NCBI GenBank assembly: GCA_028711655.1
Contig: JAQTRU010000005.1
Coordinates: 1 to 43,357 of the forward strand
From: Patescibacteria group bacterium
Lineage (GTDB): Bacteria; Patescibacteriota; Patescibacteriia; Patescibacteriales; JAQTRU01
Reading direction: 5' to 3'
Length of the DNA: 43,357 bases
Shown piece after piece: positions 1 through 43,357 of the stretch (position 1 is the first letter of the stretch; the number at the start of each line of letters is the position of its first letter). Position numbers and translations under genes: made by a program. The notes beneath the pieces were generated by a model, which did no database searches, was not told the origin of the DNA, and saw only the letters and a list, made by a program, of their open reading frames with translations.

Positions 1-566
1 TTTTTAATCCTAAATAAAAAAAAAATGGCGTAATTATAATGGAATAAAATCCAGGCGGCGATTAAAGGCGTAATCGCGCCCAAAGAAATAGCCGTAGCCT
101 CCATTAAACCGAGCTGTTTCGCCCGGTTGCTTTTGCTTGTAAATTTAGCCAAATCGGTATGGAGCGGTATCCAGTACATTATACGGTGAATAGTAAGAAA
201 AAATATAGATAAAGCGAGGAAAAAAAACACTTCTTTGTAATTCCAAAGCCATTCGGAAGAGTTAACTTTCCGGTCGAGAAGATAAAATATAAAGTAAAAA
301 ACAGCCCCCCAAATTATACTTACCCATAAAGATCGGCGCAGGCCCACTTTGTTCAAATGCTTGGCCCCCAAAGCAACGGTCAGGCCGTACAACAGATTGC
401 CGATAAGATAATAATAAATTACGAACCTTAAATTGAGGTTAAATAATTCGTATAAAAAAATCGGCAAAAATAACCCTAACAATCCGTCGGTAATGCGCAA
501 AACCATCCGGCCGGAATAAAGGGAAACAAACCCGTGGGAAATTCTGCCTTTAAAATATTTGAACAT
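1..566 (-). CDS. MFS-type permease, N-terminal part (runs off the window)
   Basis: Reading from ATG at 566-564 gives an open frame to base 1 with no stop, starting MFKYFKGRISHGFVSLYSGR. It is rich in hydrophobic segments (GLLGLFLPIFLYELF, VIYYYLIGNLLYGLTVALG, LWVSIIWGAVFYFIFYLL, FFFLALSIFFLTIHRIMYW, ending AISLGAITPLIAAWILF). Spacing and polar loops fit a major facilitator permease, in which case about 190 of roughly 400 residues are seen. The substrate cannot be told. It lies downstream of leuS on the same strand, separated by a 147-base spacer with an inverted repeat. A run of nine or more A near base 20 is a possible frameshift site. The family call is inferred from the hydropathy pattern, not from a signature motif. 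Confidence 0.6.
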   Translation of the reverse strand, partial: MFKYFKGRISHGFVSLYSGRMVLRITDGLLGLFLPIFLYELFNLNLRFVIYYYLIGNLLYGLTVALGAKHLNKVGLRRSLWVSIIWGAVFYFIFYLLDRKVNSSEWLWNYKEVFFFLALSIFFLTIHRIMYWIPLHTDLAKFTSKSNRAKQLGLMEATAISLGAITPLIAAWILFHYNYAIFFLFRIK

Positions 567-580
567 AGGTTAGGCGCTTA

Positions 581-638
581 GTTAAATAGTTAATTAGTTA
601 AACGGGTTTCTGATTAAAAAACTAATCAACTATTTAAC
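581..638. repeat. AT-rich inverted repeat between leuS and the permease gene
   Basis: The arm at 581-599 (GTTAAATAGTTAATTAGTT) is the reverse complement of 620-638 with one mismatch, leaving a 20-base loop. The arms are built from near-heptamer words (AGTTAAA/AGTTAAT). There is no clear T-run, so it is more like the other intergenic repeats of this window than a classical terminator. A run of ten C follows at 660-669. Confidence 0.75.
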
Positions 639-712
639 TATTTAGCTGCTTTAAGTAATCCCCCCCCCCAGCCAATAATCAGTTTAATAATCCGCCAGCC
701 GGCGAAAGCAAT

Positions 713-3154
713 TTATTTAATAACAATATTTATCAGCTTCCCTTTTACAAAAATAGTTTTAACAATTTCTTTCCTCTCTAGCCATTTCTTCACTTTCTCG
801 CTTTTCATCGCTTCTTCTTTAGCTTCTTTTTCGGAAATATCAGCCGCCGCGAGGATAGTATCGCGCAATTTGCCATTGACTTGTATAACCAGATTTATGG
901 TCTCGTCTTTTACTAATTTTTTATCATACTCCGGCCATTTGGCTTTAAAAATACTTTCTTTACCTGTCCCGCCTTGGCGGTGATTACCCAACTCATGCCA
1001 CAATTCTTCAGCTAAATGCGGAGCAAACGGCGCTAAAAGAATAATGAATAATGAATAATGAATAATGTCAACTTTTTCCGCTTCTTCCATCTTGTTCGCC
1101 AAAATCATCATGGCGCTGACGGCAGTATTTAATTTAAACTCCTCTATGTCATCACCCACTTTCTTAATGGTTTTATGAAGCAGATTGCTTAACTCCCTAT
1201 CATTTTCCGCTTTTCCGATTTTAGCTTTTATCTTTATCGCTTTTTCCAAAAACTTCCTCGCCCCGATCAAACCGTTAGTGCTCCAAGCGCAAGGCTGGGA
1301 AAACGGCCCCATAAACATTTCATAAACCCGCATGGAGTCAGCCCCGTATTTTTCCACGATATCATCGGGATTGATTACATTGTGCCAGCGCTTGCTCATT
1401 TTCCGCCCGTCCTCGGCTAAAATCAAGCCGACATGCTGCAAGCGCGTAAATGGTTCAGAATAATTGACAGCGCCGAGGTCAAATAAAAACTTATGCCAAA
1501 AACGAGCATAGATTAAATGCCTGGTGGCATGCTCGGCCCCGCCCACGTAAAAATCAACCGGCGACCAATATTTTTCTTTTTTCTTATCTACCAGCGCCTT
1601 ATCGTTTTTCGGATCAATATATCTTAGCCAATACCAGGAGGAGCCGGCCCACTGCGGCATCGTATTGGTTTCGCGTTTTCCCGGCCCGCCGCACTTAGGG
1701 CATTTAGTGCTTACCCAGTCTTTGATATTAGCCAAAGGCGATTCGCCTGTTCCGGTCGGCGCATAATTTTTCACATCCGGCAACTTTACCGGCAAATCCT
1801 TTTCCGGAACGGCGACAGCTCCGCATTTGTCGCAATGAATAATCGGAATCGGTTCGCCCCAATATCTCTGCCGCGAAAACACCCAGTCGCGAAGTTTATA
1901 ATTAACTGTTTTCTTTGCCTTGCCTTGTTTTTCCAGCCACTCTATAATCTTTGGTCGCGCTTCAGCCGAGGTTAAGCCGTCAAACTCTCCTGAATTAACC
2001 AATATTCCTTCTCCGGAAAAACATTCTCCCAAGCTCTTTACTCTTTCCCACAATTTAGAATCTTTATCTTTTGGACGGATAGAAACTTTTAGGGGCAAAT
2101 TGTAAATTTTGGCCATTTCAAAATCTCTCTCATCGTGGGCATCGGCAAAAACCGCGCCAGTGCCATAGCCAACTAAAACAAAATCGGAAATCCAAACAGG
2201 CATCTCGTCTCCCGTAGCCGGATTAATAACATAAGTCCCCGTAAAAACACCTGTTTTATTTTTATTTAATTCAGTCCTCTCTAAATCGGACATGCTGGCA
2301 ACTTTTTTTATGTAGCCATTAACTTCTTTTTTTTGTTCATTGGTGGTAATTTTTTGCACCAACCTATGCTCTGGAGCAAGAATTAAAAAAGTTCCAGAAA
2401 AAATCGTATCAATTCTGGTGGTAAAAACCGGAATAGCTTCATCACTATTTTTGATTTGAAAATCTATCTCTGCTCCTTCTGATCGTCCAATCCAATTCTT
2501 CTGCATTTCCTTGATTGATTCTTCCCAGTCCGGCAATTTTTCTAAATCATTAAGCAGGCGCTCGGCATAATCCGTAATTTTCAAAACCCATTGCCGCATC
2601 GGCTTCCTTTCAATTTCCGAACCGCAGCGTTCGCATTTGCCGTCTTCCAAATCCTCATTAGCCAGTCCGGTTTGGCAGGATGGACACCAATTTATCGGCT
2701 CATAAGACTCATAAGCTAAGCCCTTTTTAAACATCTGCAAAAATATCCACTGCGTCCATTTATAATAGGCGGGGTCAGTCGTGTTAATTTCTCTGCCCCA
2801 GTCATAAGTAAAGCCAAGTTTTAAGAGCTGATTTTTAAAAACTTTTACATTTTTTTCTGTGGCTACTCTGGGATGAACCTTATTTTCAATCGCGTAATTC
2901 TCGGCTGGCAAGCCGAAAGCGTCCCAGCCCATAGGGTGCAAGACATTATATCCTTGCATCATCTTCATCCGGGCAAAAACGTCCGTGGCAATATAACCTT
3001 TGGGGTGCCCGACGTGCAGCCCGGCTCCGGACGGATAAGGAAACATATCCAAAATGTAATATTTTTTCTTTTTTTTATCGTCTTTGGTTTCATACAGTCT
3101 CTCTTCATCCCATTTCTTCTGCCATTTTTCCTCTATTTTTTTATGGTCGTACAT
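713..3154 (-). CDS. leuS: Leucyl-tRNA synthetase
   Basis: Charges tRNA-Leu with leucine in the cytoplasm. The 813-aa protein has the class I HIGH-type motif (HVGHPKGY), a zinc-ribbon CPSCQ...CERCG pair in the insertion, the CP1 editing domain with the threonine-rich stretch FTTRIDTIFSGT, a WAGSSWYWLRY segment and the KMSKR form of the KMSKS loop, followed by the anticodon-binding domain. I prefer ATG at 3154 (MYDHKKIEEKW) over the upstream TTG at 3163; neither has a Shine-Dalgarno sequence. Two repeat insertions lie inside the gene: a GC palindrome at 963-987 (coding NHRQGGTG) and four heptamers ATAATGA at 1041-1068 (coding HYSLFII), both in the C-terminal third and both preserving the frame. 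Confidence 0.97.
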   Translation of the reverse strand: MYDHKKIEEKWQKKWDEERLYETKDDKKKKKYYILDMFPYPSGAGLHVGHPKGYIATDVFARMKMMQGYNVLHPMGWDAFGLPAENYAIENKVHPRVATEKNVKVFKNQLLKLGFTYDWGREINTTDPAYYKWTQWIFLQMFKKGLAYESYEPINWCPSCQTGLANEDLEDGKCERCGSEIERKPMRQWVLKITDYAERLLNDLEKLPDWEESIKEMQKNWIGRSEGAEIDFQIKNSDEAIPVFTTRIDTIFSGTFLILAPEHRLVQKITTNEQKKEVNGYIKKVASMSDLERTELNKNKTGVFTGTYVINPATGDEMPVWISDFVLVGYGTGAVFADAHDERDFEMAKIYNLPLKVSIRPKDKDSKLWERVKSLGECFSGEGILVNSGEFDGLTSAEARPKIIEWLEKQGKAKKTVNYKLRDWVFSRQRYWGEPIPIIHCDKCGAVAVPEKDLPVKLPDVKNYAPTGTGESPLANIKDWVSTKCPKCGGPGKRETNTMPQWAGSSWYWLRYIDPKNDKALVDKKKEKYWSPVDFYVGGAEHATRHLIYARFWHKFLFDLGAVNYSEPFTRLQHVGLILAEDGRKMSKRWHNVINPDDIVEKYGADSMRVYEMFMGPFSQPCAWSTNGLIGARKFLEKAIKIKAKIGKAENDRELSNLLHKTIKKVGDDIEEFKLNTAVSAMMILANKMEEAEKVDIIHYSLFIILLAPFAPHLAEELWHELGNHRQGGTGKESIFKAKWPEYDKKLVKDETINLVIQVNGKLRDTILAAADISEKEAKEEAMKSEKVKKWLERKEIVKTIFVKGKLINIVIK
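963..987. repeat. GC-rich palindromic unit inside leuS
   Basis: A 25-base stretch with the core CCCGCCTTGGCGG is identical to 17192-17216 inside lepA, and 19 of its first 20 bases recur at 38332-38351 in the MurE-like gene. On the minus strand leuS reads it as N-H-R-Q-G-G-T, while lepA reads it in another frame as V-I-T-A-K-A-G-Q. The similarity is therefore in the DNA, not in the proteins. Confidence 0.85.
1041..1068. repeat. Heptamer array ATAATGA x4 inside leuS
   Basis: Four tandem seven-base copies (last copy ATAATGT) lie in coding sequence just before the LLAPFAPHLAEELW motif. The same word recurs in the secF-secD spacer near 41372-41392. Confidence 0.85.
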
Positions 3155-3200
3155 ATAATTCAAATTACAATTATATCTTAATACTATCCTAAAATTCCTT

Positions 3201-3236
3201 AAAAATCAAATGCCCGAAGATTCGTTCTTCGGGCAT
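3201..3236 (-). terminator. Intrinsic terminator after the xth/small ORF unit
   Basis: A perfect 11-base-pair stem (3210-3220 with 3226-3236, core TGCCCGAAGA, 5-base loop) is followed on the minus strand by TTGATTTTT. It lies just downstream of the stop of the 40-aa ORF. The plus strand also has a T-rich tail, so it may work in both directions. Confidence 0.75.
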
Positions 3237-3267
3237 GTTTTTGTGTTTGCTGGTTGCGGGCCGAAAG

Positions 3268-3390
3268 TTAAGAGGGCCCGCCAAGATAAGGATATTCATC
3301 TTCGTCTTCCTCTTCAACTACCGGCCTGTCGTCCGGAGGTATTGCTTCCAAATCCGATTGTGGTCTTTCCTCATCCGTTTGACGGCACAT
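3268..3390 (-). CDS. Small acidic protein, 40 aa
   Basis: ATG at 3390-3388 opens a 40-codon frame ending in TAA at 3270-3268. The protein starts MCRQTDEERPQSDLEAIPPD and ends with the acidic tail EEEDEDEYPYLGGPS. A strong Shine-Dalgarno sequence (AAAAGGAGGGG) sits about 3-8 bases before the ATG, which is rare in this window, and a perfect terminator follows. It starts 20 bases after the xth stop, so the two are probably cotranscribed. It has no signal peptide or membrane segment and I recognise no family. The tail could mimic nucleic acid or bind basic partners; that is speculation. The support for it being a real gene is the RBS-ORF-terminator arrangement, not homology. Confidence 0.6.
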   Translation of the reverse strand: MCRQTDEERPQSDLEAIPPDDRPVVEEEDEDEYPYLGGPS

Positions 3391-3410
3391 ATTCCCCTCC
3401 TTTTGGATTT

Positions 3411-4163
3411 TTATTCTACTTCGATTCCAACCGGGCAATGGTCAGAACCATGAATTTTTTCGAAAATGAACGCTCTTTTTACCTGTTTTATAAATTTAGC
3501 AGAAACGCAAAAATAGTCAATCCGCCAGCCGATATTCCTGGCCCGGGCGCTAAATCGATAACTCCACCAAGAATACTGGACTTTATTTTTATTAAAATAA
3601 CGGAAAGTGTCTATAAAACCGGAGCTTAAAAATTTAGTCATCCAATTTCGTTCCTCATGGGTAAACCCAGGGTTGCCGATATTGTCTTTCGGCCTAGCCA
3701 AATCAATTTCTTCATGCGCCACATTAAAATCACCGGTTATAATAAGGGGCTTCTTTTCTTCCAGCTTTTTTAAATATTTTAACAGCTTATCATTAAACTT
3801 TAATTTAAAATCCAAACGAGATAATTCATGGTTAGCATTAGGGAAATAAACATTAACTAAATAAAAAAAGCCGCAGTCCAGAACCTGAACCCGGCCCTCA
3901 TTATCCCAGTCTAAATAAGGTAAAATTTTTGTCGCCAACCCCTCTTTTACTAAAATCGCCGTGCCGCTATATCCCGGCCGCTCGGCCGGATGCCAATACT
4001 CTTTATAACCCCCAAAATCAAAATTTTCTTTAAGCCGGGCAATATCAGAAATTTTAATTTCCTGCAGACATAAAATATCCGGTTTTTGCTTTTTTAAAAA
4101 ATTCAAAAAGCCTTTGCGCGCGACCGCCCTTATACCATTAACATTCCAGGATAATATTTCCAT
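3411..4163 (-). CDS. xth: Exodeoxyribonuclease III (AP endonuclease)
   Basis: Cuts DNA at abasic sites and degrades 3' ends during base excision repair. The 250-aa length is normal for the family. The EEP-fold motifs are all visible: WNVNGIRA at the N-terminus (N7), LQEIK with the metal-binding E35, ITGDFNVAH with the Asp/Asn pair, a WRIDYF segment, and the terminal GSDHCPV with D241 and H242. The start is the ATG at 4163 (MEILSWNVNG), the canonical N-terminus. It heads a likely repair unit with the small acidic ORF downstream. The LigD phosphoesterase gene lies 207 bases upstream, beyond an inverted repeat. Confidence 0.96.
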   Translation of the reverse strand: MEILSWNVNGIRAVARKGFLNFLKKQKPDILCLQEIKISDIARLKENFDFGGYKEYWHPAERPGYSGTAILVKEGLATKILPYLDWDNEGRVQVLDCGFFYLVNVYFPNANHELSRLDFKLKFNDKLLKYLKKLEEKKPLIITGDFNVAHEEIDLARPKDNIGNPGFTHEERNWMTKFLSSGFIDTFRYFNKNKVQYSWWSYRFSARARNIGWRIDYFCVSAKFIKQVKRAFIFEKIHGSDHCPVGIEVE

Positions 4164-4180
4164 AATGTTACGAATTACAA

Positions 4181-4360
4181 ATTTTATACAAATTCACAAA
4201 TACCAAACAAACTCTTTCTTTTCGCAAAGACACAAAAACACTAAAACACGGAAAACACTTATGTTTTTGTGTTTTGAGGCCGAAGGCCGTGTGTTTTTGT
4301 GTGTTTCCGTATTTCTTATTTGTAATTTGTGTATATTTATAAACAAATTTGTGAATTTGT
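4181..4360. repeat. Nested inverted repeat between xth and the LigD-PE gene
   Basis: Outer arms ACAAATTCACAAAT (4188-4201) and its exact reverse complement (4347-4360) enclose a second pair, ACACAAAAACAC (4230-4241) with GTGTTTTTGTGT (4291-4302), and a small GGCC-GAA-GGCC core near 4279-4289. The spacer is AT-rich and without a convincing gene. Confidence 0.75.
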
Positions 4361-4370
4361 CTAAATTCTT

Positions 4371-4814
4371 TTATGTTTTATAAATCAGCCAATTCTTTTT
4401 ATCCTTGAACCGCACTAAGACATATTGGCCTTTTAATTTTTTGCCAAGCAAATTAAATTTAAAACTTCCACTTTTTAAACTACCTTCAACTAATTCCCAT
4501 TTTCCCTTGTCCCAAATTTCCACTATCCCCGCTCCGTATTCCCCTTCGGGAATGACACCAAAAAAATTAATGTAATCAACCGGATGATCTTCCACCCGAA
4601 CCGCTAATCTTTTTATTCCTTTTTTCCCTGGTACGCCCTTGGGCACGGCCCAGGACTTTAGCGCGCCCTCCATCTCTAGCCTGAAATCATAATGCAGGTT
4701 GCGAGCTTGATGTTTCTGGACAACAAAACGGGAAAAATTGGTTTTTTTAACTTTGGCCTTCGGTTCCGAGGTTTTTTTAAAATCCCGTTTTTGCTTATAC
4801 TTATCAAGCATCAT
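4371..4814 (-). CDS. Stand-alone LigD-type 3'-phosphoesterase domain
   Basis: Matches the 3'-phosphoesterase (PE) module of bacterial end-joining ligase LigD, which removes 3' phosphate and ribonucleotide blocks from DNA ends. The 147-aa protein carries the family core FVVQKHQARNLHYDFRLE, with the likely metal ligands H35, H41 and D43 and R45, then the AVPKG, VEDHPVDY (H77) and IPEGEYG motifs. No ligase or polymerase domain is attached, as in other known stand-alone PE proteins. The start is the first of two adjacent ATG codons at 4814; the second (4811) is an alternative. The ATG overlaps the TGA of the upstream 49-aa ORF, implying translational coupling. With xth nearby it suggests a small DNA-end clean-up group. 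Confidence 0.92.
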   Translation of the reverse strand: MMLDKYKQKRDFKKTSEPKAKVKKTNFSRFVVQKHQARNLHYDFRLEMEGALKSWAVPKGVPGKKGIKRLAVRVEDHPVDYINFFGVIPEGEYGAGIVEIWDKGKWELVEGSLKSGSFKFNLLGKKLKGQYVLVRFKDKKNWLIYKT

Positions 4815-4960
4815 TTATTTTTGATAATCCTTTGCAAATTCCGCACACTAGCCCCGCTCACTTTCATTTTTAGCCTTTTTTTCCTGTCTCTCTTCCTATA
4901 CTTTTCTTCCACCTTCTTTTCCAGCTCCGTATGTTTCAATTTATGATTTTGTTTATTCAT
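4811..4960 (-). CDS. Small basic protein, 49 aa, coupled to the LigD-PE gene
   Basis: ATG at 4960-4958 opens a 49-codon frame (starts MNKQNHKLKHTELEKKVEEK, ends VSGASVRNLQRIIKNK) whose TGA overlaps the ATG of the phosphoesterase gene by four bases. The sequence is very rich in Lys/Arg, with an amphipathic helical N-terminal half and a short conserved-looking tail. It could bind nucleic acid and act with the phosphoesterase; that is inference from charge and coupling. No Shine-Dalgarno sequence is seen, but an AT-rich TATAAT-like stretch lies just upstream. I do not recognise a named family. Confidence 0.6.
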   Translation of the reverse strand: MNKQNHKLKHTELEKKVEEKYRKRDRKKRLKMKVSGASVRNLQRIIKNK

Positions 4961-5258
4961 AGGAAAAATGATATAATATTATAAGACTTACGCCTTTAAA
5001 TGGGCACATAATTCAATTACCAAAATAAATGTAATAATTTTTACCTTAATCTCCCATAAATTTACAAATCTTTTCACAAATCTACAAATTTTATAATCAT
5101 TATTCAATTAATATTTGTAAATTTGTAGTGGATTTGTGGATTTGTAGGAAATAACTCAAGAAATATAGAATTAACTTCTGGGTTAGTACTTAGATAACTG
5201 ACTAACTCAAGTGCATAAATCCATATCTTTATCATAGATAAAATTCACTATTTTAGCA
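4961..5258. repeat. AT-rich divergent spacer with inverted ACAAAT words
   Basis: This spacer between the divergent 49-aa ORF and the DsbA-like gene holds no convincing ORF. Words of the type CACAAATCTACAAAT (5075-5089) recur inverted at 5113-5146, forming an imperfect hairpin around 5061-5147. It presumably also contains the promoters for both directions, but I could not pick a confident plus-strand promoter. Confidence 0.6.
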
Positions 5259-5957
5259 ATGGAAACCGGACAAAAAAAATGGTATACAAAATGGTGGGGA
5301 ATTTTGCTTATACTTTTTCTCACTTTATTTCTGATTGTCCTTGTGGCTTTAATTTTTTATATTGCTGATACGGCCAACCGGATGAAAAGCGGCCAATGGC
5401 AAAATGATAAAATGCTGGCTGATTTAAGCCAATATCAAGCGCCCAAAATCAACCCAACAATAACCGGCGCTAACAACTATTGGCTTGGTTCGGCCAAACC
5501 TAAAATTACAATCGTGGAATTCGCCGATTTTGATTGTCCGCTTTGCCAAAATTCATTTTTTAATATCCGGGAAATCAGCTTGAGATATAAAAATGATGTT
5601 AAAATAATATTCAGGGACTATCCGATTTATGAAAATTCGGTAAACCTGGCTTTAGCCGGGCGTTGCGCCGGAGAGCAGGGATTGTTCTGGCTGATGCATG
5701 ACAAACTTTACGCCCAGCAGGGAAAATTTGAGTTAAACCAGTTGCCTGATTTTGCCAATCAAATCGGAGCGAATATAACAAAATTTAACGATTGCTTAAG
5801 CAATGAAAAATATTTAAACGACATAAAAAAAGATTATGCGGATGGGCAGTCTTTGGAAATAAGGGGCACGCCGACCTGGTTTATAAACGGCTATAAAATT
5901 GAAGGCGACATCCCCTATGATTTATTCATCCAGATAATTGAGGAATTGATAAAATAA
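5259..5957 (+). CDS. Membrane-anchored DsbA-family thiol oxidoreductase
   Basis: A predicted extracytoplasmic thioredoxin-fold protein that forms or isomerises disulfides in exported proteins. Of 232 aa, residues 12-35 form an uncleaved membrane anchor (WWGILLILFLTLFLIVLVAL). A thioredoxin domain follows with EFADFDCPLCQNSF, giving the active-site CPLC (C93, C96), and the cis-proline loop RGTPTWFINGYKI near the C-terminus, as in the DsbA/BdbD group. The start ATG at 5259 has no Shine-Dalgarno sequence. It is a natural partner for the cysteine-rich exported tails of the two pilin genes encoded a few kilobases downstream, though that pairing is inference. Confidence 0.9.
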   Translation: METGQKKWYTKWWGILLILFLTLFLIVLVALIFYIADTANRMKSGQWQNDKMLADLSQYQAPKINPTITGANNYWLGSAKPKITIVEFADFDCPLCQNSFFNIREISLRYKNDVKIIFRDYPIYENSVNLALAGRCAGEQGLFWLMHDKLYAQQGKFELNQLPDFANQIGANITKFNDCLSNEKYLNDIKKDYADGQSLEIRGTPTWFINGYKIEGDIPYDLFIQIIEELIK

Positions 5958-6045
5958 TTGAGTTTAACCACTTAACATGAAAATCATAAATTAAAGATTT
6001 GTGGAATTCGTTTTATTAGTTTTTATTCGTGTAAATTAGTGTTAT

Positions 6046-6588
6046 ATGAAACAAATTAGAATTCATGGCCGCGGCGGGCAGGGTGTGGTAACCGCCGCCG
6101 AATTAATCGCCATCGCGGCTTTTGCCGACGGGAAACAGGCCCAGGCTTTCCCTTCTTTTGGCGTGGAAAGAACCGGCGCTCCGATTGAATCCTTTGCCCG
6201 CATTGACGACAAACCGATCAGAATCAGAGAGCATGTTTATGAACCCGATGTTTTAATAATCCAGGATTCCTCTTTGCTTAATACCGTTGATGTCGCCAAA
6301 GGCGCCGGCGAAAACACTTTGGTTATAGTAAACACAACGAAAAATAAAAACGAGCTTAAAATAAATTTGCCGGAAAAAAATATTCACGCTGTGGACGCCA
6401 CAAAAATCGCTTTGGAAATAATCGGCAAAAATATTGTTAATACCATAATTCTGGGGGCTTTTGCCAAAGCAACGAAATTAGTCAGCCTAGACGGCCTTAA
6501 AAAAGCTATAAAACAAAAATTTAAAGATAAGGGCAAGGATATAATAGAAAAAAACGTTAAAGCCGTAACCAAAGCTTACAATTCTTAA
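6046..6588 (+). CDS. porG: Pyruvate:ferredoxin oxidoreductase, gamma subunit
   Basis: Part of the four-subunit enzyme that oxidises pyruvate with CoA to acetyl-CoA and CO2, reducing ferredoxin. The 180-aa protein opens with the family signature IRIHGRGGQGVVTAAELIA and continues with QAFPSFGVERTGAPIESF, typical of the gamma domain. The closest families are the gamma subunits of pyruvate and 2-oxoacid oxidoreductases, so another 2-oxoacid substrate cannot be excluded. It is the first gene of porG-porD-porA, with 44 bases to porD. The upstream spacer (5958-6045) is repeat-like and has no clear Shine-Dalgarno sequence. Confidence 0.93.
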   Translation: MKQIRIHGRGGQGVVTAAELIAIAAFADGKQAQAFPSFGVERTGAPIESFARIDDKPIRIREHVYEPDVLIIQDSSLLNTVDVAKGAGENTLVIVNTTKNKNELKINLPEKNIHAVDATKIALEIIGKNIVNTIILGAFAKATKLVSLDGLKKAIKQKFKDKGKDIIEKNVKAVTKAYNS

Positions 6589-6632
6589 AATAGTATTCGT
6601 ATATTCGTAATTAATTCGTAATTCGTAGGAGT

Positions 6633-6899
6633 ATGAAAATTAACATAACCGCAAAACCGGGATCAACCATGAAAAATAAAACCGGCGGCTGGCGGACATT
6701 TAAGCCGAAAATCGATTTGAATAAATGTATTGGTTGCGGAATTTGCTCAAGAGTTTGCCCGGAAGGCGCCGTCGAGATGATAAACAATAAAGAAGGAAAA
6801 CCAAAACCAAAAATAGATTATGATTATTGCAAGGGCTGCGGTGTCTGCGCCGCCGAATGCCCGGTTAAAGCGATTATAATGGAATTAGACAAGAAGTGA
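6633..6899 (+). CDS. porD: Pyruvate:ferredoxin oxidoreductase, delta subunit (2x[4Fe-4S])
   Basis: An 88-aa ferredoxin-like subunit that carries electrons from the catalytic core. Two complete cluster motifs are visible: C32-x2-C35-x2-C38-x3-C42 (CIGCGICSRVCP) and C66-x2-C69-x2-C72-x3-C76 (CKGCGVCAAECP). The N-terminal segment KPGSTMKNKTGGWRTFKP matches the usual PorD lead-in. The start is the ATG at 6633; the preceding AGGAG is too close to the ATG to be an ordinary Shine-Dalgarno sequence and belongs to the ATTCGTA repeat words of the spacer at 6590-6630. Confidence 0.95.
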   Translation: MKINITAKPGSTMKNKTGGWRTFKPKIDLNKCIGCGICSRVCPEGAVEMINNKEGKPKPKIDYDYCKGCGVCAAECPVKAIIMELDKK

Positions 6900-7002
6900 G
6901 ATTCTTGGGATTCTTGAGATTTTTAGGATCTTTGGGATATTTAAAATTCCTAAGAATCGCAAGAATCGTAAAATTCCTAAGAATCCAAAATATTTAAATT
7001 GT
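6900..7002. repeat. Repeat-word spacer between porD and porA
   Basis: The spacer consists almost wholly of variants of GATTCTTGGGATT and CCTAAGAATC, in opposite orientations (left half GATTCTTG-like, right half CAAGAATC-like), so it can fold as an imperfect hairpin. The same words occur at 17590-17630 and 18590-18630. Confidence 0.7.
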
Positions 7003-8226
7003 ATGTCAAAAAATATTCAATCATCTAAATCCCAAATTTTGGAGGGTTCTCATGCCATCGCCCTGGCAATAAAAAACATCAACCCGGCGGTCATTTCCGC
7101 TTACCCTATTACTCCGCAAACCCATATTGTGGAAGATCTAGCTAAGTTTAAAGCTGACGGTCAGGCCAAATATGAATATGTTCGGGCGGAAAGCGAATTT
7201 GCGGCCGCATCTATTATTCTTGGCGCCAGCGCCACCGGAACGCGAGTCTATAGCGCCACCTCTTCCCAGGGCCTGCTTCTGATGACCGAAGTTATTTTTA
7301 ATATCGCTGGCATGCGCCTGCCTGTGGTAATAACCTGCGCTAACCGGGCGGTTTCGGCTCCTATAAGCATCTGGAATGACCAGCAAGACGCCGTGACTAT
7401 TCGCGACGCCGGCTGGATTATGCTTTTCGCGGAAAATCATCAGGAAGCGGTTGACCAGCACATTATTGCCTACAAAGTGGCGGAAAAATTAAACCTACCG
7501 GTGATGGTAAATATCGACGGCTATATTTTAACTCATTCCTATGAACCGGTAGTTATCCCCGAAGCTAAACAAATAAAAAAATATTTGCCCGATTATAAAC
7601 CCAGGGTCGGCCAATTTTTAGACCCAGCCAATCCGATAACTATGGGCGCTTTTGCCACCCCGGCCCATTATATGGAAATCCGGCAAGACCTGCACGATGA
7701 CCTAATTTCCAGCTTAAAGGTAATCAATGAGGAATACAAAAAATATAAAACAATTTTTTCTGAAACAAATGATAAAAATTCTTCCGCGTTATGCGTTATG
7801 CGTTATGCGTTATGCGAAAACGGCTTGCTTGAATACTACGGCCCGAAAAATCCGAAGATAATTTTAGCGGCTATGGGTTCGGTTGTCGGCACTATCAAAG
7901 AAGTTATGGACGAGAATAATTCTTCTTTCTTAAATAGCAAAGTCGGCGTCCTAAAAGTAAAAACTTTCCGGCCTTTCCCGGCCGAGGAAATTTTAAAAAT
8001 CATAAAACCGGCCAAATATATCGCGGTTATTGATAAATCCATTTCTCTGGGCCAGATCGGCCCTTTAGCCAGCGACATAAAAGCGGCTGGCCAAGGAAAA
8101 GTTAAAAGCAAAATTCAGAGTTTCATTGTCGGTTTGGGCGGACGGGACGTGACAAAGGAAATGATTAAAAAAATAATAGCTGAAGTTAGAAAAAATGATG
8201 ATAAGATAAGATTTATCGGTAAATAA
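7003..8226 (+). CDS. porA: Pyruvate:ferredoxin oxidoreductase, alpha subunit
   Basis: The 407-aa subunit pairs with PorB to form the thiamine diphosphate active site. It shows the N-terminal pyrimidine-binding domain (EGSHAIALAIKNINPAVISAYPITPQTHIVEDLA), the YVRAESEFAAASIILGAS segment, TSSQGLLLMTEV, and a C-terminal transketolase-like domain (GVLKVKTFRPFPAEEILKII, IAVIDKSISLGQIGPLASD). Between residues about 258 and 276 the gene contains four copies of the heptamer CGTTATG (7787-7814), translated ALCVMRYALC, exactly where the linker before the C-terminal domain lies; the reading frame is kept. The partner porB lies 3 kb away beyond unrelated genes. There is no Shine-Dalgarno sequence before the ATG at 7003. 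Confidence 0.94.
   Translation: MSKNIQSSKSQILEGSHAIALAIKNINPAVISAYPITPQTHIVEDLAKFKADGQAKYEYVRAESEFAAASIILGASATGTRVYSATSSQGLLLMTEVIFNIAGMRLPVVITCANRAVSAPISIWNDQQDAVTIRDAGWIMLFAENHQEAVDQHIIAYKVAEKLNLPVMVNIDGYILTHSYEPVVIPEAKQIKKYLPDYKPRVGQFLDPANPITMGAFATPAHYMEIRQDLHDDLISSLKVINEEYKKYKTIFSETNDKNSSALCVMRYALCENGLLEYYGPKNPKIILAAMGSVVGTIKEVMDENNSSFLNSKVGVLKVKTFRPFPAEEILKIIKPAKYIAVIDKSISLGQIGPLASDIKAAGQGKVKSKIQSFIVGLGGRDVTKEMIKKIIAEVRKNDDKIRFIGK
7787..7816. repeat. Heptamer array CGTTATG x4 inside porA
   Basis: Four perfect tandem copies plus CG. The same heptamer forms six copies at 13156-13197 (recJ 3' end) and three copies at 37705-37725 (MurE-like 3' end). All three arrays read CGTTATG on the plus strand although the genes lie on different strands. 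Confidence 0.95.
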
Positions 8227-8235
8227 TTTTCCCAC

Positions 8236-8421
8236 CTGTCATCCTCGGGCTTGCCTGCCCCGCTAGCGCCACGCCCCGCTATGCGAAGCGTGGCGGGGGA
8301 GCTGGCCGGGGACCCGAGGATCCAGAGTCTAATGGCACGAACACCTTGTTTTTCACCATTTTAACAAATCAAGATTCCTGCGGATTAAACCTGGATTCCC
8401 GCTTTCGCGGGAATGACAAAG
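8236..8421. repeat. Composite palindromic repeat between porA and the pilin genes
   Basis: Two units are seen. Unit 1 (8241-8321) is a nested palindrome: ATCCTCGGG pairs with CCCGAGGAT, and an inner stem CGCCACGC (8267-8274) pairs with GCGTGGCG (8288-8295). Unit 2 (8391-8417) is the hairpin ATTCCCGC-TTTC-GCGGGAAT (8395-8414) followed by GACA. Hairpins of the second kind are widespread dispersed repeats in bacteria. The 217-base spacer has no gene; it marks the junction between porA and the inserted pilin block. Confidence 0.8.
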
Positions 8422-8443
8422 AAGGCAGGAATAATATAATTCT

Positions 8444-9232
8444 ATGAAAAAACTACCAAAAATCTTCTTAATACTTTTTCTCTCCGTTTTCATTCTGCAA
8501 ATGGTCTACTTAATTATCCCACTTACTATCCCCAAAAAAATCCAAGCGGCTGATGATGTAAAATTCAACCCGCAAGTAAGCATACCGGATAGCCAATTTC
8601 AAAGAGTGGAATGTCCTCCCGGCACGTCTAAAGAAAAGTGTGAAGAACTTAAATATACCATTACCGGGAAAACCATCGGGGAATATATCCAAGCCATCTA
8701 CAATTACGCTATCGGCATTGTCGGAATTTTGGCAGCTGTGGTTTTAATGTTTGGCGGGGTAATCTGGCTCACGGCCGGCGGCAGCCCGGAAAGGGTGAAA
8801 GAAGCCAAGGCCTGGATTGGGGCCTCTATTTCCGGCTTAATTTTAGTTTTATGCTCTTACATGATTTTAAATACTATCAATCCGGATTTGGTGAGTTTTA
8901 AAGAGATAGCGCCGGAAATTGTGCCAAAATCGAAATTAAAATTAGAAGACATTACTTGCGAATATTATACAGATGAACAAAATTGCAAATATTCAGCCGG
9001 ATGTAAATGGGAAGATGGAAAATGTATTTTAGACACCGGATACGCAAAATGCGGACTCACAGAAGAAGAAAAGGTTGGACCGTTTAGATGTTGCGAAAAA
9101 AAATTAACGGCAGATACATATGAATATAAATATGCCCTTATCCCGCTTAACCAATCCTGTGTTGATGTTTGTGAAGGAGGTGGTTGGGTAAAAGTAGATA
9201 ATAATAAATGCGAAACTAAATTAGGATACTAA
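8444..9232 (+). CDS. T4SS-type pilin-like membrane protein with cysteine-rich tail
   Basis: 262 aa. An N-terminal signal or anchor segment (ILFLSVFILQMVYLIIPLTI) is followed by the two-helix core typical of Patescibacteria T4SS-pilin (TrbC/VirB2-like) proteins: IYNYAIGIVGILAAVVLMFGGVIWL, the loop TAGGSPERVKEAKAWIG, and SGLILVLCSYMILNTINPDL. After the core comes an extracytoplasmic tail of about 110 residues with many cysteines (CEYYTDEQNCKYSAGC, FRCCEKK, CVDVCEGG), probably disulfide-bonded. The next gene follows after 5 bases and repeats the core. Its role in a secretion system or surface pilus is inferred from the family; no ATPase or channel genes are in the window. Confidence 0.85.
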   Translation: MKKLPKIFLILFLSVFILQMVYLIIPLTIPKKIQAADDVKFNPQVSIPDSQFQRVECPPGTSKEKCEELKYTITGKTIGEYIQAIYNYAIGIVGILAAVVLMFGGVIWLTAGGSPERVKEAKAWIGASISGLILVLCSYMILNTINPDLVSFKEIAPEIVPKSKLKLEDITCEYYTDEQNCKYSAGCKWEDGKCILDTGYAKCGLTEEEKVGPFRCCEKKLTADTYEYKYALIPLNQSCVDVCEGGGWVKVDNNKCETKLGY

Positions 9233-9237
9233 TATTT

Positions 9238-10305
9238 ATGTCCCGTCGTACTAACTTTTTTAATAAAAAATTCCCAAAAATTTTTACTATTATTTTTTTG
9301 ATTTTAATAATCCTGCAAACAGGCGCTTTTGTTTTTTCCAGTTTGTTTTATACGCCGGTAAAAGCCCAGACAAAATGGACAAATCCGACTGACAACTTTT
9401 TCTTTACTGTTTTTTCCGAACCAAAAGAGTGCCCCGATGATCCGACTAAAACCTGCGTTCCTTGGATAGGAGAATATATCGGCAGTATTTATAATTACGC
9501 GATCGGCATTGTGGGAATTTTAGCGGCCATAGTTCTAATGTTCGGCGGGGTAATCTGGCTCACGGCCGGCGGCAGTCCGGAAAGGGTGAAAGAAGCCAAG
9601 GCCTGGATTGGCGCTTCTCTTTCCGGATTGGTTTTAATGTTATGCTCTTATATGATTTTATACCAGATAAATCCGGATTTGGTTAAATTAAATCCTTTAA
9701 AAATAAAGTTGGTGGAAAAAATACCGATTGAAGTTCGCCTAGAAGAATGCCGATGGGGAGTTGGCTACACAGATTACCAATTTGTGGCTGAATCTTGCAA
9801 AGACATAGCGGAAAAAGAAAAATGGGAAAATCCCGCTACTTGGGAGACTAAAGAATCAGAGAATTGCAAAGGGATTAAACCGGCAGGAAACTATGTTCTT
9901 TGCTGCTGCCCCCCGCGGGAAGAAATATTAAAAACCAACAATATTGGCGTTAAACCTTCTTGCCCTTCGGGTGGGCCATACACCAATTGTGTCAGTTTAA
10001 CGGGAATAAACAACAAAACTTTGGAAGAAATAGTAAGACTGGGCGTAAATTGCACAAGTTGCGCGGCTAATGAAATATTTATTACCGGCGGTACGGAGCC
10101 AGGCCATTCTACCGGCACTTATAGTCACGCCAATGGATATAAAGTTGATTTAAGACCCGGAACAAATCTTGATAATTATATAAAAGATAACTTTAAAAAA
10201 ATTGGGACGAGAAGTGATGGGGCTGAACAATGGGAATCGCCAAGCGGCGCTATTTATGCGTTTGAGGATTACGGCGACGCCCATTGGGATGTGCTCGTTA
10301 AATAA
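9238..10305 (+). CDS. T4SS-type pilin fused to a putative M15-like zinc peptidase domain
   Basis: 355 aa. There is an N-terminal membrane/signal segment (residues about 15-37), the two-helix pilin core (about 83-145, loop TAGGSPERVKEAKAWIG), a cysteine-rich linker (including LCCCPP at 221-226), and a C-terminal domain of about 100 residues. That domain has H297-x2-G300-x3-D304 (SHANGYKVD) and H349 in GDAHWDV, which fits the SxHxxGxxxD ... H zinc site of D-Ala-D-Ala carboxypeptidase/hedgehog-fold peptidases, although the Ser of the usual motif is shifted. A peptidoglycan-cutting role would suit a pilus that must cross the wall. The fold assignment is motif-based inference. The core is almost identical in DNA to that of the preceding gene (see findings). 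Confidence 0.72.
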   Translation: MSRRTNFFNKKFPKIFTIIFLILIILQTGAFVFSSLFYTPVKAQTKWTNPTDNFFFTVFSEPKECPDDPTKTCVPWIGEYIGSIYNYAIGIVGILAAIVLMFGGVIWLTAGGSPERVKEAKAWIGASLSGLVLMLCSYMILYQINPDLVKLNPLKIKLVEKIPIEVRLEECRWGVGYTDYQFVAESCKDIAEKEKWENPATWETKESENCKGIKPAGNYVLCCCPPREEILKTNNIGVKPSCPSGGPYTNCVSLTGINNKTLEEIVRLGVNCTSCAANEIFITGGTEPGHSTGTYSHANGYKVDLRPGTNLDNYIKDNFKKIGTRSDGAEQWESPSGAIYAFEDYGDAHWDVLVK

Positions 10306-10316
10306 ATACAATAAGT

Positions 10317-10535
10317 ATGCTTTACTTTACTAAATACGCGGAAAAAAAATTTGATATTCTAAATAAGCATAAAGTCTATTTTACCCGCGAACAAATAGAA
10401 GAAACTTTGAAACTGCCCGATAAAGCCGAAAAAAAAGGAAAGTATTTAACCGCGCAAAAGAATAGGATTAAGGTGGTTTATAAAAAAGAAGATGAGATGA
10501 TAAGGATTATTACGTTTTACCCAATGAAACAATGA
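10317..10535 (+). CDS. DUF4258-like small protein, putative toxin-type component
   Basis: The 72-aa protein (starts MLYFTKYAEKKFDILNKHKV, ends RIKVVYKKEDEMIRIITFYP) has the DUF4258 layout: an N-terminal helix, TREQIEETLKLP, and a C-terminal pair of strands VVYKKED...RIITFYP, related in shape to RelE/BrnT-type folds. It starts 11 bases after the pilin-peptidase stop. The next gene is a DUF2283 protein, and these two families are commonly found side by side in toxin-antitoxin-like pairs. No toxicity can be claimed from sequence alone. Confidence 0.72.
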   Translation: MLYFTKYAEKKFDILNKHKVYFTREQIEETLKLPDKAEKKGKYLTAQKNRIKVVYKKEDEMIRIITFYPMKQ

Positions 10536-10637
10536 TTCTAATCTACAAATAAATGTCAATCAGCGAATTACTAATAGTAATTATTCGCGTAATTCGTATT
10601 CGTAGATTTGAATTTATTCGTAGATTAGCATTACACT
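10536..10637. repeat. Inverted repeat between the DUF4258 and DUF2283 genes
   Basis: AATCTACAAATAAAT (near 10540) recurs inverted as ATTTATTCGTAGATT (near 10613-10627), with one mismatch. Inside lies GCGAATTACTA...TAGTAATTATTCGC (near 10563-10588), a second hairpin. The spacer is built from the ATTCGTA-type words seen at 6590-6630. Confidence 0.75.
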
Positions 10638-10853
10638 ATGTACTACGACCATGAAACCAATTTAATAAGCTGGGAAATAACGGGAGGCAAAATTGACCAC
10701 ACCCGGGAATTCGGTAATTTTATAATTCACCTTTCCTCTTCCGGCAAACCAATTTTGGTGGAAATTCTTGACGCCTCTAAATTTGTCGGGCAACTTGATA
10801 AAATAAAAGTCGGGGATTTAAAAAATATTGAAAAAACAGTCCCAGCGAGTTAA
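10638..10853 (+). CDS. DUF2283 family protein, putative antitoxin-type partner
   Basis: The 71-aa protein matches DUF2283: the opening YDHETNLISWEITGGKIDHTREFGNF and the closing signature ILVEILDASKF are the two halves of the family motif (normally YDxExDxLYIxL ... GIEILDAS). Length is typical. It follows the DUF4258 gene by about 100 bases, a pairing often seen in bacteria and usually interpreted as toxin-antitoxin-like. The start is the ATG at 10638, without a Shine-Dalgarno sequence. Confidence 0.8.
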   Translation: MYYDHETNLISWEITGGKIDHTREFGNFIIHLSSSGKPILVEILDASKFVGQLDKIKVGDLKNIEKTVPAS

Positions 10854-10888
10854 TTTTTATTAGATTTAAGAATTAGGATTTAAGATTT

Positions 10889-11275
10889 ATGAATGAAGGA
10901 AAAATTAAATCGTTTACAGATTTAGTCGCCTGGAAAAACGGTCACGAATTAGCAATTCATATTTACAAGATTACAAAAAATTTCCCAAAAGATGAGATAT
11001 ATGGCCTGACAAACCAAATGAGAAGAGCAGCGGTATCTGTTACCTCAAATATTGCTGAAGGTTTTGGCAGGCAAGGGTATAAAGAAAAAATTCAATTTTA
11101 TTACTTGTCCCAAGGCTCTCTGACGGAATTAAAAAACCAGTTATTAATAGCAAAAGATATCGGCTATATAAATAAAGAGGATTTTACTATTTCAGCAAAA
11201 ATAGCTAATGATGCCCACAGACTACTGCAGGGTTTAATAACTTCTTCAAAGTCCTTCTTAAATCTTAATTCATAA
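10889..11275 (+). CDS. Four-helix bundle protein (23S rRNA intervening-sequence family)
   Basis: The 128-aa protein carries the hallmark of this family: FTDLVAWKNGHELAIHIYKITKNFP, then LTNQMRRAAVSVTSNIAEGFGR and FYYLSQGSLTELKNQLLIAKDIGYI. Members were first found in insertions of 23S rRNA genes but are usually free-standing and often travel with mobile or repeat-rich DNA; their molecular role is unknown. Here it is the last gene of a block that separates porA from porB, and its spacers (10854-10888 and 11276-11296) consist of TTTAAGATT/TCTTAAATC repeat words. Confidence 0.93.
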   Translation: MNEGKIKSFTDLVAWKNGHELAIHIYKITKNFPKDEIYGLTNQMRRAAVSVTSNIAEGFGRQGYKEKIQFYYLSQGSLTELKNQLLIAKDIGYINKEDFTISAKIANDAHRLLQGLITSSKSFLNLNS

Positions 11276-11296
11276 ATCTTAAATCTTTAAATAGAT

Positions 11297-12229
11297 ATGA
11301 TAAAAAAAATAAATTCCAGTCAAAAATTAAATATCAAGGCAAGCGCAAGGCCCCTGTCCCCCGGCCACCGGGCCTGCGCCGGCTGCGGGCAGATGATCGC
11401 CGCCCGGACTGTAGCTGAAACTCTGGGACCCAATGTCATTATTACTAACGCCACTGGCTGCCTAGAAGTTACAACCACGCCTTACCCGGAAAGCGCCTGG
11501 GGCATGCCCTGGATTCATTCTCTTTTTGAAAACGCCTCGGCGGTTGCTTCCGGAATTTTGGCGGCTCTAAAACAGAAAGGCGATAAAAAAACAAAGGTCG
11601 TTGCCCAAGCCGGCGACGGCGGCACCTTTGATATAGGCATCGGCTTAATTTCCGGCATGTGGGAAAGAGGCGAAAATATTTTGTATATCTGCTACGACAC
11701 CGAAGCTTACTCTAATACCGGCGTCCAGGCCTCGGGCGCTACGCCTTGGGCCGCCAGCACGACCACGACGCCAGCCGGAACCGGCCCAACCATTGACGCC
11801 ATTGGTTCGCACCAGAGAAAAAAAGATATGATAGCAATCGCTTTGGCGCATGGCCTGCCTTATGTTGCCCAATCCACTTCCGGGTTTCCCGAAGATATTG
11901 CCCGCAAAGTAAAAAAAGCCTTAAGTATAAAAGGTCCTGCCTATATTCAGATTTTAACTCCCTGCGTGCCTGGTTGGAATATAGAACCAAGCCAGACCAT
12001 AAAAATGGGAAAACTGGCTGCCCAAACCGGGTTGTACCCTCTCTTGGAATATGAAAATGGACAACTAATAAATGTTTCCAAAATCCCACAGCCGCGGATA
12101 AAGGCAGAAGAGTATTTAAAACTCCAGGGCAGATTTAAACATTTATTTAAAGATCAAAAAGGTAAAGAGCAAATTAATTATATTCAAACCCTAGCTGACC
12201 AAAATATTGACAAATATGGGTTAAGATAG
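11297..12229 (+). CDS. porB: Pyruvate:ferredoxin oxidoreductase, beta (TPP-binding) subunit
   Basis: The 310-aa subunit binds thiamine diphosphate and a 4Fe-4S cluster. Visible features are the cluster cysteines in CAGCG (C27, C30), ATGCLEV (C55) and LTPCVPGW, the TPP-Mg motif AGDGGTFDIGIG (G107-D108-G109) with the downstream D-T-E-A-Y-S-N-T segment (N140), and GVQASGATPWAASTTTTP. All catalytic features are intact, so the enzyme should be complete if porG, porD and porA are co-expressed. The gene lies 3.07 kb downstream of porA, an unusual separation. A bidirectional terminator follows at 12251-12278. Confidence 0.95.
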   Translation: MIKKINSSQKLNIKASARPLSPGHRACAGCGQMIAARTVAETLGPNVIITNATGCLEVTTTPYPESAWGMPWIHSLFENASAVASGILAALKQKGDKKTKVVAQAGDGGTFDIGIGLISGMWERGENILYICYDTEAYSNTGVQASGATPWAASTTTTPAGTGPTIDAIGSHQRKKDMIAIALAHGLPYVAQSTSGFPEDIARKVKKALSIKGPAYIQILTPCVPGWNIEPSQTIKMGKLAAQTGLYPLLEYENGQLINVSKIPQPRIKAEEYLKLQGRFKHLFKDQKGKEQINYIQTLADQNIDKYGLR

Positions 12230-12250
12230 AAAATTAAAAATAAAAAATAA

Positions 12251-12278
12251 AAAACACGCCGGTATAAGCGTGTTTTTT
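12251..12278 (+). terminator. Bidirectional intrinsic terminator between porB and the tRNA cluster
   Basis: The stem AAAACACGC (12251-12259) pairs with GCGTGTTTT (12268-12276), with an 8-base loop and a T-run on the plus strand. A-runs at the left give a T-run on the minus strand too, so it can end both porB and the minus-strand tRNA transcript. Confidence 0.85.
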
Positions 12279-12281
12279 GTG

Positions 12282-12358
12282 TGGACTTGAGAGGGCCAGA
12301 ACCTCTGACCTCCACAATGTGAATCCCGCCAGCGGGCGGGACGGGAGTGGCGTTCTAA
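12282..12358 (-). pseudogene. Degenerate valine-type tRNA remnant interrupted by a palindrome
   Basis: On the minus strand the 3' half is recognisable: anticodon loop TTCACAT (12317-12323, CAC), anticodon stem TGTGG, a T-arm AGAGG-loop-CCTCT with an unusual loop TTCTGGC, and an acceptor strand CAAGTCC. The 5' side of the anticodon stem (CCAC) is separated from the loop by a 22-base palindrome-bearing insert (12325-12346, core TCCCGCC-AGCG-GGCGGGA). Removing the insert restores a 5-bp CCACA/TGTGG stem. No matching 5' acceptor strand is present, since the preceding tRNA ends at 12369. I therefore call it a remnant, not a working tRNA. Confidence 0.55.
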
Positions 12359-12368
12359 AAATGAATAG

Positions 12369-12587
12369 TGGGCGTATCTGGATTCGAACCAGAGACTTCT
12401 ACGACCCGCCTGCTTCGCTTTGCATTTTTCTGTGGGTCTGGGGGGACTTGAACCTCCGACCTTACGGATGTGAACCGTACGCTCTAACCAGCTGAGCTAC
12501 AGACCCTTTTATTAATATTTTAAATAATTTAAGCGAAGCAAAGCGGGCAGGTGTGAACGCAGCACTCTACCGCTGAGTTATACGCCC
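12369..12587 (-). tRNA. tRNA-Val(CAC) split at the anticodon loop by a 147-base insert
   Basis: The 5' half is 12587-12552: acceptor GGGCGTA, D-arm CTCAGCGGTAGAG, anticodon stem CTGCG, then TTCACA. The 3' half is 12404-12369: T, stem CGTAG, variable loop, T-arm TCTGG-TTCGAAT-CCAGA, acceptor TACGCCC and discriminator A. Joined, the halves give a full cloverleaf with loop TTCACAT and anticodon CAC; the anticodon stem pairs with one G-U. The insert (12405-12551) begins after position 37, and its ends (CCTGCCCGCTTTGC... and ...GCAAAGCGAAGCAGGCGGG) pair over about 19 positions with two G-U and two C-A. A second complete tRNA lies inside. Whether the insert is removed from RNA is unknown. Confidence 0.7.
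12433..12506 (-). tRNA. tRNA-Val(CAC), nested inside the split tRNA
   Basis: Minus strand: acceptor GGGTCTG (12506-12500) pairs with CAGACCC (12440-12434), discriminator A at 12433. D-arm GCTCAGCTGGTTAGAGC, anticodon arm TACGG-TTCACAT-CCGTA (anticodon CAC), T-loop TTCAAGT. The T-stem GGAGG/CCCCC has one A-C mismatch. Length is 74 bases. It sits in the insert that interrupts another tRNA-Val of the same anticodon. Confidence 0.88.
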
Positions 12588-12741
12588 AAAGTTATTTTCT
12601 TTTTTCACCTCTTCCTTTTTGCATGGGATTCAAACAGCCTGCCCCGCTAGGGGAGCTGGCCGGGAATTTAAATTGAATCTTAATCCCTAATTACCTAAAT
12701 ACCTAATTCATTCTTAATTCTTAAATCATAAATCTTAAATC
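12588..12741. repeat. Repeat-filled spacer upstream of the tRNA cluster
   Basis: Holds a GC palindromic unit at about 12638-12664 (CCTGCCCCGCTAGGGGAGC...GGCCGGG), related to the unit at 8255-8310, followed by TAATTACCTAAATACC and TTAATTCTTAAATC words up to the RNase H stop. No gene is seen. Confidence 0.7.
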
Positions 12742-13152
12742 TCAGACTCCCCTGTCCATCGCCTTATTCGCCAAAACGTCCGCTTCTTTATTTCTTTCCC
12801 GAGGCACATGATTAAAACTTACTTTTTTAAAACCGATTTCCAAATTATAAATCTGTAAAAACAAAGGGGCTAATTCCGGATTCTTAACCTTATATTCTCT
12901 TTTTAGCTGTTTAACCACTAATTCGCTGTCTAAATAAAAATCCAACTCCTCCCCGCCTAATTCCTTGGCTTTTTTCATGGTCGCAATTACCGCTTTGTAT
13001 TCGGCCTGGTTATTGGTAGCGTGGCCAATATGTTCCGAAATTTCCGCCAGCTTTTTTTTATTCCCGTCATAAATCACTCCCCCAATTCCGCCCGGACCCG
13101 GGTTCCCTCTCGCCCCACCATCCGTGTAGATTATTAATTTCTTATAAGACAT
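12742..13152 (-). CDS. Ribonuclease H (RNase HI family)
   Basis: Cleaves the RNA strand of RNA-DNA hybrids. The 136-aa protein shows the family core: IYTDGGARGNPGPGGIGGVI with the first catalytic Asp, ATNNQAEYKAVI with the catalytic Glu, FYLDSELVVKQL with the next Asp, and VPRERNKEADVLANKA with the last acidic residue. It is the short RnhA-like form common in bacteria and archaea, without an N-terminal hybrid-binding domain. It lies just downstream of recJ on the same strand; the 33-base gap between them is made of CGTTATG heptamers, so the pair may be cotranscribed. Confidence 0.94.
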   Translation of the reverse strand: MSYKKLIIYTDGGARGNPGPGGIGGVIYDGNKKKLAEISEHIGHATNNQAEYKAVIATMKKAKELGGEELDFYLDSELVVKQLKREYKVKNPELAPLFLQIYNLEIGFKKVSFNHVPRERNKEADVLANKAMDRGV

Positions 13153-13155
13153 AAT

Positions 13156-13197
13156 CGTTATGCGTTATGCGTTATGCGTTATGCGTTATGCGTTATG
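13156..13197. repeat. Heptamer array CGTTATG x6 spanning the recJ stop codon
   Basis: Six perfect tandem copies (42 bases). The array fills the gap between recJ and the RNase H gene and supplies the last codons and stop of recJ, which ends S-H-N-A-stop. Confidence 0.97.
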
Positions 13198-14904
13198 CGA
13201 TTTTACGTCCACCAACTTCAACTGCACCTCGCTCCGGCAGTTAAAATTATTCTTTTCTATATAATAAACCATATCAACCATATCACCAATTTTAAAATCT
13301 TTCCATTCTTCGCTCCGGCCAAAAGCAACCGCCCAAAAACCGTTGAACCGAAATTTCACATGCTGGCCGTCTGCGCCCATATTCATAATATCTTTGATTT
13401 GAACGCCCTTGGTGAAAAATTTTGGCTGGGGATTGCCCTGTCCAAAAGGCAAAAATTTTTCTATGCCTCCAAATAATTTCTCATCTATTTCGTTCAAATT
13501 AAGCTCCGCTTCTATCTTTAATTTTGGCTGAAGATTTGTTTGCGACAATTCTCTCTTGGCCGCTTTCCGCATCTTAGCGATAAAATTATCCAAATTAGCA
13601 GAAAGCAGAGAAAAACCGCAAGCAGCCGGATGTCCGCCGTATTTCTCCAAAAATTTTTTAGCCTCCTCCAAGGCGGCCACAATATTAAATTCTTCAATGC
13701 TTCGGCCCGAACCTTTGTACCCGTCTCCGACTTCGGTAATTACTAAAACCGGACGGTAATATTTTTCGCAAAGCTTGCCGGCAACCAAGCCGATCACGCC
13801 TTCGTTCCAGGCTTCTTGCTCCTTCTCCCGCAAAGGGCAGACGCCAATAATAATATAATCCTCCTGTTTATTTTCCGCAATAATTTGCTTCTCTATTTCT
13901 TCCATTATTTCTTCGGTAATTCTTTGGCGGTCAATATTTTTTTTGCTAAGTTTTATTGCTAGGTCTTCCGCCTCTTTCTTATCCTTGGTAACCAGCAAGC
14001 CAAAAGCGGTATTGGCATGTTCCATGCGCCCGGCGGCATTAAGCCGGGGACCAAGTTGAAATCCTATATTCCAAGATTCAAGATTCCCCCTAATTTGGGC
14101 CGCTTCTATTAATTTTCGCAAACCCAATCTTGAAGTTTTATTCAGAACTTTAAGCCCCTCTTTTACCAATATTCTATTTTCGCCCAAAAGATTTACGCAA
14201 TCCGCGACTGTGCCGATTGCCACTAGGTCAAGAGTCCGTTCTTTGAGTTTTGTTTTTTTCTCCTCCGGCAGTTTGGACTTGGCTATTATGGCGGAAACCA
14301 ATTTATAGGCCACGCCCACGCCGGCCAAATCTTTAGATGGATATCTTTCATCCCTGACATTAGGATTAATTATGAGGCAATCCGGTAAATTCTCTTTTTC
14401 CGGAGCGGCATGGTGGTCGGTAATAATAATGTCCAGCCCTTTTTTCTTAATATACCCGACTTCTTCTTTGTCGCGGATGCCTCCGTCCACGGTAATAATA
14501 AGCTTGATGTTACCCTTTATAAACTCATCAATCGCTTTCCTGTTAAGCCCGTACCCCTCGCTCACCCGATCCGGTATATAAACCTCCGCTTGCGCTTTGA
14601 GGATTTTCAAAACTTCCGCCAAAAGAGCGGAAGAAGTAACTCCGTCTGCGTCGTAGTCCCCATAAACCAAAATTTTATTTTGTTCTCTAATATGTTTAAT
14701 TATCAATTCAACAGCCGCCTCCATGTCTTTAAATAAAAATGGATCGGAAATTTTGGAAAAATCAGAATCTAAAAAATTTTCAATCGCTTCCTTTTCTTTT
14801 AGGCCGCGGTTAAAAAGCAATTGCAAAACAACCCGATTATAGCCAGGGTATTTACTTATGAATTCATCTTTAATTTTCGGCACCACTTGCCAAATTTTTT
14901 CCAT
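13186..14904 (-). CDS. recJ: Single-stranded-DNA-specific exonuclease RecJ
   Basis: A 5'-3' exonuclease on single-stranded DNA used in recombination and repair. The 572-aa protein has the DHH phosphoesterase motifs ILVYGDYDADGVTSS (D83, D85, D87), LIITVDGG (D140) and IITDHHAAP (D163, H164, H165), the LGPRLNAAGRM segment, a DHHA1 domain (GVIGLVAGKLCEKYYRPVLV ... YGGHPAACGFSL) and the C-terminal OB-like region (FLPFGQGNPQPKF). The last four residues (SHNA) come from the CGTTATG array. ATG at 14904 lies 9 bases after the stop of a 32-aa membrane ORF, suggesting cotranscription. Confidence 0.96.
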   Translation of the reverse strand: MEKIWQVVPKIKDEFISKYPGYNRVVLQLLFNRGLKEKEAIENFLDSDFSKISDPFLFKDMEAAVELIIKHIREQNKILVYGDYDADGVTSSALLAEVLKILKAQAEVYIPDRVSEGYGLNRKAIDEFIKGNIKLIITVDGGIRDKEEVGYIKKKGLDIIITDHHAAPEKENLPDCLIINPNVRDERYPSKDLAGVGVAYKLVSAIIAKSKLPEEKKTKLKERTLDLVAIGTVADCVNLLGENRILVKEGLKVLNKTSRLGLRKLIEAAQIRGNLESWNIGFQLGPRLNAAGRMEHANTAFGLLVTKDKKEAEDLAIKLSKKNIDRQRITEEIMEEIEKQIIAENKQEDYIIIGVCPLREKEQEAWNEGVIGLVAGKLCEKYYRPVLVITEVGDGYKGSGRSIEEFNIVAALEEAKKFLEKYGGHPAACGFSLLSANLDNFIAKMRKAAKRELSQTNLQPKLKIEAELNLNEIDEKLFGGIEKFLPFGQGNPQPKFFTKGVQIKDIMNMGADGQHVKFRFNGFWAVAFGRSEEWKDFKIGDMVDMVYYIEKNNFNCRSEVQLKLVDVKSHNA

Positions 14905-14913
14905 ATATTTAAA

Positions 14914-15012
14914 TTACATCAAGGCTAGGCCGACCGTCCAGATTACCATGGAAAGAATTATCATCACCGATATAATCATCCAAACAATTTTTATTATTTT
15001 GCGTTGTTTCAT
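14914..15012 (-). CDS. Small single-pass membrane protein, 32 aa
   Basis: ATG at 15012-15010 opens a 32-codon frame (starts MKQRKIIKIVWMIISVMIIL, ends WTVGLALM) with TAA at 14916-14914. A positively charged N-terminus precedes one hydrophobic helix of about 22 residues, so the C-terminus would be outside. Small proteins with this plan are common beside recJ-like genes in related genomes to my recollection, but I cannot verify that here. No Shine-Dalgarno sequence. The position, 9 bases before recJ, suggests one transcript. Confidence 0.5.
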   Translation of the reverse strand: MKQRKIIKIVWMIISVMIILSMVIWTVGLALM

Positions 15013-15058
15013 ATGTTATACACGAAATTAACGAATAAACACGAAAGGACGAATTCGC

Positions 15059-15496
15059 TTACTCATCCTCTCTGCGCTTACCGGTTATTCCTATGTGTTT
15101 ATGATCATTAGTAAGAACTACTCTTTTAATGTATAATTTTGGGCTTCTGAAATTAACAAAAATTCCGAGCTCAAAATCACTTACTTTTAAATAACTATAT
15201 ATCTGGTCCACAAAATTCCTTGGAATTATATCAACTGCTTTTACTTCTAAAATTATCTTATTCTCAATAATAAAATCCGGCTTATAAGCTCCGATGATTC
15301 TGCCTGTTAATGGCGAATAAATGTTGATGCTGACTTCTCTCTTATATTTAATCCCATACTTTTGCAGCAATTCCTCAATAATATTACAGTAGACTTTCTC
15401 TTTATGCCCTGGGCCATATATTTTTCTGGCCTCTATTAATATACCCTGAACCTTATAACTTAACTCCTTATATATTATTTCCCCTCCTTGATACAT
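15059..15496 (-). CDS. GxxExxY family protein (PD-(D/E)xK nuclease-like)
   Basis: The 145-aa protein has the namesake motif in GPGHKEKVYCNIIEELL (G-x2-E-x2-Y) and the nuclease-like core KPDFIIENKIILEVKAV, followed by QIYSYLKVSDFELGIFVNF. These features match the GxxExxY family, whose members are related to PD-(D/E)xK nucleases and have no settled role; they are often seen near repeats and structured RNA or rRNA insertions. The start ATG at 15496 is followed within the ORF by a GGAGGGG stretch, but no later start codon fits it, so I keep 15496. Confidence 0.92.
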   Translation of the reverse strand: MYQGGEIIYKELSYKVQGILIEARKIYGPGHKEKVYCNIIEELLQKYGIKYKREVSINIYSPLTGRIIGAYKPDFIIENKIILEVKAVDIIPRNFVDQIYSYLKVSDFELGIFVNFRSPKLYIKRVVLTNDHKHIGITGKRREDE

Positions 15497-15566
15497 ATTT
15501 TATCATTTATTAAATTATGAAGACATCATTCGTTTTTTTCGTATTTTTTCGTTCTCTTCGTGTCTT

Positions 15567-17408
15567 TTATCTTTTTAAAATCTTCACAAACGCTTCCGGC
15601 GGAATTTCCACGCTTCCCTTGCCGGCCGCCATCATTTTCTTTTTTCCCTTTTTCTGCTTTTCCAATAACTTCCTTTTTCGGCTCACGTCTCCGCCGTAAA
15701 GTTTGGCTGTAACATCTTTGCGCATAGCCGATAATCTTTCCGCGGCAATAACTTTTCCGCCGATTGAGGCCTGCAATTTCAAAACAAACATCTGTTTGGG
15801 CAAAGATTCTTTTAAGGTTTCCACAATCTTCTTGCCTTCCCGAAAAGCTTCATCGCGATAAACAATCATTGATAGAGCCTCCACCGGCTCTTCGGCCACT
15901 AAAATATCCAACTTTACCACATCGGCCGAACGATAATCCAAATAATCATAGTTGATAGAAGCGTATCCGGAGCTGATACTTTTTATTTTATCATAAAAAT
16001 CTGTCAAAATTGCGGCCATCGGTATTTCGTAATGAAGAATAACCGTGTCTTTTTCCAAATATTCCGTATTCTTATAAATTCCTCTTTTGCTTTGGACCAA
16101 TTTCATGACCGCGCCCATATAATCTTTCGGGGCAACAACGTCCAAAAATACCCAAGGTTCTTCCACCTCCTTTATTTCCGCCTGGTCCGGCAATCTCTGC
16201 GGGGTGCGGATAATTATTTCTTCGCCGTTCGTTTTTTGGACCTTATAGGCTACGCTCGGCAAAGTTACAATTAAAGATAAATTATATTCCCGCCGCAACC
16301 TTTCCTGAAAAATCTCTAAGTGCAGAAGGCCCAAAAATCCGCAGCGAAAACCAAAGCCCAGAGCTTCGGAGCGTTCCGGCTCATAGGCCAAGGCGGCGTC
16401 GTTTAATTTTAATTTTTCCATGGCTTCCCGCAAATCCTGAAAATCGCTGCCTTCACGAGGGAAAACTCCGGCAAAAACCATCGGCTTTACTTCTTTATAC
16501 CCATGCAGAGGTTTTAATTCTTCATTCTTAAATCTTAAATCTGAAATCGTCACGGTATCTCCCACCCGGCATTCGCTGACATTTTTAAAACCGGTTATAA
16601 TATAGCCGATTTCTCCGGCTTTCAAACTGCCCGTAGATTTATATTCCGGTTTAAAAATGCCAACATCCAAAGCTTCGCTTTTTGCTCCTGTCGCTATTAA
16701 AAAAATTTTATCTCCTTTTTTTATTTCTCCGTCCATAACCCGGACATGCGCGACCACTCCCCGGTATTCATCATAATTGGAATCAAAAATCAAGGCTCGT
16801 AGAGACGCATGATTATGCGTCTCCGGCGCCGGCACGCGGCTAACCACCGCTTCTAATATTTCTTCCACCCCCTGACCGGTTTTACCGGAAGATAAAATTA
16901 TTTCTTCCTCCGGGCAACCGATTAATTTTATAATTTCTTCTTTTGTTTTGGCTACATCCGCCGCCGGCAAATCTATTTTATTAACCACCGGAATAATAAC
17001 CAAATTTTGTTCTATAGCCAAAAAAAGATTGGCCAGGGTCTGGGCCTGAATACCTTGAGTCGCGTCTACAAGTAAAACCGCTCCCTCCACCGCGGCCAAA
17101 GACCGGGAAACCTCATAAGAAAAATCAACATGCCCTGGGGTATCAATCAGATTTAAAATATAAACCTCTTTCTCCTCTGACTTCTTACTTTCCTGTCCCG
17201 CCTTGGCGGTGATTACTTCATAATTCATCGTCACGGGTTGTAGTTTGATTGTTATTCCTCTTTCCCTTTCTATATCCATCCTGTCCAACAACTGCTCTTT
17301 CATTTTCCTTTTTTCAACCGTTCCGGTAATTTCCAGCATCCTATCGGCCAAGGTTGATTTACCGTGGTCAATATGCGCTATTATACAAAAATTACGAATA
17401 TTGTTCAT
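15567..17408 (-). CDS. lepA: Elongation factor 4 (LepA), ribosomal back-translocase
   Basis: A GTPase that acts on stalled or mistranslocated ribosomes. The 613-aa protein from ATG 17408 (MNNIRNFCIIAHIDHGKST) has G1 AHIDHGKST, DTPGHVDF, NKIDLP, a domain II, GFRCGFLGLLHLEIFQERL and the LepA-specific C-terminal domain (LYGGDVSRKRKLLEKQKKGKK). I prefer this start to the TTG at 17423. Two repeats lie in the coding region: the 25-base palindromic unit at 17192-17216 (loop before ILNLIDTPGH, read as VITAKAGQ) and TTAAATC-type words at 16515-16547 (coding ISDLRFKNEELK), both in surface-loop positions and in frame. Confidence 0.97.
   Translation of the reverse strand: MNNIRNFCIIAHIDHGKSTLADRMLEITGTVEKRKMKEQLLDRMDIERERGITIKLQPVTMNYEVITAKAGQESKKSEEKEVYILNLIDTPGHVDFSYEVSRSLAAVEGAVLLVDATQGIQAQTLANLFLAIEQNLVIIPVVNKIDLPAADVAKTKEEIIKLIGCPEEEIILSSGKTGQGVEEILEAVVSRVPAPETHNHASLRALIFDSNYDEYRGVVAHVRVMDGEIKKGDKIFLIATGAKSEALDVGIFKPEYKSTGSLKAGEIGYIITGFKNVSECRVGDTVTISDLRFKNEELKPLHGYKEVKPMVFAGVFPREGSDFQDLREAMEKLKLNDAALAYEPERSEALGFGFRCGFLGLLHLEIFQERLRREYNLSLIVTLPSVAYKVQKTNGEEIIIRTPQRLPDQAEIKEVEEPWVFLDVVAPKDYMGAVMKLVQSKRGIYKNTEYLEKDTVILHYEIPMAAILTDFYDKIKSISSGYASINYDYLDYRSADVVKLDILVAEEPVEALSMIVYRDEAFREGKKIVETLKESLPKQMFVLKLQASIGGKVIAAERLSAMRKDVTAKLYGGDVSRKRKLLEKQKKGKKKMMAAGKGSVEIPPEAFVKILKR
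16515..16547. repeat. TTAAATC-type repeat words inside lepA
   Basis: The string TTCATTCTTAAATCTTAAAT matches intergenic words at 12710-12740 and 11265-11290. In lepA it codes for the stretch ISDLRFKNEELK before PLHGYKEVKPMVF, where many LepA proteins have a shorter loop. Confidence 0.65.
17192..17216. repeat. GC-rich palindromic unit inside lepA
   Basis: Identical over 25 bases to 963-987 in leuS, but read in a different frame. Confidence 0.85.
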
Positions 17409-17511
17409 AAAAAACAAAAGCAATTTTTCTTGCTTTATAACTTTATAACTTTTTACTTTCTACTGATTTTATCTTATCTTTTTTTCTCCTTTTGGTCAAA
17501 TAGATAAACAA

Positions 17512-17546
17512 AGGGGTTCGACCCCCAAACTGGGGGTCGAACCCCT
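17512..17546. repeat. Perfect GC-rich hairpin downstream of dapB
   Basis: The 15-base arm AGGGGTTCGACCCCC (17512-17526) is exactly complementary to 17532-17546. There is no T-run. A hairpin with the same AGGGGTT/AACCCCT ends stands on the other side of dapB at 18548-18585. Confidence 0.85.
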
Positions 17547-17557
17547 AAACACTAAAT

Positions 17558-17584
17558 AAAAAAAGGCGAACATCTCTGTCCGCC
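17558..17584 (-). terminator. Intrinsic terminator of dapB
   Basis: On the minus strand the stem GGCGGAC (17584-17578) pairs with GTTCGCC (17571-17565) with one G-T pair, then a run of seven T. It follows the dapB stop by about 50 bases. Confidence 0.8.
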
Positions 17585-17634
17585 CTCATCCTAAAAGTCC
17601 TAAGAATCTCAAGAATCCCAAAGATCCTATCAAT

Positions 17635-18435
17635 TCACCGCAGGCCCAGAACATCCTGCATGTCGTAAAGACCGGATATCTGCCCTACGATCCACAGGGC
17701 CGCCCGAATTGCGCCTTGGGCAAAAGCGTCGCGGGAACCGACACGGCTGGTAAATTCAAGCCGCTCACCGGCTCCGGCAAAAAATACCGTATGGTCGCCG
17801 ACAACATCCCCGGCCCGCAAAGAGTGAACACCAATTTCTTTATCCGGCCGCTCGCCGATCATTCCTTGACGACCATGACGAAAAACTTCTTCCGGATCCC
17901 AGCCTCTGACCTCGGCGATAATCTCCGCTAGCCTCTTAGCGGTGCCACTGGGAGAATCCTTTTTGCGCCGATGATGAATCTCCATAATTTCAGGGTCAAA
18001 ACCTTCGCCCAGAATGGATGCGGCTCTTTCGGTCAACCAAAAAAGAAGGTTTACCCCGAGGCTGAAATTCGGCGCCAAGACGCAGGGCACGCATTCGGCA
18101 ACCTGCCGAAGATAGGACATATCCTGTTCATTCAGGCTGGTTGAACCGATTACCATCGGCTTCTCCTGGCCGACGACCAGGGCGGCGTTGGCCATAAACG
18201 ATTCCTTACCACTTACGTCAATGACAACGTCAGACGAAGCAATAACCGAGGGCAGGTCGTCAGAATCCCGGGGAGTAAAAAAAATCTTCGTTCCCGGAAT
18301 CGGAAAATCCGTCAGCTTTTCTGCCCTTTCAACTGCTCCGGCCAGCTCAATTCCGCCAGTGGCATTGACCGCCTTAACAATTTGGCTTCCCATTCTGCCG
18401 GCCGCGCCAAACACAGTTACCTTTACAGTTTCCAC
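17635..18435 (-). CDS. dapB: 4-hydroxy-tetrahydrodipicolinate reductase
   Basis: Reduces hydroxy-tetrahydrodipicolinate with NAD(P)H in the lysine/diaminopimelate pathway. From GTG at 18435 the protein has 266 aa, a normal length, with the Rossmann motif FGAAGRMG and the catalytic stretch EIMEIHHRRKKDSPSGTA, which contains the general-acid His and Lys of the family. The GTG start is chosen because AAAAGGAG lies 7 bases upstream and the protein then begins as expected (METVKVTVFG); the longer frame to 18495 is unlikely. Hand counts on sampled 60-base rows give 52-60% GC, against about 37-50% for neighbours. No other lysine pathway gene is in the window. Both flanks carry AGGGGTT hairpins, suggesting transfer as a unit. 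Confidence 0.94.
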   Translation of the reverse strand: METVKVTVFGAAGRMGSQIVKAVNATGGIELAGAVERAEKLTDFPIPGTKIFFTPRDSDDLPSVIASSDVVIDVSGKESFMANAALVVGQEKPMVIGSTSLNEQDMSYLRQVAECVPCVLAPNFSLGVNLLFWLTERAASILGEGFDPEIMEIHHRRKKDSPSGTAKRLAEIIAEVRGWDPEEVFRHGRQGMIGERPDKEIGVHSLRAGDVVGDHTVFFAGAGERLEFTSRVGSRDAFAQGAIRAALWIVGQISGLYDMQDVLGLR

Positions 18436-18442
18436 TGTCTTT

Positions 18443-18450
18443 CTCCTTTT
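18443..18450 (-). promoter_or_regulatory. Strong Shine-Dalgarno sequence of dapB
   Basis: AAAAGGAG seven bases before GTG 18435. Most genes here lack such a site, so it both fixes the start and marks dapB as different. Confidence 0.8.
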
Positions 18451-18547
18451 TATTAAATGGTGATAACCAACGGGCAACTTCGAAAAGAACATCAAATAAA
18501 ATTATCATTATATTAAAAATAAGTCAAGGACAAAAAGGGAGTTATAA

Positions 18548-18585
18548 AAGGGGTTTAGCCCCGAAGCTTCGGAGCTAAACCCCTT
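18548..18585. repeat. Long hairpin upstream of dapB
   Basis: Arms AAGGGGTTTAGC (18548-18559) and GCTAAACCCCTT (18574-18585) enclose the palindrome CCGAAGCTTCGG, with a single C/A mismatch between. It is followed by CCTAAGAATC and TTAATTC repeat words to 18668. Confidence 0.85.
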
Positions 18586-18669
18586 ATCCCAAGAATCCTA
18601 AGAATCCTAAAAATCTTAAGAATCCCACTTATAATCATTTAATCATTCTTAATTCTTAATTCTTAATTC
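18586..18669. repeat. Repeat-word tail after murJ
   Basis: Tandem AAGAATCCT (9-base) variants at about 18592-18625 and TTAATTC heptamers (three copies, about 18648-18668) run up to the murJ stop codon. No gene is visible. Confidence 0.75.
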
Positions 18670-20322
18670 CTAAATTCCCCGCGCTTCCCCCTGATCCTCG
18701 GTCGTCACTTTCTTTAAGGGCTGGCGGCAAAGCTTGCATTTAATCGGCGTCCAGATAGCCATAAACTCTTCACTACGAAGTAGCGAGCAGACGGCGGCAT
18801 AAATAAATATGCCGGCTATGCCAGCAACCGCACCCTGAGTTAAAACTCCCCAAAATTTGGCCATATCAACAAAGAACCCGACCAACATTTTCATGCCCTG
18901 GACCGTAATGCCGCAAGCCAAAGCCGCGGCGGAAAACTTTATCACCGCCACCAAAATTTTCATCTCATCCATATTGCCAAGAGAGAACCGCAGAGCCAGC
19001 CAAAGAAGAACAAAATTAAGTATGGAAGCCAGGGAAAAAGCCAAGGCCAAACCTTCTACTCCCAATCTCCTGGCCAGCCACAAAGACAGGGCCACATTTA
19101 TAACAGCGGAAAACAAACCGATAAAAAAGGGAGTTTTTGAATCATGCCGGGCGTAAAACACCCGCACCAAAAGCGGCAGGGAGGCTTGAGCGAAAAGGGA
19201 CAGCGAGAAAAAACCCAAAGTATTCATGGTTAAAACCGTGTCTTCCCAGTCAAAAAGGCCGGTGCCCAAAATAACGCGGATAATTTGGGCCCGCAAGGTA
19301 ATCAAAAGAACCGTGGACGGAACGATAAAAAATAAAATCTGGCGCAAGGTGGAAGAAAAACTCTCCACTAGGTCTTTTTTGGAAAAAGCCGCGGCGGAAA
19401 GAGAGGGAAAAGCGGCAATGGCGAAAGAAATGCCGAAAATACCGATTGGGAAAGATTGCAAATTATTGGCTAAATTAAAAATTGTCAAAGAGCCGACGAC
19501 CAAAGTGGAAGCGATAATTGTAATCACGACCAAGTTTATCTGGGAAATAGCCAAACTCATTGTCCTCGGCGCCATCATAACCCCGATTTTCCTCAAATCC
19601 TTATTTTTAAAGTCAATCTTCAAACTATGCCTGAAACCTAGGGCGACTGCGGTCGGCAACTGAATCAGCATATGGAGCAAAGCGCCCAAAACTACGCCCC
19701 AGGCCAGGCCGTAGATTCCCCAAACCGGCACAAAATACAAAGCGCCGATGATAATCCCGAAGTTGTACATTATCGGCGCCAGGGAATAAACGAAAAATCT
19801 TTTGAATGATTGCAAAATTCCGCCCAAGACCGAAGAGATCCCCAAAAATAAAGGAGACAAAAACATTATTTGGGTCAAACTGGCGGTTAAAGCTTGCTTT
19901 TCCGCGGAAAAACCCGGGGCGATTACTCTGGTAAGGTGGGGGGCAAAAATAACTCCCAGGCCGCAAAGGGCCAAGAGGCCCAAGATTAAAATATTCAAAA
20001 CATTGCTGGCCAGTTCCCAGGCTTTCTTATTTTCCTTGCCCGGGAAAAAACCAACAATTTTCTCCAACGGATTCTTGAGAAGGCCGACGAAAATAGGAAT
20101 AAACCCGGCGGACAAAGCGCCCAAAACCAATAAATTAAAAATTAAATCCGGGATCCGAAAGGCGGCGTAATAAACGTCCAAAGTTTCGCCGGCGCCGAAT
20201 TGACCGGCCAAAATCCGGTCGCGAAAAACACCCAAAAAACGGCTGACCAGGGACGAAGCCCCGACTAAGCCGGCCGCGACAGTTATATTATTTATTTGTC
20301 CGCCAAACAAACGTTTAATCAT
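18670..20322 (-). CDS. murJ: Lipid II flippase MurJ
   Basis: Flips the peptidoglycan precursor lipid II across the inner membrane. The 550-aa polytopic protein begins with the family N-terminus (NITVAAGLVGASSLVSRFLGVFRDRILAGQFGAG ... YYAAFRIPDLIFNLLVLGAL) and has about 14 hydrophobic segments; FARHDSKTPF-type loop VFYARHDSKTPFFIGL is also typical. After the last helix there is a short soluble tail with CKLCRQP. Its ATG overlaps the stop of the upstream synthetase-GNAT gene by four bases, so translation is coupled. That pairing of a flippase with acetyl-CoA metabolism has no obvious functional logic. Confidence 0.95.
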   Translation of the reverse strand: MIKRLFGGQINNITVAAGLVGASSLVSRFLGVFRDRILAGQFGAGETLDVYYAAFRIPDLIFNLLVLGALSAGFIPIFVGLLKNPLEKIVGFFPGKENKKAWELASNVLNILILGLLALCGLGVIFAPHLTRVIAPGFSAEKQALTASLTQIMFLSPLFLGISSVLGGILQSFKRFFVYSLAPIMYNFGIIIGALYFVPVWGIYGLAWGVVLGALLHMLIQLPTAVALGFRHSLKIDFKNKDLRKIGVMMAPRTMSLAISQINLVVITIIASTLVVGSLTIFNLANNLQSFPIGIFGISFAIAAFPSLSAAAFSKKDLVESFSSTLRQILFFIVPSTVLLITLRAQIIRVILGTGLFDWEDTVLTMNTLGFFSLSLFAQASLPLLVRVFYARHDSKTPFFIGLFSAVINVALSLWLARRLGVEGLALAFSLASILNFVLLWLALRFSLGNMDEMKILVAVIKFSAAALACGITVQGMKMLVGFFVDMAKFWGVLTQGAVAGIAGIFIYAAVCSLLRSEEFMAIWTPIKCKLCRQPLKKVTTEDQGEARGI

Positions 20323-23003
20323 TTTGTAAAAAATTCAGCTCTATAAATTTTTCCCTCGTCAAATATGTTAAACCCCTTTTTCTTGAAAATATGGAGCATG
20401 ACCTTATTATCTTTTAAAAACTTCGCATATATATTTTTTATTTTTCTTTTTCCGGCTATCTCTAAAATATAATCTGTGAATTTATCTTCCAGCCCCAAAT
20501 TTTGCCAACGATCCGCGATCGCGATTGTAAATTCCGCTCCTTTGCCAAGTGGGTTGCTGACTAGTTCCACAACTCCGATCATTTTCGCCTCAATCGACCC
20601 CGTAAAGCTTTTTTTGTTTTTTATCCTGGCTACGAGAACCACTTCCCGGCCGTAATCAACATTCTTGCATCTTTGCCTCATGTAAGAAGAAGCTTTCCCT
20701 GTTTGGCCTAAAAATCTTTGCCTTAATGTTTTTTTGGAAAAATTATTAAACATCTCTACCCAAATTGGCTCGTCCTCCGGCCGGATCGGCCTGATTTTAA
20801 TATTTTGCCCGTTTTTTAACTTATATTTTATGACATACTCCCTCGGATAGGGCGATATCGCCAGATGAGAATATGGTTTGCTCCCCTCTTTTATTATTTT
20901 TTTGTCCAATATGACTTTGGCGTCAAGCACTATTCCCCCATGCTCATCAACCGCAAAAGGATTTATGTCAAATTCTTTTATTTCGGGAAAATCAACTATC
21001 AAATAAGAAAATTTATAAAGTAAAAATTGAATTGACTGCAAATCAACTCCCGGCATATTCCTAAAACCCTTCAACATTTTATAAATTTTTGTATTAGCTA
21101 TCATTCTCATTGATAAAGACATGTTAAGCGGCGGCAATCCGACCCGGATATCTTTAAAAATTTCAACAGCCAGACCGCCCATGCCAAAAACCAAAGCCGG
21201 ACCAAATATCGGGTCTTTCTTGCAGCCTAAAATAAGCTCATATTTTTTATTTATCATCTTTTCAATAAATACGCCGTGAATATCGGCCTGCGGATTATGG
21301 CGCTTCGCTGAAGATATTATATCTTCAAACGCCTTGTTTGCTTCTTTTTTTGAACTCACATTGAGCTTTACCCCTCCAACATCTGTTTTGTGGGTTATGT
21401 CGGGCGAAAGGATTTTCATTGCTACCGGGAAACCGAGATTAAAAGCCATTTTTACGGCTTCCCGCGAAGTTTTGGCGATACCGTTTTCCGCTACAGGAAT
21501 TTTATAATTAGCCAATAGTTCCTTTGCTTCCGCTTCCGTTAAACTGTCCCTGTCATCCCTTGTTATGGAATCAATCAACTCCCTGCTCTTCTTAGTTTTG
21601 GGAGAAAAAGCATGGGGGATTGTTGAGGGGGTTTCGGACAAAATATTTTGATTTTCCGAATAGCCGAATACCGACGCGAACGAACTGACTGCGTCTTCCG
21701 GAGAGAGATATGCCGGAACATTCCCGGTTTCCAATCTTTTTATTCCCTTGGCTACGCTGTCTCCCCCCATCCAGCTTGCTATTAAAATTTTTTTCGTATT
21801 TTTTGAAATATTTACCAATTCTTTTGCGATAGCGTCCGGATCGGTCATGGCCTGGGGAGTTAAGATGGCCAATGCTCCATCAACATTTTTGTCTTCCAGG
21901 CAAATTTTGACGGCGTCTCTGTATCGCAAATGGTCGGCGTCTCCCAAAAGGTCTACGGGGTTTCTCTTGCTCCAAGCCGGAGGCAAAATATTATTCAATT
22001 TTTTAACCGTTTTTTTCTCCAAGCTCGCCAGCCTTGCGGAAGAGTGCGCAATAGCGTCGGCTGCTATGACGCCGGGACCGCCCGCATTGGTTATGACCGC
22101 CAACCTATTGTTTTCCGGCCTATTTTGCATGGCCAAGAGTTTGGCTGTATAGAACAGGCCGTCAACCGTCTCCACCCTGACAATCCCGGATCTTTCAAAG
22201 GCGGCGCTGAAAACTTCATCATTGCCCGTTATACTTCCGGTATGGGATTTGGCCGCCAACGCTCCTTCCTGACTGCGGCCAACTTTCAAAACCACGATGG
22301 GCTTTGTCATTGAAAAGGCCCTAGCGGCGCTGATAAATTTTTTTGCCTCTTTTAAGGATTCCATATAGATAAGAATGCTGGAAGTGTTCGGATCTCGGCC
22401 AAAATAATCAATCAAATCGTGGAGGCCGATATCCAGCATCTCGCCTATTGAAACAAAACAACTAAAACCCACATTATTCTTAATTGACCAATCCAGGATA
22501 GAGGTGCACAAAGCGCCGCTTTGGGAGATAAAAGCAATGCGGCCGGGCAAAGCCGTTTGGCTCGCAAAACTCGCATTTAAATTTATCGAGGGTATTATAA
22601 AACCCAAACAATTTGGGCCGAGTATTTTTATATTAAATTTTCTCGCCGTCTCCAATATTCTCTCGCTCATGGCAGCGCCCTTTCTGCCAGTTTCAGAAAA
22701 GCCCGAAGAAATTATTATCGCGCTTCCAACTCCGGCCCGTCCGCAATCTTTAATTATTTCCAAAACGGTGCCGGCGGGCGTGGCGATTATGGCCAAATCA
22801 ACCTTTTCCGGAATATCTTTGATTGATTTGCGGGCTTTGATATTTTTTATTTTTTTTCTTTTTATGCTTATCGGAAATATTTTTCCTTTGTATCCGCCGT
22901 CAACTAAATTGTCCATTAGGGCTTTGCCGACGCTCCCCTTTGAGTCGCTCGCTCCGACCACGGCAATTGTTTTTGGCTTAAATAATTTATCAAGATTTTT
23001 CAT
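20319..23003 (-). CDS. ADP-forming acyl/acetyl-CoA synthetase fused to a GNAT acetyltransferase (Pat-like)
   Basis: 894 aa. Domain order: CoA-binding Rossmann domain (about 1-135, IAVVGASDSKGSVGKAL), the two CoA-ligase domains (about 150-455) with H254 in AKSHTGSITGNDEVF, an ATP-grasp domain (about 475-705) with H538 in LSPDITHKTDVGGVKL, and a C-terminal GNAT domain (about 735-894, WQNLGLEDKF as the acetyl-CoA loop). H254 and H538 correspond to the two phospho-relay histidines known from archaeal ADP-forming acetyl-CoA synthetase, so ATP production from acetyl-CoA looks possible. In Salmonella Pat the synthetase part is inactive and only the GNAT part works, acetylating Acs. Here both parts look intact, and acs is the next gene upstream. 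The acyl specificity is not visible. Confidence 0.92.
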   Translation of the reverse strand: MKNLDKLFKPKTIAVVGASDSKGSVGKALMDNLVDGGYKGKIFPISIKRKKIKNIKARKSIKDIPEKVDLAIIATPAGTVLEIIKDCGRAGVGSAIIISSGFSETGRKGAAMSERILETARKFNIKILGPNCLGFIIPSINLNASFASQTALPGRIAFISQSGALCTSILDWSIKNNVGFSCFVSIGEMLDIGLHDLIDYFGRDPNTSSILIYMESLKEAKKFISAARAFSMTKPIVVLKVGRSQEGALAAKSHTGSITGNDEVFSAAFERSGIVRVETVDGLFYTAKLLAMQNRPENNRLAVITNAGGPGVIAADAIAHSSARLASLEKKTVKKLNNILPPAWSKRNPVDLLGDADHLRYRDAVKICLEDKNVDGALAILTPQAMTDPDAIAKELVNISKNTKKILIASWMGGDSVAKGIKRLETGNVPAYLSPEDAVSSFASVFGYSENQNILSETPSTIPHAFSPKTKKSRELIDSITRDDRDSLTEAEAKELLANYKIPVAENGIAKTSREAVKMAFNLGFPVAMKILSPDITHKTDVGGVKLNVSSKKEANKAFEDIISSAKRHNPQADIHGVFIEKMINKKYELILGCKKDPIFGPALVFGMGGLAVEIFKDIRVGLPPLNMSLSMRMIANTKIYKMLKGFRNMPGVDLQSIQFLLYKFSYLIVDFPEIKEFDINPFAVDEHGGIVLDAKVILDKKIIKEGSKPYSHLAISPYPREYVIKYKLKNGQNIKIRPIRPEDEPIWVEMFNNFSKKTLRQRFLGQTGKASSYMRQRCKNVDYGREVVLVARIKNKKSFTGSIEAKMIGVVELVSNPLGKGAEFTIAIADRWQNLGLEDKFTDYILEIAGKRKIKNIYAKFLKDNKVMLHIFKKKGFNIFDEGKIYRAEFFTK

Positions 23004-23086
23004 AGTTTATGTTCTCGCCTTATCAGGGGATTTAAAAAGTTTAATATTTTTTCCAAACCTTCAAATAAAGGAAATATTTTATGATT

Positions 23087-25003
23087 CTATACCAAGGCGC
23101 TTACATCGCCCAGCGGCAAACCCAATTCTTTGGCCCTGAGGACTCTTCTCATGATTTTTCCGCTTCTAGTCTTCGGCAATTTATCAACAAAAGCAATGTC
23201 TTTTATAACCGCCATCGGCCCTAGAGTCTTCCTCACCTGTTGCTTTAAATCTTGAACCAATAAATCTGATTGTTTTATGCCTTGTTTCAAAATTATAAAA
23301 GCTTTTATCACCTCACCCTTGACCTCGTCGGGCACGCCGATAACTCCCGCCTCCGCCACGGACCTGTGGGAGGCAAAAGCGCTCTCCACTTCGGCCGTGC
23401 CAATCCTGTGCCCGGCTATTTTTAGAACATCGTCTATCCGTCCCTGAACCCAAAAATATCCGTCTTTATCCCTGAAAGCCACATCGCCGGTAAAATACAC
23501 GCCCTTAATCTGGCTCCAATATGTTTTTTTATACCTTTTGGGGTCGTTAAAAACGGTTCTGATCATGCTTGGCCATTGATTTTTTATCACCAAATACCCA
23601 CCCTTGCCAACTGATACTTTTCGGCCATTCTTATCCAAAACATCCGCTATTATACCGGGAAAAGGTTTTCCAACGCTTCCGGCTTTTAAGGGAACGCTGG
23701 GCAGAGGAGTTATCATGTTCATACCCGTTTCCGTCTGCCACCAGGTATCCATAATCGGGCAGCGTTTTTTGCCAACATATTTATAATACCATTCCCAGGC
23801 CTCGGGATTTATCGGCTCTCCGACTGAACCCAAAATGCGCAAACTCGGCATCTTGTGTTGCCGCGGCCACTTAGCTCCATATTTCATCATTGCCCTTATT
23901 AAAGTCGGGGCGGTATATAAGACATTAACCCGATACTTTTCCACTATTTTCCAAATCCGATCCGGTTTAGGCATATCCGGAACGCCTTCATACATCAAAG
24001 TTGTTACGCCGGCCAATAACGGGCCATAAATTATATAACTATGCCCGGTAATCCATCCCGGATCCGCCGTGCACCAAAAAATTTCCTGGCCGTGCAAATC
24101 AAATACCCATTTTATAGTTCTAAGCACGCCCACCATATAACCGCCATGGGCATGGACCACCCCCTTGGGCTTGGAAGTTGTGCCCGAAGTGTAAAGAACA
24201 AAAACCGGATCTTCCGCCTCCATTTTTGCCGCTTTGGCAATCGGCGCCTGGCCCTTGATAAAATCATGGTACCAAATATCCCGCCTCTTATTAAATTTCA
24301 CTTTTTTTCTATTATTCTTAACAACAATCACTTTTTTTATCGTCCGGCAACTTTTTACCGCTTCGCCAGCAATATCTTTCAAGTTAATCGCCTTTCCCCG
24401 CCTAAAACTGCCGTCAGCCGTAAATAATATTTTCGCCCTGGCGTCTTTTATCCTTTCCGCCAACGCCCCGGCCGAATAGCCGGCGTAAACCACGGAATGG
24501 ACAGCGCCTATTTTCGCGCAAGCCAGCATAGCTATCGCGATTTCCGGAATATTCGGCATATAAACGGCTATCCGATCGCCTTTTTTGATCCCTGCCCCCC
24601 GCAAAGCATTAACTAATTTGTTTACCTCCTGATAAAGCTGCCAATAAGTATATTTTCTGGTGCGGCCGGTCTCATCCTCCCAAAGGATAGCTGTTTTATT
24701 TTTAATTTTAGTCTTTATGTGCCGATCAAGGGCATTATAAGCCAAATTGGTTTGACCTCCGACAAACCATTTAAAAAAAGGCGCTCCGCTAGCCACAAAA
24801 ATTTTTTTCCAAGGCTTGAACCATTCCAGTTCTTTGGCGGCTTCTTCCCAGAATTTAAGAGGATTAGCCGAAGCTTTCTTGGAAATCTCCTTATAATCTT
24901 TAACAAGAGCATTCTTGATTATTTGCCTGGAAGGCCTGTATAATTTTTGGGAGATATTCAAAACATCAACCAGTTCCCTTTTATCAATTTTTTTGGGGTT
25001 CAT
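23087..25003 (-). CDS. acs: Acetyl-CoA synthetase (AMP-forming)
   Basis: Activates acetate with ATP and CoA via acetyl-AMP. The 638-aa protein has the ANL-family motifs: the P-loop VLYTSGTTSKPKGVVHAHGG, WWQTETGMNMITP, YFTGDVAFRDKDGYFWVQGRIDDVLKIAGHRIGTAEVES and the C-terminal PKTRSGKIMRRVLRA, whose Lys (about residue 616) is the catalytic and regulatory lysine acetylated by Pat enzymes. N-terminal ACS domain FWEEAAKELEWFKPWKKIF is present. The next gene downstream encodes a synthetase-GNAT protein. The upstream 62-aa membrane protein gene ends 17 bases before the ATG, so these form one likely transcript. Confidence 0.96.
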   Translation of the reverse strand: MNPKKIDKRELVDVLNISQKLYRPSRQIIKNALVKDYKEISKKASANPLKFWEEAAKELEWFKPWKKIFVASGAPFFKWFVGGQTNLAYNALDRHIKTKIKNKTAILWEDETGRTRKYTYWQLYQEVNKLVNALRGAGIKKGDRIAVYMPNIPEIAIAMLACAKIGAVHSVVYAGYSAGALAERIKDARAKILFTADGSFRRGKAINLKDIAGEAVKSCRTIKKVIVVKNNRKKVKFNKRRDIWYHDFIKGQAPIAKAAKMEAEDPVFVLYTSGTTSKPKGVVHAHGGYMVGVLRTIKWVFDLHGQEIFWCTADPGWITGHSYIIYGPLLAGVTTLMYEGVPDMPKPDRIWKIVEKYRVNVLYTAPTLIRAMMKYGAKWPRQHKMPSLRILGSVGEPINPEAWEWYYKYVGKKRCPIMDTWWQTETGMNMITPLPSVPLKAGSVGKPFPGIIADVLDKNGRKVSVGKGGYLVIKNQWPSMIRTVFNDPKRYKKTYWSQIKGVYFTGDVAFRDKDGYFWVQGRIDDVLKIAGHRIGTAEVESAFASHRSVAEAGVIGVPDEVKGEVIKAFIILKQGIKQSDLLVQDLKQQVRKTLGPMAVIKDIAFVDKLPKTRSGKIMRRVLRAKELGLPLGDVSALV

Positions 25004-25020
25004 AAAATTAATGGAAGTGA

Positions 25021-25209
25021 TTATAAAATTCTGTTTTTTTCTGTTATTAATACTATTATACCAACAAAGAGCCAGACGAGCAAAGTCCAGTTAATATTTA
25101 AATAAGACAAAACCGCATCGGGCCAAGCCGATTCCAAAACAACAAAAACCGCCAAAGCGCCGGTTAGGGCATAAAACAATTCTTTAAAAATTAAATTAAT
25201 ATTCCTCAT
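25021..25209 (-). CDS. Small two-helix membrane protein, 62 aa
   Basis: MRNINLIFKELFYALTGALA begins a 62-aa protein with two predicted helices (about 12-30 and 40-57, the second LLVWLFVGIIVLI). The ATG at 25209 follows directly on a 30-base perfect palindrome in the leader, and no Shine-Dalgarno sequence is seen. It is the first gene of the run to acs. It has no recognised family; a role in acetate transport would be a guess from position only. Confidence 0.6.
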   Translation of the reverse strand: MRNINLIFKELFYALTGALAVFVVLESAWPDAVLSYLNINWTLLVWLFVGIIVLITEKNRIL

Positions 25210-25222
25210 AAAGCCATTCGCA

Positions 25223-25252
25223 CGCGCTATCCCGAGTACTCGGGATAGCGCG
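25223..25252. repeat. Perfect 30-base palindrome between divergent genes
   Basis: CGCGCTATCCCGAGT (25223-25237) is followed at once by its exact reverse complement (25238-25252), then GCTTTTTC on the plus strand. Outer AAAGCC/GGCTTT can extend the stem. It looks like a plus-strand terminator, but no plus-strand gene precedes it. It may instead be an operator or a leader hairpin for the minus-strand gene, or another dispersed palindrome. Confidence 0.85.
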
Positions 25253-25279
25253 GCTTTTTCACGCTAGCGAAAAATAACA

Positions 25280-25308
25280 TTGACAAGCAAAAAAATTTTT
25301 GGTAATTT
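25280..25308 (+). promoter_or_regulatory. Putative sigma-70 promoter for the tandem small genes
   Basis: A perfect -35 TTGACA at 25280-25285, a 17-base spacer, and a weak -10 TAATTT at 25303-25308. The first gene starts at 25348. Confidence 0.5.
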
Positions 25309-25347
25309 CTATTTATATTTTACGCCAAAAAATCATAATGGGGGAAA

Positions 25348-25539
25348 ATGGACACCAGGGAAGCTTTGCGCCTGCCAGGGACGATTCTTTTGAGAAATTT
25401 CACTGACCAAAAATCGGGAATCACGCTTGATGCCAACATGGCGCTGGAGACAATCGGTTTTAATGAAACCCACTATCAGTGCCTGATTTTCAATCGCAGA
25501 ATAGTCTGGGTGCCGAAAAATATAACTAAAAAAGAATAA
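25348..25539 (+). CDS. Small protein of unknown family, tandem copy 1, 63 aa
   Basis: The sequence starts MDTREALRLPGTILLRNFTD and ends with CLIFNRRIVWVPKNITKKE. It is preceded by a strong GGGGGAAA Shine-Dalgarno-like stretch 1-8 bases before the ATG. It is a divergent paralog of the next gene: both share the pattern LR-N/D-FTD...-I-T-hydrophobic...-I-x-F...-QCL...-WVP-x-x-x. The alternating strand-like pattern suggests a small beta-barrel (SH3-like) fold; this is inference. No signal peptide. It forms a compact unit with its own promoter and, after copy 2, a terminator. I know no function. Confidence 0.68.
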   Translation: MDTREALRLPGTILLRNFTDQKSGITLDANMALETIGFNETHYQCLIFNRRIVWVPKNITKKE

Positions 25540-25565
25540 CTTTCATTTTAAACAGAGGGGGAAAA

Positions 25566-25769
25566 ATGGCAACTAACCAGACAACCGCCGGCAGAACGGC
25601 TAACCCTTTAAGGGATTTCACCGATCCGGAAACAAATATCACGGTTGAAAAGGGTGAAACCCTGCCCATTATCACCTTTGCGGCGGACAAGATCCAGTGT
25701 CTGGCTCAGGGTAAAGATGGGGAGTGTCCAATTTGGGTGCCGCGTTCAGCGGTGGAAATAAAAAAATGA
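25566..25769 (+). CDS. Small protein of unknown family, tandem copy 2, 67 aa
   Basis: Starts MATNQTTAGRTANPLRDFTD, continues NITVEKGETLPIITFAADKIQCLAQ and ends CPIWVPRSAVEIKK. The leader AGAGGGGGAAAA gives a strong Shine-Dalgarno site. It aligns along its length with copy 1 (FTD, ITxE/D, hydrophobic-I-x-F, QCL, WVP), with an added Gly/Glu/Cys loop. Two terminator-like hairpins follow within 25 bases. GC content and codon choice look higher than in neighbours. The function is unknown. Confidence 0.72.
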   Translation: MATNQTTAGRTANPLRDFTDPETNITVEKGETLPIITFAADKIQCLAQGKDGECPIWVPRSAVEIKK

Positions 25770-25772
25770 AAC

Positions 25773-25823
25773 TTATCGCAAAAAGCGATAAGAAAAGGCT
25801 AGTTCTGGCGACTGGCCTTTTTT
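25773..25823 (+). terminator. Hairpin plus intrinsic terminator after the tandem small genes
   Basis: A first hairpin TTATCGC-5-GCGATAA (25773-25791) is followed by the stem AAAAGGCTAGT (25793-25803) with ACTGGCCTTTT (25811-25821) and a T-run. The second also suits the end of the convergent minus-strand gene. Confidence 0.85.
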
Positions 25824-25824
25824 A

Positions 25825-27276
25825 TTAAAAAACTTCTTTCAACTTTTCCTTCAAATTTTTTCCTTCCAGTTCTATTTTTATTTCCTTTATTTGGATATTA
25901 TCATTAATCTCATCATCGGCTCTAAGCCCCGGAACGGAAATAACAAAATTATTTTTATTCCATTTGCGGTAAGCATTGCTTAGGTCAAACTCGGCTTCTC
26001 CTATTTTCCAGCCGTCCTCTTCTTCCGGAATTTTATATTTGGCTAAAATATAATTTACACCAACCGGGTTAAGCAAAAAACTTTCATCAACTTTTTTGAA
26101 ATTAGGATTGAATAAGCTTTCCGGATTAAAACTAAAAACCCCGTTACCGGCTAAAATTATATCGCCCCTGGCTATTCCTATTTCGCTGATTTCATTTTCA
26201 AGCACCTGGCTGAATTGTCGGTAAGTAGAGCTGATTTCTAATTCCTTATCCCCCGCCATAATTGTCTGTAAACTCCCCGGATTAATAGTTTGAGCATTGA
26301 TCAGCCGGCTGTCAGTATAAAAGGGAATATCTTTATTGTTTTCGCTGGCCAGCCAAATTCTATTTAAAAAAGAAATTTTACTCTGGCTAGTCTCTATTTT
26401 TTGGGTCACGATATCGTCATTGGCGCGCAATTCCATCTTGTAAACTCCCTCTGGCAATCCGGCTTCAAAAAAATCAAGGCTTCTCGCTTCTCTTATCTCT
26501 CCCTTATCGGCTTTTATGCCATCATCGTCCAAATGCCGGCTGGCGATCAACCTGTCGCCGTAATACAAATTGATATCAATGGGATCGCTGTCTTTGTTCC
26601 GATTTAAATCCAGAAAAGTAAAAGTAAAATTCAAATCTTCATTTTTAAGATAAGCATAAAATTGGTACGGTCCGCGCAAAGAGTGGTTTATTTCCCGCTT
26701 GGCCTCGCTTGCTTCATAATCTTCAAGTAAATATTCTTTATTTAAATTATAATTATACAGGGCGATTTCCTCGGCCGGCGGCAAATCGGCTAAAAAATTA
26801 TCCAAAGTATCATATTTCTTTTCTTTCTGTAAAAGTATCGTCTCATCTTCCTTGACCACATCCCAAACCAAAGCCAATTTATCAATAATTTTGTTTTCCA
26901 CGGGTTGTAACTGATACCGCCATATAATTTCATCCATCAGCGCTCCAATCTCAATTAAGGGCCTCCCGCTCTCGTTTTTATATTTTAAAGTAAATTTAGC
27001 TTTATTGAATTTCCTCGGGGTGCGCAAAGAAAAATAAACCGGATCCCCAATTATTTTTTGGCTATTATCTTTATCTTCTTCCACTCTTTCCTTCGGCGTT
27101 AATTGGCCGATAAATTTATTTTCCCCGGCTAACTGGTAATTGCCCTTGGAAAAATCATAAACATAAGTGATTTTCCCAGTTGGCACGATCGCCATATACA
27201 AAAAGAAGACCGCGGCCGCCACTAGAAACAACCACAAAAATATCCTAAATTTTACAATCCAACTTGTTTTTTTCAT
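25825..27276 (-). CDS. Membrane-anchored extracytoplasmic protein of unknown function, 483 aa
   Basis: One N-terminal helix (FRIFLWLFLVAAAVFFLYMAIV) follows a Lys/Arg-positive start, so the remaining roughly 450 residues should lie outside. The long soluble part is rich in beta-strand-like segments: KAKFTLKYKNESGRPLIEIG, YQFYAYLKNEDLNFTFTFLD, INLYYGDRLIASRHLDDDG, GVYKMELRANDDIVTQKIE. I see no enzymatic motif. The phrasing resembles tandem Ig-like or jelly-roll domains in surface proteins, perhaps with sugar binding; that is inference. There is no obvious partner, and both flanks have genes on the other strand. The start ATG at 27276 precedes MKKTSWIVKF. Confidence 0.75.
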   Translation of the reverse strand: MKKTSWIVKFRIFLWLFLVAAAVFFLYMAIVPTGKITYVYDFSKGNYQLAGENKFIGQLTPKERVEEDKDNSQKIIGDPVYFSLRTPRKFNKAKFTLKYKNESGRPLIEIGALMDEIIWRYQLQPVENKIIDKLALVWDVVKEDETILLQKEKKYDTLDNFLADLPPAEEIALYNYNLNKEYLLEDYEASEAKREINHSLRGPYQFYAYLKNEDLNFTFTFLDLNRNKDSDPIDINLYYGDRLIASRHLDDDGIKADKGEIREARSLDFFEAGLPEGVYKMELRANDDIVTQKIETSQSKISFLNRIWLASENNKDIPFYTDSRLINAQTINPGSLQTIMAGDKELEISSTYRQFSQVLENEISEIGIARGDIILAGNGVFSFNPESLFNPNFKKVDESFLLNPVGVNYILAKYKIPEEEDGWKIGEAEFDLSNAYRKWNKNNFVISVPGLRADDEINDNIQIKEIKIELEGKNLKEKLKEVF

Positions 27277-27528
27277 AAACCAAACCCAGATATCATAAAC
27301 TCTTGGGGGACTTGCGATATCCTATCTCCCGGCTTGCTAAAACCCCTGATTATTTATATAATTTAATTACGATTTGCTAACTTATATATAATTCATTTTA
27401 CCTTATTTGAAACAAAAAATAAACCAATCCGCATAAACGGCCGAGCGATATTATCGTCTTTGTATTTTATATAAAGACGTGATATAAAAACGATTTTAAT
27501 AAAATTTTTATAATGAAAAAAGAACTGT
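27277..27528. promoter_or_regulatory. Divergent AT-rich spacer with a TATAAT box before the Q-rich gene
   Basis: A TATAAT at 27509-27514 stands only 15 bases before the ATG at 27529, so transcripts would start within about 8 bases of the start codon, almost leaderless. No good -35 is visible. A hairpin CGTCTTT...AAAGACG is at 27455-27479. A short GC-rich stretch at 27300-27345 resembles the other palindrome fragments. No gene is visible here. Confidence 0.45.
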
Positions 27529-28257
27529 ATGAAAAACAAAACTTTAATCATTGTTTTTTCTGCCTTTACGCTCGCGTTTACCGGCGCGGTGAACGCCGCT
27601 AACAGCGCTGACGGCAGTCAAAACCAAGCAGGGCAACAGACGCAAACCGCTAATCAAGGGGAAAACATCCAAATCCAGGTCCAACAGCAAACACAAACCC
27701 AGGAACAATTGCGGGATGAAAGCGGAGCGGACAGCCAAGCCCAAACCCAAAACCAAGTAAGAAATGAGGGTGAAACAAATCAGGCCCAAAGCCAAGAGCG
27801 GGAAGCGGTTCAAATGAAGGGCGCGGACGGTCCGCAAATGGCCGAACAAAGAAGAAGTATGGTCGCTAACGCGGTGCAGGAAATGCTCCAAGTCGCCGAG
27901 AGAAACGGCGGTATTGGCCAACAAGTGAAAACCATCGCCCAGGCGCAGGTCCAGAACCAGGAAAAACTGGAAGCCAGCTTGCAAAAAATTCAAAGCCGAA
28001 GCGGTTTTGCCAAATTTTTTGTCGGACCGAATTACGACGAAATAAATAACGCTAAAAAAATTCTGGAACAAAACCGTGAACAAATTGAACAACTAAACCA
28101 AACCAAAAACCAGCTTGCCAATCAGGATGATGAACAAAATTTAACCCGGCAGATTCAAACTTTGGAACAAGCTAGTTTGGAAATTAAAAATTCTTTGGAA
28201 ACGGCGCAAAAGGGTTTTAGCTTGCTTGGTTGGATGTTTAGATTATTTTCCAAATAA
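27529..28257 (+). CDS. Secreted glutamine-rich coiled-coil protein, 242 aa
   Basis: A cleavable signal peptide (MKNKTLIIVFSAFTLAFTGA, likely cut after VNA-A) precedes a low-complexity Q/N/T/E-rich stretch (about 25-100) and then a helical, coiled-coil region with VANAVQEMLQVAERNGGIGQ and QNREQIEQLNQTKNQLANQ. The short hydrophobic C-terminus (GFSLLGWMFRLFSK) could touch a membrane. Proteins of this plan are frequent in Patescibacteria, with no known function; a structural or surface role is inferred. The minus-strand ORF overlapping it is a shadow. Confidence 0.8.
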   Translation: MKNKTLIIVFSAFTLAFTGAVNAANSADGSQNQAGQQTQTANQGENIQIQVQQQTQTQEQLRDESGADSQAQTQNQVRNEGETNQAQSQEREAVQMKGADGPQMAEQRRSMVANAVQEMLQVAERNGGIGQQVKTIAQAQVQNQEKLEASLQKIQSRSGFAKFFVGPNYDEINNAKKILEQNREQIEQLNQTKNQLANQDDEQNLTRQIQTLEQASLEIKNSLETAQKGFSLLGWMFRLFSK

Positions 28258-28338
28258 CTATCTGCCTTAAATATGTAATAATCTGTTTCCGAAGATTTTG
28301 GACCAGTTTTATACAGTTAAAAAATACTAAAATTTTAC

Positions 28339-28980
28339 ATGTACTTCCTTGACCTCCTGGGCACTCTGGCTTTTGCCATTGGCGGAGCCTATAAAGCCAA
28401 ATCAAGAAAATTAAATATTTTTGGGGTAATCTTTTTGGGCGCGATTACGGCCGTAGGCGGGGGCACAGTCAGAGATTTAATCATCGGCCGCACCCCTCTT
28501 TTCTATTTGAAAGACCCCTATTATCTCGCCCTCTGCCTAATCGCCGGTTTGGCGACCTATCTTCTGCCGGCTTTTTTCAAAAGAAGATATGCGATTTTTC
28601 GCTTTATTGATTCAATTGGTTTGGCGACTTTTATTATTATCGGAACCTCAATAAGCTATGGCCATCTTTTTTCCCCCCTAAATCTCCCCAGCATAATCTC
28701 CGCCTTGTCTTGTATATTTTTGGGCATGCTTACCGGCGTTGGCGGCGGCATCTTGAGAGACGCAACCATGGGCGACACGCCATTTGCCTTAAAAGAAGGT
28801 TCAAATTACGTTGCCAGCGCTTTCTGGGGAGCCGCTCTTTTTTATTTGCTGATGTTTATTAATAATCCCTTGGCCGTCTTTATTTCTATGGCCGCCACCT
28901 TGATTTTGAGGGAAATTATTTCTCCTTTCGGAATCTATAAAAAAAGAAAGGCGTTTTTCAAAAAACAGGTTAATTATTAA
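28339..28980 (+). CDS. Trimeric intracellular cation (TRIC/UPF0126) channel family protein
   Basis: 213 aa with about seven hydrophobic segments in two similar halves. Each half carries the glycine-rich signature: GAITAVGGGTVRDLIIGRTPLFYL and GMLTGVGGGILRDATMGDTPFAL. This internal duplication is diagnostic of the UPF0126/TRIC family; bacterial members are potassium-type cation channels or amino-acid transporters of uncertain specificity. The following VIT-like gene starts 7 bases after its stop, so the two are probably cotranscribed. Confidence 0.92.
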   Translation: MYFLDLLGTLAFAIGGAYKAKSRKLNIFGVIFLGAITAVGGGTVRDLIIGRTPLFYLKDPYYLALCLIAGLATYLLPAFFKRRYAIFRFIDSIGLATFIIIGTSISYGHLFSPLNLPSIISALSCIFLGMLTGVGGGILRDATMGDTPFALKEGSNYVASAFWGAALFYLLMFINNPLAVFISMAATLILREIISPFGIYKKRKAFFKKQVNY

Positions 28981-28987
28981 AATAAAT

Positions 28988-29461
28988 ATGAACCATTCCA
29001 TAAAAAAAGGTTTTAGCTTCGGCCTCACTTCCGGCGTCATTACCACTCTCGGCCTGATTGTCGGCCTCCACTCTTCCACTGGATCCGCTCTGGCTGTTAT
29101 CGGCGGCATTATCACGATTGCCGTTGCCGATGCCATGTCCGACGCGCTTGGCATCCATATTTCCGAAGAAGCCGAAGGCCAGCACACAAAAAAAGAAATT
29201 TGGGTAGCAACCATCATGACTTTTTTAACAAAATTCTTTTTCGCTTCTTTGTTTATAATCCCATTTTTATTTTTATACCTTGGATCCGCTGTTGTTGTCA
29301 GCATCATCTGGGGGTTATTCTTGATAACCGCCATGAGTTTTCTTATGGCCAAAGAACAAGAAAACGGCTGGTTGGGGGCGGTAGGAGAACATTTGCTTAT
29401 AGCTTTAGCGGTTATTTCTATGACTCACTATGTCGGCGAATTGGTGAAAAATCTTATTTAA
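28988..29461 (+). CDS. VIT1/CCC1-like metal transporter family protein
   Basis: 157 aa starting MNHSIKKGFSFGLTSGVITT, with the first-helix pattern GLTSGVITTLGLIVGL and the second-helix DAMSDALGIHISEEAE that echo VIT1/CCC1 iron/manganese transporters, plus three further hydrophobic segments. It is shorter than full VIT proteins and lacks the long cytoplasmic metal-binding loop. Transport of Fe2+ or Mn2+ is inferred from the family. It shares a transcript with the channel gene and ends before a bidirectional terminator. Confidence 0.82.
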   Translation: MNHSIKKGFSFGLTSGVITTLGLIVGLHSSTGSALAVIGGIITIAVADAMSDALGIHISEEAEGQHTKKEIWVATIMTFLTKFFFASLFIIPFLFLYLGSAVVVSIIWGLFLITAMSFLMAKEQENGWLGAVGEHLLIALAVISMTHYVGELVKNLI

Positions 29462-29516
29462 AACTTGGGAATTAAATTTTTTCAAAAGCGACTTAGTCCT
29501 TAAATTTTTCTAAAAT

Positions 29517-29546
29517 AAAAAACGCTCCTCAACGAAGCGTTTTTTA
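29517..29546 (+). terminator. Bidirectional terminator between the VIT-like gene and rpoC
   Basis: The stem AAAAAACGCT (29517-29526) pairs with AGCGTTTTTT (29536-29545), with a 9-base loop and symmetrical A and T runs, so it can stop both convergent transcripts. Confidence 0.85.
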
Positions 29547-29566
29547 TATTTAATTTTTCTATTAAC

Positions 29567-32500
29567 TTATTTTTCGTATTCAATTCTCTTTTTATTTCCC
29601 TTATAGCCGGTACCGGCCGGAATTAAGCAGCCGATAATAACGTTTTCCTTCAGGCCTTCCAGATAATCAATCTTGCCATTCACGGCCGCCTCAATCAGAA
29701 CCCGCGGCGTTTCCTGAAAAGAAGCAGCGGACAAAAAGCTGTCAGTAGACAATGATGCTTTAGTTATGCCCAAAAGCAAACGTTCGGTCTTCGCCGGTTT
29801 TTTTATATTTTCGTCTGCCCGGCGCAAAACCTTCTCCTCCACCACTTCTCCGGAAAGAAGATTCGTGCCGCCCGCATCTTTTATCAAATAACGGGAAAAC
29901 ATCTGGCGAGCGATTATTTCCACGTGCTTATCATTTAATGGCTGGCCCTGGGAAGAATAAACATACTGAATTTCTTTTATAATATATTTCTGTGTGTCCA
30001 AACGGCCCCGCAACTTATAGAGTTGGTGCAGGTCAAGGCTGCCTTCTGTTAATTGGTCGCCCTTTTTGACCTCATCTCCGTCCTTTACCCAAATCATCGT
30101 CCCCTTAGGAATCATAAACTCCCTTATTTTATCCACTTCGGTAAAAATCTTTATGTATTTTTCCTCAATTTTTACTTTTCCGTCTCCCTTGGTTTTTATT
30201 TTCTTTCCTCCTGCCGAAAATAAATCGTCTCCTTTTTTTACTTCTTCCCCGTCTTTAACTAAAATTTTTGTCTCCGCCTTTTTGCTCCCGCTCTTGCTTT
30301 CCGCCTTGCTCTCCCCGCTTACTTCGGAAAAGTAATATTTTTCCGCTTCCGCGCCCTTATAGTTAATCTTTAAAACTTTAACCTGGGGATTGGCTACCAA
30401 AATTTCTTTGCCATTTTCGTCTTTAATGGCTTTTTGGGCGGCCTCTATTTTTACTTTTCCGGAAACATCAGCCATAATCGCTTTTCTTTTTGGCGGACGG
30501 GCTTCAAAAATTTCTTCCACCCTGGGCAAACCCTGGGTAATATCTTCATGCCCGGCCACGCCTCCCGTGTGGAATGTCCTCATGGTAAGCTGGGTGCCCG
30601 GTTCGCCGATTGACTGGGCGGCAATGATTCCGACTGAAGTGCCTAAAACGACCGGCTTATTATAGCCCAGGTCATAGCCGTAACATTTGGCGCAGACTCC
30701 CTTGGCCAGCCGACAAGACAAAGTTGACCTCAAGCAAATTTCCTCTATATTTTCCTTTTTTAATTTTTCCACTATTTCTTCGGATAATAATTCGCCGGCT
30801 TTGATTAAAATTTTTCCGGTTTTGCTTTTAATGTCTTTAGCGAGAAAACGGCCCACAATTCTTTTGAAAAAATCTTCTCCCATTGCTTCATCACTTTCTT
30901 TTTTCGTAATAACTATGCCTTCCGTATCGCCGCAATCTTCTTCGGTGATAATAACGTCCTGGGCGACATCAACCAAGCGCCTGGTCAAATAACCGGCGTT
31001 AGCGGTTCGCAGAGCCGTATCGGATAAGCCTTTGCGGACACCATGGGTGGAAATAAAATATTCCAAAACTCCAAAACCTTCTTTAAAATTGCCTTTTACC
31101 GGCAACTCAATAATATCGCCGGAGGGAGAAGTTACCAAACCTTTCATGCCGAGAATTTGGACTGGCTGGGCCCAAGAGCCGCGAGCGCCCGATTCAATCA
31201 TAGAATATACCGGACCGTCGCTGGGCAAACCCTCTTTGCAGATACCGGCTATTTGTTCCTTGACGCCGGTCCACAATTCAATAATTTTGCTATAACGCTC
31301 GCTTTCGGTCAAAAGCCCTTCTTCAAATTGTTCTTGGATGATTTCCACCTGCCCGTTGGCTTTGGAAATTAATTCATCTTTTTTAGGCAAACTCGGCAAA
31401 TCTCCCATCCCCCAGGAAAGGCCGCTTTTGGTGATAAATTCAAAACTTTTGTTTTTCAATCCGTCAATGGTTTTTACCGTCACCTCTTCTCCGTAAAGGC
31501 GCAAACAATCTTTTATCAAATTTTTTAATTCTCCTTTGCCCACAATTTTATTTATAAAACGCAATTTCTCGGGAAGGAGGCTGTTAAAAATTATTTTCCC
31601 GATTGTGGTCTTGGTTAATTTTTCATCTTTTCCAAGCCGCACTCTGATGGGCTCATCGAGAAGAATATGGTCAGTTTCATAGGCCAATTCCGCTTCTTCT
31701 TCGCTGGTAAAACTTTTTAGTTTTTCCTCCGGCTTATCCGAGGCTCTTTCCCCCGTCATATAATAAGCGCCCCAAACAATATCTTGGTTGGGAGTTACGA
31801 CCGGATCTCCGGTTGCCGGTTTTAATAAATTATGGGAAGAAAGCATAATATTTTTAGCTTCAGACAAAGCCTCTTGCGTTAAAGGCACATGAACCGCCAT
31901 TTGGTCTCCGTCAAAATCGGCGTTGAAAGCGCTGCAAACCAAAGGATGAATTTGAATGGCTTTTCCCTCTATCAAAACCGGCTTAAAAGCCTGAATGCCC
32001 AGACGGTGCAGGGTCGGAGCCCGATTTAGAAGGACGTAAGATTTCTTTACAATTTCTTCTAAAATATCCCAAACCTCGTCATAACCGGCTTCTATAAAAC
32101 GGGAAGCGCTGCGGACATTATGGACAACTTCTTTTTTTATCAATTTGCTGATAATAAAGGGCTTGAATAATTCCAGGGCCATAATTTTGGGCAAACCGCA
32201 CTGGTCTAAATTAAGCTTTGGATTTACGACAATAACGCTTCGGCCGGAGTAGTCAATTCTTTTGCCCAATAAATTCTGGCGGAAACGGCCTTGTTTTCCC
32301 TTTAAGGAATCGGCCAAAGATTTAAGCTGGCGTTTCTGCCCGGTGGAAGCCACCACGGTTTTGCTTCGGCGGGCGGAGTTATCAATTAAGGCGTCAACCG
32401 CTTCCTGCAACATTCTTTTTTCGTTGCGGCAGATAACTTCCGGCGCGTTCAGGCCGATTAGCTGTTTTAGCCGGTTGTTTCGGTTGATTACGCGGCGATA

Positions 32501-33526
32501 TAAGTCGTTTAGGTCGGAAGCGGCAAAACGGCCGCCATCTAAAGCCACCATCGGCCGCAGGTCGGGCGGAATTACGGGAACGGTTGTTAGAATCATCCAT
32601 TCCGGCCGAATATTATTAGCCGCCAAACTCTTCAATAGCTTCAAGCGCTTTATTATTTTATCTTTCTTTGAATCAATGGCAATCTTCAAACCCTCTTCCA
32701 ATTCCTTTATATCCTTTTCCAAATCAATTCTTGCCAGTAATTTTCTAACTGCTTCGGCTCCGATGCCGGCTTCAAAAATATGGCCGTATTTTATGCTTAA
32801 ATTCTGGTAAGTATCTTCTGAAATAATCAAAAGCGGCTTTAATTCCCTTAATTCTTTCTGGGCCTGGCTAAAAGCATTATCAAGCTTGGCTATCTTTTCT
32901 TCCTTGGCTGAAGCTATGGCGTCTATTTCCGAAGAAAGCTTTTCGTCAATTTCCTCCTCTTTGCGGCTTTCCTGCAATAATTTCCCTTTCTTATTCTTTA
33001 TTTCTCCAACCTGCCGGTTAAAGTCATTTTCGATTGACTTCTTTTTCTGCTTGTACTCTGTTTTTATCTGCTCCAAAGTAGCCGCCTTTAAGCCCTCGTC
33101 CACATCTGTAATTATAAAACTCGCGAAATAAATAACTCTTTCCAGGGCCTGGATGCTTAAATTCAAGATTAGGCCGATCTTGGAAGAAATCCCCCGCAAA
33201 AACCAGATATGGGAACAAGGGGACTGCAAAGTAATATGGCCCATTCTTTCCCGCCGGACAATTGAACGAGTCACTTCCACGCCGCACTTATCGCAGATAA
33301 TGCCCTTATAGCGTATTTTTTTATATTTACCGCAAGAACATTCCCAATCTTTGGCCGGCCCAAAAATTTTTTCGCAAAAAAGCCCGTCTTTTTCCGGTTT
33401 TTGCGTCCGGTAGTTTATTGTTTCCGGCCGGATAACCTCGCCGTGAGACCATGACAAAATAACTTCAGGCGAAGCCAATTTTAATTTTATAGCGTCAAAA
33501 TCAGTTGTTCTTATAGGATTTAACAT
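29567..33526 (-). CDS. rpoC: DNA-directed RNA polymerase subunit beta-prime
   Basis: Catalytic subunit of RNA polymerase. The 1319-aa protein has the N-terminal zinc site CSCGKYKKIRYKGIICDKCGVEVT, the catalytic NADFDGDQMAVHVPL with three Asp, the bridge-helix and trigger-loop region (ISTHGVRKGLSDTALRTANAGYLTRRLVDVAQD) and the second zinc cluster (CRLAKGVCAKCYGYDL). A run of short hybrid-barrel-like segments with KVKIEE/EVKKGD follows near 1000-1150. The start ATG at 33526 is the canonical MLNPIRTTDFDAIKLKLASPE. An unusually long repeat-filled spacer (173 bases) separates it from rpoB. Confidence 0.98.
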   Translation of the reverse strand: MLNPIRTTDFDAIKLKLASPEVILSWSHGEVIRPETINYRTQKPEKDGLFCEKIFGPAKDWECSCGKYKKIRYKGIICDKCGVEVTRSIVRRERMGHITLQSPCSHIWFLRGISSKIGLILNLSIQALERVIYFASFIITDVDEGLKAATLEQIKTEYKQKKKSIENDFNRQVGEIKNKKGKLLQESRKEEEIDEKLSSEIDAIASAKEEKIAKLDNAFSQAQKELRELKPLLIISEDTYQNLSIKYGHIFEAGIGAEAVRKLLARIDLEKDIKELEEGLKIAIDSKKDKIIKRLKLLKSLAANNIRPEWMILTTVPVIPPDLRPMVALDGGRFAASDLNDLYRRVINRNNRLKQLIGLNAPEVICRNEKRMLQEAVDALIDNSARRSKTVVASTGQKRQLKSLADSLKGKQGRFRQNLLGKRIDYSGRSVIVVNPKLNLDQCGLPKIMALELFKPFIISKLIKKEVVHNVRSASRFIEAGYDEVWDILEEIVKKSYVLLNRAPTLHRLGIQAFKPVLIEGKAIQIHPLVCSAFNADFDGDQMAVHVPLTQEALSEAKNIMLSSHNLLKPATGDPVVTPNQDIVWGAYYMTGERASDKPEEKLKSFTSEEEAELAYETDHILLDEPIRVRLGKDEKLTKTTIGKIIFNSLLPEKLRFINKIVGKGELKNLIKDCLRLYGEEVTVKTIDGLKNKSFEFITKSGLSWGMGDLPSLPKKDELISKANGQVEIIQEQFEEGLLTESERYSKIIELWTGVKEQIAGICKEGLPSDGPVYSMIESGARGSWAQPVQILGMKGLVTSPSGDIIELPVKGNFKEGFGVLEYFISTHGVRKGLSDTALRTANAGYLTRRLVDVAQDVIITEEDCGDTEGIVITKKESDEAMGEDFFKRIVGRFLAKDIKSKTGKILIKAGELLSEEIVEKLKKENIEEICLRSTLSCRLAKGVCAKCYGYDLGYNKPVVLGTSVGIIAAQSIGEPGTQLTMRTFHTGGVAGHEDITQGLPRVEEIFEARPPKRKAIMADVSGKVKIEAAQKAIKDENGKEILVANPQVKVLKINYKGAEAEKYYFSEVSGESKAESKSGSKKAETKILVKDGEEVKKGDDLFSAGGKKIKTKGDGKVKIEEKYIKIFTEVDKIREFMIPKGTMIWVKDGDEVKKGDQLTEGSLDLHQLYKLRGRLDTQKYIIKEIQYVYSSQGQPLNDKHVEIIARQMFSRYLIKDAGGTNLLSGEVVEEKVLRRADENIKKPAKTERLLLGITKASLSTDSFLSAASFQETPRVLIEAAVNGKIDYLEGLKENVIIGCLIPAGTGYKGNKKRIEYEK

Positions 33527-33699
33527 AATATTTAATAATTTCTAATTTCTAATTCACCTAATTCCTAATAAAATTCCAAATTCCAAAATGTCTAATTTCT
33601 AAATTAAAAACGTTTTTGACATTAAAAATTTTTGCCTTAGACATTTTATTAGAAATTAGAAATTAGGTGAATTAGGAATTCTACTTTCTGTATATATTC
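33527..33699. repeat. Inverted heptamer-like repeat in the rpoB-rpoC spacer
   Basis: Words TTTCTAATTTCTAATTCACC and TAATTCCTAAT on the left recur inverted on the right (AGAAATTAGAAATTAGGTGA at about 33650-33669), and AAATGTCTAA/TTAGACATTT (about 33586 and 33636) forms an inner pair. The whole spacer can fold on itself. No gene is seen. Confidence 0.8.
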
Positions 33700-36600
33700 T
33701 TATCGCTTCTTTTCATGCCTCTCCCTAATATCACCCCCTGAATCAATGTCGCTCTCCGCCCTTTTCTCTCCACCCAACAAATCCACATCCAAACACAAAC
33801 CTTTTAATTCCCTCACCAAAACATTGAAAGATTCCGGAACGTTAAGTTTATTTATGGTCTCGCCCTTTATAATAGCCTCGTAGGCCTTGCTCCGGCCAGG
33901 AACATCGTCTGATTTAATGGTTAAAATTTCTTGCAAAGTATGGGCGGCGCCATAGCCTTCCAATGCCCAAACTTCCATTTCTCCGAAACGCTGGCCGCCG
34001 AATTGGGCTTTTCCGCCCAAAGGTTGCTGGGTTATCAGGGAATAAGGACCGATAGAACGCTGATGGATCTTGTCCTCAACCATATGGTTAAGTTTCAACA
34101 TATACATATAACCCACGGCGATTTTATGGTCGTAGGGCTCGCCGGTTTTGCCATCGTTCAAAATAATTTTTCCATCTTCGGGCAAACCGGCGCGATTTAA
34201 TTCTTCTTTTATTTTGGCTTCGCCAATGCCGTTTAGGGCTGGAGTTACTATGCGATATCCAAGTTTTTTAGCGGCAAACCCAAGGTGAGTTTCCAGAAGT
34301 TGCCCCAAATTCATGCGGGAAATAATTCCCAAAGGAGATAAAATTACATCAACCGGCGTTCCATCTTCCAGGTAAGGCATGTCTTCAACCGGGACAATTT
34401 TGGAAATAACGCCCTTATTGCCGTGGCGTCCCGCCATTTTATCCCCGACCTGAATTTTTCTCAAATTGGCGACTGATATTTGAATTGACTTTAATACTCC
34501 GGCAGAGAGTTTATCGCCCTCTTCCCGGGAAAAAATCTTTATATCAACTACTTTGCCGTGCTCGCCATGTTCCAGATAAAGGGAAGAGTCGCGCACGTCC
34601 TTGGCTTTCTCCCCGAAAATCGCCCGCAATAATTTTTCCTCGGCCGACAACTCGGTTTCACCCTTAGGCGTAATCTTCCCCACTAAAATATCGCCGGAAG
34701 AAACTTCGGCGCCAATGCGAATTATGCCCTCTTCATCAAGATTCTTTAATTTTTCTTCGCTGATATTGGGGATGTCGCTAGTTACCACCTCCGGGCCAAG
34801 CTTTGTGTCCCTTACGTCAATCGTGTAATTTTCTATATGAATTGAAGAATAAATATCGTCTCTGACCAGGCGCTCGGAAATAATAATCGCATCCTCGTAA
34901 TTAAAGCCTTCCCAGGTCATAAAAGCCACTAAAGCGTTTTTTCCCAAAGCTAGTTCGCCTTCCGCAATGGCCGGACCATCGCTTACAATCTGATCTTTTT
35001 TTACCTTGTCGCCGACAGAAACAACCGGCCTTTGGTTTATGCAGGTGGACGAATTTGACCGTAAAAATTTCGTTAATTCGTATCTTGCTATTTTATCTTT
35101 TTTATTTTTTATCTCAATCGTCGAAGCGTCAGCCTTTACTATCTCCCCGTCTTCTTCCGCTATTATAACGTGCCCTGAATCACGGGCCGCCCTGGCTTCA
35201 ATTCCGGTGCCGACAATTGACGCCTCATTCTCTATCAAAGGCACGGCTTGGCGTTGCATGTTCGTTCCCATCAAAGCTCTTTGCCCGTCATTATGCTCCA
35301 TAAAAGGAATTAAGGAGGTGGCAATAGAGATAATTTGATTGGCGGCCACGCCTAAAAAATCAATTTTTGAGACTTCTTCTGTCCCTGGTTGTCCGAATTT
35401 TCTAACTTCGCATTTATCAACCAAAAAATGGCCGTCGGCGTCAATCGGCGTCGTAGCCGCGGTTGTAATATATTTTTCTTCCTGAAAAGAATCTAAATAA
35501 ACAATCTCGTCGGTCACTACCGGCTTAACGGGAATGAGGACGCGGCTATCAACCTTTTTTGCTATTTCCTCGGCCTGGGCTTTGTTAATCCTTTCTCCTT
35601 CCTTGGCAATAACAGCGCCTTTTTTTTTGTCTTCAATTTTTGCGTAAAAAATTTCCATCTCCCCGCCCAAATCTTCCGAAGAAAGTTCTTTTACCTCGCA
35701 AATATCCTGGCGGGCAATCTGGCCAGCAATAATTTTTGGGTCATTTTTTAAATCATGAAGCACCCGCCGATAAGGCGCTTCCAGAAACCCATATTTATTA
35801 AGCTTGGCATAACTGGCCAAATGGCCGACCAAACCGATATTCGGACCTTCCGGAGTGGCAATCGGGCAAATGCGGCCGTAATGAGTCGTATGTACATCGC
35901 GAACATCAAAACCGGCCCGTTCTCTTGTTAAGCCCCCCGGACCCATGGCGGATAGCCGGCGCTTATGTTCCAATTCGGCCAAAGGATTGGTCTGATCCAT
36001 AAACTGGGAAAGCTGGGAAGACATAAAAAATTCTTTGACCACAGAAATAACCGGCCGGGCGTTAATCAGTTTGTTCGGGGTTAAGCTGGTAATGTCGGCC
36101 GTGCTCATTCGGTCTTTAATAATTCTTTCCATTCTCGCCAAGCCTACCCTAAACCGGTTCTGGATCAATTCCCCGATCGCCCGGACGCGCCGATTGCCCA
36201 GGTGATCAATATCATCTTCCTGCTCCCCGGTAATATTTAGCCTTATAACTTCTTTTATCACCGCCACCAAATCCTCTTTTCTTAAAATTCTGGTTTCTTT
36301 GTTGTTGGGAATATCAAAACCGAATTTCCGGTTTAATTTGTAACGACCGACTCGACCGAAATCATAGCGGTCAAACCGGAAAAACATTGAATAAATCAGT
36401 TGCCGGGCATTGTCGGTCGCGGCCAAATCTCCCGGCCTAATCCTTTTGTAAACTTCCTGCAATCCCTCGGCTTCATTCTTTGCCGCATCCCGAGAAATGG
36501 TCGCCTCCACATAACTGGCTATCTCTTCATCCGTAACCTTCTTGTTGGATTCTTCCCTGCCCGGGATAATAAATCCTTCTTTGGCGGCAAACAGTTCCTT

Positions 36601-36783
36601 TATTTTTTCATCGCTGTCATAGCCAAAAGACCGCAACAAAGAGGTTACGGCCACTTTTCTTTTTCGGTCAATTCTTACCCAAATAGCCTTATTGGTGTCG
36701 GTCTCTATTTCCAGCCAGGCGCCGCGGTTGGGAATTATTTTCGCTCCATAGCATTTCTTGCCCTTGATAAAGTCGGAAGTGAA
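33700..36783 (-). CDS. rpoB: RNA polymerase subunit beta, main part (after the frameshift)
   Basis: This frame encodes the bulk of beta: [20 protein letters not shown] at its start, [21 protein letters not shown], then the rifampicin region [40 protein letters not shown], the catalytic [27 protein letters not shown], and the C-terminal [24 protein letters not shown] stand-alone ORF call would start at GTG 36654, but homologous sequence continues upstream to 36783. The N-terminal 140 or so residues are in another frame. Adding one base near 36785 joins both into a 1171-aa protein, a normal length. The gene is essential, so a sequencing error or a frameshifting signal is more likely than loss. 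Confidence 0.97.
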
Positions 36784-37214
36784 ATAACGCCCGCGCTCCG
36801 GATAAGCTGGGAAACAACCACTCTCTCTATGCCATTCACTATAAAAGTTCCTCTTTTTGTCATCAAAGGAAAGTCGCCCAAAAAAACTTCCTGGGTGTTG
36901 GTTTCCCCGGTCCTTTTATTGGAAAGCCGAGTCTTGACACGAAGCGAAGCCTCAAAGGTCGTGTTTTTGGTTTTGCTTTCCGTTTCATTAAATTTCGGCT
37001 CGTCCAGATAATAATCTTCAAAATATAATTCTAGATCCCGGCCGATAAAATCCGTGACCGGAGAAATTTCATCAAAAAGTTCGGCCAGTCCTTCTTTCAA
37101 AAACCAATTATAAGAATCCTTCTGAATTTCTATCAGATCGGGCATGGGCATTGTTTCTCCTAGGCCAATGGTATTTTTTTCAACTTTTATATTTTGTGTC
37201 TTAGTGGTGGGCAT
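36735..37214 (-). CDS. rpoB: RNA polymerase subunit beta, N-terminal part (frame broken near 36785)
   Basis: From ATG 37214 ([14 protein letters not shown]; the upstream TTG at 37235 is less likely) the frame gives the start of beta: [70 protein letters not shown]. It then leaves the family sequence and stops at 36735 after 22 alien residues. The expected continuation (Y-F-T-S-D-F) begins one base out of phase: the DNA reads GTTATTTC where GTTTATTTC would be in frame. It probably belongs to one rpoB gene. Confidence 0.95.
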
Positions 37215-37233
37215 AAAAATAATTTCAGACAAC

Positions 37234-37261
37234 AAAAAACCTCAACACTTATTAGGTTGAG
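37234..37261 (-). terminator. Terminator-like hairpin just before rpoB
   Basis: On the minus strand CTCAAC...GTTGAG (37261-37256 with 37246-37241) is followed by GTTTTTT, 20 bases before the rpoB ATG. Lying inside the rpoB leader, it could be an attenuator. Confidence 0.6.
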
Positions 37262-37352
37262 TTGGAAAAAGTTATTTAATTAAGTTAGAAAGAGAGAAAT
37301 AAATCACCTTGGGAGGTTTTTAAAATTAAAAAGCATGGGGAGTTATATTCGG

Positions 37353-37418
37353 CAAAAAAATAAAACAAAAAAACGGCTAAACAAGCGTAAACTAAAGACG
37401 CAAATATTTCCGTTTTTT
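37353..37418 (-). terminator. Second hairpin with T-rich tail in the rpoB leader
   Basis: AAAAAACGG (minus 37418-37410) pairs with CCGTTTTTT (minus 37376-37368), enclosing an inner GCGT/ACGC stem, followed by T-rich TGTTTTATTTTTTT. It may be an attenuator or part of a structured leader. Confidence 0.5.
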
Positions 37419-37461
37419 ATAACGTTTTGTATATAACTTATATTAGTTTATTATTTCTCTT

Positions 37462-37490
37462 ATGTTAACAGATATGAAAAAGCTTGTCAA
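37462..37490 (-). promoter_or_regulatory. Sigma-70 type promoter of rpoB
   Basis: Minus strand TTGACA (37490-37485), a 17-base spacer, TAACAT (37467-37462). It predicts a start near 37455 and a 5' leader of about 240 bases before rpoB, holding the two hairpins. Confidence 0.7.
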
Positions 37491-37704
37491 GGTGGATAAG
37501 CAAAATAATTAAAATAAATCAAATTTACCAATTTTTTCTTTATTTCTAGCTAAAATTTAATTTTTCTAAAAAAGTTATCCACAGGCTACAACAAAAATAA
37601 TTTTAGCGCTACTGTAGCCACCCTAACCAATTCTGTTTTTCCATTATCTCCACTTATCCATATTTTAACTTATTTATTTCTAATTATTTATTCTACATCA
37701 ATCT

Positions 37705-37729
37705 CGTTATGCGTTATGCGTTATGCGTT
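37705..37729. repeat. Heptamer array CGTTATG x3 spanning the MurE-like stop codon
   Basis: Three full copies plus CGTT. It supplies the C-terminal H-N-A-stop of the MurE-like protein, just as the six-copy array does for RecJ. Confidence 0.93.
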
Positions 37730-39143
37730 CCAGCTCTTCCTTCGCCACTTCCCGATCATCCCATTTTATTTTTTCACCATTGGCCGCGCAAATCGCCTGC
37801 TCGCTCCCCTTGCCAGTTATCAAAACAATATCGTTTTCTTCGGCTAAAGATAAGGCTTTGCGAATAGCTTCGCGCCGGTCCAGTATTTTAAAAACTTTTT
37901 TGCTTGATTTGACTCCTCGGGCCACCTCGTCAATAATCGTTTGAGGGTTTTCGTCATAAGGGTCTTCATTGGTAATAATTATATAATCAGCATGCCGCCC
38001 GGCCAAGACGCCCAGTTTGGGCCTGCGGGCTTTATCCCTGCCCCCGCCGGCCGAGCCTAGGACATGAATAATTTTTCCGCGCGGAATTAATTCAACGGTT
38101 TCATAAAGCTTGGCAACCGCTTTCGGCTCAAAAGCGTAATCAACGATCACGGTAAAATTCTGTCCGGCCTCTATTTTTTCAAAACGACCGGGCACGCCTG
38201 CGACATTTTCCAGGCCTTCCTTGATTTTTTTCATATCCAAGCCTTCTGACAATCCGACGCAAACCGCGACCATAGCGTTAGCCGCGTTAAATTCGCCCAA
38301 AAGCCTTAAATTGATTTTTGAACTTGCTCCGCCTGCCCCGCCTTGGCGGTGGCTTTGGTTATGGCTCGGACGGCGGTTATTTACGAAAAAACTCGTCCCC
38401 TCTCTGCCGGCAAACACTTCAGAATACTTTATCTCTTCGGCTTTGGGCAGGCCTAAATCGCCCTTTTTCGTATAAACCATCCTTTCTTCCGCCCAAAAAT
38501 CCAGAAAGTATTTAACCTCTTTGTCGTCGCCGTTGGCGATAATAATTTTTTTCACTCGATTCAAATCCGTTCTTTTGATTCCCGAATCGGACGAGCAAAC
38601 GCATTTTTCGTTATCGGCATATTTTATCTTCCCTCTTTTCAAATGCTTAAACAATTCTCCTTTGGCTTTTTTATAATCGACAAAACTGCCATGCGATTCA
38701 ATATGCTCCGGATAAAGTCCGGTAAAAATCAGGCTGTCATAATTTATGAAGCGGTGCCGGAACTGCCTTATTCCTTCCGAAGTCGTTTCTATAATGGCAT
38801 ACTGGCATTTATGCTTAACCATCTGGCGCAAAATTTTCTGGGTAAAAAAACGGCCAGGCATCGTCATCTTTCTGTCGTTGAGCCACTCTTTTTCCCCGTC
38901 CGAAAACATGGCCGTGGAAGTATAGCCGACTTTATGTCCCGCAGCTTTAAGCATTTTGGAAATTAAATAAGCGCTCGTGGTTTTACCCGTGGTGCCGGTT
39001 ATGCCAATGACGATTAATTTTTCGCTCGGGAAGCGGTAAAACAAAGCGGCTGAAAAGCTAAAAATAAAATGATAAGCCGGCTGGAGAGCTTTGAATATTT
39101 TGCGGGGTATTAGTCTTTTTATTATATGTAAAAGTTTGTCCAT
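37707..39143 (-). CDS. MurE-like UDP-MurNAc-peptide ligase
   Basis: A Mur ligase that adds an amino acid to UDP-MurNAc peptides. The 478-aa protein has the P-loop GITGTTGKTTSAYLI, IETTSEGIRQFRH, LLGEFNAANAMVAV, VPGRFEKIEAGQNFTVIVDYAFEPKAV, HVLGSAGGGRDKARRPKLGVLAG and ITNEDPYDENPQTIIDEV. The last segment lies where MurE enzymes have DNPR for diaminopimelate, which is not matched, so the third amino acid is uncertain. A hydrophobic N-terminal stretch (YHFIFSFSAALFYRF) is unusual for MurE but is seen in Patescibacteria-type versions to my recollection. A GC palindrome at 38332-38351 inserts SHRQGGAGGASS in a loop. Next to FemX, it suggests a peptide cross-bridge unit. Confidence 0.85.
   Translation of the reverse strand: MDKLLHIIKRLIPRKIFKALQPAYHFIFSFSAALFYRFPSEKLIVIGITGTTGKTTSAYLISKMLKAAGHKVGYTSTAMFSDGEKEWLNDRKMTMPGRFFTQKILRQMVKHKCQYAIIETTSEGIRQFRHRFINYDSLIFTGLYPEHIESHGSFVDYKKAKGELFKHLKRGKIKYADNEKCVCSSDSGIKRTDLNRVKKIIIANGDDKEVKYFLDFWAEERMVYTKKGDLGLPKAEEIKYSEVFAGREGTSFFVNNRRPSHNQSHRQGGAGGASSKINLRLLGEFNAANAMVAVCVGLSEGLDMKKIKEGLENVAGVPGRFEKIEAGQNFTVIVDYAFEPKAVAKLYETVELIPRGKIIHVLGSAGGGRDKARRPKLGVLAGRHADYIIITNEDPYDENPQTIIDEVARGVKSSKKVFKILDRREAIRKALSLAEENDIVLITGKGSEQAICAANGEKIKWDDREVAKEELERITHNA
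38332..38351. repeat. GC-rich palindromic unit inside the MurE-like gene
   Basis: 19 of 20 bases match the units in leuS and lepA (one T to C). It codes for HRQGGAG in the loop between FFVNNRRPSHNQ and SSKINLRLLGEFN. Confidence 0.8.
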
Positions 39144-39240
39144 AAAGGCTCAGTAAAAATAAAAAATATTTGTAAAAATTACTCATCCCGCCTGCTGGCG
39201 GGATTCATAATTTTTGATTTTTTATATTTAATTTTTTATT
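39144..39240. repeat. Palindrome in AT-rich arms between femX and the MurE-like gene
   Basis: TCCCGCC-TGCT-GGCGGGA (39186-39203), a perfect 7-bp hairpin of the same type as the insert in the tRNA remnant. It is nested in imperfectly inverted AT words (AAAAAATATTTG... and ...ATTTTTTATATTT). Confidence 0.8.
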
Positions 39241-40287
39241 TTAGAAAGTCCTTCGCACCTTCCTGACCATTTTATAAACGCTGTACCAGCCGGAATCAAA
39301 AATCAAATCAAAAGTCCCGGGATAATTCATTTCCTGGCCGCCAAAACCCTTTTTAAATCTTGTCACGCCCGGCCATTTTTTCTCATCAATTCCAAAAAAA
39401 TCATAATATTTATAACCCATTTTTTTGGCCAATTTTATAACTTCCCATTGCAAGGCGTAAGGCGCCATTAAATTGCGGCTGGCATTGCTTGAAGCCCCGT
39501 GCATATAAGTGGCGGTATTGCCGAAAAAAGAAAAAATACCGGTGGAAATAGGTTCGCCTTTGTGCCGGGCAAAAAATATTTTTATAAAATCGCGGCCAAA
39601 CTTCAACATCTCCTTATAGTAATCAATCCCATGCAAACGGAAATTATCGCGGTCGCTTGTCTGGCCCATTAATTCCCAAAATTTGTCAAAACTTTCAATT
39701 CCCGACTCCTCCACTTTTATTTTTTTCTTTTCCGCCAGCCGAATATTGTATCTGGTTTTGGGGCGCATATCCTCCAATAATTCATTCTCAGCTTTCATCA
39801 GATCTAAAGTTAAAGTTCTGCTCGGCTGCACATCCAAAGTTTTTTCTATTTCCCAGTTCTCCAGCTTGCATTCAACTTCCGGCTCAAACCTTAAAAACAT
39901 CGCCCCCTCTTTTCTCGCCAATTCTCTTATCTCATAAAACAACAATTCAACAACTTGTTTGGAATTCGCCCGCCCCGCTTCGCTTGGCGAGGCCGGGGGA
40001 ATTTGGTTATTTGAATTTGTTCGGAATTCGGAATTCGGAATTCGGAATTTTTCAATAACCGGTCCGCGTGGACAATAAAAATAACTCTTGCCCATGGGCA
40101 AAAATTTTTTTACAATCGTGGCCGCCGCGGCTAAGTCTTGGTCTTCTCCCACTCCCAAACGAAAAACCTCGCCCGCCACTTTTTTCTGGAACTCTCCCCA
40201 CAAGAAAGACTGCAAAAATTGACTATGTTTCTGACCAGCGGCAAAACCATCAAGTTTATCCTTGTCTTTTATTTCAATAATCTCCAT
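39241..40287 (-). CDS. FemX/FemABX-family peptidyltransferase
   Basis: Predicted to add amino acids from aminoacyl-tRNA to peptidoglycan precursors and build a cross-bridge. The 348-aa protein has the two GNAT-like halves of the family: SQFLQSFLWGEFQKKVAGEVFRLG and SYFYCPRGPVIEKF in the first, MRPKTRYNIRLAEKKKIKVEE, ISTGIFSFFGNTATYMHGASSN, PYALQWEVIKLAKKMGYKYYDFFGI and GVTRFKKGFGG in the second. Between PVIEKF and VVELLFYEIRELARKEGAMF it carries about 30 extra residues (starting RIPNSEFRTNSNNQIP) encoded by repeat DNA: four CGGAATT heptamers (40022-40049) and a GC palindrome (39968-39999). Confidence 0.92.
   Translation of the reverse strand: MEIIEIKDKDKLDGFAAGQKHSQFLQSFLWGEFQKKVAGEVFRLGVGEDQDLAAAATIVKKFLPMGKSYFYCPRGPVIEKFRIPNSEFRTNSNNQIPPASPSEAGRANSKQVVELLFYEIRELARKEGAMFLRFEPEVECKLENWEIEKTLDVQPSRTLTLDLMKAENELLEDMRPKTRYNIRLAEKKKIKVEESGIESFDKFWELMGQTSDRDNFRLHGIDYYKEMLKFGRDFIKIFFARHKGEPISTGIFSFFGNTATYMHGASSNASRNLMAPYALQWEVIKLAKKMGYKYYDFFGIDEKKWPGVTRFKKGFGGQEMNYPGTFDLIFDSGWYSVYKMVRKVRRTF
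39959..40049. repeat. Compound repeat insertion inside the femX gene
   Basis: CGGAATT x4 at 40022-40049, with a lone GGAATTCG at 39961-39968 in front of the GC palindrome CGCCCCGCTTCGC...GGCGAGGCCGGGG (39968-39999). This keeps the frame and encodes a Pro/Ser/Asn-rich loop of about 30 residues absent from typical FemX proteins. Confidence 0.8.
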
Positions 40288-40456
40288 ATCTGTTATTATA
40301 ACACACTACACCTAAAAGCTAACAGCTAAAAGCTATTAGATTATAACACATCGGGCAAAAAGAAAAGGAAGCAGAAAAACCGCTCCCCTTCAAATTGCCC
40401 CCCTTCGGCAAAGGGGGTTAGGAGGGATTTTTCCTCCCCCTAATCCACTCCCCTTC
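40288..40456. repeat. Hairpin-rich spacer between secF and femX
   Basis: Contains CTAAAAG/CTAACAG words (40310-40340) and a compact GC hairpin cluster at 40395-40446: CCCCCTT-CGGCA-AAGGGGG, then GGAGG-7-CCTCC and TTAGG...CCTAA pairs. Similar CCCCCTTTG...CAAAGGGGG repeats are widespread in bacteria. It may also end secDF transcription. No gene is seen. Confidence 0.65.
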
Positions 40457-41353
40457 TTACTTCTTTAATTTCTCCCAGATTACCAAAACCGGAGAGGCGA
40501 CAAAAATTGAAGAATAGGTGCCGATAAAAACGCCGATGGACAAAGCCAAAACAAAATCCCTTATCGTATTCCCGCCCCAAAAAAGAATAGAAAGCAAAAC
40601 CAGCAAAGTCGTCAAAGAAGTATTCAAGGAGCGGGTTAAAGTTTGATTGACGCTGGTGTTAACCGTGCCTTCAAAATCTTCTTCGCTTCTGGGAAGGTTT
40701 TCCCTGATGCGGTCAAAAACCACAATCGTATCATTGACGCTATAGCCCAAAACCGTTAGAATCGCCGCTACGAAAGGCGTGTTTATTTCCACTCCCCAAA
40801 ATTTGCCAAGAATCGCAAAAATTCCCAAGGTGATTAAAACATCATGAAAAAGCGCGATAATAGCCGATAAGCCATACTTCCAGGAAGCAACCGGTTTGGA
40901 AACTTTCCGAAAAGCAAAAGCGATATAAGCGATAATTATAACCAAGACAATAATTATGGCGTTAAAAGATTTGCTTTTGAGTTCTTTGCCAATTGAGGGT
41001 CCGATTGAATCAAAACGCAATTCTTCCACAGCGCTGCCGCCTTCAGCATCATAACCGCTTAATTTAGACATTATGGCCTGATGTTTTTCTTCGGAATTTT
41101 CCCGAAACCGCAAAATAACCGAGTCGCTTTCTGTCGGCTGAATTATTAAGCTGCTTAAACCCGCGTCTTTAAAACTTTCCCTAAGATCAGCCACGGACGG
41201 TTGGCTTTCCAAAAATTTTACTTCCAACAAGCTGCCGCCGGTAAAATCTATGCCAAAGTTCAGTCCCCACATAAATAAAGCGATAATCGACAAGGCGACC
41301 AGAATTCCGGAAAAGGACAGCCAGATTTTTCTTTTTTGAATTATTTTATACAT
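40457..41353 (-). CDS. secF: Protein translocase subunit SecF
   Basis: With SecD it uses the proton-motive force to pull proteins through SecYEG. The 298-aa protein starts MYKIIQKRKIWLSFSGILVA and has six membrane segments: the first WLSFSGILVALSIIALFMW followed by the SecF signature FGIDFTGGSLLEVKF, and the later GYSVNDTIVVFDRIRENLP and NQTLTRSLNTSLTTLLVLLSI. All family marks are present. secD lies upstream, with a 125-base repeat-filled spacer between them. Confidence 0.96.
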   Translation of the reverse strand: MYKIIQKRKIWLSFSGILVALSIIALFMWGLNFGIDFTGGSLLEVKFLESQPSVADLRESFKDAGLSSLIIQPTESDSVILRFRENSEEKHQAIMSKLSGYDAEGGSAVEELRFDSIGPSIGKELKSKSFNAIIIVLVIIIAYIAFAFRKVSKPVASWKYGLSAIIALFHDVLITLGIFAILGKFWGVEINTPFVAAILTVLGYSVNDTIVVFDRIRENLPRSEEDFEGTVNTSVNQTLTRSLNTSLTTLLVLLSILFWGGNTIRDFVLALSIGVFIGTYSSIFVASPVLVIWEKLKK

Positions 41354-41484
41354 AATAATAATTAAAAATGAAAAATGAATAATGAATAATTATTGTATTT
41401 GCTTATTAATTTATTTAGTAATTCTGTCGCAATAGCCTGCCTGCGCAGACGGGCGACATCTTAATTATTCATTTTTAATTATTC
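41354..41484. repeat. Inverted repeat and palindrome in the secD-secF spacer
   Basis: AATTAAAAATGAAAAATGAA on the left and its inverted variant ATTCATTTTTAATTATTCAT on the right (41467-41486) flank a GC palindrome GTCGC...CCTGCCTGCGCAGACGGGC...GCGAC (about 41427-41458). The right arm runs into secD and supplies its last codons (KNE-stop). Confidence 0.8.
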
Positions 41485-43357
41485 ATTTTTAATTTTAACT
41501 CCAATCAGCCAGTTTCTTTTTTCCAACCACTCCCGGCCGACCAAAAGGAGAAAATTTCTTGTTACCACAATTGCGGAAAACATGGAAATGGTCACGCCGA
41601 TAAACAAGGTTGTGCCAAACCCCTGGACCGAACCGGTCCCGAAAGTCATCAAAACCAAACAAATGAAAATTGTCGTGATATTCCCGTCTCTGATTGACGG
41701 CCAGGCCCGCTTAAATCCTTCATCAATCGCCGCGGGCAGGAGCTGGCCGGCCATAAGCTCTTCTTTCATCCTCTCAAAAACCAAAACGTTGGCGTCAACG
41801 GCCATGCCGATAGACAGAATAAATCCGGCAAAACCGGCCAAAGTCAAAGTAACGGAACTATAAGCAAAAGAGAATAATAATATCCCCGCCAATATGATCA
41901 GGGCCGCCAAGCCGGCGTTTAAAAATTTCAACTCGCTGAAAGTGGAAATCAGCAATCCGCTTATTAAAATTATTAAAATCAAAGAGAGCCAAACCGGCAT
42001 AGCTTTGAAGAAAGCCAAAACCGATATGCCGTAAACCGCCAAAGACAGAACGGCCAACAGGCCGGGAAGGCGATAATAAACAACCATAAAAAGCGCCACC
42101 AAAATCAAGCCGATAATACCCGCCTTTAAGCTGTTAAAAATTGATTGCTGGCCCAAGCTGGCGCCGATTGTGCTCTGGCTAACCAAAACGATAGGAACGG
42201 GCAAAGCGCCGGCGTTTAGGCGCTGGGACAATAATTTAGCTTCTTTAATGTTAAAATTGCCGGTAATAACCGCCCGGCCGCCGGTAATTTTTTCATTCAC
42301 CGTCGGGACGCTGATAGGATAACCGTCCAAAAATATAGCCACCGGCTTCCCGACATTGCGAGCGGTTATTTCTTCAAATAAATTCGCTCCCTCGCCGTCA
42401 AATTCTAGGGCCACTTCCGGGGAATTGTCATTGGGGTTGAATTCAACTGAAGCCCGCTTTAAATACTTGCCGGTCAATTCAGTATTCTTCCATTCGCCTT
42501 CCTTTCCCACAATGTCCTCCCTGCTCATTGTTTTTATCAAAATAAGGCTAACTTGATATTCTTCTATTTTTCTTTCTTCCTGTTTATAAATTAAATGGTA
42601 GCCGAATTCGGTTTCCACGATCTCGGAAATCGTTCCGGCTTTTTGGGAAAAAACCGCGTCCTCAAAAGGTTTGACCATCATTCCCGAACCGAACCAGCCC
42701 AAATCGCCGGCGCTGGTTTCGGCGCCCGGTTCGGTGGAATTGTTTTTCACCAAATCAACGAAATTACCGGGCGTGGCCTCGTCTTTTAATTTTTTAATTT
42801 TCTCATAAGCCTCTTCCTTGGGCAGGCCGCTTTCGCATCTCTGGCTGCCCTCGTAGCAAACCAAAAGATGGGAAGCTTTCACCTCTATTTCTTCCTGATT
42901 GTTAAAAGGGTCTTTTTTTATCCTCTTGTTCTCAAGCTTGGCAATCTCGTAACCGTTATTGCCCGCGACCAAATCCCGCGTAGTCTGGCCCGGCTTTAAA
43001 GATTTAACCAAAGAAATGATGTCCGGATTGTCCCTTTCCATAATCCAACCCAAATCGCCGCCCCTGTCTTTGGTCTCTTCGTCTTCGCTGTACTGCCCGG
43101 CCAGAGCGGCAAAGTCGCCGCCCGATATTATCTTGCCCAAAACTTCTTCAGCCTTAGCTTCGGCGGCCTTGTTAAAATCATCAATTTTTTTCCGCTCCTC
43201 ATCCGTTAACTCTCGGCTCGCGCCCTCTTCTTTAAATTCCAAAAGCGGGGTTTCGCCGATCATTTTTATAGCCTCATCCACATCCTTAATGCCGGCCAGC
43301 TCCACAATGATCCGATAATCGCCCATGGTCGTTTTGTTAACCTGGACTATCGGTTCA
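41479..43357 (-). CDS. secD: Protein translocase subunit SecD with two parvulin-like inserts (5' end beyond the window)
   Basis: The frame stays open to the window edge with EPIVQVNKTTMGDYRIIVELAGI, which matches the SecD P1 region, so the ATG at 43326 is internal and the N-terminal helix is missing. Between TPLLEFKE and the KYLKRASVEFNPNDNSPEVALEFDGEGA region lie about 200 extra residues resembling two PpiC/parvulin segments. One contains GDFAALAGQYSEDEETKDRGGDLGWI. The other contains KASHLLVCYEG, GNFVDLVKNNSTEPGAETSAGDLGWFG and VFSQKAGTISEIVETEFGYHLI. SecD signatures follow: SVPTVNEKITGGRAVITGNF, RLNAGALPVPI, SLGQQSI, GMAVDANVLVFERMKEEL. The inserts would sit on the outer face and may help fold emerging proteins. 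Confidence 0.93.
   Translation of the reverse strand, partial: EPIVQVNKTTMGDYRIIVELAGIKDVDEAIKMIGETPLLEFKEEGASRELTDEERKKIDDFNKAAEAKAEEVLGKIISGGDFAALAGQYSEDEETKDRGGDLGWIMERDNPDIISLVKSLKPGQTTRDLVAGNNGYEIAKLENKRIKKDPFNNQEEIEVKASHLLVCYEGSQRCESGLPKEEAYEKIKKLKDEATPGNFVDLVKNNSTEPGAETSAGDLGWFGSGMMVKPFEDAVFSQKAGTISEIVETEFGYHLIYKQEERKIEEYQVSLILIKTMSREDIVGKEGEWKNTELTGKYLKRASVEFNPNDNSPEVALEFDGEGANLFEEITARNVGKPVAIFLDGYPISVPTVNEKITGGRAVITGNFNIKEAKLLSQRLNAGALPVPIVLVSQSTIGASLGQQSIFNSLKAGIIGLILVALFMVVYYRLPGLLAVLSLAVYGISVLAFFKAMPVWLSLILIILISGLLISTFSELKFLNAGLAALIILAGILLFSFAYSSVTLTLAGFAGFILSIGMAVDANVLVFERMKEELMAGQLLPAAIDEGFKRAWPSIRDGNITTIFICLVLMTFGTGSVQGFGTTLFIGVTISMFSAIVVTRNFLLLVGREWLEKRNWLIGVKIKNE

Follow-up and report, generated by a model that had tools for sequence, protein, structure and literature searches.

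In tRNA-dependent lysogeny, temperate phages use a tyrosine integrase to insert a whole prophage via attP/attB (Guerrero-Bustamante and Hatfull 2024, PMC10865867), and rescue by the carried tRNA has been proven for these phages (PMC10865867). The locus described here, from a Patescibacteria group bacterium, follows the same rescue logic, in that a host tRNA gene is disrupted and its cognate is carried by the insert. It differs from phage lysogeny in that the insert is 147 nt long, has inverted-repeat ends and a tRNA as its only gene, and apparently makes a permanent replacement. Its position in the anticodon loop recalls tRNA introns, both those of group I and those of the archaeal bulge-helix-bulge type, and position 37/38 is the canonical site of protein-spliced tRNA introns. 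Unlike these introns, however, the insert lacks a catalytic core, no splicing enzymes were found for it and it contains a tRNA.

REP sequences and REPINs, with their RAYT transposases, resemble the insert as short stretches of DNA with two inverted, hairpin-forming ends and no gene of their own (PMC3116915, PMC3733652), and the spacer of a REPIN is free to vary provided that the hairpin forms (PMC3116915). By contrast, GTAG/CGTC tags were not seen when the ends of the cassettes described below were read, and the arms of our insert are not a high-copy family in the genome, which has three Y1 transposase (Y1_Tnp) genes. We know of no REPIN spacer with a tRNA gene. Rickettsia palindromic elements (RPE) have been described within open reading frames (PMC3733652). 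They are palindromes inside genes, as are the 20-bp and TCCCG..CGGGA hairpins that we found in remnant tRNAs, but here it is copies of tRNAs that are interrupted, and some of the cassettes enclose a complete tRNA. Finally, SegB-type GIY-YIG homing endonucleases adjoin phage tRNA genes (PMC13096335). At five loci of the genus, predicted GIY-YIG genes similarly separate an intact tRNA from fragments of tRNAs, whereas our insert has no GIY-YIG gene; no nuclease gene lies within or beside it.

tRNA genes are usually pictured as stable and vertically inherited. We describe a tRNA-Val(CAC) gene that was probably (at a rough probability of 0.8) replaced in place by a nested insertion. Its anticodon loop is split by a short cassette that has inverted-repeat ends and holds a complete cognate tRNA-Val. 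Other tRNA genes of the genus show this architecture, as does the corresponding locus in other Parcubacteria, and uninterrupted comparators exist. Our searches of the open-access literature turned up no account of cognate tRNA insertions of this nested kind in Patescibacteria.

A complete tRNA-Val gene inside a disrupted one

The window, which is the whole 43,357-nt stretch of DNA that was analysed, corresponds to contig C5 of the source genome (G000), a draft of 1.10 Mb (1,096,403 bases in 75 contigs) that is related to Candidatus Falkowbacteria and other Parcubacteria. The original prediction, made from the sequence alone, had read two segments as the halves of one tRNA-Val(CAC), and its coordinates proved exact (Table 1). 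ARAGORN joins the halves into a 72-nt tRNA-Val(cac) with full acceptor, D and T stems and an anticodon stem that is full with one G-U pair. When the inner tRNA was masked and an intron was allowed, the latter as the prediction had itself proposed, ARAGORN called the outer gene with a 147-nt 'intron' after its nucleotide 36. This is the canonical position 37/38, where the break had been placed.

The ends of the insert pair over 19 positions, with 15 Watson-Crick pairs, 2 G-U pairs and 2 mismatches, which agrees with the extent of pairing first noted; the chance of at least 15 matches at two fixed 19-mers is 1.2e-6. Both ARAGORN and Rfam recovered the complete tRNA of the same anticodon that had been predicted within the insert, and of the 46 tRNAs in the source genome it is the only intact Val(CAC), as a whole-genome check showed. 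The insert contains only this tRNA, a leader and the arms, with a 9-nt spacer between the inner tRNA-Val and the right arm, and integrase and att sites are absent. Its cargo is of the same isotype, Val(CAC), as the gene that it disrupts. The outer gene is discontinuous, disrupted into two separated halves and not reconstructed, and the halves show no decay and no missing bases.

Run plainly, ARAGORN and Rfam report only the inner gene at this locus, a warning to annotators that split tRNA copies escape tRNA finders. An intron-allowing search of 0.94 Mb of the source genome, with intact tRNAs masked, returned this locus and a nested tRNA-Pro only, and the same search of three simulated genomes gave no match. 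A G+C-rich, palindrome-like stretch was also observed between rnhA and the outer tRNA (window 12635-12664).

History of the rnhA-linked site

Directly downstream of the nested pair lies a third, decayed tRNA-Val, which the first reading of the sequence had missed. Without the palindrome inserted into it, its anticodon arm reads CCACA-TTCACAT-TGTGG. The gene order recJ-rnhA-tRNA-Val(CAC) is kept across the order, and the congeners G001 and G002 each have one intact, classical Val(CAC) at the rnhA-linked site, the one in G002 preceding the same terminator as the third tRNA of the window. Because its 3' part and terminator match this intact locus of G002, the third tRNA is most likely what remains, in decayed form, of the genus's own resident gene.

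The outer tRNA is of a type other than that of the genus resident. Whether relatives have an uninterrupted tRNA-Val was a question raised by the original prediction, and they do: uninterrupted tRNAs of the outer type lie directly after rnhA in G010, G029 and G076 (92% identity) and near other tRNA genes in G031. The outer tRNA differs from that of G076 by compensated stem changes and one G-U pair; as expected, these differences are consistent with a gene that was functional until recently. If the third tRNA is indeed the older resident, the site would have turned over more than once.

Table 1. Features of the nested tRNA-Val locus, in window coordinates
Feature	Coordinates	Strand	Basis
rnhA, upstream syntenic anchor of the tRNA-Val locus	12742..13152	-	Pfam RNase H
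Outer tRNA-Val(CAC), 5' half, positions 1-37	12552..12587	-	Forms a full cloverleaf with 12404-12369
Left inverted-repeat arm, CCTGCCCGCTTTGCTTCGC	12533..12551	-	Pairs with 12405-12423; inverted repeat I9
A+T-rich leader, candidate promoter, from left arm to inner tRNA	12507..12532	-	Sequence
Inner, intact tRNA-Val(CAC)	12433..12506	-	ARAGORN; Rfam 67.1 bits
Right inverted-repeat arm, GCAAAGCGAAGCAGGCGGG	12405..12423	-	
Outer tRNA-Val(CAC), 3' half, positions 38-73	12369..12404	-	
Third, decayed tRNA-Val(CAC), 5' part missing	12280..12358	-	3' part and terminator align with G002
22-nt palindromic insert in the anticodon arm of the third tRNA, TCCCGTCCCGCCCGCTGGCGGG	12325..12346	-	Sequence
Terminator hairpin, common to the native locus of the genus	12249..12278	.	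Inverted repeat I7; alignment with G002

Nested tRNAs recur in the genus and beyond

Recurrence was assessed in the whole source genome and in most tRNA neighbourhoods of G001 and G002, which together gave 137 intact tRNAs. In 24 of the 137, the intact tRNA was flanked by fragments of a cognate, a 5' one upstream and a 3' one downstream, compared with 3 of 685 non-cognate controls; the 24 nested cases are not all independent, as orthologous cases were counted in more than one congener. When the gene's own sequence served as the sole query, nesting was found for 6/46, 3/44 and 5/47 tRNAs, against 2/460, 3/440 and 2/470 controls. Cognate tRNA fragments occurred within 600 nt of 32 of the 137 intact tRNAs (10/822 in non-cognate controls). 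Six genomes were also run through ARAGORN with intact tRNAs masked and an insert allowed; four of them yielded split tRNAs, nine in all, and three simulated genomes yielded none. One of the nine, a tRNA-Phe in G136, is a true group I intron by Rfam.

In G001 the anticodon loop of the resident tRNA-Met (GGCTGGG...) is interrupted by an insert with the arms TTCACCCCGTCACAAAT and ATTTGTGACGGGGCAAG that holds a very different tRNA-Met; the resident type is intact in G000 and G002. The rnhA-linked tRNA-Val site has been split independently in other Parcubacteria: the tRNA is uninterrupted at L249, a new Val(CAC) lies within the anticodon loop of a closely similar tRNA at L229, the split is in the D-loop at L234, and a 5' fragment alone is left at L227. 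Nested Thr and Ala were found in G136, which belongs to another class. A search of all 1,096,403 bases of the source genome turned up no tRNA species represented by interrupted copies alone and no Gln(TTG) of any kind, the latter probably because of an assembly gap.

In interrupted Val(TAC) copies (L057, ~3330-3760; L179, ~4300-4720), the hairpins of G000 and G001 occupy matching sites in the tRNA. Their tRNA pieces are nearly identical and the hairpins have diverged; conservation of the pieces could reflect gene conversion with neighbouring copies, or selection on some function. At the nested tRNA-Ile(TAT) (L071/L159), the acceptor-stem type that the inner tRNA has in one of G001 and G002 is found on the outer 5' part in the other, and vice versa, which is a sign of recombination between copies. 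The fetched tRNA regions of G002 also contain a proline-like tRNA (CGGGGTGTAG...CACCCCGACCA) with the anticodon AGA according to ARAGORN.

Cassette ends and palindromes

Hairpin-like inverted-repeat arms around a spacer were found in the window (over 19 positions), at L229 and L234, and at the Met and Ile loci of G001. The Met, Ile, Val(TAC), L229 and L234 cassettes have common ends, CYTGCCCC...GGGGTGAA, with small variants and in either orientation, and inner arms that are variable yet mutually complementary. At four of the junctions (Met, Val(TAC), L229 and L234) the resident tRNA has lost a CA/TG dinucleotide. The arms in the window (CCTGCCCGC.../...GCAGGCGGG) need not belong to the same family: they do not have the shared ends, and the outer halves there lack no bases.

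Neither an exact second copy of the window's arms nor a high-copy repeat of them was found in the source genome, and the argument for mobility is therefore built on recurrence and comparators. One exact pattern taken from the Ile cassette had no match in 39 genomes across the phylum; judged by their sequences, the cassette arms are not conserved. Inverted-repeat arms around all intact tRNAs were hardly above a shuffled-pair control, and we did not use this general test as evidence because A+T-rich flanks give false arms.

Smaller palindromes that are free of cargo also occur in remnant tRNAs. Copies of Thr, Asp, Glu and Pro tRNAs hold a 20-bp palindrome (CCTGCCTGCCGGYAGGCAGG) whose insertion neither duplicated nor removed target bases, and TCCCG..CGGGA hairpins are also carried by remnant tRNAs. 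The 20-bp family has 36 copies in the source genome, and 11 of these fall within 400 nt of a tRNA, a zone that makes up 3.5% of the genome; of the 21 copies outside long reading frames, 7 lie this close to a tRNA, compared with 10% of that sequence. These counts are no more than suggestive of tRNA targeting by the 20-bp palindromes.

Two protein-coding genes of the window were also noted. A gene for a 23S rRNA intervening-sequence (four-helix) protein (PF05635; 10889-11275, plus strand) is bracketed by 49-nt inverted repeats (10850-10898 and 11264-11312) that are 71% complementary, and the gene with its repeats is possibly another inverted-repeat cassette. A homologue is found at the same place in G001, and none was found in the fetched G002 region. 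A PD-(D/E)XK_3 (GxxExxY) gene (15059-15496, minus strand) lies between lepA and recJ, a position at which it was not found in G001 or G002.

Proposed replacement of tRNA genes by cognate insertions

We propose that hairpin-ended cassettes insert into tRNA genes, after which the outer gene would be broken and the inner one would take over. The cassettes would be small, hairpin-ended mobile elements of REPIN-like layout, sometimes with a tRNA in the loop. In these genomes most tRNA species are encoded by a single gene. An insertion that disrupts such an essential gene would survive only if it brought the cognate tRNA, and this would explain why inner and outer genes are cognate. A broken tRNA rescued by its nested copy was the second of two inferences in the original prediction, and both the comparators in relatives and the recurrence support it.

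A replacement cassette, rather than an intron, is the best reading of the insert, and there is a real chance that such cassettes are a new class of minimal mobile element. Considerably more tentative is the idea that Patescibacteria have minimal mobile cassettes, composed of hairpin ends and a tRNA gene, that invade and take over tRNA genes in a 'tRNA-dependent transposition' between lineages without an integrase or a phage. The recurrence of tRNAs inside tRNAs points to a little-known bacterial way of swapping tRNA genes in place: across a large uncultured bacterial group, tRNA genes appear to have been overwritten repeatedly by small insertions that bring the cognate. In-place overwriting, if true, would be a concrete route for the turnover and transfer of tRNA genes, would explain the different tRNA-Val types at one syntenic site and would mean that rescue of the kind seen in tRNA-dependent lysogeny also operates with very small non-coding cassettes.

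Alternative origins of the nested arrangement

The nested loci might instead be scars of larger integrative elements (a prophage or ICE) that brought a replacement tRNA and were later reduced to the tRNA and the ends, an origin to which we give a small chance. Phages with tRNA-dependent lysogeny do bring such a tRNA (PMC10865867), and GIY-YIG genes lie between the fragments and the intact tRNA in several cases. However, the inserts examined are only ~100-600 nt long and no integrase was seen in them, and it is unlikely that independent deletions would have left flush complementary arms each time. Phage records searched with the insert gave only generic tRNA matches.

Marginally less probable still is ordinary tandem duplication of tRNAs followed by random insertion of palindromes into the redundant copies, with nesting being incidental. 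Palindromes are common in the source genome away from tRNAs as well, as in the 20-bp family, and several interrupted tRNA copies adjoin an intact copy without nesting. But inner and outer tRNAs often differ strongly, as do the Val genes here and the Met genes in G001, and such pairs are therefore not tandem duplicates. Incidental nesting also sits poorly with intact genes that lie within the anticodon loop, the D-loop or the 25/26 junction with matching arms, at several tRNAs and, for one locus, in several genomes.

Unlikely splicing of the insert

A functional outer tRNA, with the insert removed in the manner of an intron (or with the halves forming a split tRNA held together by the 19-position helix) and the inner tRNA released, is improbable in our judgement. 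This reading was the first inference of the original prediction, which had considered a spliced palindromic insertion. Several features fit it: the break is at the site used by protein-spliced introns, both halves are intact, the precursor transcript is predicted to fold with a long helix (z -4.6), and the pieces of the interrupted Val(TAC) are conserved between two species while the hairpins vary.

The machinery for splicing was not found, however. Searches for the group I core (Rfam RF00028) found nothing in the window, nor at L071, L077, L229, L234 and L322, all of them nested loci; besides chance matches and an RNase P RNA, Rfam reported only tRNAs in the window and at the other nested loci. 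As a positive control, the group I intron in the tRNA-Phe of G136, a phylum mate, was detected by Rfam at 63.9 bits (L320 3788-4033). The missing core argues against a group I intron in the window. A protein-spliced, archaeal-type intron is unlikely too, as neither the RtcB ligase (PF01139) nor the archaeal-type tRNA splicing endonuclease EndA (PF01974) was found in the source genome.

The sister loci also argue against a functional outer tRNA. Several insertions there deleted CA or TG from the anticodon loop, and removal of the insert would therefore not restore the anticodon. Other outer tRNAs are badly broken (Phe, Pro and, with an acceptor mismatch in G002, Ile), and every interrupted copy found in the source genome has an intact cognate. 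Splicing of the insert is unlikely on these grounds, and the first inference is not supported. An assembly artefact in which two tRNA loci were joined or collapsed, as might happen in a draft genome of 75 contigs where tRNAs are repeats, is very hard to reconcile with the precise junctions, the synteny on either side and the presence of such structures in genomes that were assembled independently. In-place replacement by a nested insertion is the reading that we prefer.

A GIY-YIG gene beside tRNA-Lys fragments

At another locus of the source genome (L106 1133-1960, contig C55), a GIY-YIG gene comes after an intact tRNA-Lys(TTT), and the 3' half of that tRNA then appears in two identical copies of 43 nt. 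Each copy has a palindrome just before the anticodon loop, and the stop codon of the GIY-YIG gene falls in the D-loop of the tRNA fragment.
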